Assembly: GCF_026210795.1 (NCBI RefSeq)
Contig: NC_089456.1
Span: 1,490,501 to 1,554,500 of the forward strand
Reading direction: 5' to 3'
Origin: Rhizophagus irregularis
Taxonomy: Eukaryota; Glomeromycota; Glomeromycetes; Glomerales; Glomeraceae
DNA: 64,000 bases
Under the pieces are notes generated by a model that had not been told where the DNA came from, did no database searches, and was given only the letters and a program-made list of their open reading frames with translations. The position numbers and the translations under genes were made by a program. This document shows positions 1-64,000 of the stretch, in pieces. The first letter of the stretch is position 1. The number at the start of each line of letters is the position of its first letter.

Positions 1-1211
1 TTAACATGATGTCACGATTGTCACGTCTAAAGGGCTGCGGCGAGCAGGCGATCTCAATTAAATTGTTATTTAACTCGGAGATCAAGCCGATAGTTCGGTT
101 AATCAGGAATTTTTCTTCTTTTGTTCTTAAATGCCACAACAAAGATTTATTTAAAAATTCATTAATGATATTTTTACGGAATTTTTAATCTTTTAAGACG
201 TACATTTTTAATCCCTAATTCGGATATGGCTAGCCGGTCAGTTTCTTGTACTAAACGTAACCAAATCTTCAACATCACTGAAACACCTCCGGAAATTCAA
301 AATGGTAAGAAGTTTTCATATGTATAAAGAGTATAAATTCTATAGACTTTGATTAACGTATTATACTGCACAAAATTTATTAGTGTCATCATTCAATTAA
401 AATCCTTTAACGAAACCGTCTAATACCATATTTAACACAACTACAAGTATTGTCGTAGTTAGTTTTGTGTGGGTGGCAATTTGTGGGCGTCTTATTAGTA
501 CTGTACTTCTTAATCCTTTTACTTATGAATACAAACGAAAGTGTCAGATGCGCGTACACATCTCTTATCGTGACACTAAACTCGAGTGCCAAGACCTGCG
601 TCAAAATATTTCTGTTCTCAGCATTTATTGATTGCCAAAATCCCAAATCCCAAACCACTCTCAAATTCCAAACTATTTATATATATATAATTTTTTTATT
701 AAACTGTAATGTATTAATTTTTTTAATATAGATTACCAAATCTTTATTATATATTAATTATTTACATACTGCACATATACAATCATTAATAAACTCATTA
801 CATCATTAATCATTTTGTTGTTTAACATATGTCTGGAATTTAGGCATATTGGTATAGTGCAAAAACTATATTTTGGCATATGTACATTATTTAATTCCTG
901 ATAATTAAATTAAGATTTAATCTATTCTGCAATTTTGGTCAGAATTAAATGTAATTTTAGAAAAATAATAATTCTATTATGGTAATATTATTTATTATTA
1001 TCCAAAATTACATAAAATAAAATCTTATTCCTTAATATTAAAATTTAATTTATTAAAATAATTTTTTATATAATATAGTAAAATTATTACTTTTAACTTT
1101 ACCATAAATTTTACCTTATTTAAAATTAAGGTTTCTTTAAGGATCTTACTTTAATAAGACTGAAAAAATTTTCAGTAAAAAAAGATATAACTTTTAAGTT
1201 TTTTACTTCAA
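1..1211. other. AT-rich region without recognisable gene
   Basis: Only short overlapping reading frames occur here, and none has a recognisable motif or splice-consistent extension. The first 650 bases are less AT-rich than what follows, and an 88-codon plus-strand frame there (465-731) overlaps an 85-codon minus-strand frame; neither resembles a known family to me. From about 720 onward the sequence is very AT-rich with many stops in all frames. Confidence 0.5.
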
Positions 1212-1329
1212 ATCAACGGGAGTGATCATCACCGTTGGCCAGAATTATCAATTTTTACCGGCACTTTATTTTTTTAATACTGGTCGATCATCATAATTTC
1301 AGTCACCGGTGATCATCACCTCCGGTGAT
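1212..1329. mobile_element. Short palindromic MITE, copy 1
   Basis: This 118-bp segment begins ATCAACGGGAGTGATCATCA and ends with its imperfect inverse (…GATCATCACCTCCGGTGAT), giving inverted repeats of about 24 bp. A second copy in the same orientation lies at 9,830-9,943 and shares the interior TTGGCCAGAATTATCAATTT and the TTTTTTTAATRCTGGTCGAT block. It has no coding capacity. Size, inverted ends and a second copy are typical of a non-autonomous DNA element. No clear target-site duplication is visible. Confidence 0.7.
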
Positions 1330-3390
1330 TCTTTAAGAAATATATAGTAAAATAGTACAGTATTATATAATATAATAAGATATTATTAATTATAACTACT
1401 TGGACATAAGTAGTATTTTAGAAATTCTTTAAATCTAAACTATTATTTTTAAATATTGTAAAATAGTTTTTATTACTTTAAATAACTGATTTCTATTTAT
1501 TAATAAGAAACCAGGCTTTTTTTTTTTAATATACTAGTTTAAATAATTTTTTTTATTTATAAGTTATAAATTATCAAAAATATTAAAAATAATATTTATA
1601 AATTAAATAAACTTATAAAGTAGGCAAAATTACTTATAAATTATAATTTTAAAAATTATATAAAACTTATATTAAGTTTTATTTAAAAAAATTTTTTTTT
1701 TTTGGTCAAAAATTACATTATTTTTTTGCAAATAATCAGCATATCATTTTTATATATAAAAATAAATTTTTTCTATATAAGTTATACTTTTTAATTATAA
1801 ATATCAATAATTTTAGATAAGAAATCTTGAATAATCAAAGAATTTCCTATAAAAGAAAAAAAAACTGATAGTAATAGTTTATTATTAAAAGAAAAAAAAA
1901 TTCTTATTAAAAAATAAATTAAAGAAATATTTAAAATATTTTTTTTTGAGTTAATTTCTTTATCAAAAGAAAAAAAGCTTAATATTTTTTTTAAATAAAG
2001 TTTCAAAATTTTGTCTTAAAATAAATTTACTTAGAAATCTAATATTTAAGTTAAATCTGAAATTTTTATAAAAAATAAATAAATAAACCTTTTTTAATAA
2101 AAAAACTAAGTTTTATAATAAAATAAAATATTATGAAATTTACTATTTTATTTATTTAGATCTATAAAATAAAAGAAAATATTAGAATAATTTCTTTAAA
2201 AAATAATTTTGTAATGATATATTATGAAATTTACTATAAACCTATTCTGAAACTTATAAAATAAAAAAAAGGTATTAATATAATATTTCCTTTAAAAAGT
2301 AAAATTTTATAATGGTAATCAAATTTTATAAAAGAAAAAAAAGAAATATTAATATACGATAACGTTTTTTTAAAAAAATTAAAAAAAGTTTATAATGTTA
2401 TCACCACTATTTGCCATTTTGTCATTTTGCCATTTGGTACAATTTAAATTATAATTTTTTTATTATATAAATTGTTATTATATGAATTAACTTTTTATTT
2501 TGCTTAGTTTGAATATATTTCTTATTTTTTTTAATAAATTTCATTTTTATAAAAAAATGCAAAAATTTTCTTAATATATTTTCAATTTATTTCTTAATTT
2601 AAAATATTAATTAATCTATGATTTATAAGTAATTAATGGTTAGTAATTCAAATGTTCTTAAATGACTGGTCATGTATTATTTGAATTATTTCAATATTGA
2701 ATAATAAATGATCTAGTTATTTAAAAATTACATTATAATTCTGGCTAAAATTATCTATATAATTTTATTGTTTTAAAAAGGCTTTCTTAATGTACAGTAT
2801 GGGTGTATAATTTTAACATATAAACTGACCTGAATTTAGGAATTATGCACTTACATATATATGATAGTATTAATATTAATTCTAATTTTTCCAACATTCT
2901 TTATTCTCCAAGAAAATTACTATTGCATTATCTATGATATCTTTATATTTAAATATTTCTCTTTCCATTTTATAATTTCTATATAAACTGATATATCTTC
3001 TATTAAAACTTTTAGTTATTTAATAAAAATACTCACAATACAGCGATTTGTCTAATATTATAATATCTTTATCAGTAAATTCAACTATCCTTCTATTAAT
3101 TTTTTTAGCAACTTATTTTTTGAATAACCATTCATATTCTTTTAAAGGTTCTTTGAATCTTTTATTATCATTTTTTCTTCTTTTAAATGTATTAAATATT
3201 ACTTTTATCATTTTCTATTATCATAGATTTTTTTACACTACCTACTTTATCAATAATAATAACTTGCAGTTTATTTTCTCTTTTTAATTTTTTTAACAGT
3301 TCTTTTTCTATCTTTTCTTTTAAATTTAGAAGTATTGTTTTTTTATCAGTGAAATATCTTATTTCATCCTATCTTCCTTTAAATCTTTTG
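1330..3390. other. AT-rich gene-free spacer
   Basis: The region is extremely AT-rich, with homopolymer runs and stops in every frame. Short open stretches (for example 1,791-2,006 minus and 3,048-3,287 plus) have low-complexity Phe/Leu/Ile/Asn composition and look like chance frames. I see no gene or RNA here. Confidence 0.5.
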
Positions 3391-4860
3391 ATATTATACT
3401 ATTGACTTTTAAACTTAATATATTTTGATTTCCTTTTATTATAATCCATTTTTATTATTTCTTGATTTTCATTTTCAATGTCACTTTTTATAACTTTTTC
3501 TTCAAATCTTAGTCTTGATAATGCATCTGCATTCTTAATTTTCTTTTCACTTCTATGAACTATTTTAAAATCAAATTGTTGTAATTTCATTACTCATCCT
3601 ATTCTTTTTTTTGTTTGTTTTTTTCCTGTTAATCCTTTTAATACTGTATGATTTGTTATTACTACTAGATATTTCTGAAAATATTTTATCCCTCAAAATA
3701 CTGCCAAACATTTTAATTCTATTGGTGAGTAATTCTTTTCTGCTCTGACTGTGCTTATTGCATACACTATTACAGTTTCTTTGTTTTCTTCATTCATTTG
3801 AGCTAATACTACTCCTAATCCTATTTTAGATTAATCAGTTATTAATATAAATTTAGTCAGATTATGTAATAGTTTTGCTATCTTTGAAAAATCTTTTATA
3901 AACCTTTTATAATATGAACATAATTCTAAAAATAATCTTACTTCTGTAACAGTTACTGGTTTCTTTATGCTTTTTAACTTCTCAATTTTCTTTCATCTGG
4001 TTATAAACCATCTTTTCCTATTATATATTCTAAAAAGTTTATATTTTTTAATCTAAACTGGCATTTCTTCAATTTCACAATTATATTATTTTCTCTTAAT
4101 TTGTTTAATACTTTATCAATATGTTCTATATGTTCTTTAAAATCTCTTGAATAAATCATTATATCATCTAAATATACTGTAACAAATTCTTCAATATATT
4201 CTTCTAATATTTTATCTATTAATCTTTGAAATGTTTCTGGTGCATTCTTTAAACCAAATGGTATAACATTATATTCAAATAATTCTTGTAAACATATAAA
4301 TGTTGTTCCTTTTTATCTTCTGCAATTTCTACTTGATAATATCCTACTGCTAAATATAAACTTGTAAACCAATTTCCCTTTCTGAATTTTTCTAATAATT
4401 CATCTATTTGTGGTAATGAAAATCTATCTGTTTTTGTTACGCTATTTAACTTTTTATAATTAATGCAGAATCTATAATTACCACCTTTCTTTCTTGCTAA
4501 TATTACTGGTGATCCCTAAGGATTTCATGATTTTCTTATTTTTTCCATTTTAATAATTGTTCAATCTCTTTCTTTATAAATTTTCCTTTTTCATCAGTTT
4601 CTTTATTTATATCTTTTCTGTAATATTAATTCTTAATTTCCTTCAATTATTATTTTATACTTATTGTATTTACTTTTTCTAATTTTTCTTTATCATATTC
4701 AAATATATCTTTATATTTTCTTATTAAATTTTTAAACATTTTTTTTCTCATTATTTATTTTCTCTAAACATATTTTCTTTTCAAATCTTTTTTCTTTACT
4801 TTTATTTGGCATTTTTATCATCTCTCTTTCTTTTAGAAAGCCAAGGCTATTTATTTTACT

Positions 4861-5088
4861 TTATTTTTCTTTTTCTTTTGAGCTTCCTCTATACTTGAGA
4901 GTAGTTCTTCTTTCTCAAATTCTTTATATTCATCTTCACTCTCTGATTCTTCATTAAAATCATTATTCATATCTTATTTTTCTTTTTCTTTTGAGCTTCC
5001 TCTATACTTGAGAGTAGTTCTTCTTTCTCAAATTCTTTATATTCATCTTCACTCTCTGATTCTTCATTAAAATCATTATTCATATCTT
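4861..5088. repeat. Two near-identical 114-bp tandem copies
   Basis: The stretch starting TTATTTTTCTTTTTCTTTTG at 4,861 recurs at 4,975 and runs to about 5,088. By eye the two copies are identical over essentially the whole length. 114 is divisible by three, so on the minus strand the duplication keeps the frame of an acidic gag/pol linker inside the Ty3-type remnant. The near-perfect identity contrasts with the heavy decay around it. Confidence 0.9.
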
Positions 5089-7256
5089 TTGTATCCTTTG
5101 AACCTTCATTAAATTTGCTTTCTGATTCTTCAAACTCAACATTTTTCTTTCAATCAATTGGTATTTCATATATCTCATCATTTAATTCTATTGTTAACAA
5201 ACCTTCTTTCATATTTATTATCCCATATTTTAACAAATCAGTTCCTAGTATCAAATCTTTTCTTTTTGAATCAAATCACTTCAAATTCTAAAGGTATCTC
5301 TAAATTTTTCATTGATTTTTATTTTAATCTCTACTATTCCTAATAAGTTATATTTTTCCTATTTGCTATTGTTAGTACAACACTACTTTTTCTTGTTATT
5401 AGTATATTTAATTCTTTTCTCAATTCATTTATTTTACTGAAGGTTCTGCTCCCGTATTAATACTCTTATTATTTTTCTCTCAATTATTATATTACATCTT
5501 GTCTCATGATTTTTTTTCTTTTTGATTAATATTTTTTAATTCTTCCAAGTGTAATCAATATTTTAAACCATCTTTCAACTTCTTTTTTGTATTTGGTTTC
5601 ATTAAAGTACTGTCTCAAAGTAATTGGTACATTCAAATTTATAAATTCTTTACTGGTTTAAACTCTTCAACATTAGGTATTTTTCAGTTCAATTTTGCTT
5701 TTTCATTTGTATATTCTCTAGTAAAATGCCCTTATTGTCTACAATTATGACATCTATTATTATTTCTCCTAGTTTCTTGAGCTTTTCATAATTGCTCTTA
5801 AGTGAAACCTCTTTTTATTCCTTATGCTTTCTGTTGTTATCCTTGCTATTGTTCATTTCTTCTTCTAATTCTTTCATTATTTATAACTCTGTCTTTATTT
5901 CTTTTGTTTCTTCTAGGTGGTGCTGGATACATATCATTTCTTCTATACCTTCATTATTATCTAATTCATAATTGTTATATTCCTCATGTTTCATCATTAT
6001 AGTTATCATAGTTATTGTACTCATTGTATTTTACATTATAAATATTATACACATTATCATAATATTCTTCATCTATATAGTTAACTTAATTGCTTTCTCT
6101 GTATGGTTTCCTATTATTTCCTCCATTAACTTGATTATTTCCTCCATATGATCTTCCTTGATTTTTTCTACAAATTTTAGAAGTATATCCTTATTTTCCA
6201 CATGTAAAACAAGTCATTTCATTCCAACTAACATTATTATTTCTTTGACCATTATTATTTCTCATTAGCCTTCTATTATTTCCATTCATTTGCATCATAT
6301 ATACTTCTATTCTTTTAAATCCACTAATTAATAACTAGGTTTACTTTACTTTTTTATATTTATTCATTTCCTCTTTCAAAATATCTTCCATACTTTTCTT
6401 TTGTCCAATTTGTCCTATATTCAAACCAATTGTTTTCCTCAATAATTTGCTTTTGGCTTCTTTCTTTCTTGCTTTATCAATTGCATCATTTAAATTCTCT
6501 GGATTTAATCCCCTAACTTGATATCCTAATATAGGTTCTAATCTTTAAATGAAATAATTTACTTGGTATACATCATTTAATATATAACCTCTAGTTGTAA
6601 TTCTTAATACTGCTCTAAATCTTTTGGTATATTCTTCAATACTTTCATTTACTCTTTATTTAATTCCTGCCAATTCTATCATTTTTCTCCTCTAATATCT
6701 TCTCTAGTAAATCTTTTTTTAATTCTATCTTTTAAATTATTATCATTATCTTCATCTGTCCAATTTACTAAATGGCCAACATTTGCCTCTTTCATTTTAT
6801 TATATTATTGTGCTACTGCACCCTCAAACAAGTTGCTGTATATGCCACTTATCTCGTACTATTGGCTCCTACTGCCTTTTTTATCACTGTGAATGCTATT
6901 TCAATCTAATCATTGATATCTTCATCTTCTTTTCTGTAAAACATTAGCATATTTACTATTTCAGTCTCATTTCCTGCAACTTCAATTCTGTCTGCTATTT
7001 TTTGTTCTTTTTCTAATGCATTATCCAATGCATTAGCTATTAATCCTAAAGCATTTTCTAATATTCTTCTTATTTGTGCTTTAGTTGCCATATTCATTAT
7101 ATTTTCTTAAAATAATTTTTGTAAGTTATAATCAAATAATTCTATAACATTTTCAACTTTGTTTTCAAGTTTCATTTTCTTCAAAATCTTTAGTATTTCA
7201 TTCCAATCTTCATGTTTTCCTTAACTTAAAATTTCTCCAATCTTTTCTGAATCATC

Positions 7257-8180
7257 CCCTATAAGAAATATATATACAGAAAGGATATATTTTGTATATA
7301 TTTTATGTACGTTTCTATAGCTTCCATATACAAATTCCATATATTTAATAAGCAATTCATTTTTGAATATTTTTAAAAAAACTAATGTATATGAAATGTA
7401 TATGGAAAAAATTAATCATGCAGTATGTATACAGAATTTTTAAACTTAATATATTTTTAGAAGATGATTTTACAAAAATCTTGTATCATAACATGAGATT
7501 ACATGATTGTTTATTGTTTTGTTATAGGGGTTTTTGTTTATTTTTTTTTTTTAATCATTGATTGTTGAATAATAATTATTGTAGATCTCTCCTTTTCTTA
7601 TGATACGTTTTTTGTTTTTTATATAAACCCTTAACAATTACTTTGATCTTCCTTTCTGTCTTTCCTTTCTTTTGTTTTTTTTTATTTTATTTTTTTTTAT
7701 TTTAAAAAATTTTTCTTTCTTCTTTTTTCGTCACCTCCCTTTAAAAAGAAATTTTTTTTTTGTCACTCTCCTTTAAAAAAAAATTTTTTTTATCACTCCT
7801 TAAAAAAATTTTTTTTTTTGACTTTATTCTTTTATTTCCCACTCACCACCCTTTCCTTTTTTTAAAAAACATTTTTTCTTTGTTTAACTTTTAATTTTTA
7901 TTTAATTTAATAAAGTAGAATTAAATTAACGTAAATACGACTATAATAAACTGTAATATAAATGGTAAATTCAGTACCAAATCATATAAATTTCATGATA
8001 AAATCTGTGATCAAATCATGTAAATTCCATACGAATCCCATGTAAATTCTGTATCCAAACCATATTTTTAGTGATACTGAATTGTGCATTTTTCTGTATA
8101 TATCCTTTCATGATACATTATTTCTAAGGAAAAAAAATCGTATAAAACTTTATAAAAACGTATCCAATTTTTTTATAGGG
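7257..8180. mobile_element. Probable inverted-repeat insertion within the Ty3 remnant
   Basis: The left edge reads CCCTATAAGAAATATATATA and the right edge ends TTTTTTTATAGGG, so both ends open with CCCTATAA(G/A)AAA when read inward. Both subterminal regions also carry a shared stretch (TACAGAAAGGATAT on the left; its inverse TATATCCTTTC on the right). Gag-like coding remnants occur on both sides, which suggests insertion into the retroelement. The interior is T-rich and non-coding. Ends are imperfect and no target duplication is clear, so the boundaries are inferred. Confidence 0.4.
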
Positions 8181-9131
8181 ATTACTTTCTGATAAATTTT
8201 CCAAAATTTCTTGAACTATTCAGGTTCTTTTTCTTTATCAATACTATAACATTTCAGACATGAAGGATCCATCTGATATTCTTCTCTTCGCTCAATATGT
8301 CTTTCTAATTCATGTTTATTTTTAATTACTTCCAATATGTCATATATATCAGCCATTTTCAAATTATTTTCCAATTCACAAGAATAATCTTCTTATATAT
8401 TATTTTTACAACATCAATTTCTTATTATCCTTTTTCAAATAATTCCTTTTCTCAAATTTCTTTTTATTTATATATTTCACTTATTTATATATTAACGAGC
8501 ATTCAATTGTTAATATCACTCTTTATTTATCTTTTTATTAATTTCTTTTAACATACAACTTCTTTTATTTTATAACTTTAATTTATAATTCCATAATACA
8601 ATTTCTTTAGCATATAAATTCTCCTTGACATTTTACTGCTAGTTTAACATCATTTCAAACAATTATTTTGTCCTTTGATTTCTACTAATATATCTTTCCT
8701 ATTTTTCACCTCTATTATCTGAATGTTCCTTATTATTCTAAAAGTTAACCTTATTAATCACTCAATTTCATTTTTATTCTCATCTATAATACAAATTCCT
8801 TCAGTTTCAAATCATTTTTAATACATTAATAAGTATGTTTTCACAATTTTAAATATTCTTTCATCATCTTCAATTCCTTTTATTAACAAATATTATTTTA
8901 TTTTAATTTTTTTTTTTACTTTATCCGTCCAAGCTCTTGGATTTTCTCCTTTTATTCTGTAAAATATTTCTTTTATTAATATTCTCTACTGTACCAATCC
9001 ATAATTTCTTTAAATTCTATAAATGTAACTTCTATTTCCTTTAGTAAACATCTTTTCCTTTAGCATCATAATTCTCTCATTTTTAACCTTAGTTCTTACT
9101 TAGATATTATTTAGCCATTCTTTCCTTAATA

Positions 9132-9710
9132 TTGAATATTTTTTATTCCTTTATTTTCCATTATCATCACATATTTCTATTAATTCTGCTATTGATACTT
9201 TTACTACCACATAATAATAATACGATAGTAAGGAATAATAAAGTACAAAAGTTAATAGAAGAATTGAATAGTGAAAGAGAAATAACGGAAGATTATCTTA
9301 GTATGAGTGAAAGTGGGAACAAATTATCATTAAGGCAGTTATATGTTAGAATACAAGTATATAAAGGAAAAGTAAGAGAAGATTATTATGATATAGGAGA
9401 AGAATTCAAAGAAAGGTTAAAAGAAGGATTACGTAAATATCCAAGAAGGAGTTATAAGGTTGAAAAGGATGTGAGAGAGAAATTATATGATGAGATGTTA
9501 GGACATAAGAGAAAAGGAAAAGAGAGAGATAATGTAAAAGAAAGTACAAGAAATGCAGTAAAAATTTATGAGTTATTCGGAGAAATTGGGAAAGATAAAA
9601 TGATGAAAACAATATGGAATTGTAGAACAATAGAACGATGTAATAAACAGGATATGATTGAAGTTGTAAAATATTTTAAAGATTTAAACAACAAGGAACA
9701 AGGTTGTTAG
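9132..9710 (+). CDS. Uncharacterised lysine/glutamate-rich protein, possibly element-derived
   Basis: A 192-codon frame stays open, but only the part from about residue 30 onward looks coding. It is a charged, helix-prone sequence with KLSLRQLYVRIQVYKGKVRE near residues 64-83 and an EYIELF-like KIYELFGEIGKDKM segment near 145-158. The N-terminal 28 residues are hydrophobic and low in complexity, so the annotated ATG may not be the real start. It lies head-to-head with the decayed Ty3-type element, just upstream of the second MITE copy, and the frame seems to continue in broken form towards 9,820. I do not recognise the family; an element-encoded protein is the likeliest explanation. Confidence 0.4.
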   Translation: MNIFYSFIFHYHHIFLLILLLILLLPHNNNTIVRNNKVQKLIEELNSEREITEDYLSMSESGNKLSLRQLYVRIQVYKGKVREDYYDIGEEFKERLKEGLRKYPRRSYKVEKDVREKLYDEMLGHKRKGKERDNVKESTRNAVKIYELFGEIGKDKMMKTIWNCRTIERCNKQDMIEVVKYFKDLNNKEQGC

Positions 9711-9829
9711 ATAGAATATTAAAGTATTAAGGAAAGAAATTAGAGAATCTTTGGAGGTTATAAAAGAAATGCGAGGTTATAAAAAATATTAAAATATGCA
9801 ATATCAAAGATTTTAATAAAAGAAGATTA

Positions 9830-9943
9830 ATCACCGGGGGTGATCACCATTGGCCAGAATTATCAATTTTTACCGGCACTATATTTTTTTAATGCTGGTC
9901 GATCGTCATAGTTTCAGTCACCAGTGATCATCGCCCCGGTGAT
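9830..9943. mobile_element. Short palindromic MITE, copy 2
   Basis: The element starts ATCACCGGGGGTGATCACCA and ends GATCATCGCCCCGGTGAT, with imperfect inverted ends. It shares interior and orientation with 1,212-1,329. A partial relative, with GGTGcggtgaaaatCACC symmetry and the same TTAATGCTGGT block, is visible at about 10,308-10,345. Confidence 0.7.
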
Positions 9944-11160
9944 AGTTAGAAAAATTCATAAAAGAAATAGATTACTTAAATTAAAAGATTATTGATTGAG
10001 AAATATTATAAAAGCAACATTGAGTTCAAATGATGAGAACTGAGAAGTAATTTCTAAATTAATACCATTTTCATTTACTCCATCTATTTTCATAAATTCA
10101 TCTTGTTCTAATAATCCTGAACCGCTAGTGTTGAACCTCTTTGTTACCTGCAAGAAAGTGTCACATTCTTCATGGATCCTTTGGTAAGCTTCCCTAATGT
10201 TTCATAAATTTCAGTCTTGCGGTTTTTCTTGATGGAGATGAAGGTAACTAGAATTAGGGTAGAATTTTGGGCAGAATTAAAATGTCATAAAACTCCGCCC
10301 ATTAATATTTGTTAATGCTGGTGCGGTGAAAATCACCAGCGGTGAGATTTAACAATGCCCAAATAATATTATTGGCTGTAATTATATTTCATACTATTGG
10401 ATATTTTTTATTACTGGCAAAAATAATAGTGATTAGTTTTTTTTAATATAATATATAAACTTTATAATAAAGTTATGGAATTTTTTTATTTTTAAGAAAG
10501 AAGTCATAAATATATAAATGTATTATTATTTAATTAATTCTTAGTAAATAATGATAAATTGAGAATGTTTTTTCTTTTTTTTGGATTATCATTTTTTTTA
10601 AATCACAAAGATAAAGAAATAAAACTAAAGACTAAAATTTTATATACTTTACTTTTTTCAATTACTTGATTTTAAAATGAAATGATTTTGCAATAATCTG
10701 TTATTCAAATCTAAGTGATTAAATAATTATAAATGGTAAATAATAATGATAAAATAAATATTGCTACATAAAATTTATAACATAAAGAATATTAAAATCT
10801 GTCTAATAAAAAATCTAATAAAGAATGTAATAAAGATTATAAAATTAGAATTTAATTATAAAAATTTAATTAAAATAATATTTAAATTAATTTACCATCA
10901 GAAATTTCTAATTTATCTTGTTCCTCTGAATGAAGGTTTGGATTATTATAAGAGTCAATCTCATCTATTTTAAAGTAATTAGAGTGGTATTAGTATAATA
11001 TAATTGAAACATTTTACAACATTTAAAATATTATATACCATCAATATGTCGTTGTATTACGTCTTTTTTAAAATTAAGCTGAATAACTACAAGATTATTA
11101 TATAAAGCAAATTAATAAAAAAAATTTTTTTTGTCATTGTACTATTGCAATTGTATAAAT
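9944..11160. other. AT-rich intergenic DNA
   Basis: No gene was recognised. A moderately GC-richer patch (10,020-10,390) contains a fragment related to the two palindromic MITEs. The rest, up to the kinase stop codon at 11,161, is AT-rich and full of stops; the 70-codon plus frame at 10,761-10,973 is low-complexity Ile/Lys/Asn and probably chance. Confidence 0.5.
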
Positions 11161-12981
11161 TTACTTACTGTTCCTTGAACTTTCTCGTAACCATTTAAAT
11201 ACTTTTGATAATTTTTTTGACATACCGCTGCTCTGATTACTAAAGTCATTAACTATATATAAAATAACAATTAATAAATGTTTTAATCAAACAATTAAAT
11301 TAATACTTACTATTATCAGGAATGTTGTAGCTATAAATTCTACTATGGAATACTTTTAAAGTTGAAAAATAAATTAGGATTTACATTATTGATAAAATAA
11401 TTATATGTTTATTTATATACTGTACTTTCTTGTTCCTCTATTTAAAATATTTGAATAAAAATAAAGTTATTAAAATTATTCATTATTTTATGTTAAAACA
11501 ATAACATCATACCTTCTGTTGCATTTCTCGGTTCAGGTAAATTTTTAAATTGGTAAATCTTACTTGTACCATCGATTTCATTTATTTTTAAACTATTAAT
11601 CGATAAGTTATTAAAAAAATCGGTGATGGGATTTATATTTTTATCAAATTTATCTTCTGGCATATTTTGATAATACGTTTTTCTTATTTCTTTCATTCTA
11701 TCTAAAACTGTACCAATATCAGGTCTCTTTTCTGGAATAGCATCCCAACATTGTTCCATTAATTCTTTGTATTTTATAGGAACTCCTGGTACTGATTTTG
11801 GTCTCTCACCATTAACAACGTCCAATGCAAGTTGATAATCATGGTTTGAATTACAAAAAGGTGGTTGACCAGAAGAAACTTCCCACATAATCATTGCAAT
11901 ACTATAAATATCAGATGCAGATGTGTATCCTTTTTCAGATAGAACTTCAGGTGCTATGTAAGGAAGATTTCCATAAACACAATTTAATGTTCTATTGGCT
12001 GGTCCACAAAATCCAAGATCGCAAATATACCAAGTATCAAATTCTTTATAATATAATATGTTTCCGGAATGTAAATCTCTATAAATGGCATTTTCAATAT
12101 TAATCCTATATAGCGCGCCTACTATATATATAATAATTTGAATTCTTTCTTTCCATGTCAATCGATTATGATTTTGTCGTAAATAAGTCCTTAAATCATT
12201 ATCCATTTTATGCAATACGAGCATGTAATCATTATTTAATGGATCTAGAGTTATACCATAACATGTAACAATATCTACCCATCTAGAACCAATAGTTAAA
12301 TGTGATTCAGCCTACAAAATATAATTAAATATATTTATTATTTATTTCATTTTAATCTTATGTATTATGATTTTTAAATTTACATACCTCTTCTAACCAA
12401 CTTCTATTAGCAAGATTTACTAAACTTTTAAGTATTACTTCATGTGTACCAAATCTTATTAATTCTTGTTGTTGGAAATCCCATTCGATATATCTCCCAT
12501 CAATCCAATCTGCCGTATAAACATCACTGCATCCACCTTTTTTTAAATATTTGATGTTCTTTAAATTATTGTATGGAATCCATTCAACTACCATATGTGG
12601 AGCTATCGATTTTCTTTGACATATTTGTATTAAATTATCGACGTCATTATTTCCAGATGTCCAATTTGAAAAATTTGCTTCTAAATGAATTCGAATGCAA
12701 TTTTCACAATACATTGCACATAAACGTTCTAATTTACAATTTTCACAAATTTCTTTTCTTTCATTATTAATAAAAAGAATTCTGTCCCGGTCACGTCTTA
12801 TATTTAATATTCTCGTTGCTTCTGATTTTTCTTCATTTGTAAGGGATTTGTTAGCAAGGATAGTTTGTCGCAAAAAATTATGTTTTTCCTCTGTGTTGTT
12901 GTTATTATTAATGACAGGATCAATTAATGTGAATGCATTCTTAATTGCATCGTTAACAAGTTCTTGTCGAAAAGGAACCAT
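11161..12981 (-). CDS. Protein kinase with Cys-rich leader (kinase gene A)
   Basis: Five exons give a continuous 512-residue product: 12388-12981, 11513-12311, 11426-11437 (12 nt), 11311-11352 and 11161-11252. All junctions are GT..AG and phases agree; the 12-nt exon and its GTACAG donor are the weakest call. The leader (about residues 78-110) has CENC, CAM-YCENC and NWTSG motifs, a possible zinc site. The kinase domain starts near residue 148 with the glycine loop KKGGCSDVY. It then has the ATP lysine in VILKSL, an intact catalytic loop YRDLHSGN, DLG in place of DFG, and APE in PYIAPEV, so it should be catalytically competent. The tail ends YNIPDNINDFSN and SKKLSKVFKWL. Family knowledge places such kinases in large expansions in Glomeromycotina; the substrate is unknown. 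Confidence 0.85.
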
Positions 12982-13848
12982 GGTAAAAGCAGTGTTTTAA
13001 ATTTAAAATTTAAATAGTATTAGTAGAAGAACGAAATTATGTGTTAAAGGTGAATGAAAAAAAAAAAAATTTAGGAACGATCATACGGTATTTATAAGTT
13101 AATAATTCCGAGATTTTCCGTTATCGAAGATTTTTTTTTTAGGAACGGGACACATAAAGGCGTTGAAATTTCGTGGCGAAAACCCATATCATTGTTTATA
13201 TTTGCTTATTAACATTCGTCTCATGATAATGCTAATACCATATATTGATCGTCATTGTTACATTGTTATAAGCTGATAGAATGTTATTGAATCATTAACG
13301 TTAACTTAAAAGTAATTTTATAATCATCCATATTGTTTACAATTCGTGCAATTAAATGTTGATCAGCTGATCGACATACTATTATTTGGTACGCATTGAA
13401 ATTGATAAATCAAGTAATCAAAAAATATTAAAGGAGTAGCACAGACATTCTCCTAGAATTCTTATTCTTCCAAAACTTTTTTTGGAAATAAAATTAAGGA
13501 ATTTTGTAATATAGTAAATGTCAGGAGAAAATCCGATTCGTTAACAGATTTAAGGAAAAAATTGGTGCGCGTCCATATAAAGAAATTTTTTTTTCATTAC
13601 CATTGCCTTTTTTTAATTAGATATTCAATAATTTTATTATCTAAATTGTACTATGGAATTTAATGCTACGTTACCGAAGATTTCTTCATATTGTTTGAAA
13701 AAAGATCTATAATGATAAAAAAATTATGAATCTTTCTAGTAATTTTAATAATAATAAGTACAAATAATTCAATATCGTAACCTTTTACCATATTAGGAAA
13801 GGTCTAGACCAGGTCCGATTTATAATTTCACATGGTTACCATCCACAT
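12982..13848. other. Upstream region of kinase gene A, no gene seen
   Basis: This 870-bp stretch lies 5' of the minus-strand kinase and presumably holds its promoter. No reading frame or clear repeat stands out. Confidence 0.5.
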
Positions 13849-14117
13849 CCAGAGCAGACAAATCTGCGCCTATTTCAACATGATAACCGCTTATTCTCAC
13901 ACTTATTATGCGGGTAATTTATACATCGAAATTTTCATTACCTTTTTCTATATTACCAAACAAGAAATTTACTTATTTCTTGTGTTGTGTAATAGTCCAG
14001 ATTCTTAAAATAGTAAATATTTTGTGATACACTAAATCATGAGTTTATTAAATGCTAAATGTCGCATAAACAAGCGGTAAATTTTGTTGAAAATAGGCGT
14101 AGATTTGTCTGCTCTGG
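13849..14117. mobile_element. MITE-like element with ~45-bp inverted ends
   Basis: The left end CCAGAGCAGACAAATCTGCG continues CCTATTTCAACA…AACCGCTT. The right end is its near-exact inverse (AAGCGG…AAAATAGGCGTAGATTTGTC, TGCTCTGG). The interior is about 170 bp and has no coding potential. The strongly matched long inverted repeats point to a non-autonomous DNA element or foldback element. Confidence 0.7.
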
Positions 14118-15189
14118 CTTGCCATACATTATCCTATTAAAAAGGAATTCCGAAATTTGTCTAGAATTTATCCTCATTCCGGAATTTCGCTTTTCGTCAC
14201 AATTTCCGGACGCTTTCTTTCTTTTTTTTGTAGGGACAGCACATATCGTTATATCACACGACCGTCAATCTGAAAATGGGAACATCCCGGCTATTTTATG
14301 ACGAATGAAATCAATAAATACGGTAAATTATTTCGGATATCACAATATTAGTACGCCATCAAAAATAAATAAAGGGGAATTAAAAAGTCGTACCTACTAT
14401 GACAATTTTTGAAATTTAATAAAAACCTATCGTTTTGGTGAAAGTTATACTGTCGATACTGTATCTTCTCTACCAGTCTATATTAGGGCCTTACTAATAC
14501 AAATAAACCAATTCTTGTAATTTACTGATCTGCTGTATTTTTTCAGTTCTTAATTTAACAACTAGCACTATTTACTTTTGGATCTTATTACTGAACAAAA
14601 CAGTATAATCTTGAGCGAACACTTGAGCTACAGCTCAAAACGTCAATTTCTTTTGTACCTTAATACTACAAAAATTGCAAAGTACATGATTTCGTGGCAG
14701 GGATGATGATTATCATTAATGATCATAGAATAGGTGATGATCTGAAAACAGAATAGAATTGGCGGCTGGACATCTAAAGGAATCTGTCGAGAATCAAGAT
14801 TGAGACTAATTTTCAATTGACGTTATCAGAAATAATAGACTAAGAAAAAATTGGAATATAATTATTACTAATATAAAATATTGATAGGTATTTAGGACAC
14901 AAAATGGCAATATAATAAAGACTAAGTCAAAGTTTCTACCCCGCCCAGCAGCCTAAATTTAATAAGTGGAGACATTATTAAGTTTAGAGATTAACGCATA
15001 CTAGGTTATATTGTAATCATTTATTTATAATAGCGATCAATAATAAAGCTAAATTTAAGGAAAAAATAAAATCATTTTTAAAAATCATATTATATTTTAA
15101 TAGTACCAAATTTACTTGTAAAATTTTCAAATAAACTTTTGTAGAATAACCTTTTTGGATAATACCAGCCGGCATTATGTTATTCGGTA
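14118..15189. other. Intergenic DNA without recognisable gene
   Basis: Base composition is a little less AT-rich than elsewhere. There is a small hairpin of the form GAATTCCGAAATT…GGAATTTCG at about 14,145-14,190. I saw no gene. Confidence 0.45.
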
Positions 15190-15641
15190 CGTCAACTACG
15201 TCATGCATCTGAAAATAACATGTCTCCATTTCCTTCCCTCCAATTTTCACGTGCATGGGCCCATTCAAGATGAGCCTGACGATGTGCTTCTGACAGTGCA
15301 AGTTTTTTACGAGGTATACAAGCAGTTAGCCTAATTTTCTTAAGGTTACAGCGTATAGTAATAACAGAAATGGGTTGTTCTGTACGCGCTGTCCATACTG
15401 TAGCAAGCTTTTTTGTGCAAAGTCGGCAGTTTTCACCATTTTCTTGAACAAAATCTTTAAGTTCTTACTGAGCTGGTGAATTAAGAAGCGGTGGACGTCC
15501 GGATTGTTTTTTGGTGTTAAGGATTGTGGTTCATGAAGGCGTTTAAGTATATCATTAATAGCTGTTTTCTCACATCCCAACTCTTTAGCATGTTTATCCA
15601 TAAGCAATAGCGTCACGCGATTTTAGGGTAAGTGGCTTCAT
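15190..15641 (-). pseudogene. Tc1/mariner transposase remnant
   Basis: Reading the minus strand from the ATG at 15,641 gives a helix-turn-helix leader (MKPLTLKSRDAIAYG, then KELGCEKTAINDILKRLHEP). The linker SGRPPLLNSPAQ follows, then a second DNA-binding part with RKKLALSEAHRQAHLEWAHA. Next comes RENWREGNGDMLFSD, matching the region around the first catalytic aspartate (…FSDE). These pieces lie in different frames with in-frame stops, and nothing of the remaining DDE/D domain is readable past about 15,190. This is a frameshifted, 3'-truncated transposase; order and spacing fit the Tc1/mariner superfamily. Confidence 0.75.
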
Positions 15642-15819
15642 ATTTTTTTTAGAAAGTTCTAGAAAATATGAAGTTTTGGGATATGTTTCTCATGACAAAT
15701 CAATGTATTGATTACATCATATTATTATGTCATGATCGGCATAATTTTGCCAAGACAAAGTGGCCGGATAATCTTGATAGCGTCTTGGCTAGTGCTTCGA
15801 TCCGGATTGATGGTCGACC

Positions 15820-16614
15820 ATGATACCAACTGAACTCTTTATTGCGATTTGTAAATATCTTCACCCTGCTGATCTCTTGAATCTTTCTCGTACATGTCAC
15901 AATTATCGTGACATACTCTATTATCTTGAAAACGAAACGACAAAAGAAGTTAGTTAAATTTTCTCCTTGGTTCTATGTTCCTTTTGTTCCTTTTGTTTCT
16001 TTTTTAATACTCAAATTCTCTTTATTTAGATCTGGAAGTTTTCTAGGTCTAAATTTATGCCGTTTTTACCAAACCCCAAAAAAATTAATGAAATTCTCTA
16101 TATCCGGTGTGTTCTAGAAAAGAAATGTCAATTTTGCATGAAAAGGACCGGACATGTAAAGACTTATTGGGCCTATGGGGTTTATAGTTGCCGAAATTGT
16201 ATTAAAAGCGCATCTCGTACTCGCGGTTATTTTGCCAACCACAATATCTTGCTGAATTGCCATTTGAAATAATTACCGATTACGATCGTCTTTTGGGATA
16301 TCAATCCTGTTATTACTACTGGGAAGAAGACGTTGATGTTCAATTAAACGAATACAATGGAATTCCGAATGAGAAGAAAGATAAGTGTTACAAGCAAAAA
16401 AATCAAGCAGGTCAACAGAAAATGCTTGATGTCTGTATCCGTGATATACTGTAACTTATAAACTTGATCCAACAACTAATAAAAATTACGTATACGAAAT
16501 ACTGATCGAATGTCCTAGTTATCAATTTCATAAAAATAATGGAGGGATAACCTCAAATAGCTTGAAGAGTTTGCATGATACATTGGCGAGGGAGTATCAT
16601 AATTGCCATGAATA
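15820..16614 (+). pseudogene. F-box/zinc-binding protein gene, apparently frameshifted
   Basis: Exon 1 (15820-15948) encodes a clean F-box: MIPTELFIAICKYL…DLLNLSRTCHNYRDIL. An intron GTTAGT…TTTAG (15949-16029) joins it in phase to exon 2 at 16,030. Exon 2 continues IWKFSRSKFMPF, then a Cys-rich zinc-type block CQFCMKRTGH…YWAYGVYSCRNC. The frame then shifts near 16,230. The downstream part continues one frame over as AELPFEIITDYDRL and CYYYWEEDVDVQ to a stop at 16,454. A third segment, TYKLDPTTNKNYVYEIL, ends at 16,614. F-box proteins recruit substrates to SCF ubiquitin ligases. Either two frameshift mutations have killed this gene or short introns I could not place remove the shifts. Confidence 0.65.
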
Positions 16615-18600
16615 ATACCTAAGGAACTATAGCATGTAGCTTTACAACTTTTACACTCTTTTACGTTCTTTTACATTCTCAAACATATGTTAACATTTAT
16701 TGTAACTGTAACTGGTTTTGTGTAATTAAAGCTACTGATTTTGTTGTTTATTTTTCAAATTCAACTTTTTATTTTGTCAAATGTGAAATTCATGAACTAA
16801 CAAATATGATGTATAATTCGTTATTAACGAACACGCCAGTGTGATCTCAAGGTATATTTAACAACTATAACGAGAATCTCAATTGGTTAGAAACTCATTC
16901 CAGTTAATAATATCCGAAACTTTGCTGCAATGAAATGGCCGAATCCGAAAGTTCCGAAATCTGAAACGAAACTCTGGTCGAAACGAGATCGATGTCCAAA
17001 ACTATTTTATAATTCTGGCCAAATTTTTCAGAATCTTATCACGTGACATCGGATAAAAGTTTAGCCAAGAAATTATTCGTATGATAGGAATGTTACGATC
17101 ACGGGGCGCTCCAATTAGAGAAGTCTCGTGACTTTCAATATGAAGAAAAAAAGTTTAAATAATAAATATAATGTTCATGATTATTTTTTCTTGATTATTC
17201 GTTTCTTAGTTGCGGCGAAGTGACATTTACCCTGTACTCAAGTGTAGGTAATCATGTGGGAAAATTGAATTTAGCATAGTTTCTGTGGCTATATGTAGGA
17301 CGGGGACGAATCATCAAGAAACAATCGTCGCAAGACTATGGGATTGTACACAATTAATCCGACGCAATACACACCATTGACGGATTTTGACAAGCATAGA
17401 GCGTATGGACAAAAATCATATACTAGTAGTTATTAACAAGCACACCAGAGATCCAAAGGGTATGTTCGAATATAATGAGCTTGTCAATTGGTTGGAGACT
17501 GATTCATACCAATCTTACGTTAATACTATGCTACAATGAAAGAATCGATCTGTGAGTGATATTTATTACATTAAAAGCAAAATTACACTTTATTCTTTAT
17601 TTTTTGTCCCCCCTCGGCCGAAGAAAAGAAAAAAAAAATGTATATGTCGCAGAACAACGAAGTTACGCAGTTAATTACATGGCGCAGCCTATTAAACATG
17701 ATGACGCTCTATTTATTACTCCTATTTTTGAAAAGATAGACACGTTGTTTCTTTTGGAGGGAGACTAATATGCACGATTATTTTTTCACACCCTCTTACT
17801 CTCGGGAGCTTTATCTTAATGAACACCCGTATCTCAAAACCTTCTTCACACCCTTCAAATGTATCATCGGTGAATTCGATGGTGTAAGGCAACTTACTGC
17901 CTTTCGATATAGCACCGGGCCATAGAGATAATCAAAATCATCATTAATCCGTTTTCGCTTCCTCTTATAGTCTTAGTCTTATTCGTCTCGTATGCACTTT
18001 CAAGCTGTTTGATTGGGCAAAGACTACGGTATTTTATGCTGCTTGTCCTCCATAATGAAAATAAGTTCCTCGAGTGAGAAAATTCCAATAATTTGATCGT
18101 TAAAATGTTAATATATGCAAGATAATTTACCATCATACCCCTATTGCATAATTAAATTGGCTTTTACTTTTTTTACAAACAATCCCAGCACATCCTAAGT
18201 TTGAAAAACATCGAAATACCGGCTTCATAAAAATATACCCATTAACTCTTAAACTTTTTTATGTTTTATCGAATAAAAAATATGTTTTATTATATAAACT
18301 TTATTGAAAAAAAAAAAATTTGAATGATGTAATAGAAAAAAAGATTGTTATACAGGCTGATCTTGACTACCGGTATACCTTGACTACCGATATACATAAT
18401 GATTAAAATTTTTTCTTAATATACTACTGTAATAACTATGAATGGACATACTCTTGTACTTTTTGGATGTTAGCTTAGCAGCATAGTTCATTACAAAGGA
18501 TGGACCTTGTATGGGACGAGCGGTTATTAATTGATTATAGTTAGTTTCTTTACTATGTATTTATACCTCATGTAATGTCTCTACACATAGTCAGTCACAC
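16615..18600. other. Intergenic region with a diverged internal duplication
   Basis: Two diverged direct copies of about 110 bp lie at roughly 16,815-16,925 and 17,431-17,541 (shared blocks: GTTATTAACRARCACRCCAG and CAATTGGTTRGARACT). The second reads as VINKHTRDPKGM…NWLETDSYQS with a stop at 17,539, so this may be tail debris of a duplicated gene. Short frames around 17,556-17,768 are uncharacterised. Confidence 0.45.
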
Positions 18601-18615
18601 TGACCATTTTTCTTG

Positions 18616-18690
18616 GAATAAAATAAAATAAAATAAAATACAGTAAAATCACAATTGTTTATTTATTTGTTTATTTATTTATTTATTTTT
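18616..18690. repeat. Microsatellites (AAAAT)n and (TTTA)n
   Basis: About five units of AAATA occur at 18,616-18,641. A TTTA/TTTG run follows at about 18,659-18,690. These are simple repeats with no evident function. Confidence 0.85.
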
Positions 18691-18879
18691 GTCATCATGT
18701 TCAACTCTACTTAATTTTGTTTTTTCATTTACTTTATTTTCACTTTATATTCTTTTTTAACTGAAAATAACTTGTAAGGGTTATTTAAATGTTAACTAAT
18801 AATTATTAATATAATAGTACTTTTGGTTAACTGAAATATGTTACCTTTTGAATATTTGTAAGGGTATAAGCAATTTTAT

Positions 18880-20290
18880 ATATCATTTTAAACGATTTAT
18901 TAATGAATTAAGAGGATACGGGGATACTTATTAGATATAACGAATATTAATCAACTCTTTTCTTTATTTTACAACAGCAGGAACATCCTACCTAATAGAA
19001 AAATGAACTAAAGTGATTAAGTCCAATTTCGTTAAATAATTCCTTATTGTTCTAGAAAAAAAATATCATGGAACTTTTTTTAACAAAAAACTAATACAAA
19101 GCAAAAAATTTTATAATGCTTTTACAATAGTATGTCGTTAATATATGTCATATACAGTAGGTGAACAAAAAAAGATTTAAATAAATTACGTAACTTTAAT
19201 CGTCATAAATAAAATGGATAAGATTTAAAGGGCATCACGCAAATTCAAATCTTTTTTCTGGTTATTGTTTTTTTAAATAATGTTGCAATACCAACCAATA
19301 TCTTTAATGATTTTTAAATAATATAATTTATAAATAAAAATGGATAAGATTTAAATGATTTAAGTAATCAAAATAAGTATTATTTACTTCATGGGGAATT
19401 TGGAGGCTATCTATATGAGATCGGAATATAAGTAAACGAAGATTCTCGGACATTTATAAACTCGGCTAATCAACTGCAAACTTCCAGAAATAAACGCGTA
19501 GAATAACCCATGAAAATCTTTCCTTTTTTAGATAATTTCAATAATGTTGGTCAGAATTTTTATTATTTATTTTAGTAGGTGATTGACATTATCATAATTC
19601 CGGCCCTGAAAAATGCGTAGAGTTAATAGTAAATTTTTGCTAATTTCCTATGACCTATTTATATATTGCTGGACACTAAAAAAAAAATAAATATAAGGAA
19701 TACCAAATATTACGCCTATTTTAACAAATTTAACCAAAACTAGAAACGTAAAATGACTTGATAATTTTTTGAAGTATTATAATTTTTATTATTATCCGTT
19801 TGAAGAAAAAATAAATGATATAAGATTCCAAATAAAGAAATAAAAAAATAATTTTTAAACCAAATTTTTTTGTCTTAAAAAAAAAATACCCATAAATAAT
19901 TTTGTCATTATCAAAATTAAATACTAGCCGACATTTTTTCGATGTAAAATACGCCATGCTAACCATCCAATAATTTAGCAAGTATCTGGCCTTTAGGTAA
20001 TTGGGATAATTGCGAACATAAAATTTAAGTCGCCTATATTGTAATTTTTTGTAATATGAAAGGTTCGATGTAATACTTATAACAAGAACAATGTTTAATG
20101 ATGATTATTTCTTTGAAAGGCTCGATAATTTTCTTCTGTGAAATTTTAATTTGAAATTTTTAATTAATTTTTTTTTTTTTGTTAAGTGAAATAATTAGAA
20201 TATTTTTTACATTCTTTAAAATAAAAATAAAGAAATAAAATCCAAGAAATTTTCTATTAAAAATAAATTTTTAATTAAAACTAGAGATTT
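18880..20290. repeat. Segmental duplication, copy 1 (partner 47,690-49,030)
   Basis: Long blocks match the partner region in the same order and orientation. Examples are TTTCGTTAAATAATT at 19,032, CATTTTTTCGATGTAAAATA at 19,932, and AAGAACAATGTTTAATGATG at 20,086 running into GATTATTTCTTTGAAAGG. The end corresponds to the last intron, the last exon and part of the main exon of the F-box gene at 48,673-50,506. Copy 1 carries an extra block around 19,490-19,660 that is related to 46,797-46,929. It is clearly the degraded copy. Confidence 0.8.
20040..20290 (-). pseudogene. Truncated 3' fragment of an F-box gene copy
   Basis: On the minus strand the stretch parallels the 3' end of the gene at 48,673-50,506. 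A main-exon fragment (FKIKIKK-like, about 20,200-20,280) precedes a degenerate intron, then a last-exon remnant coding the equivalent of KEIIIIKHCSCYK. A 2-base deletion relative to the intact gene (near 20,122) shifts the frame, and no F-box or leucine-rich part is present upstream. It is therefore a dead partial copy. Confidence 0.7.
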
Positions 20291-20943
20291 ATTAATAATT
20301 TTCATATTTTTAAACCAACTTATTTCGATTATCTCAAATTCTACAATTATTAATACTGTAAATATGCTGATATGTTTATACTGTATATAAAGTGTGACCC
20401 ATTCTTATTCCTTTATTTCCAATAAGAAATACATTACATTTATATATGGATACTTAATTATTTGATTAGTAAAGCAATAATTACCTCCATTATCGCTATT
20501 TTCATAAATGATCGTCAATAAGTTTACTATTTGCACATCATCTAAATTTAACTTCAAACTTAATTGAAAATTTCTATTTTCAGACCATCATTTTTAGGAA
20601 AAACTAATTTTAATTTTTGAAGATCAATTACCTTTAGAGGTTAGTACGTTTTAAATAAAGTTATAGGGGGCCAGAAATAACGTCATTTCCGGCCTTTCCT
20701 TACCGATTGTGGTGTATAATATTAAATATATTGGCGGTTTTTACTATCTTTAAAACAAACAATTCTTGGTACAGTACACTGATGATGATCCTCATTCATA
20801 CTCGCGTTTCATATGTTGGTTGTACATTACAATCGTCACATACGTCTTTTAAATAAGTAATACAACTAGGTAATCGAAAGCTCTATATAAATACAGTTAA
20901 AGTTAATTTCATTTTCATTTTTTTTGTACTACTCTGTTTTTTA
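20291..20943. other. 5' flank of the RING/TPR gene
   Basis: No gene was recognised. A short GC-rich hairpin (GGCCAGAAATaacgtcATTT, then CCGGCC) lies at 20,672-20,696. The promoter of the next gene is at the right end. Confidence 0.5.
20884..20893 (+). promoter_or_regulatory. TATA-like box of the RING/TPR gene
   Basis: TATATAAATA lies 51 bp upstream of the predicted ATG at 20,944 and is followed by a T-rich leader (TTTCATTTTCATTTTTTTTG). Position and sequence fit a TATA box with a short 5' leader. No further element could be identified. Confidence 0.5.
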
Positions 20944-23900
20944 ATGAAAAAAACAATGGAAAGAAATTCAATCCAGGTGAGTAAAAAATGTATGAAATTT
21001 TAATATTTTTGATAAACCAAGGTCGTTTAAACTTATTTTACATTATGACTATAGAGCGAAAGTTCCTTATTTAATAACTTTGAAAATAATGAATTCGCGT
21101 CCAACAATTCTATCCTTCTAGAATTAGAAGAAGATGGATATATTACTCCTAATGAAAAAGTGGAAGTACTTACTAAAGATTTAACTAAATTAAAATATCT
21201 CTTTGCTCTTAAACTACTTTTCGAAAATCCACTAAACCAGTTTTTACCTGAAGTTCTTCGCAATTCTTTAATTTCATTTGCAGATCCAACATCTTTTGAT
21301 TATTATGAAAAACGGAGTGTTGCTAGATTAGAGTTACACATACGTACCTGGGTGGCAGTATTGGAAAAAATTTGTGTTACGCCAATGCGTTTAAGTAAAG
21401 AACTTCGAGATAAAGTTTATAATTCTTTAGCAAAATTTGCAGATATTCATAAAAAAACAACTCAAGTAATGCAAGAAGGAATTTATAATAATTATAGATC
21501 TAGTTTCAACCAATTCAATCGATTACAGCAGCATGATAAAGATGATGAAAATTTTGTTAATAAGCGAAATTATAATATTGACTTCTTATTAATTCATTTG
21601 CGAGATACTTTACATAGTTTGCGTGATGATGAAACTTGGTTTCAAGAAATTGTACGAAGAACTAAAGATTTACTTAAAGCTGCATTAAATATTACACCCG
21701 GTGTTTTATCAATGGCAACGGGTGTTACTCTTCCAAATGATAATTGTTCAACTTTATCAATGCTTACTCAATTACATAAAGGATTAAATTTTAAATATCC
21801 GGTAGCGAATTATTATGTAAATTGGAGAATTATGTTAATAATACAATATAATCTATTCAACTGGTCTGAAAGTGTTAGTAAAAAATTTCAAGAAATGATA
21901 TTAATGGAATATTTTTAGAGTTATTTGGAAAAAGAATGGAATGATGTTGCCGATAATTCTATTTTAGATTCTCAATCTAAATTTGATGAAGTATCAAATA
22001 AACTTGTTAAAATTTTAAGAAATACTGGAAGTTTCATAAATGATCTTGCTGGAAATGAACCTCTCGCTTTACCACATACTTTATGGTTTGGAATATTAGA
22101 TCTTGCACAAAATCTTATACAAAAATCTACTCAAAAATCCACACATGGTCTTTGTTATTATTTGGCAATTGAATCACTTAATAGAGCTCCAAGTAGTTTT
22201 ATTCAATTTAAAGCAATTGAAATATTATTTCATTTATATAAATTTAATAATCAAATGTTTTCAATAATTGAAGTTGATTTTGGTCAATACATTCAAAAAT
22301 TAAATGAAAATAATTCAACAATTGGTTCATCGGAAAAATTTCAAAATTTATTAACATTTGTTAAAAACAAGTGTTATGATGATTTTAATCTATTATATAA
22401 TGATAATTTAAGAGGAAAGGGAAAAGAAAAAGTAAAAGAGAAGGGAATAGGAAATCAAAATATACTTTCATCAACAAATAAGCAAATATCAGAATCGATT
22501 AATATTTTAGAAATTGTTGCAAATGAAATGACTTGTTCAATTGATCATGAACCAACAGATCAATTATGTATTTTAAAATGTCAACATATAATATCATTTA
22601 ATAATTTAAAAAGATTAAAACAAAAAAAATGTCCTAAATGTCGAGTTAATATTGAAGATAATGAAATAAAGTATTTATCACAAAATACTATTTATAAAAT
22701 TTTATATCCACAATTTTTTGAAGCTGGACATATTATTGAAATTGATGATTCAACGTATAAACAGTATAATAGTGATTCAGGTGATTCAGAAGTTGATCTT
22801 ATGTTAACTAAGAAAAAGAAAATTTTAAAAGCAAATATGTCATTAAAATCAATATTTCAAATTAGAAATTCAAAAAAACAACATTCTATACTATATCAAA
22901 GTGCTATTAAAGAATTAGATGTAAGAAATTATAAAAATGCTGAACATTGGTGTAAAGAATTTCTTAAAACTTTTCCAGCAAGTTATTCTATGAAATGTAT
23001 TTTAGCTTATACTTATAGATGTCTTAATGATTATAAACAAGCACATTTATATATAAATGAAGCTATTAAATTGAAAGGAAAAAAGTCAATTGTTTGGTAT
23101 ATTCGAGGAGAAATTCATTTTAGACAATGCAATTATTATGATGCAATAAGAGATTTAAAGTCTTCAATAAATTATAAGGCTAAAATAAATAATATATATA
23201 TGGTACTTGGAATTAGTTATCACAATATTAATAATAACAAGGTTGCTTTAAAAAATTTTGATATTGTGTTACAAAATGATTCTACTAATTATTTATGTCT
23301 TAAGTATTGTGCTTATATTTATGAAAAGCAAGGAAGATACTTGGATACTCTAAAGATGCTGGATAAATTGCTCAGTATTAATGAGAAAGATTCATTAATT
23401 TTATGTTATTATGGAGAAATTCTGAGTAAAATTGAGGAGTATGATAATGCTATAATATGGTTTACAAAGGTAGATAGTATAGATCCAGAAAATGTTCATA
23501 ATTTAACTAAGAGAGCTGTTACATATTACATCCTTCAAGAATATGATAATGCTTTATTAAATTTTAATAATATAATACAAATGGATACTTCAAATATTTT
23601 AGCATATTATTGTAAAGGATTAATATATTATATGATGGAAGATATTAGTAATTCTATGATAGCATTTAAAAAATGCATTGAATTATATCCTAATAATGAT
23701 TTAGAAAAAATGTATTTGAAAGATTCAAGAGATTATCTCTCCCAAATTTCCAAAGTTGATTATGATCTAAAGTGGTTATCAAACTACCATGAACTTATTA
23801 CTAAAATTAATCGATCCACTAATATTTATCATGATAAATCATTACTTTTTATGAGGTGTAAAATATATATTGAATTAAAAGATTATTATGAAGCAAAATT

Positions 23901-24963
23901 AGATTTAAATAGACTATTTGAGTTAAATGATGATATTTCATTTGTTTATCTATTAAAAAAATATTCCGATTTTTGGTCTTACTTGTGTGAAGATTATTTT
24001 TCTGATTTTGTTGAACTTGGATATAATGATAAATTTAATATTTACATGTTTAAAGGTAAACTTACATTTAAAGTTTATTGTTTATTGTTTTTTAAAAATA
24101 ACTATATATTCTAATTTAATGAATTACTTATAGAACATAATGTTTATTTTATTTCAAATCTTCATAATTTGGTCAATAATTATCAATTTCATGAAAGTAA
24201 TATAAACAGGTAAATATATTTATAATATTATAGTAATTTAAATTGTTTAATAAAGAAATTACTAATAGTATCTTCAAAATTCTAAGTACGTCGGGATTGG
24301 TATTATCTTTTAAAGATAACCATTTAAGTTTACCCAGATTGTATTTTGATGATATAACATCTCGCATCAACTGTTATTACAATAATATAGTTTGGAAAAT
24401 AAATGTCAAAAAAATAAATTCACCAGATGTTTTTATAAAATTTATAATTGAAAGAAATGTAAGTTTAATTATTTGACTTGCTATACTGTATATTCATTAA
24501 CTAATTATATCATTCAAATTAGATCTATGAGAAAAAGGAATATTTATTAAAATATGAGGATATATTGGAACTTGAAGGATTAGGTTGGATTGAATATATG
24601 TCATTTTTCTCTATATACTTGTATGGATCAAAATGGATACAATTTTCAATTGAGACAAAGAAGGATTCTATTGATATAGTATGATATTTTATTTATATAT
24701 TTCCACAATCAATATTTATAATATGAAATATATATATTGTTATAATAACATTATTATTTTATTTATAATAGCAAATAGATTATGTTAGATTTACTAAATC
24801 TACTGAAGGAAATAACCATGAAAACCGAATTTATTTTCCTAAAATGGATCATTTATTGCCATTTCACATGAATAATGTTCCAGAAGCTTTTGAGGACAAG
24901 TATTTTATAAGAAAAGAAACAGAAAATCTGCTTGAATTAAATGACATTATTAGTAACCTATAA
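20944..24963 (+). CDS. RING-like/TPR repeat protein with one in-frame TAG
   Basis: Six exons join in phase: 20944-20976, 21055-24055, 24134-24196, 24256-24458, 24523-24678, 24772-24963; the third intron's edges are the least certain. The product would be 1,215 residues. The N-terminal ~480 residues are helical without a recognised domain. A RING-like cysteine/histidine block (TCSIDHEPTDQLCILKCQH … CPKC) lies at about 503-545. At least eight TPR units follow between about 620 and 960 (for example YRCLNDYKQAHLYINEAIKL). The C-terminal exons end in LLELNDIISNL. RING and TPR together suggest a ubiquitin ligase adaptor. A single TAG (21,916-21,918) interrupts codon 299, while the frame is open for 729 codons after it. 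Either it is a nonsense mutation or a 45-nt intron (21,874-21,918, GTTAGT…TTTTTAG) removes it in phase. Confidence 0.75.
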
Positions 24964-25170
24964 ATTATAATTATTTTTTATTAATTTAAAAAAAAAACGA
25001 CTTGTTTACTTTAAGTGCAGTGACATATATTAGCTAATATTTTAGGGGTGGGGAATATATGCTTATAATAAAATAATATTATTAGCTAACTAGAGTAACT
25101 TGGTAATTATTAGTGAGTTATAATCATTATACTGTCAGATTGACTCGAAAATTTTGGGTCGGGTCATCAA

Positions 25171-25434
25171 ACGTTTTTATAATTAAATATAAAAAAAATT
25201 GATTTTTTTATTAAAAACGTCAGACTTGACGTTTTTATGATTAAAAAATCATTTTTTACGTTAGATTTGATTAAAAATCAAAAAAATTGATTTTTTTGGT
25301 TAAAAACGTAAGACTTGGCATTTTTGTAATTAAAAAATCAAAAAAAAATGATTTTATTAATTAAAAATGTCAGACTCGACGTTTTTGTAATTAAAAAATC
25401 AAAAAAATGTTTTTTTTAGTTAAAAACGTCAGAC
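25171..25434. repeat. Hairpin satellite, left part
   Basis: About four diverged monomers of the CGTCAGACTTGACGTTTTT satellite, continuous in type with 26,735-29,425 and separated from it by an inserted hAT-like element. These left-edge monomers are more diverged than most of the right block. Confidence 0.85.
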
Positions 25435-26734
25435 TAGAGTTTAGAACCGGTTCTATTTTCGAAAACCGAATTTAAAACGGGCGCAACCGGTTCAATCCGT
25501 TTCAAACCGATTTCGCAAAACCCGATTGAAACCGAATAACCGATTCGTATATATTTGATAATTCTGGCCAGAATTAAATGTGATCGGCATAAATCCTGCC
25601 AAGTTATAATTCCGGCCGGAATTACATCCCTTGTGTAACACAGTTCGAAATTTTGTGGGACACAAATATCTATAATAAAATTTTGTGTAACATAACTTAC
25701 CCGGTGGCTAAACTATTTAGCCGCAGTCACGTGATTTAAATTTCGTAATTCGGGCCAGCACTATAAAGTTTCAAATATTTTATTAATTAATTATAAATTT
25801 TATAATTATTTCTTATTATTTTATATTACGTCAATTTTAAACTTATAATCAACTTAGGAAAAATATTTGAACAATCAAATATATTAGAAATCTGTTCATT
25901 TCATTTATTATTATTCTTTTGATACTCATTTTATTCAATAAATTATCAATTTAACTAAACCATTTGAATTAAAATTTTTATTCAAAAATCTGGTGATTAT
26001 TTAGAGAATTTCGAATATGGATTTGGTTACAATAGTCTATTATTAAATCAATAATTTCTTTAATTAATTAATTGTAAAATATTGTAAAAATATCAATTTT
26101 TTTTGATTTTTATGAATTTGAAAATCAAACTTGAAAATCTTAATCATCTTTCCTACATGTTGTTATAAAAAAAATTGAAAGAAAAAAAAATTGAAAATAA
26201 ATTTGGGGGAAAGAAAAAGGATAAAGAAAGGAATCGGTTCAAAAAAAGGGAAATTTCCAAAAAAAAAGGAATCTAAAAAAAAATAAGTACCGAAAAAAAT
26301 TCTGAAAAAAAAGGACAATAATTCAAAAAAAAAATATTTTTCAGTTTGGGAAAAAAAATTAAACCTAAACGGGAAAAGAATGAGAAAAAACAAATTTTTC
26401 GGTTTGAAAAAAAACTAAACCGAAAGAAGAAAGGAAGAAAATTTTTTTTTCAGTTTGAAAAAAAAAACGAAAAATTTAAAATTATTAATCAAAAAAAAAA
26501 ATTCTAAAATTTCATTAACTGAAATTGTATTAGTTGATTGGGGATAAATAGATCAGGTGGAGGCATGTCACCATTCACAAAAATTAAAAATCAGTTTTGA
26601 TCGGTTTGAAATAACCGGTTAATCGGTTTAAACCGGTTTGAATATAACCGGTTAACTGAATCGTAAACCGGTTAAATTTCGAATCGGTTAAACCCGGTTA
26701 TAAATCCGATAACCGATTCCGGTTCTAACCTCTA
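25435..26734. mobile_element. Non-autonomous hAT-like transposon in the satellite
   Basis: The 1,300-bp insert starts TAGAGTTTAGAACCGGTTCT and ends CCGGTTCTAACCTCTA, giving inverted ends TAGAG(T/G)TTAGAACCGG. It is flanked on both sides by the perfect 8-bp direct repeat CGTCAGAC. TIRs opening with TAGRG and 8-bp target duplications are hallmarks of the hAT superfamily. Subterminal AACCGGTT-type motifs cluster at both ends (25,440-25,550 and 26,600-26,725). The interior is AT-rich, has poly-A/T tracts and codes for nothing. The target duplication also occurs in the monomer, but the abrupt sequence change and matched ends support a true insertion. Confidence 0.8.
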
Positions 26735-29425
26735 CGTCAGACATGACATTTTTGTGATTAAAAATAAAAAAAAATGATTTTTTTAGTTAAAAAATGTCAG
26801 ACTTGACGTTTTTGTAATTAAAAAATCAAAAAAATGACTTTTTTAGTTGAAAAACGTCAGGCTTGACGTTTTTGTAATTAAAAAATCAAAAAAATGACTT
26901 TTTTAGTTGAAAAACGTCAGGCTTGACGTTTTTGTAATTAAAAAATCAAAAAAAATGACTTTTTTAGTTGAAAAACGTCAGGCTTGACGTTTTTGTAATT
27001 AAAAAATCAAAAAAAATGACTTTTTTAGTTAAAAAACGTCAGGCTTGACGTTTTTGTAATTAAAAAATCAAAAAAATGACTTTTTTAGTTAAAAAATGTC
27101 AGGCTTGACGTTTTTGTAATTAAAAAATCAAAAAAATGACTTTTTTAGTTAAAAAACGTCAGGCTTGACGTTTTTGTAATTAAAAAATCAAAAAAATGAC
27201 TTTTTTAGTTAAAAAATGTCAGGCTTGACGTTATTGTAATTAAAAAATCAAAAAAAATGACTTTTTCAGTTAAAAAACGTCAGACTTGACGTTTTTGTAA
27301 TTAAAAAGTCAAAAAAAATGACTTTTTCAGTTAAAAAACGTCAGACTTGACGTTTTTGTAATTAAAAAATCAAAAAAAAATGACTTTTTTAGTTAAAAAA
27401 CGTCAGACATGACATTTTTGTGATTAAAAATAAAAAAAATGATTTTTTTAATTAAAAATGTCAGATTTGACGTTTTTGTAATTAAAAAATCAAAAAAATG
27501 ACTTTTTTAGTTAAAAAACGTCAGACTTGACGTTTTTTAATTAAAAAATCAAAAAAAAAAATGATTTTTTTAGTTAAAAACGTCAGACATGACATTTTTG
27601 TGATTAAAAATAAAAAAAAATGATTTTTTAATTAAAAACGTCAGATTTGACATTTTTATGATTCAAAAAATTATTTTTTACGTTAGATTTGACAATTTTG
27701 TAATTAAAAATCAAAAAAATTGATTTTTTTAGTTAAAAACGTCAGACTTGACGTTTTTGTAATTAAAAAATCAAAAAAAAATGATTTTTTAATTAAAAAC
27801 GTCAGACTCGACGTTTTTGTAATTAAAAAATCAAAAAAATGATTTTTTTAATTAAAAACGTCAGACTTGACGTTTTTGTGATTAAAAATCAAAAAAATAT
27901 TGGTTTTTTTAATTAAAAATGTCAGACTTGGCATTTTGTAATTAAAAATCAAAAAAATATTGTTTTTTTTAATTAAAAATGTCAGACTTGACGTTTTTGT
28001 AATTAAAAAATCAAAAAAAATGATTTTTTTGATTAAAAATGTCAGACTTGATGTTTTTGTAATTAAAAAATCAAAAAAAATGATTTTTTTGATTAAAAAC
28101 GTTAGACTTGACATTATTGTAATTAAAAAATCAAAAAAAAATGATTTTTTTAATTAAAAACGTCAGACTTGACATTTTTGTTATTAAAAAATCAAAAAAA
28201 TGATTTTTTTAATTAAAAAACGTCAGACTTGACATTTTTGTGATTAAAAAATAAAAATCAAAAAAATATTGGTTTTTTTTTAATTAAAAACGTCAAACTT
28301 GACGTTTTTGTTATTAAAAAATCAAAAAAAAAATGATTTTTTTAATTAAAAACGTCAGACTTTGACATTTTTGTGATTAAAAATCAAAAAAATATTGGTT
28401 TTTTTAATTAAAAATGTCAGACTTGGCATTTTGTAATTAAAAATCAAAAAAATATTGTTTTTTTTAATTAAAAATGTCAGACTTGACGTTTTTGTAATTA
28501 AAAAATCAAAAAAAATGATTTTTTGATTAAAAATGTCAGACTTGATGTTTTTGTAATTAAAAAATCAAAAAAAATGATTTTTTTGATTAAAAACGTTAGA
28601 CTTGACATTATTGTAATTAAAAAATCAAAAAAAAATGATTTTTTTGATTAAAAACGTCAGACTTGACATTTTTGTTATTAAAAAATCAAAAAAATGATTT
28701 TTTTAATTAAAAAACGTCAGACTTGACATTTTTGTGATTAAAAAATAAAAATCAAAAAAATATTGGTTTTTTTTAATTAAAAACGTCAAACTTGACGTTT
28801 TTGTTATTAAAAAATCAAAAAAAAAATGATTTTTTTAATTAAAAACGTCAGACTTTGACATTTTTGTGATTAAAAATCAAAAAAATATTGGTTTTTTTTA
28901 ATTAAAAACGTCAGACTTGGCATTTTGTAATTAAAAATCAAAAAAATATTGTTTTTTTTAATTAAAAATGTCAGACTTGACGTTTTTGTAATTAAAAAAA
29001 TCAAAAAAAATGATTTTTTTGATTAAAAATGTCAGACTTGATGTTTTTGTAATTAAAAAATCAAAAAAAATGATTTTTTTAATTAAAAACGTCAGACTTT
29101 GACATTTTTGTGATTAAAAATCAAAAAAATATTGGTTTTTTTAATTAAAAACGTCAGTCTTGACATTTTTGTTATTAAAAAATCAAAAAAATGATTTTTT
29201 TAATTAAAAAATTCAGACTTGACATTTTTGTGATTAAAAAATGAAAATCAAAAAAATATTGGTTTTTTTTAATTAAAAACGTCAGACTTGACGTTTTTGT
29301 TATTAAAAAATCAAAAAAAAATGATTTTTTTAATTAAAAACGTCAGACTTTGACATTTTTGTGATTAAAAATCAAAAAAATATTGGTTTTTTTAATTAAA
29401 AACGTCAGTCTTGACATTTTTTGTT
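26735..29425. repeat. Satellite array of ~57-65-bp palindromic monomers
   Basis: About 44 tandem monomers follow one plan: TGACGTTTTTGTAATTAAAA, AATCA, an A-rich centre, then the inverse (TGATTTTTTAATTAAAAA, CGTCA), and a GACT-type spacer. Each monomer can fold into a stem of some 23 bp. Blocks differ: 26,750-27,410 is homogeneous with TGACTTTTTTAGTT, while 27,900-29,400 shows a higher-order period of about 495 bp. Open frames through this block are by-products of the repeat length and not genes. Confidence 0.9.
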
Positions 29426-29739
29426 AAAAAAATAAAAAATGAAGAAAAAACGTTTTTGCGTTATTTTTTTTATAATTTTATATGGAAAAATTCCAAAACG
29501 TTTTTTTCTTAATAGTAATGCAAAAAAAAAGTTTTTGGCATTTTTTTTAATAATATTATATGAAAAAACGCTGAAACATTTTTTTTACAATTTTTTTATT
29601 TTTTTGCAATATTTTATGAAATTTTAATGATCAACAAAAAAATGAAATTATGCAAATATTGAATGATGCAACAATTTAACAGGGACTTTTAGTGGCACAG
29701 GAAGAGTTTTTGCGAAAAGTTGGCATTAGAAGTTTTTTT
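29426..29739. other. A/T-rich satellite flank with a diverged ~80-bp duplication
   Basis: Two related stretches (about 29,450-29,520 and 29,525-29,590) share ACGTTTTT…ATAATWTTATATG-RAAAAA blocks. They resemble further derivatives of the satellite. No gene was seen. Confidence 0.45.
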
Positions 29740-29827
29740 CATTGTCATTGTCATTGACATTGACATTGACATTGACATTGACATTGACATTGACATTGTC
29801 ACTGACATTGACATTGTCATTGACATT
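29740..29827. repeat. Hexanucleotide microsatellite (CATTGA)n
   Basis: About fourteen units of CATTGA/CATTGT in tandem. The Ile-Asp repeat encoded in one frame is a consequence of the microsatellite rather than a protein feature. Confidence 0.9.
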
Positions 29828-30092
29828 TACATAAAGTTATATAAGATTAATCTGAGAGTTTTTTACCAAAAAGGAAATTTTTTTATAAAAAGGGAAATGA
29901 TTTTCAATTTCGAGGCAATTCAGCAGGTGTTTTAATAACAAATTGAGAAATGATTTCCATAGAAAATCTCATGACAAAATTTATAATAAATTTAAAATAA
30001 ATGATCAACAAAAATGATCAACAAAATCGTTACTAGTTTTATAAAAAACGCCCAATAATATCTTTTTATTGTTTTAATATATCTCAACTTCT

Positions 30093-30513
30093 ACCTAGTA
30101 ATAATAGTAGTAATAATAATATTATTCATTATGATTCTTTAGATAGTGTTAGGAATTACATTTATTTTGGTAAAAATATAATAGAGTTCTATACTAATCT
30201 TACTTCGTAGCGCCATCGTAGATTTTAGTAGTTTGATTTATATAATTTTATAGGGTCAATTTTACTTTCTTCTGCAGGGCGGGCTTCAACTTACCAAGTT
30301 TCGGCTAGTGTATGGGAGGTAGTGGGTTAATTAAAGAAATGATTTTTAGGTGTAGTTGGTTATATCTTTAATAGTTTCGTATTTAATTGCCCCACCGTTG
30401 AAGTAGATTCTTCTGATAGTTTAGTTCATTTTTTTATTTTACTTTTTCATTTTTGATATGTTTATAAAATTTGTATTCGCTAACTATTACTGTTAAATAA
30501 AAATAAAAATAAA
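30093..30513. mobile_element. Retroposon (SINE or truncated LINE) with 17-bp target duplication
   Basis: The segment is bracketed by perfect 17-bp direct repeats AATATATCTCAACTTCT at 30,076-30,092 and 30,514-30,530. Its right end, just before the second repeat, is a short (AAATA)n tail. A long perfect target duplication plus a simple A-rich tail is the signature of target-primed reverse transcription, that is a SINE or a 5'-truncated non-LTR element. The body has a GC-richer block at 30,200-30,420 (GCAGGGCGGGCTTCAACTTA). I cannot identify tRNA-type promoter boxes or RT motifs in it. Confidence 0.75.
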
Positions 30514-30653
30514 AATATATCTCAACTTCTCTGATTAAATCATTTAATAAAGAGAATATTAAAATTTAAATTGATTATGGACAGAAAATCGAATTAAATA
30601 AATTTAAATGTTTTCAAATTCGTTTTTTCCAATTAAATACATTCAATTTGAAT

Positions 30654-30955
30654 TAGGGATGGAAATCAGTTTGTGGTTCTAATACGGTTCCCAAATTAAG
30701 CTCTTAAATAAAATATGATCAAATCTATGATCAATTAGAAAATTTTGATTGGCCTTTAAACGAAGTTGGTATGTGATCGTCAAAAGCTTGACTGATGACA
30801 GTGACTTGAGTCAGTTCTTGAGTCAGTTCTTGAAATCGTGAGAATGGTTTTTATGGTTAAAAGTAGGTCTAAATCCGGGAGACTTAGAATCTTTGAATTT
30901 ATAATCAGTTCCAGAATCGACTCGAGTTAACTCATTTGAACCGATTCCATCCCCA
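30654..30955. mobile_element. hAT-type MITE, 302 bp
   Basis: Ends are TAGGGATGGAAATCAGTT and the inverse of TGGGGATGGAATCGGTT. The flanks are ATTTGAAT (30,646-30,653) and ATCTGAAT (30,956-30,963), an 8-bp target duplication with one mismatch. This matches hAT expectations for TIR and target length. The interior is non-coding. Confidence 0.7.
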
Positions 30956-30963
30956 ATCTGAAT

Positions 30964-31390
30964 TAAATTATTAATTAATACATGTTTTATTAATTTCAAA
31001 AAAAATACAGATATACAAATTTAAATTTAACAGTAAATGTGGTACTAACTACTAAATATGAAGAAAATTACAGTCAGAATAGATTTCATCTTTAGAGATT
31101 CATATAATTTATTTTGAGCTACGGTTATTAACATTGACAAGCCCAGTAAAAAGTTTCTATCAAGTTTTTGTATAAAAAATGTAAAATATGTTAGTATAAT
31201 GAATTTAATACAATTATGAGCATCCATTTATACGAAATTTGTGATAAATATGTAGAATTTTTATTTAGCATTTGAAATAAATTCGTATATTATTTATTAG
31301 ATTTTTGTAAGAATAATATATTAAATATGTATTAATTTTGCTATAAAATATTGATAATATAGTACTATACTAAAAATAATTAATAAAACT
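30964..31390. other. AT-rich intergenic DNA
   Basis: Nothing is recognisable here; the short minus-strand frame at 31,045-31,227 is probably chance. It separates the MITE from the decaying gene downstream. Confidence 0.45.
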
Positions 31391-33062
31391 ATTTTTTATG
31401 TTGCTTCTTATTATATTCTTGTTTATTATCATCATTTTTTTGTTGTGTTATATTACATTTACGATTAGAACGTCTTACTTGAAGGATTTCTTCTTGCTTT
31501 TTATATTATGTAATTTTTGTGTTGTTTTATGCTTGCGACCACAATGTTTTACTTGAGGAGCCTCTTGATCATCTTCATGTTCATCAGTTTCTCGTTCTTC
31601 ATCACCTTTTTGTTGTATTACGTTACACTTGCAACTAGAACGTATTACTTGAGAAGTTTCTTTTTGTTTTTCATTATTATGTGTTGCTTTATGCTTGTTA
31701 CCATGATCTTTAACTTGTGAAACTTCTTGATCAGTTTCTTGTTCTACATCACTTTTTTGTTGTATTACTCTATCAACTGCTTTCAATATATAATATAATT
31801 ATTAGTTAATTATTTGTTAAGAATCTATAAAATGCATTATAATTTATACTTACTTTGTGAAGGTTCATTATTAAGTTCTTCCAAACTTTTTATATTTGAG
31901 CTGTTAAATTCCAATAATGGCATTCTACAGTAATAATACTATAATTTCGAAATATTATATAATTCATTGATTAATTTACAAAAAAAAATTCATATAATAT
32001 TTAAAAATTACCACAATTTTTTGTTGATAAAGTTGATCCGCTTGTTTGTTGTTCTTCTTCATTGATTTCATCGTTAGATTCAACCACTTTTCTCTTAAAT
32101 CTTTTGCTATTTCCATTTGGTTTACGAGATTTAAGTGTCTTTTGAGTTTTATCACTAAGAGTTGATCCTATATGTTTAAAAAAAGAGTATTGTTAAACAA
32201 TTCTGCTGATCGATTTAAAAATTAAACATATGACTTACGCTTATAATTAATATGCCGACGGATCATCTCACGTTCTTCCCAATCACTTACAGTTCTGGAA
32301 AAGATGGATTTTTTTCGAAATTAAACAAATAAAAAATAAACATTAAGTTAAAAAAAAATCAAACTAATAAATTCATGCTAATTATTTACCCTATCAATAC
32401 ATTTATTAATTTCACTAAGAGGCATATCATGATATTCAGTAGTAGGGCATAAAGGATAGAGCTTTTCAGCTACTAAAAGTCTCATAAACTCCTGCAATTT
32501 TTAGAGAACAATTTTTTTTAAAAAAAAATACAATTATAAACATTACAATACCATATAACCATGCCAAATTCTTTTGGTATATGAAGATAAGAAGAAATGT
32601 TTTGGTGTTTATATTTTCCTTTTGAAATTGGCTATATGACGTGCAATAAAAATAAATACAGTAATAATCAGTAATAAACCCAAAAAATATGTATGTAAAT
32701 ATGTAATGTTTTAGTTAATTTTACCTGTTCAGGCTCATTGCTAGAGAATTCGGCAGTATCACTTTTTTGATTTATAATCTTTTTTTCATTTTTGTTGTAT
32801 TATTTTTTCAATTTAACGATCCTTTTTTTATTTTCATTGCTAATTTACTATCAGATGATTTGGCTTCTGATATTTTTGGTTGATTTAATGTTAATAATTT
32901 TTTTTTTTTTTCTGTTTTATTTTGTTAGTATTTTCTAGTTTTGCAATTTCTTGTTTAAGTTCAGCAATTTTTTTGGACGTTTCATTTTCTTCATATTCAC
33001 TGTTAAAAGAGCTACTCTCAGAGTTGGATGTTTCAGTTGTTTCACTATCATTATATTCCATT
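31390..33062 (-). pseudogene. Decaying multi-exon gene, unknown function
   Basis: Exon-like pieces on the minus strand show splice signals but do not all join in frame. The first (32,725-33,062) opens MEYNDSETTETSNSESS, has a coiled-coil-like stretch, then loses frame in a 13-A run. A short exon ending near 32,631 starts PISKGKYKHQNISSYLHI. Another, with upper edge at 32,491, reads EFMRLLVAEKLYPLCPTTEY. Near 32,300 is TVSDWEEREMIRRHINYK. A basic exon, RSTLSDKTQKTLKSRKPNGN, follows. The 3' exon (31,475-31,786) carries degenerate repeats of the type QVIRSSCKCNVIQQKGD, and a third repeat lies one frame off beyond its stop. Several shifts fall in A-homopolymers, so either decay or assembly error is possible. 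I do not recognise the family. Confidence 0.5.
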
Positions 33063-33569
33063 TTAGATAATATAGTAAATAGTGAATATTAAATAACTTG
33101 ATAATATAAACTTATATGAAATTATTTTATTTTTTTTTTCTTGCTTTGGAAGAAAAGATAAAAGTTGTAATCATTATAATCACGAAATTATGCTTAAACT
33201 AGAGTCATACCCTAGGGCCGGTGACCGGCCCTTACTAAGAGTAGGATATATACCATAAATTTTAACACTTATTTGCAGAAACAATAATATTGGTAATAAA
33301 TAATTTAATTTATTTTTTTTTGTATTTTGATTCAATAATTTTGTAATTGGCTTTAAAAGAAGAAATATTATGATTTTTTTTAATTTATAAAAAACATTTA
33401 ACAATTTTTTTAAAAAAAAATTTTTCAGTTTCTAACCATGCTGTAGTAAACTTTTTAAAAATTTTATATAAAACGTATATTATAATTTATATTCATATTT
33501 AAAATAAAATTATTCAATAAAATTTATTTCACACAATCAAATTTGGGACAATTCTATGTCCACATTTTT
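33063..33569. other. AT-rich spacer with a GC-rich palindrome
   Basis: At 33,213-33,230 the sequence GGGCCGGTGACCGGCCC forms a nearly perfect inverted repeat in otherwise AT-rich DNA. It resembles the end of a small inverted-repeat element, but I could not find the partner end. No gene was seen. Confidence 0.5.
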
Positions 33570-34240
33570 TTTTATTTGTGTAATATATATAATTTTTTTT
33601 AATAAATCAATTCATGTAATATATTTTAATAAGTAAATTCATATAATTTTTTTTTGATAATTAAATTCGTATAATGTTTTTTAATAAATAATTTTTTTTT
33701 TATAATTATATAATGCTTTTATTCTAATAAATAAATTCATATAATGTTTTTTTTAATAAATAAATTCATGTAATGTTTTTTTTAATAAATAAATTCATGT
33801 AATGTTTTTTTTAAAATAAATTTGTATAATATTTTTTTAGTAAAAAAATTTAATAAATTCGGGTATATAATTTTTTTAATAAATCAATTCATGTAATATA
33901 TATTTTAATAAGTAAACTCGTTAATTTTTTTTAATAATTAAATTTGTATAATGTTTTTAAATAATCACTAAATCTGTATAATGCTTTTTTTTAATAAATA
34001 AACTCATATAATGTTTTTTAATAAATAAATTTATATAATGTTTTTTTTTTAAAATAAATTTGTATAATATTTTTTTAATAAATAAATTTAATAAATTCGA
34101 GTATATGTATTCTTTTAACAAAATAAAATTCGGATATATATTTTTAACAAAATTCGGATGTATATATATATATTAATAAAATTTGGATATACATATATAT
34201 ATTTTAATAAAATTTGAATATATTTATTTTTAATTCGGAT
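33570..34240. repeat. Degenerate tandem repeat, ~36-bp unit
   Basis: Units of the form AATAAATTCATATAATGTTT plus a T-run recur imperfectly from about 33,590 to 34,110. They grade into (ATTCGGATATATAT)-type units to 34,250. This is non-coding satellite-like DNA. Confidence 0.75.
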
Positions 34241-34264
34241 ATATATATTTGGGTAACATTATTT

Positions 34265-35630
34265 GGCAACCTGTCATGACGACCCTATCACGTAACATAA
34301 TAAAATTTTAATTGGCTGATTTTTCATTTTTGATCAGTTAATTTTTAAAGAATATTTTATTTACAGTAAAATTTTATTTGTTAAATACAATATTAAAACT
34401 ATAAAATTATACACTTAGTGGATTATATTTTATTGATTAGAGAAATAAAAACTAATAATAATGGTAAATAGTTATAAAAAAAAAGAAAAATTACAATGAT
34501 AAAATGAAAAAAATGCTAATAAATAAGCAAAAAAAGGAAATTAGATATAACGTTAATAATTATGAAAGAAAAAAGGAAACAAAAAGAAATGACATGGGAT
34601 AAAAAGAAAAGAAATGAAAAAAAGTGTAAAAAGGATAATAAGGACAAAAGGAAGTGTAATAAGATGATAAGGATGAAAGGGAAGTGAAAGGGAAATGTAA
34701 AAGAAGTGAAAAGGCTGTTAGAAGATGAAAAGAAAGTGAGAAATATGATAGTGAATGAAAATGAAGGGAGAAGGAAGTAAAAAGGATGATAGGAGATGAA
34801 AAGGAAGTGAGAAAGATGATAGTGAACGAAAATGAAGTGAGAAGGAAGTAAAGGGGTGATAGGAGATGAAAAGGAAGTGAGAAAGATGATGGTGAACGAA
34901 AATGAAGTGAAAGGATGATAGAAGATGAAAAAGAAGTGAGAAAGATGATAGTGAACGAAAATGAAGTGAAAAGAAAGTAAAAAGAATGATAGGAGATAAA
35001 AAAGAAGTAAGAAAGATGATGGTGAACAAACGGGAAGTGAGAAGGAAGTGTAAAGGGTGATAGGAAAAGAAAAGAAAGCAAAAATAATAATGAAAAATAA
35101 AAGAAATAAAAGGATGATGGAGAATAAAAAAGAAGTAAAAAGGTGAAAGAAATAAAATAATAAAGGGTAAAAAAGAAGTGAAAAGAATGATAGAAAGACG
35201 AAAAAAAGTGAAGAAAAAATAATCAAAAACACCACCCATAAAAAAAGGAACAAAGAAATGACTGGTTAGTATTATTTCAAATAAAATGAAAAAGTAATAA
35301 AAACAGAAAGATATAAAAAGTAATAAAGCAAGAAAGACATACATCAAATAAAAAGAAGCCATCCCATTATCTAAAGAAAAAAAATAAAGTTAGCATTAAT
35401 AATAAAGTAAAGAGTCATTAAATACAATAAAATAACAAAAAAAAACAAAAAAAATTGCCTTAAAAAAAAGTCATTTTCAAGCCAAAATAGCACTGCAATA
35501 AAAAAAAAGGAAAAAAAAATTATCATTATCTAATAAACAAATAAACATTTATCAGATGACGCGATGATCATGTTTGTGTAGCCAATCAAAAAATATAAAT
35601 TTATTACATAATCAGGGTCACCATGTTGCC
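34265..35630. mobile_element. Inverted-repeat-bounded segment carrying a polypurine minisatellite
   Basis: The left edge GGCAACCTGTCATGACGACC, then …CGTAAC…ATTGGCT, is mirrored at 35,580-35,630 (AGCCAAT…TTACATAATCAGGGTC, ACCATGTTGCC). The inverted ends are about 50 bp and imperfect. The symmetrical edges around a distinctive interior suggest a single inserted element. No target duplication or transposase is visible, so this is inference. Confidence 0.4.
34520..35360. repeat. Polypurine minisatellite, ~65-70-bp unit
   Basis: The plus strand is almost all A and G, built from units such as GAAGGAAGT…GATGATAGGAGATGAAAAGG, AAGTGAGAAAGATGATAGTG, AACGAAAATGAAGT. Because the opposite strand is pyrimidine-rich it lacks stop codons in all three frames, producing overlapping Phe/Ser/Leu-only frames of up to 245 codons that are not genes. 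Long mirror-like purine tracts of this kind can form triplex DNA. Confidence 0.85.
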
Positions 35631-36143
35631 TTTTTTATAAAATTAAGATATATTTTTTTATATATATTTTGACCTTCAATTCCTATTATAATCACAAGAA
35701 TTAGCCTCCTGAACAATGTATACGAATAATAAATATTTCCTTGATGTTAATATATAGTTAGCTCTTAGATATTTGGCCAGTCAATTCATAATTCCTTGAT
35801 GTCAATATATGGTTAGCTCTTGGATTTTGATCAACCAATTTCATGCTGCAAATCATGATCAATTTTTTTTTTATATAAACGACCATTATTCGTAATATTG
35901 AACTCAATATCAACTCAATATCAATATCAATATCAATATCAATATCAATTCAATATCAATTCAATTTCAATTCAATATCAATATCAATATATATAAAAAA
36001 CGTACCCTATACTTAGCGCATAAGAGCTAACCAAATTAGTAAAATTTTCCTTCCTTTCCAGGATAGCACGATTAGCAGAACAACCAATCACAAGGAATAT
36101 CACTATTAAAATGAAGATCACCTGATATCATTAACTATATAGC
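35631..36143. other. Intergenic DNA with short tandem repeats
   Basis: Contains a 55-bp tandem duplication (TTCCTTGATGTTAATATATA starting at 35,737 and its variant at 35,792, sharing GTTAGCTCTT). An (AATATC)n/(AATTC) microsatellite runs at about 35,901-35,994. No gene was seen. Confidence 0.6.
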
Positions 36144-38511
36144 GTGATCTGTATATGGTGTCAACTATATATCAATTTTGGTGGCGCAGTATTTACGCCT
36201 ATCCTATTATTAATATATAGCCCATTGTTGATTTTCTTATCATTAAGGAATGTGGCACAGCTGGAAATTTTAACAAACGTTAATTGTTTTGAAACATTAC
36301 ATAATTTCCTAGCTAATATTGCTATCTCTATACAGCAAATTATTAATGAAAGTTTAAATCTTATCCCATCGGGCATCATTTGCCTTACTTCTTTCATTAT
36401 TAGACTATTTATGGTGACATTATTATTTCTATATAGTGCTTAGAATTTTTATTATTTAAACTAAATCATATCATTTATAATCATTAAAAATATTATCAAA
36501 ATTTTAATTATCAAAATAACAAACTAAAAAAAAATGATTACAAAAAATTGTCAAAGAAAAAGAAAAAATAGAAGTAACAAAGGATTAAAAGTCTCTTGTA
36601 ATTGCCTAAAATGCCAAAGGTTTCCTTTAGATGGATCTAGATGACACGTAAAATTTGGTTAGTATATTGATCATATCCCTTATATTCGGCTGTAATTTTT
36701 CTGGGATCATCTGTATTTATTTATCTTTTTTTTTAATTTTGATGAATGTTTTCTAATGTTCATTTATTTGTTTTTTTCTTTTTAGGCATTTTTTGAAGTA
36801 CCTTAACTATACTTTTTATTAGTATGCAAATATTCTGGTTTATTAGTATAAACAGACTTGAGGTTAGAGGTCATAAGCTATCCCACCAGCTGGCAAATTG
36901 TATGAAATTTCTTTAATTCTCAAAGAAAGCCTTGCTAAAGTCATCTTTAGTGTAGGTCTAGTAATACATTGCCTTAATTGAGCGTGGCTACGAAGTTTAT
37001 GATTCTTAAACTATATATATATATATTGATATAATATTTTAGCATATTTTTCTAATTTTTAAATTTGTGTATTTTTTACATATAGAATATGATATTCCAT
37101 TAATTAATTTTCACCATATAACAAAGATATTGCAAAAATACGCTAGTTGAGCAATTTATTGATGTGAGAGTGATATAGATTCAAAATTTCAAATGGTGAA
37201 AGTAATTAGTAATTGCATGAATTAAATAAATAGTACAAATTTCAAACAAATTTCAAAAATCCATATTAAAATAATTGTACAATTTCTATTTAGAATTTAA
37301 TAACTTTATAAAAAATCTACAATAATCACACATTTAAGTTTACGAAATAAAATTTAATTTAATATTAAATGTCAGAATATTAATAATGTTACGAAAAGCC
37401 TACAATAATCATATGATTAAATTTTATGAAAAAATGCGATTTTATTCAATTATACAAATACTAAACAAAAACTAGATAATTATTACAAAAATAAAACAAA
37501 AACTGCACGATTTTTATACAATGACTTTTTACTGGGAAGACTTCGAAATAGATTTTTACAGCGGATAGCAGCTCTCTGTATCAGGTACAGTGGTTTCGAA
37601 TTATACAATTGAACTGACCCTTCTCCTCCTCATAACAAAATCCCAGATCATCCGGGACATGGCTACTATTGTAAGTTTTAAATTTGCCCAAGTAACCAAA
37701 TAAGTTGACCAGGTTTAATATACCATAATACTGACTGTATGTAAATTGAAAATTGAACATTTTATCAAGAAAATGCAATTGGAAATTAATGGTTTAAATG
37801 GATGATCAATTTAATGATGATGTTGAAACCTAAATTTGACCATATCTTAATTCCTTTACTGTATTCAAAACTTCACGAGCAAGATTTTAGTTACTTTATT
37901 CTTTTAGATGATTTTCCAGCATTTTGGACACATGGAATATCACATAGTTTATTTTAGAAAGTACTAGTAGTTATATTAGATAGATTTGAGATTATTTTAT
38001 TTAATTTGTTTTTTTTATTACTGTCAAGTGATATCATGTTAAAAGCTTTTTAATTTAAAATACATATATTTTATTGTAATTAAAACCAAATTTAATAATT
38101 TAAAGTTTTAAACTATAATAGTAATTGTATAAAATACATATATTTAATATTTTAATATTTGGATAGGTATAGAAATAACAGGAATTATTTAAATTACAAA
38201 CTAAGAAATTGTAAAATATTTACTACTCTAGCCTTAGTGTTTAAATAATTCTAATAGGATAAAATAAAGAATAATTTTTGTTAAATGCATAATACATAAG
38301 TATCATTTATATAAAAAATTTTTAAAAATTTTAATTATTGGATAGGTGAAAATGAGATATCGGTCGAAGACTTACATCCCCATCCAAAAACTGAGTATAT
38401 TTCAGTCATTAGGAATACTATGGTAACCAATAGGAATTAATGCTACTAATATTAATCATAAACATATTGGTCACTAAAATCTCTCCTAATTGACTGAACA
38501 ATAACAAACAA
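36144..38511. other. Intergenic region, only doubtful short frames
   Basis: Plus (36,144-36,443, 99 codons) and minus (36,161-36,397) frames overlap; neither has a recognisable motif. Near 36,585-36,640 a plus-strand segment reads KVSCNCLKCQRFPLDGSR, a Cys-rich pattern reminiscent of zinc sites near transposase genes, but with a stop soon after. The rest is AT-rich and includes the 3' flank of kinase gene B. Confidence 0.4.
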
Positions 38512-41500
38512 TTAATCGGATTTGTCTGATTTAACATCTAAATTATTAAATAATTAATTAATTTTATGCAAAATAATTCGTAAATTACCTTTTTTATACG
38601 CAAATAAACTATTGATATCAATATTGTATATGTTACATACCCAATGAATTCATATCACTAACTATGCAATCCAAACATTCACTTTTTAGAATGTCATTTA
38701 ATTTTTCACTAGTAAAGTTAAGTAAGCGACTTGTATAACATGCTTGCGAATGAAATTTAGTAACAGGATTTTTATGCTCAATTGGTGCATTTATAAATTC
38801 CATGATTTGGCTTTTTAATTCTTCATCAATATCTTTAATTTCCGTTTGATCAGGAATAAAAATCCATTTTCTAAAAGTATTTAATACTTCCTCAGAGGAT
38901 GGTCGTTTTAATGGATCTTCATCCCAACACTTTTTCATCAAATCTACATAGCATTGTGGAGTATTTTCAGTAATTTCAGGTCGTTCACCTCTACAAATAC
39001 TTAAACTAAGTGGAAGATCATGTTCTCTATCATTAAATGGTGGAACTCCAGATGTAAATTCCCACATAATCATAGAAAAACTATATATATCACTAGCTAG
39101 AGTGTAAGGTTTGCCTCTTAAAACTTCAGGTGCCATAAATGGTATAACACCATAAATATCATCTTTTTTAAAAAATGATTTTACAGGTCTACATAATCCT
39201 AAGTCACTAATATAAACTTTATACTCGTTCGTATCCTTATGATTTAAAACATTACCATCATGAAGATCACAATGCATGAGATTTTGTTGATGTATATAAT
39301 TAAGCCCCAAAATAATTTTATATATTATACGTAATTTTTGTTTCCAATCATAATTAACTACTATCGTTAAATTTCCTCTTAAATTACCTTGATTTGCATA
39401 ATCCATTATTACCAAATAATCAGAAGTATCTGGATCTTTTGTGAATCCATATAATTTAATAAACTGATATGAACCTAAACTTTGATGATATTTCCACTAT
39501 AAGAAATAAAATTAGATATTAGCAAAAATAAATTATTATTTGAATTAAAAAAATAAATAATGTATTATTATATACTTCATTTAAAAAATCATTTGAATTT
39601 TCATTCATACTATTATTGAAGCTTTTAAGAACTACTACTTTATTCTCATCTTTCCAAATAGCTTTATATATAGTACCAAATCCCCCTTTATCAAGATATT
39701 CAACATTATTAAATTTATTATAAGGAACCCATTTTAATTCTTTCTCAGAAATAAACTCATTCAAATTTATATTTTCACTTTCTCCAAATCTATAAATTTT
39801 AATATAAATTAATATAATTTTGTAATTATTTAAATTATAGTTTAAAAATAAAATGTCAATACTTACTCTAAAATTTAAATAGAAATTTAATAAAATATAA
39901 ACTTTAGTTTTTCCATAAATATATATAAAATAAATTAATAATAAATTATTACTTACCAACTAACAAATATTTTTTTATATAGAGAATTTAATAAATTAAA
40001 TTTAATTTATAAAAAATATCAAATAAATATATAAGAATAGAAATAAATATAACTTACATGCTATATTATCAAATAAAGAATTCAATTAGTTTAAATTATA
40101 TATAAATATTATACAAATATGTAATAATAAATAAAATTAAATAAATAACTTACATGCTATTATTAAATAATTTTCAAATAAAGAATTTAATTAGTTTAAA
40201 TTATACACAAATATTTTATAAATATGTACTAATAATGAATAACTTGCAAACTATATTTTTAAATAATTTTCAAATAAAGAATTTAATTAGTTTAAATTAT
40301 ATGTAAATATTATACAAATATGTAATAATGAATAGAATTAAATAAATAACTTGCCATCTATATTATTAAATAATTTTCAAATAAAGAATTTAATTAGTTT
40401 AAATTATACGTAAATATTTTATGAATATGTACTAATAATGAATAGAATTAAATTACTTACGAACTATATTATTCAATAATTTTCAAATAAAGAATTTAAT
40501 TAGTTTAAATTATACGTAAATATTATATAAATATGCAATAATAAATAGAATTAAATAAATTACTTACCGTCTATATTATTAAATAATTTTCAAATAAAGA
40601 ATTTAATTAGTTCAAATTATATGTAAATATTATACAATTATGTAATAATATAATAACTTACCCTCTATATTATTAAATAATTTTCAAATAAAGAATTAAA
40701 TTAGTTTAAATTATACGTAAATATTATATAAATATAATGTAATAATGAATAGAATTAAATAACTTACCAACTATATTATTAAATAATTTTCAAATGAAGA
40801 ATTTAATTAGTTTAAATTATACGTAAATATTATATAATTATGTAATAATAATAGAATTATATAAATAACTTACTTGCTATTATTAAATAATTTTCAAATA
40901 AAAAATTTAATTGGTTTAAATTATATGTAAATATTATATAAATATAATGTAATAATGAATAGAATTAAATAACTTACCAACTATATTATTAAATAATTTT
41001 CAAATGAAGAATTTAATTAGTTTAAATTATACGTAAATATTAAATAATTATGCAATAATGAATAGAATTAAATAAATAACTTGCCATCTATATTATTAAA
41101 TAATTTTCAAATAAAGAATTTAATTAATTTAAATTATACGTAAATATTATATAAATATGCAATAATGAATAGAATTAAATAAATAACTTGCCATCTATAT
41201 TATTAAATAATTTTCAAATGAAGAATTTAATTAGTTTAAATTATACGTAAATATTATATAATTATGCAATAATGAATAGAATTAAATAAATAACTTGCCA
41301 TCTATATTATTAAATAATTTTCGAATAAAGAATTTAATTAGTTTAAATTATACGTAAATATTATATAAATATGCAATAATGAATAGAATTAAATAAATAA
41401 CTTGCCATCTATATTATTAAATAATTTTCAAATGAAGAATTTAATTAGTTTAAATTATACGTAAATATTATATAATTATGCAATAATGAATAGAATTAAA

Positions 41501-44369
41501 TAAATAACTTGCCATCTATATTATTAAATAATTTTCAAATAAGAATTTAATTAGTTTAAATTATACGTAAATATTATATAAATATGCAATAATGAATAGA
41601 ATTAAATAAATAACTTGCCATCTATATTATTAAATAATTTTCAAATAAAGAATTTAATTAGTTCAAATTATATGTAAATATTATACAATTATGTAATAAT
41701 ATAATAACTTACCCTCTATATTATTAAATAATTTTCAAATAAAGAATTAAATTAGTTTAAATTATACGTAAATCTATATATTAAAAAACACTGCAATCAC
41801 GTGGGCGTTATGTTTAGATTAACCATATACTAAATAAGTCATTTGAATTGTGTAACCCTACTCCTATTCGTCGCCAATGTTACACAAGACCAAAAAGGAA
41901 ATTTTATTTATGGCGAAAAACTGAAATTTTGGGTTACATAGGATTCCATAAAAGGAAATTGTCGGTTACGCAAATTTCCAAAAAAGGATATTTTGTTTTC
42001 TGTTACTTTTCAGAGAAATTAAAAAAATTGTGTTGCTCAAATTTCCAAAAAAGGAAATTCTTTGCAGATCTTTTAATTCTGGCCGGAATTACATATTAAC
42101 TGTTGTCGTAGACAACAGGTGAACACTAGTATTATATAAATATAATGTAATAATGAATAGAATTAAATAACTTACCAACTATATTATTAAATAATTTTCA
42201 AATAAGAATTTAATTAGTTTAAATTATATGTAAATATTATACAAATATGTAATAATGAATAGAATTAAATAAATACTAACTTACATGCTATTATTAAATA
42301 ATTTTCAAATAAGAATTTAATTAGTTTAAATTATACGTAAATATTTTATAAATATGTACTAATAATGAATAACTTACAAACTATATTATTAAATAATTTT
42401 CAAATAAGAATTTAATTAGTTTAAATTATATGTAAATATTATACAAATATGTAATAATGAATAGAATTAAATAAATACTAACTTACATGCTATTATTAAA
42501 TAATTTTCAAATAAGAATTTAATTAGTTTAAATTATACGTAAATATTTTATAAATATGTACTAATAATGAATAACTTACAAACTATATTATTAAATAATT
42601 TTCAAATAAAGAATTAAATTAGTTTAAATTTAAATTATACGTAAATATTATATAAATATAATGTAATAATGAATAGAATTAAATAACTTACCAACTATAT
42701 TATTAAATAATTTTCAAATGAAGAATTTAATTAGTTTAAATTATACGTAAATATTATATAATTATGCAATAATGAATAGAATTAAATAAATAACTTGCCA
42801 TCTATATTATTAAATAATTTTCAAATAAATAAGAATTTAATTAGTTTAAATTATACGTAAATATTATACAAATATGTAATAATGAATAGAATTAAATAAA
42901 TAACTTACATGCTATTATTAAATAATTTTCAAATAAGAATTTAATTAGTTTAAATTATACGTAAATATTATATAAATGTGTAATAATGAATAAAATTAAA
43001 TAAATAACTTACGTGCTATATATTATTAAATAATTTTCAAAAAAGAATTTAATTAGTTTAAATTATACGTAAATTTTATATAAATATGTAATAATAGAAT
43101 TGAATAAATAACTTACTAACTATATTATTAAATAATTTTCAAATAAAGAATTCAATTAGTTTAAATTATATGTAAATATTATACAAATATGTAATAATAA
43201 ATAAAATTAAATAAATAACTTACATGCTATTATTAAATAATTTTCAAATAAAGAATTTAATTAGTTTAAATTATACACAAATATTTTATAAATATGTACT
43301 AATAATAAATAACTTACAAACTATATTTTTAAATAATTTTCAAATAAAGAATTTAATTAGTTTAAATTAGTATATGTAAATATTATACAAATATGTAATA
43401 ATGAATAGAATTAAATAAATAACTTACATGCTATTATTAAATAATTTTCAAATAAGAATTTAATTAGTTTAAATTATACGTAAATATTATATAAATGTGT
43501 AATAATGAATAGAATTAAATAAATAACTTACGTTCTATATATTATTAAATAATTTTCAAAAAAGAATTTAATTAGTTTAAATTATACGTAAATTTTATAT
43601 AAATATGTAATAATAGAATTGAATAAATAACTTACTAACTATATTATTAAATAATTTTCAAATAAAGAATTTAATTAGTTTAAATTATACATAAATATTA
43701 TATAAATATGCAATAATGAATAGAATTAAATAAATAACTTACTCCCTATATTATTAAATAATTTTCAAATAAAGAATTTAATTAGTTTAAATTATACGTA
43801 AATATTATATAAATATGCAATAATGAATAGAATTAAATAAATAACTTACTAACTATATTATTAAATAATTTCAAATAAAGAATTTAATTAGTTTAAATTA
43901 TACATAAATATTATATAATTATGTAATAATAATAGAATTATATAAATAACTTACTAACTATATTATTAAATAATTTTTAAATGAAGAATTTTATTAGTTT
44001 TAAATTATATAAACGACAGAAATATAGATATAGATAATAATATAACTTACACCCTGTAGTATTATTAATTATTAATTAATTAAATGTAAATAGTATCACT
44101 ATAAATGTACATACTGTAATTAAATATAAATTAAATATATCACTTACATTCTAAATCATTTGAATAAAGAATATAATTAGTTTTAATTATATGTAAATAT
44201 TTACTAATAAGCATAATTATATTAACCTTCAAATTTCTTGACTTCAAATTCTTCAGTGCTACTAGAAACTAGTATATTATATTGCAAATTTGTTTTAAAA
44301 ATTTTAGATTAATTTGTATCAAATATTCATGCTACTATGCTTTGTACCTTTATCATTACTTTGAGCCAT
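38512..44369 (-). CDS. Protein kinase interrupted by a 39-micro-exon array (kinase gene B)
   Basis: Conventional exons: 44348-44369 (MAQSNDK), 44227-44268 (SSSTEEFEVKKFE), 39576-39789, 38641-39496, 38512-38537. Between the second and third lie 38 three-nucleotide exons and one single-nucleotide exon (39,867), each flanked by AG and by GTAAGT or GCAAGT. The assembled frame is 1,275 nt (424 residues) without a stop. The micro-exon-encoded stretch would be 38 residues with aromatic/Ser content first, then six Asp, then V/E/S-rich. The kinase domain follows: glycine loop DKGGFGTIY, lysine in VVVLKSF, catalytic loop HCDLHDGN with Asp present, DLG, and APE in PFMAPEV; it looks active. The last intron (GTATGT…TTTAG) yields the tail DVKSDKSD. 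Kinase exons are secure. The micro-exon splicing is inferred from sequence signals and frame closure only. Confidence 0.75.
39867..44160 (-). repeat. Tandem intron/micro-exon array, ~107-bp unit
   Basis: Thirty-nine units. On the minus strand each has donor GTAAGT (or GCAAGT in nine), a middle AAACTAATTAAATTC with a branch-like CTAAT, and acceptor TTTAATAATATAG (or AATAATAG). Three variable nucleotides then precede the next donor. Low coordinates of the triplets: 44158, 44051, 43955, 43850, 43743, 43636, 43532, 43428, 43318, 43224, 43117, 43013, 42909, 42799, 42692, 42580, 42487, 42378, 42285, 42176, 41713, 41619, 41513, 41406, 41299, 41192, 41085, 40978, 40874, 40768, 40662, 40568, 40461, 40355, 40248, 40154, 40058, 39957. 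The last unit has only one nucleotide (39867). Spacing is 90-112 bp except where a Helitron-like insert adds 357 bp. Fourteen different triplets occur (ATG 8, CAT 7, TTG 5, TTT 4, TTA 4, AGG 2, eight singletons). Confidence 0.9.
41773..42129 (+). mobile_element. Non-autonomous Helitron-like element
   Basis: The 357-bp insert interrupts one array unit: array text …GTAAA | TATTATA… is split exactly between A and T. The insert begins TCTATATATTAAAAAACACT and ends …GTGAACACTAG. Seven nucleotides before the terminal CTAG is a hairpin with an 8-bp stem (CTGTTGTC-GTA-GACAACAG, 42,100-42,118). A 5' TC, 3' CTAG, a subterminal hairpin and A/T target insertion without duplication are the defining Helitron end features. 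The interior has no helicase; it holds a palindromic AATTCTGGCCGGAATT at 42,075. A weak 83-codon frame (41,848-42,099) is not recognisable. Confidence 0.85.
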
Positions 44370-45212
44370 TACTAGAAAATACCCCCTAAAAAGAAAATGT
44401 TAGTTAGCTGTTAATGTGGTGTGCTGTACATATGGTCCGATTTTTGAAAGGCTAATCAACATCATGATCTACAAATTGATCACCTGATACTCCAATTCAC
44501 CTGATTTAATGATCTGCACAACTATTCGGACGCTAAATTTATAACATTGTAACACTATTTTAAAATACTAAATTTTTATACATTGAATTTAAATATAATA
44601 CTGCGTCCTATAATTAATAAATTTACTAGGTATATTACGGCATTACAACGTCTACAATCGTCTACTGTATATTGTTTATATAATAAAAAAATTACTTGTT
44701 TTTCATTTTTAATAGATTTTGTTTGAAAAAATCAAAGTGTATTCATTTTTTAATGAAAAATTTGATTTTAATAAAAAAATAATTTTTTTTTCATTTTTAA
44801 TAAAAAAAATGACTTTTTTCATTTTTTCGTTTTTAATAAAAATGACTTTTTTGCATTTTTTAATAAAAAAAGTGACCTTTTCTTCAATTTTAATAAAAAA
44901 AAAAGATGACTTTTTTTTTCATTTTTAATAAAAATGACTTTTTTTATTAGTTAAATCGATTAGGTCAATGCGTGGTGACTGCTCATTTGGATTAGGATTT
45001 TGCTTTGGATTATTTGGGTCATTTGCGCCAACACCAGATACGATTTTTATTACATATTTTAAAAGTATAACAATTTATGCAGGGCATATATGCATGTATG
45101 GAGCCAGCAAATTTTCTAGGGAATAATCTGTACGTACTGGTATCAATTTGACCAAATGTACTATACTGATTTTCAAATTCGTATCCATACTGAATATTTC
45201 CTTACTACCTTC
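44370..45212. other. 5' flank of kinase gene B and T/A-rich short repeats
   Basis: Presumed promoter region of the minus-strand kinase. From about 44,700 to 44,945 short ~33-bp units of the form TTTTTAATAAAAAAATGACT repeat imperfectly; they resemble the stem half of the 25-29 kb satellite. A 69-codon Phe/Lys-rich frame there is a by-product. Confidence 0.5.
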
Positions 45213-45362
45213 TTTACAGAAACTTCAAGATCGTAGCGATGGCTTAATGCGCAGTAACTGCATATATGTAATTTCATTACGATTACATAATGTGGTCACT
45301 ATGTATTTATAACGCAGTTACTGCGCATTAAGCCATTGCTATGATCTTGAAGTTTCTGTAAA
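45213..45362. mobile_element. MITE/foldback with ~49-bp inverted ends
   Basis: The left arm TTTACAGAAACTTCAAGATC, then GTAGCGATGGCTTAATGCGC and AGTAACTGC, is mirrored by the right arm with only a few mismatches, around a ~50-bp loop. There is no coding capacity. Very well preserved arms suggest a recent foldback element. Confidence 0.75.
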
Positions 45363-46516
45363 GTTGATCTGTTATCCCCATCTTCATCACTCCTCTTTTA
45401 TTTTCTTTTAATTTTATAAAAACAACTGAAACATCATCTATCCCATTTATCCTATGTATTATCTCATTTATCTATTTTATTTTCAGTATTATTTCAATTT
45501 TTATGTACTATTTAAAATAATAAATTTAATGGGTAGAATAGTAGGCATTTACTACTATGTTTAATGAATGAAACAATTTTTAAATGATTTGCAATAATAG
45601 TAAATGAATATATGAAATAACTGATACTAATATTGAAGTAAGTAACCATAAATATAAATATTAAATTGAGATATAATTATTGATTTTTATTGATTTTTTT
45701 TTTAAAAAAAAAAATAGTAACGCGCTTTATTAATTATGTGCGATCAAAACAGATCTAGTATAACTTACAAAAGCACTTAGAGCAAAAAAGGAAAAATCCT
45801 TTTAAACCCTATAACTAAGTATATCGTACATGGTTTTAAATTTAAAATCTAACTAAAAAAAATTGTGTTTGATTAAAAATTAAAAATATTGTTTAAACTA
45901 CGCTACTACTAAATAATTTTACGATGTTTTTTGATTTTTGATATTTTATGTGTTTTGAGGCTTTACTATTTTCTAAATCGTTCTACACTAATTATGAAGA
46001 AAAGAAAAATAAAAACCTAGATATTATATATAAAAGCGTTCGAAATAAAGCTCTAAATTTTGTCTCGAAAAAGATTTCTAAAAAAAAACTACACTTTTCA
46101 TCGCGGAAAATATCGTAGGTAGTCTTACAAACTCTCCGTTGTTTCAAATGCCTCAACCCTTTCTCCCTGCTTTGGCACTATACGCTTTTTGTTTTTATTG
46201 AATTTTTATTGATTTTCATCATAAATTTTAATGGTGATAAAATCGCTCATAGGTGAGTTTTAATTCCCGGACTCGGCAGGTCATAACATTATGTAACAAA
46301 TCTATGTTATCACAAGAAAATTTATAATGTGTGTCAAGCCTCATTGTGGTACAGCAAAGAACACGAGATAATTTTCTTAGAAAGTAGACGCCAAAAAATG
46401 TTTGAGATACCATTTTTGACTTGTTTGGATAAGTAAAATCGAAATTTATAATCAAAGTAAAAGAATCCCATTTATTTTTCATGCTTTGTATAATAGTATG
46501 GTGACGGCAAGCGCTG
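45363..46516. other. Intergenic DNA without recognisable gene
   Basis: AT-rich at first, then less so from about 45,720. The minus frame at 46,228-46,548 (106 codons) is mixed in composition but overlaps the edge of the next mobile element and shows no motif. I see no supported gene. Confidence 0.45.
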
Positions 46517-46776
46517 GAGGGTGTCCGGGATGTTCCCGATTTTATCACGATTTTGACTAATTTTTTTGCGATTTTGGAGTGGTCGCAATTTTTGATAAAA
46601 TTTCACGATTTTCACAATATTTAAATTTGCTGGATAACCATGTGATTATGATTTTGCTGAAATTGGTCAAAATAATTCTGGCTAAAATCATGGTGCCTTA
46701 TTAGGTCGAAATTACAGCCAATCGCGAATTTGTGAAAAATCACATGTGGTTTTTACGACCCCAACAGGACCCAGAA

Positions 46777-46929
46777 ATATATATAAAAGGGTCAGGTTTG
46801 AGTTTGCGTATTTTGAACTAAAAAAATCATGAAATCTTTCCTTTTTTAGAAAATTTTTGATTCCGGCCCTGAAAAAATGCGTACAGCTCATAGTAAAAAA
46901 TTTTTTTATCACCTGACCCCTATATATAT
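46777..46929. mobile_element. Nested inverted-repeat unit (GGGTCAGGT ends)
   Basis: The left end ATATATATAAAAGGGTCAGG and right end ACCTGACCCCTATATATAT are inverse copies. The interior, including CTTTCCTTTTTTAG and ATTCCGGCCCTGAAAAA, is shared with 19,490-19,680, so this is a dispersed family. It lies inside the larger element at 46,517-47,151. Confidence 0.55.
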
Positions 46930-47125
46930 CCCCAACGGCACCCAGAAAATTCTTCGAACTCGGCCGGAGTTATGCACTGACACGTGACCAAGAATTTAGG
47001 ATGTGATGAATAAAACGTGACAAATAGAATTTCATTTACTTGAAAAATCTAAGTCCCTCGGAGTGACGATGTGATAAATAAAAACAGATCACGTGATCGA
47101 AGAATTTTTCTGGGTGCTGTTGGGT
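46930..47125. mobile_element. Nested MITE with ~27-bp inverted ends
   Basis: The left end CCCAACGGCACCCAGAAAAT plus TCTTCGA is mirrored by the right end (TCGAAGAATTTTTCTGGGTG, CTGTTGGG) with one substitution and one extra base. A further partial copy of the same terminus (CCCCAACAGGACCCAGAAAT) sits at 46,759-46,778 on the other side of the neighbouring unit. Non-coding interior of about 140 bp. Confidence 0.65.
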
Positions 47126-47151
47126 TATATCGACCATCCTGGAACACCCTA

Positions 47152-47689
47152 CAGCGCTGGGTGTACCATCAACTAATTAAACCAAAACCTTGTGCAAAGT
47201 ACCACATTTTTGAAATGATTTAATTTATGCCGGTTATGAATTAAATCCGGGTATTTTAGATTAATTTACAAAATTACATACAAATTTTCTCAGAAAATAA
47301 TTTATCCGCGCACGCCTTAAGATAGAAGCCATTAGAATTTCCGAAAACTTAAAATTCGATAAATCATGCGTTATTAGCCTTTGTGTAAAATACTTAAAGA
47401 TTAAATAAATACACAAACAACATGACACCTCACTTTTTTGAAATTGCTAAAGAAAAAAAATTCTTTTTTTCTTATTGAGAAGTATCTAATAAAAGCTAAA
47501 AAAGCTTGAATCGTTTATTATTATTTTTTTTTTGAAAAGGAAGGTGTCATATGAAAAAGACAATTATTTGAAGCGTTCTTACAGAATTTGGGATTCTGAT
47601 AGATATTCTCTAATTAATTCTTTATTTCCGAACGATTTCAACTGCGTTGTAGAGATTAGATGATCTAGCTTATGCAATTTATTTTAATG
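47152..47689. other. Intergenic DNA without recognisable gene
   Basis: No frame, repeat or splice-consistent exon was found here. It lies between the nested element and the start of the segmental duplication. Confidence 0.45.
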
Positions 47690-49030
47690 ATTTATTAATG
47701 AAATTTAAAAGATACTTTATTTGATATAAACTTATATTAATCAACTTTTTTTTTTGCTTTATTTTACAATAGGAACATCCTATCAGAAAAATCAAATCGA
47801 ACTAAAGGGATCAAGTCCTATTTCGTTAAATAATTTAATTTTATTGTTCTAAAAAAAAAAATATTATGAACTTTTAATTATAAACTAATATAAAGCAAAA
47901 TTTTACAATGATTTTACAAGACGTCTTAATACATATGTATTAATGTATATGGATCAACAAAAAAAAAAATTTTTTTTCATTTAGCGCGAATAAAAAGCGA
48001 AAATGAGGCGCAGTTTTTTTATTTATTAGTATGGATACCCGTTATAAATAAATCAAATGATTTAAATAACTTACGCAGTTTTTATCGTTATAACTGAAAT
48101 AAAAATATGTATGATTTATTTCATGAGGAGTTGGAAATAATAGGCTTTTTTCCCGAAGAGAAAAAAAAATGAAATATCCTCAGAAGCGTTGAATATCAGA
48201 TGTAACGTGATTGACCAAAATTATGATTTTCCCGACCATCTATATGACCGGAAGTGAAGATTCTCTGTGCTACACTTGCGATTTTCAAAAATTAATAAAA
48301 GAGTAAGAATGACACTTAGTGCGACGGGACCTATGAATTGCACCACATCAGCTGGTTACAAAAAGAAATACCATAATTATATTCGACTTACAGGGAAATA
48401 AATATAAGGAATATTAATATTACGCCCACCAAAACTCGAAACGTAACGTAAACAACTTAAAAACATCATAATTTTTATTATTATCCATTTGAAAAAAAAA
48501 ATAAACAGATAAAAGAAAAAAAAAAGAATATAACAAATTTTCTTTTACTAAAAGAATATCCATAAATAATTATCCAATTTTATCATTATCCAAATTAAAA
48601 AATACTACCCAACATTTTTTCGATGTAAAATACGCCACGCCACCGCCACGCCGTTGGCGTCGATACTCTATATTAAACAACATTCTCTTCATCCTCACCA
48701 TCTTGTAATTCTCGTAATATGAAAGGTTCGATGTGATGCTTATAACAAGAACAATGTTTAATGATGATTATTTCCTTGAAAGGTTCGATAGGATTTTCTT
48801 CTGTTGATTGAAATTTGATTTGAAATTTTAATTTGAAATTTTAATTAATTTTTTTTAATAAGAAATTATCGTCCGTAATGATTTATTAATTTTAGAAGAA
48901 AAAGTAACTTACCGTCAAGTAAACGACCATTACAAGAAGAACATTTTCTACAATCTTTTAAATAAAAATAAAGAAATAAAATCCAAGTATTTTTCGATAA
49001 AACATTTTGTTTAAAAAAAGATTTAATTAA
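47690..49030. repeat. Segmental duplication, copy 2 (partner 18,880-20,290)
   Basis: Same order of shared blocks as copy 1, extending into the 3' end of the intact F-box gene. The gene is intact here, so this copy is the likely source or the better-preserved version. It lacks the extra block found at 19,490-19,660 in copy 1, which was therefore probably inserted after duplication. Confidence 0.8.
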
Positions 49031-50506
49031 AAGATTAAGATTCAAATAATAATCATCATCATGATGATTATTATTATTAATATATATATTAAAAGGTAAA
49101 ATCAATTCCAAAGGTAAAAATGATAAAATATCATGACAATTTAAAAAAAATTTTGATAAATAATCAATAGAAAAGAATTTATAAAACATTCCTAAATGAA
49201 TAAACTTAATATTAATTGGTAAAATATTACCAAGATGAAATAAAAAATCATTTATATTAATATCATTATCATTATTAAGATTTGATGATGATGATATGAA
49301 AATTAATTTTGTTAAAGAATTTGGTAATTTTTTTAAATTAAAAAATTTTATAAAATCTTTAAAAGATAATTTTAAATATAAAAAATTTAAATTTTCACAA
49401 TAAAGATCAAGAAAATTAATAGAATTTAACCAATTTGTACCTAAAATTTTTAAAGAATTATTCGTATTTCTTAATAAAATATCAAAATGATGAGAAATTT
49501 TTGGTATAAAACCAAAAAATAATTCTTGTAAATAAGGAAAATAACAATTAGGATTTATAAAAGGGGTAATATCAATAAATTTATTATCATCATTTGAATC
49601 ATCATTAATAAATTGAGGAAAATTATTTAAAAAATTTTTTGATAATCTTAATTTTTTAAGATAAAAACATTTTGAAATTAAATTAATAATATGAAAAGTA
49701 AAATTATTATAAATTTCAATATGAGTTAAAGTATTAATATGATTTTCAAGTGATTTTGTTATAAAAGATTCATCATAATTTTTTATACTTTCCCAATAAA
49801 ATTTTTCTAAAGATTTTGATTTATTAATAATTTTTGGTATAATAAATTTATCATTCATGGTTGTTTTATTACCAAATCTTAATATACTTAAAACTTTAAT
49901 TTTATCACAATATGGTATGATTTTTTCAAGTATTGAAGTATCAAATAATTTTGAACAAATAAAATTTAAATTATGAAAATTTGGTAATAAATTTTCTAAT
50001 TCAGGTAATTGAGAAGATTCATCTAACATTATTGTATTAATATTTTTACATTTAGTAAAAAATAATTTATTTAATTCAATTTCAATAAAATTTCTATGAT
50101 TCCTAATATTATAATTTTTATTACACCATAATAAAATTGCGTGACGTACTTCAGGTATAGGAAGTATTCTTAAATATGAAAGGTAATCGAATAAAAGTGG
50201 TTCAACATTTTTTGTTAACATAATTCCTTTTTCTTCCCATTCTAATCTTTGTTGTAAAGTTAAATGTGAAAGATAAATATCTAATAATAAAAGAATTTTT
50301 TCTCCATGAATTTCAAATGCATCATTAAAATTACGTGTGGTAAATAATGCTTGATTTAATAGGACGAAAGGATTTTTATAAAGAATTGGTATTACGTTAA
50401 TACACCAAAGTTTATCAACGAATAATGTCGCGTATAAAGATTTAAGATCATCTTGAAGAAATTGAAGAATTTCTTGTAAACATTCCAAAGGAACGGGAAT
50501 ACCCAT
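48673..50506 (-). CDS. F-box/leucine-rich-type protein
   Basis: Two exons: 48913-50506 and 48673-48800, joined by a 112-nt intron with a strong GTAAGT donor and CAACAG acceptor; the result is 573 residues. The N-terminus MGIPVPLECLQEILQFLQDD followed by LKSLYATLFVDKLWC is a typical F-box, which binds Skp1 in SCF ubiquitin ligases. The long middle is rich in Leu/Ile/Asn with irregular leucine-rich-like segments (for example KNINTIMLDESSQLPELENL). The C-terminus has Cys pairs (CRKCSSC in exon 1, HCSCYKHH in exon 2) that may bind metal. Without splicing the frame would end 13 residues after the donor with no second Cys group. Its tail and 3' flank are duplicated at 18,880-20,290. The substrate is unknown. 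Confidence 0.85.
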
Positions 50507-51153
50507 CGTGATGAGAGAGAGAGAGAGAAAAAAAAAAAATATGCAAAAAAAAAAAAATTTTCGTCAAACTTGTCCTTTTTATCTATTAAAGGATGAAATC
50601 ATGTGACAAAATATTGACACAACTTTTATTGTGTTACAAAAATGTAACGTAAATAATGTTTTGGTTTGGGGAGTGTTTGAGGTAAAAAAAAAGGGGGTGT
50701 ATCGTTTCATAATTTTTATTGCGTTATTTAGGGGTTATTTAGGGGTAATTATTATTTATTATTTATTATTATATTATTGTTAAAGTTAAATTATTTTATT
50801 GTATTATTATTGTTTTTATTTTTTTTTATTTTTTTTATTTTTTTTATTTTTTTTATTTTTTTTATTGTTTATCCTAATTTGATATTATCCCTAATTTGAT
50901 AGGTAAGAAATTTATTTACGGGCAAGTTTAACCTTAAACCGTTCAATTGATATCCTAATTCTGGTAGAAATGATTCAAACAATAAAATATCAGAAATGTA
51001 TAAGTTTATTTACCAAATGCGGAAACCTGATACCACAAAAAAATACAATACAATACTTTTATACAATACGTACAATACGTTACATTATTTTTTTTTTATT
51101 AAATAAAATATAATACTTTTTTTTTACAATACATTTTACTAAATTAATTAGTT
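50507..51153. other. Spacer between F-box and pseudokinase genes
   Basis: Contains a short GAGAGA run (50,515-50,527) just before the F-box start and a (TTTTTTTA)n microsatellite at about 50,806-50,866. No gene was seen. Confidence 0.55.
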
Positions 51154-52467
51154 TTAATAATTTACATCAGAAATATCACTACTACTACTATCTCTTTTTG
51201 ATACATCTTCAAATTGTAATAATCTACTTGTATAAAAAGCACCAGAATTTAATTCACGATTATTCTTTTCAACTTCCAACATTGGTAATAAATCATCAGC
51301 TGCTATAAAAGATTTTCTTATACCTGATAAATTATCATCAGGTCTATTTAAAATTTCCCACCAACAATTAAATATACATAATAATTGTTTTGCATTAGGT
51401 CTTAAAGAAGGATCTTTATGACAACAATCTAAAGCTAAATTTATATAAACTTGAGGTAAATCTTGAGAAATTTGAGGTCTTAAACCTTTAATAATTTCTA
51501 AAGCCAATAAAGAATTATGATGACGATCAGAAAAAGGTAAAATACCATTTGATAATTCAATCATTAAAATTCCTATACTATAAATATCAGATTCTTTTGT
51601 ACGAGGATGACCTAAGATTATTTCAGGGGCCATATAAGGAAGTACACCATAAACATCCTTTTTACCAATTTTAGAAGTATGATTATTTGCAAGTAAAGAT
51701 AAACCAGTATCAGCCAAAGTAGAAGTTAATTCTCTTTGATCTTTACCAATTTGTAAAATATTACCAGGATGAATATTACCATGAATATAACCAGCTTTAT
51801 GAATATTATGTAAATTTGAAACAATATCACAAAGCCACCAAATTTTATCAATCCATTGAAAAGAAGAAAAGTTTGTATTTAATAAATTACGAAGATTACC
51901 AAAAGGAGTATATTGAGTTACTAAAATAAAATCATTTGTTTCAGGATCTTTTGTTATTCCATAAAATTCCAATAATTCTTGAACATGTTTTTTTGATTGC
52001 ATTAAACTACAACGATAATAAACTTTTAATTGTTTAATATATTCACGAGTCATTTCTTGAGAATCTTTAATACGTTTAAGAGATACAGTCATTGGACCTT
52101 CTCTTGGACATTGTACTTTATTTTTACGAGAAGAATTATGATTATCAACTCTTTTTCCTAAAGTCCAAGTAGCTGAATAAACAATACCAAAATTTCCTTG
52201 TCCTATTTCTTTTATATCTTGAAATTGATCATAAGAAATCCATTCCAAATAAGGATCAGCCCAATTAGTTGCCTTATTTTGAGTACGTTTAATAAATTTA
52301 TCAATACCAGAATGACCACTTGAAACATTTTTCATTGTACATTTTTTACACCATCCATCACTATCCAAATAGCGGGATAAATGTTGACATTTTGACGTCA
52401 TTTGCTGAGATTCAAAGTAAGAGTTAAAAGATGGTAAAGTAGGACTTGCCATTGTTGAGTTTGCCAT
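51154..52467 (-). CDS. Intronless protein pseudokinase with Cys-rich leader
   Basis: A single 437-residue frame from the ATG at 52,467. The leader has C-x-H and WCKKC motifs (residues 27-43). The kinase-like domain starts near residue 79 with the glycine loop GQGNFGIVYSATW and keeps the ATP lysine in VSLKRI. The catalytic loop, however, reads GYIHGNIHPGNIL: the HRD aspartate is replaced (HGN). The metal-binding motif is DTG, while APE is normal (PYMAPEI). Loss of the catalytic Asp predicts no phosphotransfer, so a scaffold or regulatory role is likely. A Ser-rich tail (SKRDSSSSDISD) ends the protein. Unlike the other kinases in the window it has no introns, which could reflect retroposition, though I see no target duplication or poly-A tail. 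Confidence 0.85.
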   Translation of the reverse strand: MANSTMASPTLPSFNSYFESQQMTSKCQHLSRYLDSDGWCKKCTMKNVSSGHSGIDKFIKRTQNKATNWADPYLEWISYDQFQDIKEIGQGNFGIVYSATWTLGKRVDNHNSSRKNKVQCPREGPMTVSLKRIKDSQEMTREYIKQLKVYYRCSLMQSKKHVQELLEFYGITKDPETNDFILVTQYTPFGNLRNLLNTNFSSFQWIDKIWWLCDIVSNLHNIHKAGYIHGNIHPGNILQIGKDQRELTSTLADTGLSLLANNHTSKIGKKDVYGVLPYMAPEIILGHPRTKESDIYSIGILMIELSNGILPFSDRHHNSLLALEIIKGLRPQISQDLPQVYINLALDCCHKDPSLRPNAKQLLCIFNCWWEILNRPDDNLSGIRKSFIAADDLLPMLEVEKNNRELNSGAFYTSRLLQFEDVSKRDSSSSDISDVNY

Positions 52468-54912
52468 TATTATTATTAAAAAAGTGTTGTGGTTAAGAAA
52501 GTTTTTTTTTTAAGGGTAAAAGTAAAAGTAAAGAGTAAAATGAATAAAAAAAAATTTTTTTGTTTTTATGTACAGAATTTTTTTTTTTCGCTCGCAAAAA
52601 AAAAAAAAAATTAAAAAATTAAATGAATATTTTTGTTTTTTACAAGAAAGATAAGAATTATAAATTACCAGAATTTATAAATCTTTTATATCATTAAAAA
52701 GATACTTTTTTTTTAAAGAAAATATTTTATTTTATTTTTTTTTTGATCTGAAGTTCACCAAACGAACGTAAGGAGGTCATTTTATAATAAAAATCAAAAA
52801 TTACTGCGTCAATAGATTTTTTTAAAAACAATACTTAAACAATTAAATGATTTACAATCAAAAAAAAAGAATTATTATTGTCTTATTTTAAAAAAATGAT
52901 TTAATATGATTAATTTCCAAAATTGGAAAGTTATTATTATTGACCGAATTTTGATTTCTGATACTGTATCACAATTTTTCAGGAATAATGGTTAAAAAAA
53001 AAAAAAAAAATAGTTAAAAATTGTTACCGTACACTCTTCACCCGTATTTTTCGTCCCAATTTCCAAATTGCATGAATAATAAACATAAATAAACAAAAAT
53101 GGATACGTCACATTACAATGTTCTTAAAAAAGATTTACGTTAAACCAAATTTAGAAATTCGATCAAAATTGTATTAATCTTAAATGTAGTACAGTTGATC
53201 AAACAGGGATGAAAAAAGTAATTTTATATTGTACAAACGGTAAATAATGTCTAAATTTAATAAATGTAATTTAAAATTGCCTAAAATATTTTTTTTTAGG
53301 GGTAAAAATTTAATGTTTAGAACTTTAAAAAATTTTATTTTTTTTTAAGGAGACGCAGTTTTATTTAGTATATTTTAAGGACGCAGTGTATTTAGTATGC
53401 AGTGTATAAATGTACAGTATGTTGCAGTGTATTATTATTATAATTATAATGTACAGTACGGTACAGTAGTACATACAATACAAGTATATTGACAATGGTA
53501 ACATATCTAAAAAATCTCTAAAATGTTATTAGTTATGCATGTTCATTTAAAGTATTTCCTAATATGTTATATCCCGAAACTGTAACATAAATATTAATTA
53601 AAATTTTCTGCATGTTAAAAAAATTCCGAAACGTAACCAACATATAAACATTAATAATTCTAGGGATAATAGTAAAAAAAAAATAATATAAAAATAGAAA
53701 AAGTCTATATTTAGATTTTTATCTAAGATTTCATTAGATTCATGGAGAATTTATTTTATTTATTTTTCAACTTCAAACCTAAAAAACCTAAAACTTTATC
53801 ATACATGATTAGTAAGATATGATGAAATTATTACAAACAAAAATATTCCGTAAGTAAATTTGTCCGGAATAAACCGGAAGAATAAAATACTTTTGATGCG
53901 TAAAGCGTAAAGATTGTTTAATATATGATACATTTTATTGGTGATACGTTTATGATAAATATTTACAACTGATAACAATAATCGTAAAAAGATAATAGTA
54001 TCAGGTATTAGATGGAAAGATGATTCCGAAAAGTGAATTATAATATTTATTAGATGGAAGGATGATGACGAAAAAGTAAATCCATGCGTAATCCTTATTA
54101 AGGTTCTTTGAGCTTTAAGAATTATGTATTGCTTTAGTCGATCATTTTTTATAAATTATAAAAAATAGCTTAGCTGTGTAACGTCATTCATAGTATATTG
54201 TAAATGAGAATAATTTTTAATTTTCGTGTATTATTTTGACGACATGTGAATAATAAATTCTTAAAGAATTAATAATTTAGATATTATGAATTGTTTGTTG
54301 TATTTTTCAATAATATTTTTTTTAAGTTTAAACTATGTTTTGAGGAATTTTGATGTAACGTTTCTATATGTAACATACGTAAAATTAAAATTAAATGTCA
54401 AAGTGTAATCTGTGTATCGGAATGATCATCCATAAAATGTTAATACCCTTTATTAAAAATATAAAAATTATTAAAAATAAAAATTTCAAATTATTTAAAG
54501 AAATTTTTTAATGGAAACCTATTTGTAATTACATAAATAATTAATAATTTGAAATTTGAAAATTCATTTGAAATTTTTTAATGAGTCGACTGAGTCGTTA
54601 AAACTTCATTATACGCTAAATGTAACACAATTATTTGACCTCAGGTAGATCATTCGATATATTTACTGTAACTTTTTCGTGCTAAAGTTTATTAAAAGCT
54701 TACGTATAGTATAAACGTACGTATAATATACTAATATATACTATGCTAATAATATAGTAACGTATATTAATTTTTTTTTCACACTAATTACACTAATACA
54801 ATTTTTAATATTATGATACTATTAATAAATCAAATTTTTTTTTCAATTTTTTTTTTCCATTTTAATTTCTTTTTTTCTCCTTTCAAAAAACAACAAAAAA
54901 ATAATTCTAAAA
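52468..54912. other. Long AT-rich intergenic region
   Basis: No gene was recognised. Minor repeats: ACGCAGT-containing units at about 53,345-53,430 and a GATGGAARGATGAT direct repeat at 54,012 and 54,055. The right end has a pyrimidine-rich leader (TTTCTTTTTTTCTCCTTTC) just before the next gene's ATG, a common fungal promoter feature. Confidence 0.5.
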
Positions 54913-55782
54913 ATGCAAGAAGAAAGTTACTATTATCCATATCAACATAATGAATTCTTATATGGTTTAATTTATTCTAATCCTAAAACTTTACAATTTT
55001 CGAATAATATTAAACCATATTTTTCTTATATCAATTATTTGAAAAAGTCTGAATCAACAATTATCCCTGCTTTGAAGATCAATCGTAATAATTTGAATAA
55101 AATTAAGAAGGTTAAAAATTTGAAAATCGCTCTTCCTTTAACTGATGAAAATGATCGCGCTAATTTTATGGAACCTGATCAAAATTTAGATGAATATATT
55201 GATATTGATAATGATTCCTATCAGGTAAAAAAAAAAGGTCTATTATATTGTATATGATATATTGTGTTAATCGTTTGACTAATTTTTATCAATTTTAATT
55301 AAAAAGAAACTTCAGAATGGATTTAATAAACCTTTGGATTCTTATTCTAATTTAATGAATATTAATATTAAACAACAAGAAAGTAACTTTGGTTCTTATA
55401 AATTACCAAATAATTTACGATGGAAACCAATGAATAAACAAATAGAAATTATTCGTCAAAGAAAAACTAATTATAAACGTCCTCCGGTATGTTAAAAAAA
55501 AAAGTTATAATAATAAATTTATCACGATTCAAACATTTACGAACGTTATGTTTTCAATAGATGTATAGAAATAAACGAGAGAATTATTTTGATGATGATA
55601 CTCTCATTAATCAATCTCAGGATACGAAATTAAATAATTATCAAGATGTTCCTGGTCTTTCAAGTTTTAATATTTGGGCACCTTGGAAAAATAAACAAGA
55701 TGCTTATATGGCTATAGACGAATTCCTTAGAAATGCCAAACAGCAAGTATTGGATCATTTAAAATCTAATCCTAAATGTTAA
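54913..55782 (+). CDS. Conserved-looking three-exon gene, unknown function
   Basis: Exons 54913-55224, 55316-55486 and 55561-55782 join in phase 0 with GT..AG introns (donors GTAAAA and GTATGT; acceptors CTTCAG and CAATAG), giving 234 residues. The second acceptor could also be nine bases upstream without changing the frame. The N-terminus is Tyr-rich (MQEESYYYPYQHNEFLYG); the middle is basic (KINRNNLNKIKKVKNLKI); exon 2 has RWKPMNKQIEIIRQRKTNYK; the C-terminus has FNIWAPWKNKQDAYMAIDEF and ends KSNPKC. There is no signal peptide, membrane segment or catalytic motif that I recognise. Clean splicing and balanced composition make it a believable gene. Confidence 0.7.
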
Positions 55783-57528
55783 AGGATTCAGAATTTGAAA
55801 CGGGAGTTGTCATGTAAATATTGTAAATATTGGTATGTTATATAATGTAAGTACTGTATATAAATTGTAGATACGAATGGTACGGTAAATGTACTATGTA
55901 AACAATCATGGTGTTAAAAAATTCCATTTAATGATTATTTGTGAGAACTATTAATAATTTGCTTAGACTAGTAGAATAAAAATATTTTCGTTAAAAGCTA
56001 ATGTATAGAAAATTACGAAATAAATAATACAGTATTTCTTATATCTACTGCGTATTTTAAATTTTATAACGTTTGCCTGATTTTAGAAACTTTAAATGAC
56101 TATTATTAATATTGTACAAAGATCGCTATTTATAATTACTTAAATTATGAAGTGATTTGGATAAATGAAATAATTTAATTTGGTAATACGATTAAAAGTG
56201 GTCACATATTTGTACGACTAGTCCTTTGCCTTTGCGTAACTGTACACAATTTTATCCGGTATCACGTAAATTTCTATAATTAAAAATGGTTCGATTGGTT
56301 CGTGCATCAGGAAAATATTCAAATCACGTGATACCGGAAATCACTTAAGAGAGCGCGTGATTTGAAAAAAAAAAAATATTCTTAAAATGTAAAATAAAAT
56401 AAAAATTATAGTTGCATATTTATGCATTCTTCTATTTAAACCGCAATATTCGTCATTACTAATTAATTTTTTACAGAATAAAAAATGAATAATCGTATGA
56501 AAAATCTCGTTTAGTCGTGGTCGTGGTCACGGTACTATTTACAAACAGCCATTTCACCGCCAGAGACTACTAAAGTGAAACTTTTTAATTCGTTTCTGCA
56601 TATTGCAGATTATATTCCGAACGTTAGACGAGTTTGCCAGAAGTTAGAAATTTGATTTCGAGATAAATATTTGGTACATGAAATTACCATTTTGTCGATT
56701 CCATTTTACCGAAATGAAAATTACCTATTTCGTTTCATTTTACCGACATAAAAATTACCCGACTTGCCATCTCACCGAAAATTTATAATTCATTATCTAG
56801 CTTTATTCAAATATCGTTTTGAGCAATTCCTCTTAAAAAATTAAGAAAAATTTACTGCTTTTAGAACAATTTTAGATTTATTTACTTTCAAATTGCAAAT
56901 TGCAATATAAAATTAAATTTGCCCAATAAATAGTATCCAATTTTATAATAGTTGTTTCATACGATAAATAATTATTACTTATTCGGTGAAAACCTTTTTT
57001 GGTTAGAAAAACAATAAATATCAAAATATAAAAATGAATTATAGATAGTAATAAATAAGATAATTAACACAGGATATTTTTCAAAAAAATTTTTAAAGAC
57101 AAAAATTTCATGTCAAATACTATGTCGATCATGTCGATACGGGCAAAATAGTGAATTCGTTGAAATGTTTTCGGAAAAATGTGATGTCGGTGAAATAGAA
57201 AGTCGGTAAAGTGAAGTCAATAAATTTTATGTTGGTAAAGTAGGTGTCGATAAAATGGGTGGATACGTGTAGCCATTACTAGAGCTTGGAACGGCGGCTA
57301 AGATATCTATTACAATTGTAATTGATTACATAAGACGATAATTTTGCCAAGCTAAATTATTTGGTTAATTTACCCGGTTAAAATACGAGATCATAGCGAG
57401 ATTGTAACAGAGAAAATGATTTTTTACATATTTAATACACAATGTTTTCCGTAATAAATCACTCCAACCGTTTAAAAATTTTTTCTCTGTTATTTATAAA
57501 TTGAATATTTAAAATTGCGAAATGTATC
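55783..57528. other. Intergenic region with inverted-repeat segments
   Basis: At 56,253-56,342 CCGGTATCACGTAAATTTC faces an inverse AAATCACGTGATACCGGAAA. From about 56,548 to 57,270 both ends carry clusters of TTTACCGAC/TTTCACCG motifs in opposite orientation, suggesting a ~720-bp inverted-repeat element with subterminal repeats. No gene was seen. Confidence 0.45.
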
Positions 57529-57741
57529 ACAGCTGATTTCATAATGTACGGGACACTTAGCAAAATTTTAAAGAACTCGGAAATATTCGGTAAAGTTCAA
57601 ATAAGATAAAATTATACCACCATTCTCGAAATAATACTCCAAAATTAGCGTATAATTTTTATTTATACCAAGCTTTACCGAATATTTCCGAGTTCTTTGA
57701 ATTTGTTAAGTGTCCACACTCCACATTATGAAATCAGCTGT
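57529..57741. mobile_element. MITE with ~68-bp inverted ends
   Basis: The left arm ACAGCTGATTTCATAATGT … GGACACTTAGCAAAATTTTA … AAGAACTCGGAAATATTCGG is mirrored by the right arm with small differences around a ~75-bp centre. The element starts ACAGCTG and ends CAGCTGT. It has no coding capacity. The neighbour AATTCCGGCC motif lies directly at its right edge. Confidence 0.8.
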
Positions 57742-58580
57742 AATTCCGGCCAAATTTTAATTCCGGCTAGCTGGTTGAGGTTTTTTGTATCGGTTCCAAG
57801 ATCTAAGTCATTATTATCACAAAAAAAAACTAATAACCAATTCGGATTATGAGAGTTATTTGTCATTATTCATATCTCTTAAAAAAAATAAATAACGGTT
57901 CGTTTATTTATTTTATTTATTTATTTATTTATTGTCAAGCCAATTTGAGGTCTTATTAATTGTTAATATTATTATCTCATATCTGTTTGATTGCAATCCA
58001 ATACTATTTATTGTCAAATTCCCTTATCTATTATAATGATCTAATTAAAATATAAAGTAATTCAAGTTACAATTGAGTAATACTCTAACGGAGAGCATTA
58101 GTGTACTATATAGTTTTCCCAAAATTAGCACCGCACATTTTCAAAAAATATTGTTAGTCTAAAGAATTTGTATTTCGTTACTATTAATATCAATTTGTAG
58201 CGTAATTTTTTCGTTAATGAGAATAAAAGCTTTTAAATACAATATTTATTGCAAAACCTCAAGTGGAAAAATTTATATCGTGTTAATTTCATGACCAGTG
58301 TATGTTGTTTATGAAGTAACGTTAGTAACGAGCGTAGATCTAAATAATGCCAGCCAGTATTATATTATAAAGTGCCGGCCCTGCATTTTTGTTGCAAAGT
58401 ATAGTCGAATTTGATTTGTACGGCTAAATCGGGCTATGCCAGTACAGTAGAGTACAAAATTCAGCCCTAAATGCCGTGTAATCATCGGGTAATGGGGAGC
58501 CGTAATACAAATATGATCGCCCAAAATTTTATATCTTTTTTTTACTTTATACTCGTAAATTTTATTTATTTTAAAAAAAA
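57742..58580. other. 5' flank of the triple-kinase gene
   Basis: No gene was recognised. The immediate upstream 60 bases are T-rich with TTTATTTATTTT before the ATG. A TTTA microsatellite lies at 57,902-57,933. Confidence 0.5.
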
Positions 58581-61500
58581 ATGAGTATATTAAATAATAA
58601 AACTCAAGTTCCAATAAAGTCTAAATTAAGTGATTCAAACATAGGCCTCGACCATAAAAATTGTTCTTATTGTAACCAACCGTTTATTGAAAAATTATGG
58701 TGTAAAAAATGCGACCCGTATAAGATAATTGAAGGATGGACAAGCGAAAATCCTGATATTGACAAATTCATCAAAGATACAATGTATTCAAGAAAATATG
58801 GAACATGGCTTGAATGGGTACCATTTGATAGGTTTACAAATATAGAACAAATTGGCGAAGGCGGATTTTCCAAGGTGTATTCTGCAACCTGGATAGATGG
58901 TAAGGCAGATTACAAATATGAATATGGTAATTGGAAAAAATTAGATCCTAAACCTATTAAAGTTGCTTTGAAAAAATTGAATGATTCACATGAAATGTCA
59001 GTTGACTATTTAAATGAGGTATAATTATTATTTTTATTATTTTAAATTACAATTATTTTTCATTAATTTACTTTAAAAATTTTTATAGCTTAAAATACAT
59101 TGGGATGTTTATTTAGAAGAAAATTTTACTTTGGGATTTTATGGAATGACTAAAGACCCAGTAACTAAAGAATTTATGATGATTATTGAGTTTATGAACG
59201 AAGGAAGTTTGAGAAGTATTCTTTTAAATGAATTTAACGAAATTTCATGGAGTAGTAAAATTAGAATTTTAGGTCATTTAATATTAGGGCTTAATAACTT
59301 ACACAAGTTAGGATATTTCCATAAAAACCTTCATAGCGGAAATATACTAATCTTTAATAGCAAGTATTATAGTCGTAAAGGTTATATTTCAGATTTTGGA
59401 TTAACTGGACCAGCAAATAAAAAAAAATCAGATAATAAAATATATGGCATATTGCCATATATTGCTCCAGAAGTTTTGAATGGAAAACAATATACGTTAT
59501 CTTCAGACATTTATAGTTTTGGTATAATTATGGCCGAATTATCATCCGGAAAACCACCTTTTTATGATAGAAAATATGATTTGAATTTGGCACTAGATAT
59601 ATGTAATGGGTTCAGGCCAGAATTTGGAAAAGGGACTCCTGAAATTTATAAGAAATTAGCTTATAGATGTATGAATTCTAATCCAAATCAAAGACCAAAA
59701 GCAGATGAATTAAACAAAATATTAATATTTTGGTATCATTCTATTAATGGAGAAATTTTTAGTTACAAAGGAGGTGAAGTTAAAGCTATATTTGAAGAAG
59801 CTGATAGTGAAGTTGAAACTATATTTGAAGAAGCTGATAGAGAAATACCAAATATTCCAACATCATATGGAAAAAATTCTAATATTGTAGTACATACTAG
59901 TAGCCAAATATTTTCATTTAGAAATTTACCAAATCCTAGTAATTCATCTATTATTAATTCCTATTTTGAAGAAAATATGGACAATAAAGGTACTGTATTT
60001 TAGTTTAAAACTGTATGTTAATTTTATAGTTAAAATAATTATAATTATTTGTTTTTTGTTATAATATATTATAAAGATATCTCAGATAAGTATGAAATTT
60101 GTTCTTATTGTGAAAAACCGATTACTGAAGAATTATGGTGTAACGAATGTGATCCTCTTTATATGATTGATGGATGGACAAGTGATTTTCCTGATATTGA
60201 TAAGTTTATAAAAGACACAATGTATAATGCAAGAGATTATAATTATTATTTCCTCGAATGGGTACCATTTGATAGATTTGCAGGTATAAAGCAAATTTGT
60301 GAGGACGAATTAGCTAAAATGTATTCTGCAACATGGATAGATGTTAAATCAAAATATGAAAAACTAGATGATGGGAATTGGAAAAAATATAAATCCGAAT
60401 CTATGGAAATTGTTTTGAAAAGTTTAAATGAATCACAAGATATTTCACCTAAATATTTAAATAAGGTACGTTTAATTAAATTTATAAGTACTTTTAATTT
60501 TGATTCAGTTCTTATAATACTTTTTTTTGATTTTAGCTTAAATTTTATTGGAATTTAAGTAAAATGGATATTACGTTAAAATTTTATGGAATGACTAAAA
60601 ATCCAGAAACAAAAGAAATTATGATGATAATAGAATCGGAAAATGTAAGAACTTTGAGAAATATTCTTATAAATGATTTTTGGAGTATTTTATGGAAGAG
60701 CAAAATTCATTTGTTATGGAAATTAGCATTTTACCTCAAATATTTACATGAATTAAAATATTTTCATGAAAATCTTCATAGTGGAAATATATTACAAAAT
60801 AATCATTATACTTGGCTTTTAAATTTTGAATTGTTTAAATCAACAAATAATAATGGAAAAATATGTGGAATATTACCGTTTGTTGCTCCTGAAGTTTTTA
60901 GTGGAGAATCGTATACATTTTCTTCTGATGTTTATAGTTTTGGTATTATTATGGCAGAATTATCATCTGGAAAGACACCATTTTATAATAGAAGCCATAA
61001 TTCAAATTTAGCATTAGATATATGTGATGGACTTAGACCTGAATTTGGAAAAGGAACTCCTGAAATTTATAAGAAATTAGCATATAAATGTATGAATGCT
61101 AATTCAATTGAAAGACCAACAGCTGATGAATTATATCAAGTTGTAAATCTTTGGAATGATATTCTTAATGGTAAAGTTTTAGGGTATGTAGGAAAAGAAA
61201 TCAAAGTTATGTTTGAAGATGCTGATAAAGAAATCCCAAATATTTCAACTTTATATGAAAAGAATCCAGATGCTGAACTTACTTGCCAAGAATTTACATT
61301 TAGTGATTTTCCAAAACCTGTTAATTCATCTATTATTACTTCATACATTGATGAAATATATAATGAAGGTATTATTATATTTTTAATTTATTAGTCATAA
61401 TTAAATACTTATATTAATTCATTATTTTTTGATCTTTAATAGAAGATAATCAGATTGATAATAAGATATGTTTTTATTGTAATAACCCATTTACTGAAAA

Positions 61501-62904
61501 ATTATGGTGCAAAGAATGTGATCCATACTGCATGATAGAAGGATGGACTAGTGGAAACTTAAATATTGATAAATTTATTAAAGATTCAATTTATAATGCA
61601 AGGCAAAAACTAAATCCTGAGTTTCTTGAGTGGGTACCATTTGATAGACTTATAAATATAGAACAAATTGGCAAAGGTGGTTTTGCCAAAGTATATTCTG
61701 CAACATGGATAGATGGTAAATCGAAATATAAAAACCTAAGTGATGGGAGTTGGAAAAAATTAGAACCTGAATCTACAAAAGTAGCTTTGAAAAAGTTAAA
61801 TGGATCACAGAATATATCAGCTGAGTATTTAAATGAGGTATCTATATTCGTACTGTATATATATACTAGTTTTGACATCTAATGACAATTAATTGTCTTT
61901 ATTCAATTCTTATATCAATAACAGCTTAAAATATATTGGGATATTTGTTTAAATTATGAGTCCTATTTAACATTTTATGGAATGACAAAAGACCCAGAAA
62001 CCAAAGAATTCATGATAATAATGGATTTTGCGGATGGGGGGAATTTGAGAAATATTGTTTTACATAATTTCAAAAATATTTCATGGAAGGATAAAATTAA
62101 CTGGTTATTTGATTTAGCGGTGGATCTTAAAAATATGCATAAATTGGGATATTTTCATAAAGATTTACATAGTGGAAATATATTACGAAAAGATTCTGAA
62201 TTATATATTTCAGATTTTGGATTATCTGAACCAGCGAATGAACAAAAATTAGATAACAAAATATATGGTGTATTACCATATATTGCTCCCGAAGTTTTAA
62301 ACAAAGAACCATACACTTCATCATCTGATATTTATAGTTTTGGTATAATTATGATCGAATTATCATTTGGAAAACCACCATTTTATAATAAAAAGCATAA
62401 TTTAAACTTAGCACTAGCTATATGTGATGGACTCAGACCTGAATTTGGAAAGGGAACTCCTGAAATATATAAGAAGTTAGCTTATAGATGTACAAATGCC
62501 AATTCAATTGAGAGACCAACAGCCAATGAATTATTTAATATAATAAAATTTTGGTTTTTTTCTATTATTAGCTTTGGATGGATGCAAGAAGAAGAAAATT
62601 TCGGATATAAAGGAAAAGAAATTAAAAAAATATTTGAAGAGGCTGATAAAGAAAGACCAAATATTTCAATATTTTATGAAAAAGATCCTGATGCTATATA
62701 TACTAGTCGAGAACTTACATTTAGCAACCTATCAAAGCCTGTTAATTCCTCTATTATTAGTTTGTATCTTCAAGAGGAAAAAGTTGATGAAGGTACTGAT
62801 TTGAAGTTTGTCATGAATTTATAGTAATTAATCTAATTAAATTCATTGATTTAATAGTAAACACCCAAGATTCTCAATTAGTTAATTTAGATGTTAAAAG
62901 GTAA
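58581..62904 (+). CDS. Triple-module protein kinase (two degenerate modules plus one active-looking)
   Basis: Seven exons: 58581-59018, 59089-59989, 60077-60465, 60537-61368, 61443-61837, 61925-62792, 62858-62904. All phases match, giving 1,289 residues in one frame. Modules two and three have no start codon of their own and follow on through phase-1 introns (donors GTACTG, GTATTA), which argues for one gene. Each module has a Cys-pair leader (SYCNQPF…LWCKKCDP), a WTS block, LEWVPFDRF, then a kinase-like domain. Module 1 keeps the lysine (VALKKL) and DFG but has HKN for HRD. Module 2 has a broken glycine loop, HEN for HRD and NFE for DFG. Module 3 has GKGGFAKVY, VALKKL, HKDLHSGN, DFG and APE, so it alone looks catalytic. 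Modules end with matching tails (EADREIPNI…, YTSRELTFSNL). A pseudokinase-to-kinase regulatory arrangement is plausible. Confidence 0.85.
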
Positions 62905-63572
62905 TATAGTATTATTACAGGATACACTTTTAAAGTAATATATTACTAATTTTATATCTTTACATTTAGATTTTTGTGAGGAGGCCATTTCAGGTAAGGT
63001 AATAATGATATCCAAATTAATCTTTCCCAGCGTAACCACCAAAAAAATTTCAGGCACGTGATCTGTGATGTGTTTGATGCAATAATAAATAAATATTTTT
63101 TTTTCTCGCGTTAACCGTTCACCTATTTCTTTATACATTTTATTTTTTGGAACCTTGGAAACCTATTATATAAATACTTTCTTTTCTTGTTATTTATTTC
63201 TTTTTATTATTTTTATCACATACTGTATATTATATTCAATAAATATTAATATTTTACGTTCCTTTGAAATTTTTAAAATTTGTTTTAGCAAGTATATGTT
63301 ACTTTATCAGTTATACAGAGAATTTTAAAAACAAAGAAAAAAAAAATTTTTATTAGATAAATATATAAAGTGAAAATTTTTCTGCATTGTTTACAGTATT
63401 ATCCAATAAAAATATAATAAAACTATTAAACAAAATATTTATTTAATTTCTATTGTCTTTTCTACTATAAATTAATTAAATATTAAAAGTCTGAATTTTT
63501 TCACGAATGTTTTTATTTTTTTCAAAATTTTACACAGAATCAACCAATCAAATTTAGACGCCACGCTAAACA
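62905..63572. other. 3' flank of the triple kinase, no gene seen
   Basis: AT-rich non-coding DNA between the kinase stop and the start of the hAT-like terminal region. The 83-codon minus frame at 62,887-63,138 overlaps the kinase stop region and has no recognisable motif. Confidence 0.45.
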
Positions 63573-64000
63573 TGGGGCCCGAATCTGAAACCTCCCGAAA
63601 CCCTTTAGGTTTCGGTATATACCGAAACTTAGTTTCGGGATGTGCATTTTTTTCCCGAAACTCGAAACCCGAAATTGACCCGAAACTCCCGAAACTTTTA
63701 TATACGAAATATAACCGAAAGTCCGAAACCTATTAGTTTACTTAATTTATTTTTATTAACAATTAATTAAAATTATAACAATATTGTACTAATTTAAACT
63801 TTATTATGTAAAATTATATTAATAAAATTATATATAATTATATATTAACTATGAATTAAAATTTTGAACTAATAAATCTGGATCAAAATCAACTTCCTCG
63901 TCTAGTTCTTGAATAAAATCATTGAGTCCATCTAGTTCTAATTGCTTATCCGTTATATTATTTGATTTATCCTTAAACATTGAATCTAAATCAAGTACAT
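63573..64000 (-). mobile_element. End of a hAT-like transposon (partial)
   Basis: From about 63,573 the sequence GGGGCCCGAATCTGAAACCT runs into many CCCGAAAC repeats in both orientations (63,590-63,735), including TTTCGGTATATACCGAAA. Dense subterminal repeats of this kind are common at hAT ends. The region then passes into a minus-strand coding remnant that continues beyond the window, so the other terminus cannot be seen. Confidence 0.5.
63849..63998 (-). CDS. C-terminal fragment, possibly of the hAT-like transposase
   Basis: A minus-strand frame open to the window edge ends at the TAG at 63,849-63,851. It encodes an acidic tail with MFKDKSNNITDKQLELDGLN followed by DFIQELDEEVDFDPDLLVQ. It lies directly inside the putative terminal repeats, so a transposase C-terminus is the most natural reading, but 50 residues are too few to prove the family. 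Confidence 0.4.
   Translation of the reverse strand, partial: VLDLDSMFKDKSNNITDKQLELDGLNDFIQELDEEVDFDPDLLVQNFNS

Follow-up and report, generated by a model that had tools for sequence, protein, structure and literature searches.

Can a stretch of protein be assembled from dozens of consecutive exons of a single codon each? This question is raised by a protein kinase gene of Rhizophagus irregularis, located in the 64,000-nucleotide (nt) stretch of DNA analyzed here (hereafter the window; contig NC_089456.1, positions 1,490,501 to 1,554,500), for which an initial annotation had proposed a tandem array of complete introns separated by 3-nt exons. The array was confirmed by a scan of the window and by a genome-wide motif search, and the kinase domain by Pfam matches. 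We consider it highly probable that all triplets of the array are spliced and translated and that the array has grown by duplication of its units; both here and in the gene model as a whole, splicing is inferred, without RNA or protein evidence.

Results

The gene, which lies on the minus strand (38633..44369) together with all the features described below, is predicted to encode a 418-codon protein kinase, which replaces the 424 codons first given for the spliced sequence, and leads from a short acidic N-terminus through the array of one-codon exons to the kinase domain. Exon 1 (44348..44369; 22 nt, MAQSNDK plus 1 nt) follows a 22-nt pattern that, together with an open exon 2, was detected at 10 of 40 scanned loci. 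It is followed by exon 2 (44227..44268; 42 nt), which ends in phase 1; together, the two exons of the window gene read MAQSNDKVSSSTEEFEVKKFE. The first kinase exon (39576..39789, FGESENINL...) is entered after AG plus one base, and the last exon (38633..39496) carries the remaining kinase domain and the stop codon. The frame agrees at both array ends: the coding length of exons 1-2 modulo 3 equals 1 in 10/10 loci parsed, and AG plus one base precedes the kinase exon in 29/29 kinase matches starting at residue 1. The window kinase matches PF07714 (E=1.1e-43, 149.8 bits) and PF00069 (E=2.3e-43, 148.9 bits), exceeding both curated Pfam cut-offs (23.1 and 31.7 bits, respectively). A tRNA scan of the whole window yielded no genes.

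Between exon 2 and the kinase exons, the window scan identified 39 sites of the form AG/NNN/G[TC]AAGT (or GTACAT), from 44150 to 39957, to which TTTTAG/A/GTAAGT adds a 1-nt exon (39867..39867, an A) at the conserved array end. One of the 39 sites, TAT (44111..44113), is probably an intronic look-alike inside intron 44147-44054: it is the only GTACAT site among them, its use would imply a 34-nt intron, and no AG/NNN/GT is found there in five paralogues (L026, L015, L010, L007, and L008). After its removal, the array (39957..44150) comprises 38 three-nt exons and one 1-nt exon between complete introns, in agreement with the 38 triplets in 39 units counted initially. The first bases of the triplets are located at 44150, 44053, 43957, 43852, 43745, 43638, 43534, 43430, 43320, 43226, 43119, 43015, 42911, 42801, 42694, 42582, 42489, 42380, 42287, 42178, 41715, 41621, 41515, 41408, 41301, 41194, 41087, 40980, 40876, 40770, 40664, 40570, 40463, 40357, 40250, 40156, 40060, and 39959. 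Each triplet is followed by a GTAAGT or GCAAGT donor (38/38), and the introns measure 89-109 nt, except for one of 460 nt. The earlier description of a donor, a CTAAT branch-like site, and an AG acceptor in every unit holds for the donor and the acceptor; it does not hold for CTAAT, since [AT]CTAAT occurs in the preceding intron of 33/39 site rows (for the first row, the preceding intron was not measured).

The 460-nt intron (41716..42175) contains an insert of ~355 bp (roughly 41776-42130) in which a 37-nt direct repeat occurs three times and one 23-nt inverted pair is present; we do not name it a transposon because this pair is imperfect and one of its arms extends into array sequence. The last intron (39866-39790) was also considered as coding sequence. 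Reading through it leaves an open frame in the window gene and in L044, and gives a frameshift or a stop in 31 of 33 genes, so the closing 1-nt exon was kept in the model; when this exon is omitted, the spliced frame of the window gene meets a stop after 28 codons. In the predicted spliced product, exon 44268-44227 is separated from exon 39789-39576 by 115 nt, which spell EWFIRIKPFSFTPYVVSFSFEDDDDDDVAIEDVHVSSF, and a predicted tryptic peptide running from IKPFSF to NEFISEK spans the array.

The array claimed for one kinase gene is real, yet it is a family-wide feature. A strict tandem pair motif gave 2,349 genome-wide matches vs. 2 for its reversed-pattern control (0 and 1, respectively, for a four-base version), and the conserved array end with TTYAG/A/GTAAGT was matched 95 times genome-wide, mostly before related kinases. 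The window gene is one member of a family numbering roughly a hundred genes or more, and the 1-nt exon at the array end is conserved in related genes. Unit DNA had at least 238 matches across many contigs, and those examined sit in arrays. Array lengths differ widely among paralogues: the scored three-nt exons number 12 at C28:1612k, 80 at C8:4107k, 89 in a sampled kinase-bearing gene, and 138 in the array at C11:881-895k, and L051 and L052 possess the conserved array end with a single triplet only. No kinase match was found in the ~1.7 kb examined after the C11:881-895k array, nor within the stretch examined at C19:590k and L051. Given these one-triplet loci and arrays without a kinase match, some array copies may be dead. 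As a rough extrapolation only, the genome would contain ~6,000 three-nt exons.

Exon size was examined in 45 loci by scoring acceptor and donor separately and permitting sizes of 0-12 nt; the site scores were trained on sites with 3-nt exons, the size itself remaining unscored. Among 1,595 junctions, 1,503 had 3 nt and 34 had 1 nt, and no other size exceeded 11 (eleven best-site junctions each for 2 nt and 6 nt). Chains were split at junctions more than 140 nt apart or where the exon was not 3 nt, and units with weak sites were excluded rather than tested. The array codons are split across introns, so that each codon would take its first base from the end of one exon and its second and third bases from the start of the next. 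In this predicted phase, adjacent triplet pairs contained 0/1,338 stops, vs. 54.9 ± 5.8 expected (45 loci; lowest count in 1,000 shuffles, 37), and 0/471 vs. 18.1 ± 3.4 expected in nineteen loci outside the training set. The control split phase gave 176 stops vs. 160.3 ± 8.2 expected (45 loci). Among distinct pair types (40 loci), AA, AG, or GA occurred after T-ending triplets in 0/106 cases and after others in 96/348 (Fisher 2.5e-13). The claim that the triplets, read in the phase set upstream, are stop-free and lead into the kinase is supported by the family; the window alone (0/35 pairs with a stop vs. 1.3 expected) offers weak support that is not significant by itself. Conservation at the array start is coding-like: of 16 loci for which the first five triplets were read cleanly, 15 encode A-L-x-[D/N]-W, and the Leu codon varies synonymously (C/TT or C/TC).

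Tandem repeats are common in introns, and the whole array might act as a single long intron or a series of decoys, skipped as a unit, with the triplets never entering mRNA and the repeat being an intronic satellite. An open frame of 380 codons does result in the window gene if exon 2 is linked to the 1-nt exon and the kinase. Such skipping, however, leaves unexplained why stops are missing from adjacent pairs but near expectation in the control phase and in non-adjacent pairs, and why the A-L-x-[D/N]-W codons are conserved, and it provides no reason for a fixed 3-nt spacing among introns varying in length and sequence. Judged from the predicted phase, the stop test strongly disfavors this explanation, which we regard as very improbable.

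Skipping could also be partial, with variable subsets of triplets being joined into isoforms that differ by whole codons. The array sites are alike, nearly all scored exons have 3 nt, and any donor would be in frame with any downstream acceptor, all of which would suit an alternative-splicing machine; skipping one to six triplets nevertheless produces stops at about the ordinary rate (53 observed vs. 44.2 expected, 48 vs. 39.2, 30 vs. 34.7, 34 vs. 31.2, 29 vs. 27.3, and 24 vs. 24.2, respectively), which indicates no selection against stops in skipped products. We consider the joining of variable subsets improbable, and some triplet skipping as noise is not excluded. Since adjacent pairs are stop-free and skipped pairs are near expectation, the selected product is inferred to contain every triplet in order.

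The array introns meet U2-type criteria (GT/GC donor, branch-like motif, AG acceptor), although AG was required and the donor was scored in the scan, and only finer site preferences are therefore informative. GTAAGT donors were found in 1,053/1,208 array introns vs. 0/10 exon-2 donors, TAG or CAG acceptors in 1,206/1,208, and branch-like CTRAY in 910/1,208. The median intron length is 95.5 nt, lengths are evenly spread modulo 3, and stops occur in frames 0, 1, and 2 of 1,199, 1,208, and 1,200 of the 1,208 introns, so these introns are not read through. GC content is 38.4% in triplets vs. 11.3% in introns. Searches of the genome for spliced intronless copies (retrocopies) gave no matches for either the 5' triplets or the 3' junction, which is neutral for splicing, whereas a match would have proved it directly. 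The spliceosomal donor, branch-like, and AG signals, together with the presence of arrays of differing sequence on many contigs, speak against the units being removed from DNA rather than RNA or being an assembly artefact; we found no support for this possibility and consider it scarcely credible.

Between near-identical unit pairs, the per-site difference was 0.144 for triplets vs. 0.0147 for flanking introns (134 pairs, 13 genes), a ratio of 9.8 (6.9-16.0 when genes were bootstrapped); leaving out the two largest contributors gave 0.174 and 0.0178 (65 pairs). This ten-fold excess suggests diversification of the predicted array codons. Tryptophan constitutes 7.8% of array residues, 1.6 times the shuffle expectation, part of the excess arising because stops beginning with T are avoided. 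We tentatively infer, just short of even confidence, that the array encodes a variable region that diversifies rapidly, and not just a plain spacer; the role of the segment is unproven. That selection diversifies, codon by codon, a recognition segment before the kinase in about a hundred or more genes is a conjecture that we rate somewhat below an even chance. If so, the introns could act as ~100-nt recombination spacers, and unequal exchange would add, remove, and rearrange single codons while the frame stays intact.

The variable-region step, and not the splicing or inclusion of the triplets, is disputed by the possibility that the segment is a mere spacer, from which stops are removed and in which splice sites are kept, with residues otherwise free and growth neutral. 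Low complexity (poly-D runs in the window segment, repeated four-triplet blocks in C11:881k), the widely varying lengths of paralogous arrays, and the identity of triplets in 97/134 close pairs, with 3/13 genes lacking any triplet difference, are compatible with a spacer. The roughly ten-fold triplet divergence exceeds neutrality, unless the introns are homogenised by conversion, and the tryptophan content is also unexpected, apart from the portion that is a by-product of T-stop avoidance. A spacer thus remains a serious possibility, although one that we stop slightly short of calling probable.

Discussion

The unit anatomy, the fixed exon size, the phase-specific absence of stops, the occurrence in a gene family, and the higher divergence of triplets than of introns are established from the DNA; the initial proposal of tandem intron-plus-codon duplication, with every triplet an exon, is supported by the 0/1,338 stops and still lacks transcript evidence. 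Under the explanation that we prefer, namely full inclusion, each ~100-nt unit would consist of a complete intron and a 3-nt exon, every intron would be spliced out, and the triplets would be joined in order into a protein segment (38 codons in the window gene), with the 1-nt exon closing the array and setting the frame for the kinase domain. Arrays would gain or lose intron-plus-codon units or blocks by tandem duplication or deletion, and protein length would change by whole residues with the frame never shifted. Intron removal is inferred to be sequential, because simultaneous action of two spliceosomes on sites with a spacing of 3 nt is improbable, and the near-perfect GTAAGT donors may compensate for the absent exon context. 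If spliced as predicted, the array is extreme as a gene segment, but its spliceosomal chemistry is ordinary.

Near-identical introns are likewise multiplied inside genes by introners, dispersed intron-generating elements that place similar introns at many unrelated sites, and by tandem duplications that create new introns. In the arrays, however, intron and codon are duplicated together, and coding sequence therefore grows with each copy. The nearest known kinds also differ clearly from the arrays. Schistosome micro-exon genes (MEG), according to the accessible part of the source, have 10-20 exons, most of them 15 bp long within a range of 6-81 bp (given as 3-81 bp in the abstract), with introns of 0.1-5 kb between them, and encode secreted proteins with isoforms produced via alternative splicing of central exons (PMC10526429). 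Like the arrays, they string together many tiny exons whose lengths are mostly divisible by three (1,503/1,595 junctions of 3 nt in our data), and they form a gene family with variable products. In contrast, Rhizophagus array exons fail the criterion of 6-81 bp, mostly 15 bp, being one codon long, number dozens per gene, are separated by introns with a median of 95.5 nt, and are followed by a kinase. Aphid bicycle genes, putative effectors with ~17 exons on average, and megacycle, with >100 microexons, resemble the arrays in having numerous small internal exons that almost always share one phase, and in their highly divergent coding sequence; the portion of the paper available to us contains no mention of one-codon exons or of a tandem intron-plus-codon array (PMC9168663).

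Isolated 1-nt or 3-nt exons, as far as the consulted parts of the reports go, are represented by Arabidopsis APC11 (PMC4674806), plant microexons (PMC8831610), Drosophila homothorax (PMC7392893), and Fusarium CYP621A (PMC12940212), and show that such exons can be included; these are single exons or, in a rice transcript, a neighbouring pair of microexons (5 and 12 nt; PMC8831610), not arrays. The APC11 study suggests intron definition and sequential intron removal (PMC4674806), and conserved GTRAGT donors are noted beside the 1-nt exon of VPS55 (PMC8831610). Among the matches listed by a keyword search restricted to open-licence literature, there was no description of dozens of consecutive one-codon exons.

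If the prediction is true, splicing in these genes (89 three-nt exons in one of them, 138 in one array) would be more extreme than any described case that we found, which raises the question of how dozens of introns could be removed in order, with an acceptor-donor gap of 3 nt and without harmful skipping. Since long-read RNA exists for R. irregularis, as indicated by the part of the source seen (PMC10234402), the prediction is testable soon. In this important plant symbiont, the N-terminal half of a large family of signalling genes will likely have to be re-annotated, because common aligners, we infer, place such exons poorly. This plant-root symbiont would possess many related kinase genes with a codon-by-codon segment, and their proteins, if the arrays are spliced as predicted, would evolve one residue at a time via intron duplication.

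The kinase gene of the window

The protein kinase gene of the window lies on the minus strand (spliced model, 44369 to 38633) and begins with exons of 22 nt (exon 1) and 42 nt (exon 2), the latter directly before a tandem array whose units each comprise one complete intron and one 3-nt exon (triplet). Exon 2 is followed by 38 exons of exactly 3 nt each, a 1-nt exon (A) at 39867, and two ordinary exons carrying the kinase domain, which matches Pfam PF07714 (E=1.1e-43) and PF00069 (E=2.3e-43). The array introns are 89-109 nt long, with the single exception of a 460-nt intron holding an insert of ~355 bp, and the spliced model reads through 418 codons without internal stops.

Within the insert (~41776-42130), which is unidentified, a 37-nt direct repeat occurs three times (41924-42059). 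Approximately 850 bp upstream of the gene start lies an inverted repeat (45212-45363; 50-nt arms, 96% complementary, 52 nt apart), which may be a small mobile element. Elsewhere in the window, we observed long AT-rich tandem repeats (26734-29439; unit of ~60 bp plus longer periods), hexamer arrays of CATTGA (29740-29832) and TCAATA (35904-35990) with ~15 copies each, and a 113-bp sequence in two perfect tandem copies (4861-5088), partly overlapped by an acidic minus-strand open frame (4967-5149). Another minus-strand open frame (4249-4515) resembles part of a retrotransposon reverse transcriptase.

Arrays across the genome

Tyrosine kinase-like genes are expanded in R. irregularis, according to the available part of a review (PMC4219462). 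The DNA of the window unit has at least 238 matches in the genome, spread over many contigs. Pattern searches of the assembly (146,748,485 bases, 32 contigs) returned 1,121 + 1,228 matches to the strict tandem pattern (TAG-NNN-GTAAGT, 60-90 nt, TAG-NNN-GTAAGT; two in the reversed control) and none when four bases replaced three (reversed control, one). The array end, i.e., the last triplet and the 1-nt exon (TAG-TYG-GTAAGT, then TTYAG-A-GTAAGT), matched 95 times, and its reversed control 0 times. A protein search scored 114 of 7,109 candidate kinases, and comparing these 114 places with the 95 array ends put an end on the same strand within 1.5 kb upstream in 67 of them. The other 47 lack a strict array end; arrays were present in all ten inspected (five already sampled and five added for this check, picked by eye), with 12 to 80 scored triplets. 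Conversely, 28 of the 95 array ends have none of the 114 scored kinases downstream; eleven of these are among the sampled loci, and all except L051 show a kinase match.

The 45 sampled loci comprise the window, 20 places from among the best unit-DNA matches, 19 array ends picked by eye from the 95, and five kinases without a strict end. Many end inside an array at the edge of the stretch taken, so triplet counts per locus (1 to 138) are lower bounds. A kinase match follows the array or array end in 42 of the 45 and was not found within the stretch examined of C11:881k, C19:590k, and L051. L051 and L052 (one 3-nt exon each) have the conserved array end (TTG, A) without an array upstream, and L052 has a kinase match. 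The C11:881k locus (contig 11 of assembly G000, ~881,276-895,340; L014+L030+L059) gave 138 scored 3-nt exons with 0 stops in 134 pairs, and no kinase match was found in the ~1.7 kb after its last triplet.

Exon size and reading frame

Acceptor and donor scores were trained on 597 strict sites from 21 loci, which contain 3-nt exons by definition, and exon sizes of 0 to 12 were scored with no term for size itself. Best sites in the training loci comprised 646 3-nt and 12 1-nt exons, with at most six of any other size; on the opposite strand there were 27 sites altogether, one of them 3-nt. The 19 loci outside training gave 533 and 16, respectively, again with at most six of any other size. Across all 45 loci, 1,503 of 1,595 best sites are 3-nt and 34 are 1-nt exons. 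Eleven best sites have 2-nt and eleven have 6-nt exons, some of which may be real variant units and some of which are probably chance matches.

Of 40 loci scanned, ten allowed parsing of exons 1 and 2, and in all ten the coding length leaves one base over (phase 1), exon 2 being a multiple of three (24 to 138 nt). In paralogues such as C25_2268k (L026) and C15_962k (L015), exon 2 encodes short acidic, GSxxEEFE-like repeats of varying number. The kinase exon is entered at AG plus one base in all 29 matches starting at residue 1; together with phase 1 upstream, this requires exactly one extra base, which the 1-nt exon provides. Reading the last intron as coding instead of the 1-nt exon was rejected, as it causes a frameshift or stop in 31 of 33 genes; the two exceptions include the window. 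The array introns are non-coding, since all three frames contain stops (1,199, 1,208, and 1,200 of 1,208 introns) and lengths are evenly spread modulo 3 (n=1,208).

A simple rule located 5' array ends in 29 loci. Five clean triplets could be read in 16, of which 15 give A-L-x-[D/N]-W, with synonymous variation in the Leu codon (C|TT or C|TC). The sixteenth, L047, reads DHRKW and looks like a mid-array match.

Stop-codon avoidance across joined triplets

In the phase set by the upstream exons, each array codon consists of the last base of one triplet and the first two of the next, split by an intron of ~100 nt. Ordered joining and translation of the triplets would forbid a T-ending triplet directly before one starting with AA, AG, or GA. 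The counts exclude pairs separated by more than 140 nt and any chain that includes a non-3-nt exon. Stops occurred in 0 of 1,338 adjacent pairs from 45 loci, compared with 54.9 ± 5.8 expected from shuffling triplets within loci (minimum of 1,000 shuffles, 37), while the other split phase gave 176 against 160.3 ± 8.2 expected. Five individual triplets (40 loci) have the sequence TAG, TAA, or TGA; only phase 1 makes these harmless.

Stops were likewise absent from the 19 loci outside training (0/471; 18.1 ± 3.4 expected) and after exclusion of the two largest arrays (0/1,122; 43.4 expected). Counting each pair type once, which discounts tandem duplication, forbidden starts follow T-ending triplets in 0 of 106 distinct types, versus 96 of 348 types in which the first triplet ends in another base (Fisher 2.5e-13; 40 loci). 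The window by itself (0/35; 1.3 expected) and the five last loci by themselves (0/92; 2.6 expected) provide too few pairs to show avoidance.

Pairs skipping one to six triplets (40 loci) contained stops at near the expected rate (53, 48, 30, 34, 29, and 24 observed; 44.2, 39.2, 34.7, 31.2, 27.3, and 24.2 expected). The absence of stops from adjacent pairs, together with this ordinary rate on skipping, indicates that selection acted on the product of all triplets in order; as inferred from sequence, the product under selection includes every triplet.

Proposed splicing, array growth, and known systems

The short array introns would be recognized across the intron. Because simultaneous use of the acceptor and donor flanking one 3-nt exon is unlikely, we infer that introns are removed stepwise, the growing 5' exon ending at the next donor after each step. 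This agrees with the sequential model for an Arabidopsis 1-nt exon, as far as the available text describes it (PMC4674806). Array donors are GTAAGT in 1,053 of 1,208 introns and exon-2 donors in none of ten parsed loci; strong donors are conserved beside a 1-nt exon in plants, according to the part of the report available (PMC8831610). Arrays probably grow through tandem duplication of units and of blocks, as evidenced by repeated four-triplet blocks in C11:881k.

The nearest architectures are the schistosome micro-exon genes (PMC10526429) and aphid bicycle genes (PMC9168663), and the nearest known events are single 1-nt and 3-nt exons; in the portions of these sources available, none is described as a tandem array of one-codon exons. 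Keyword searches of open-licence literature, including that on this fungus, found no comparable arrays in the text accessible. We rate the tandem one-codon-exon arrangement as categorically new; its introns are ordinary, micro-exon genes are the nearest kind, and its splicing is inferred without RNA evidence.

Divergence and possible role of the encoded segment

Between nearest-neighbour units whose flanking introns are almost the same (134 pairs, 13 genes), 1.5% of intron sites and 14.4% of triplet sites differ (ratio 9.8; 6.9-16.0, bootstrap over genes); excluding L048 and C11:881k leaves 65 pairs with 1.8% and 17.4%, respectively. Of the 134 pairs, 97 have identical triplets, and no triplet differences occur in three of these genes. 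The 37 differing pairs carry one change in 22 cases, two in nine, and three in six; five have no intron mismatches, four of these being CGA and GGG in L048. Either diversifying selection or conversion homogenizing introns and not codons could account for the triplet excess. Array codons most often specify R, W, D, F, and Y. In our view, the encoded segment is about as likely to be a variable binding segment as a plain spacer.
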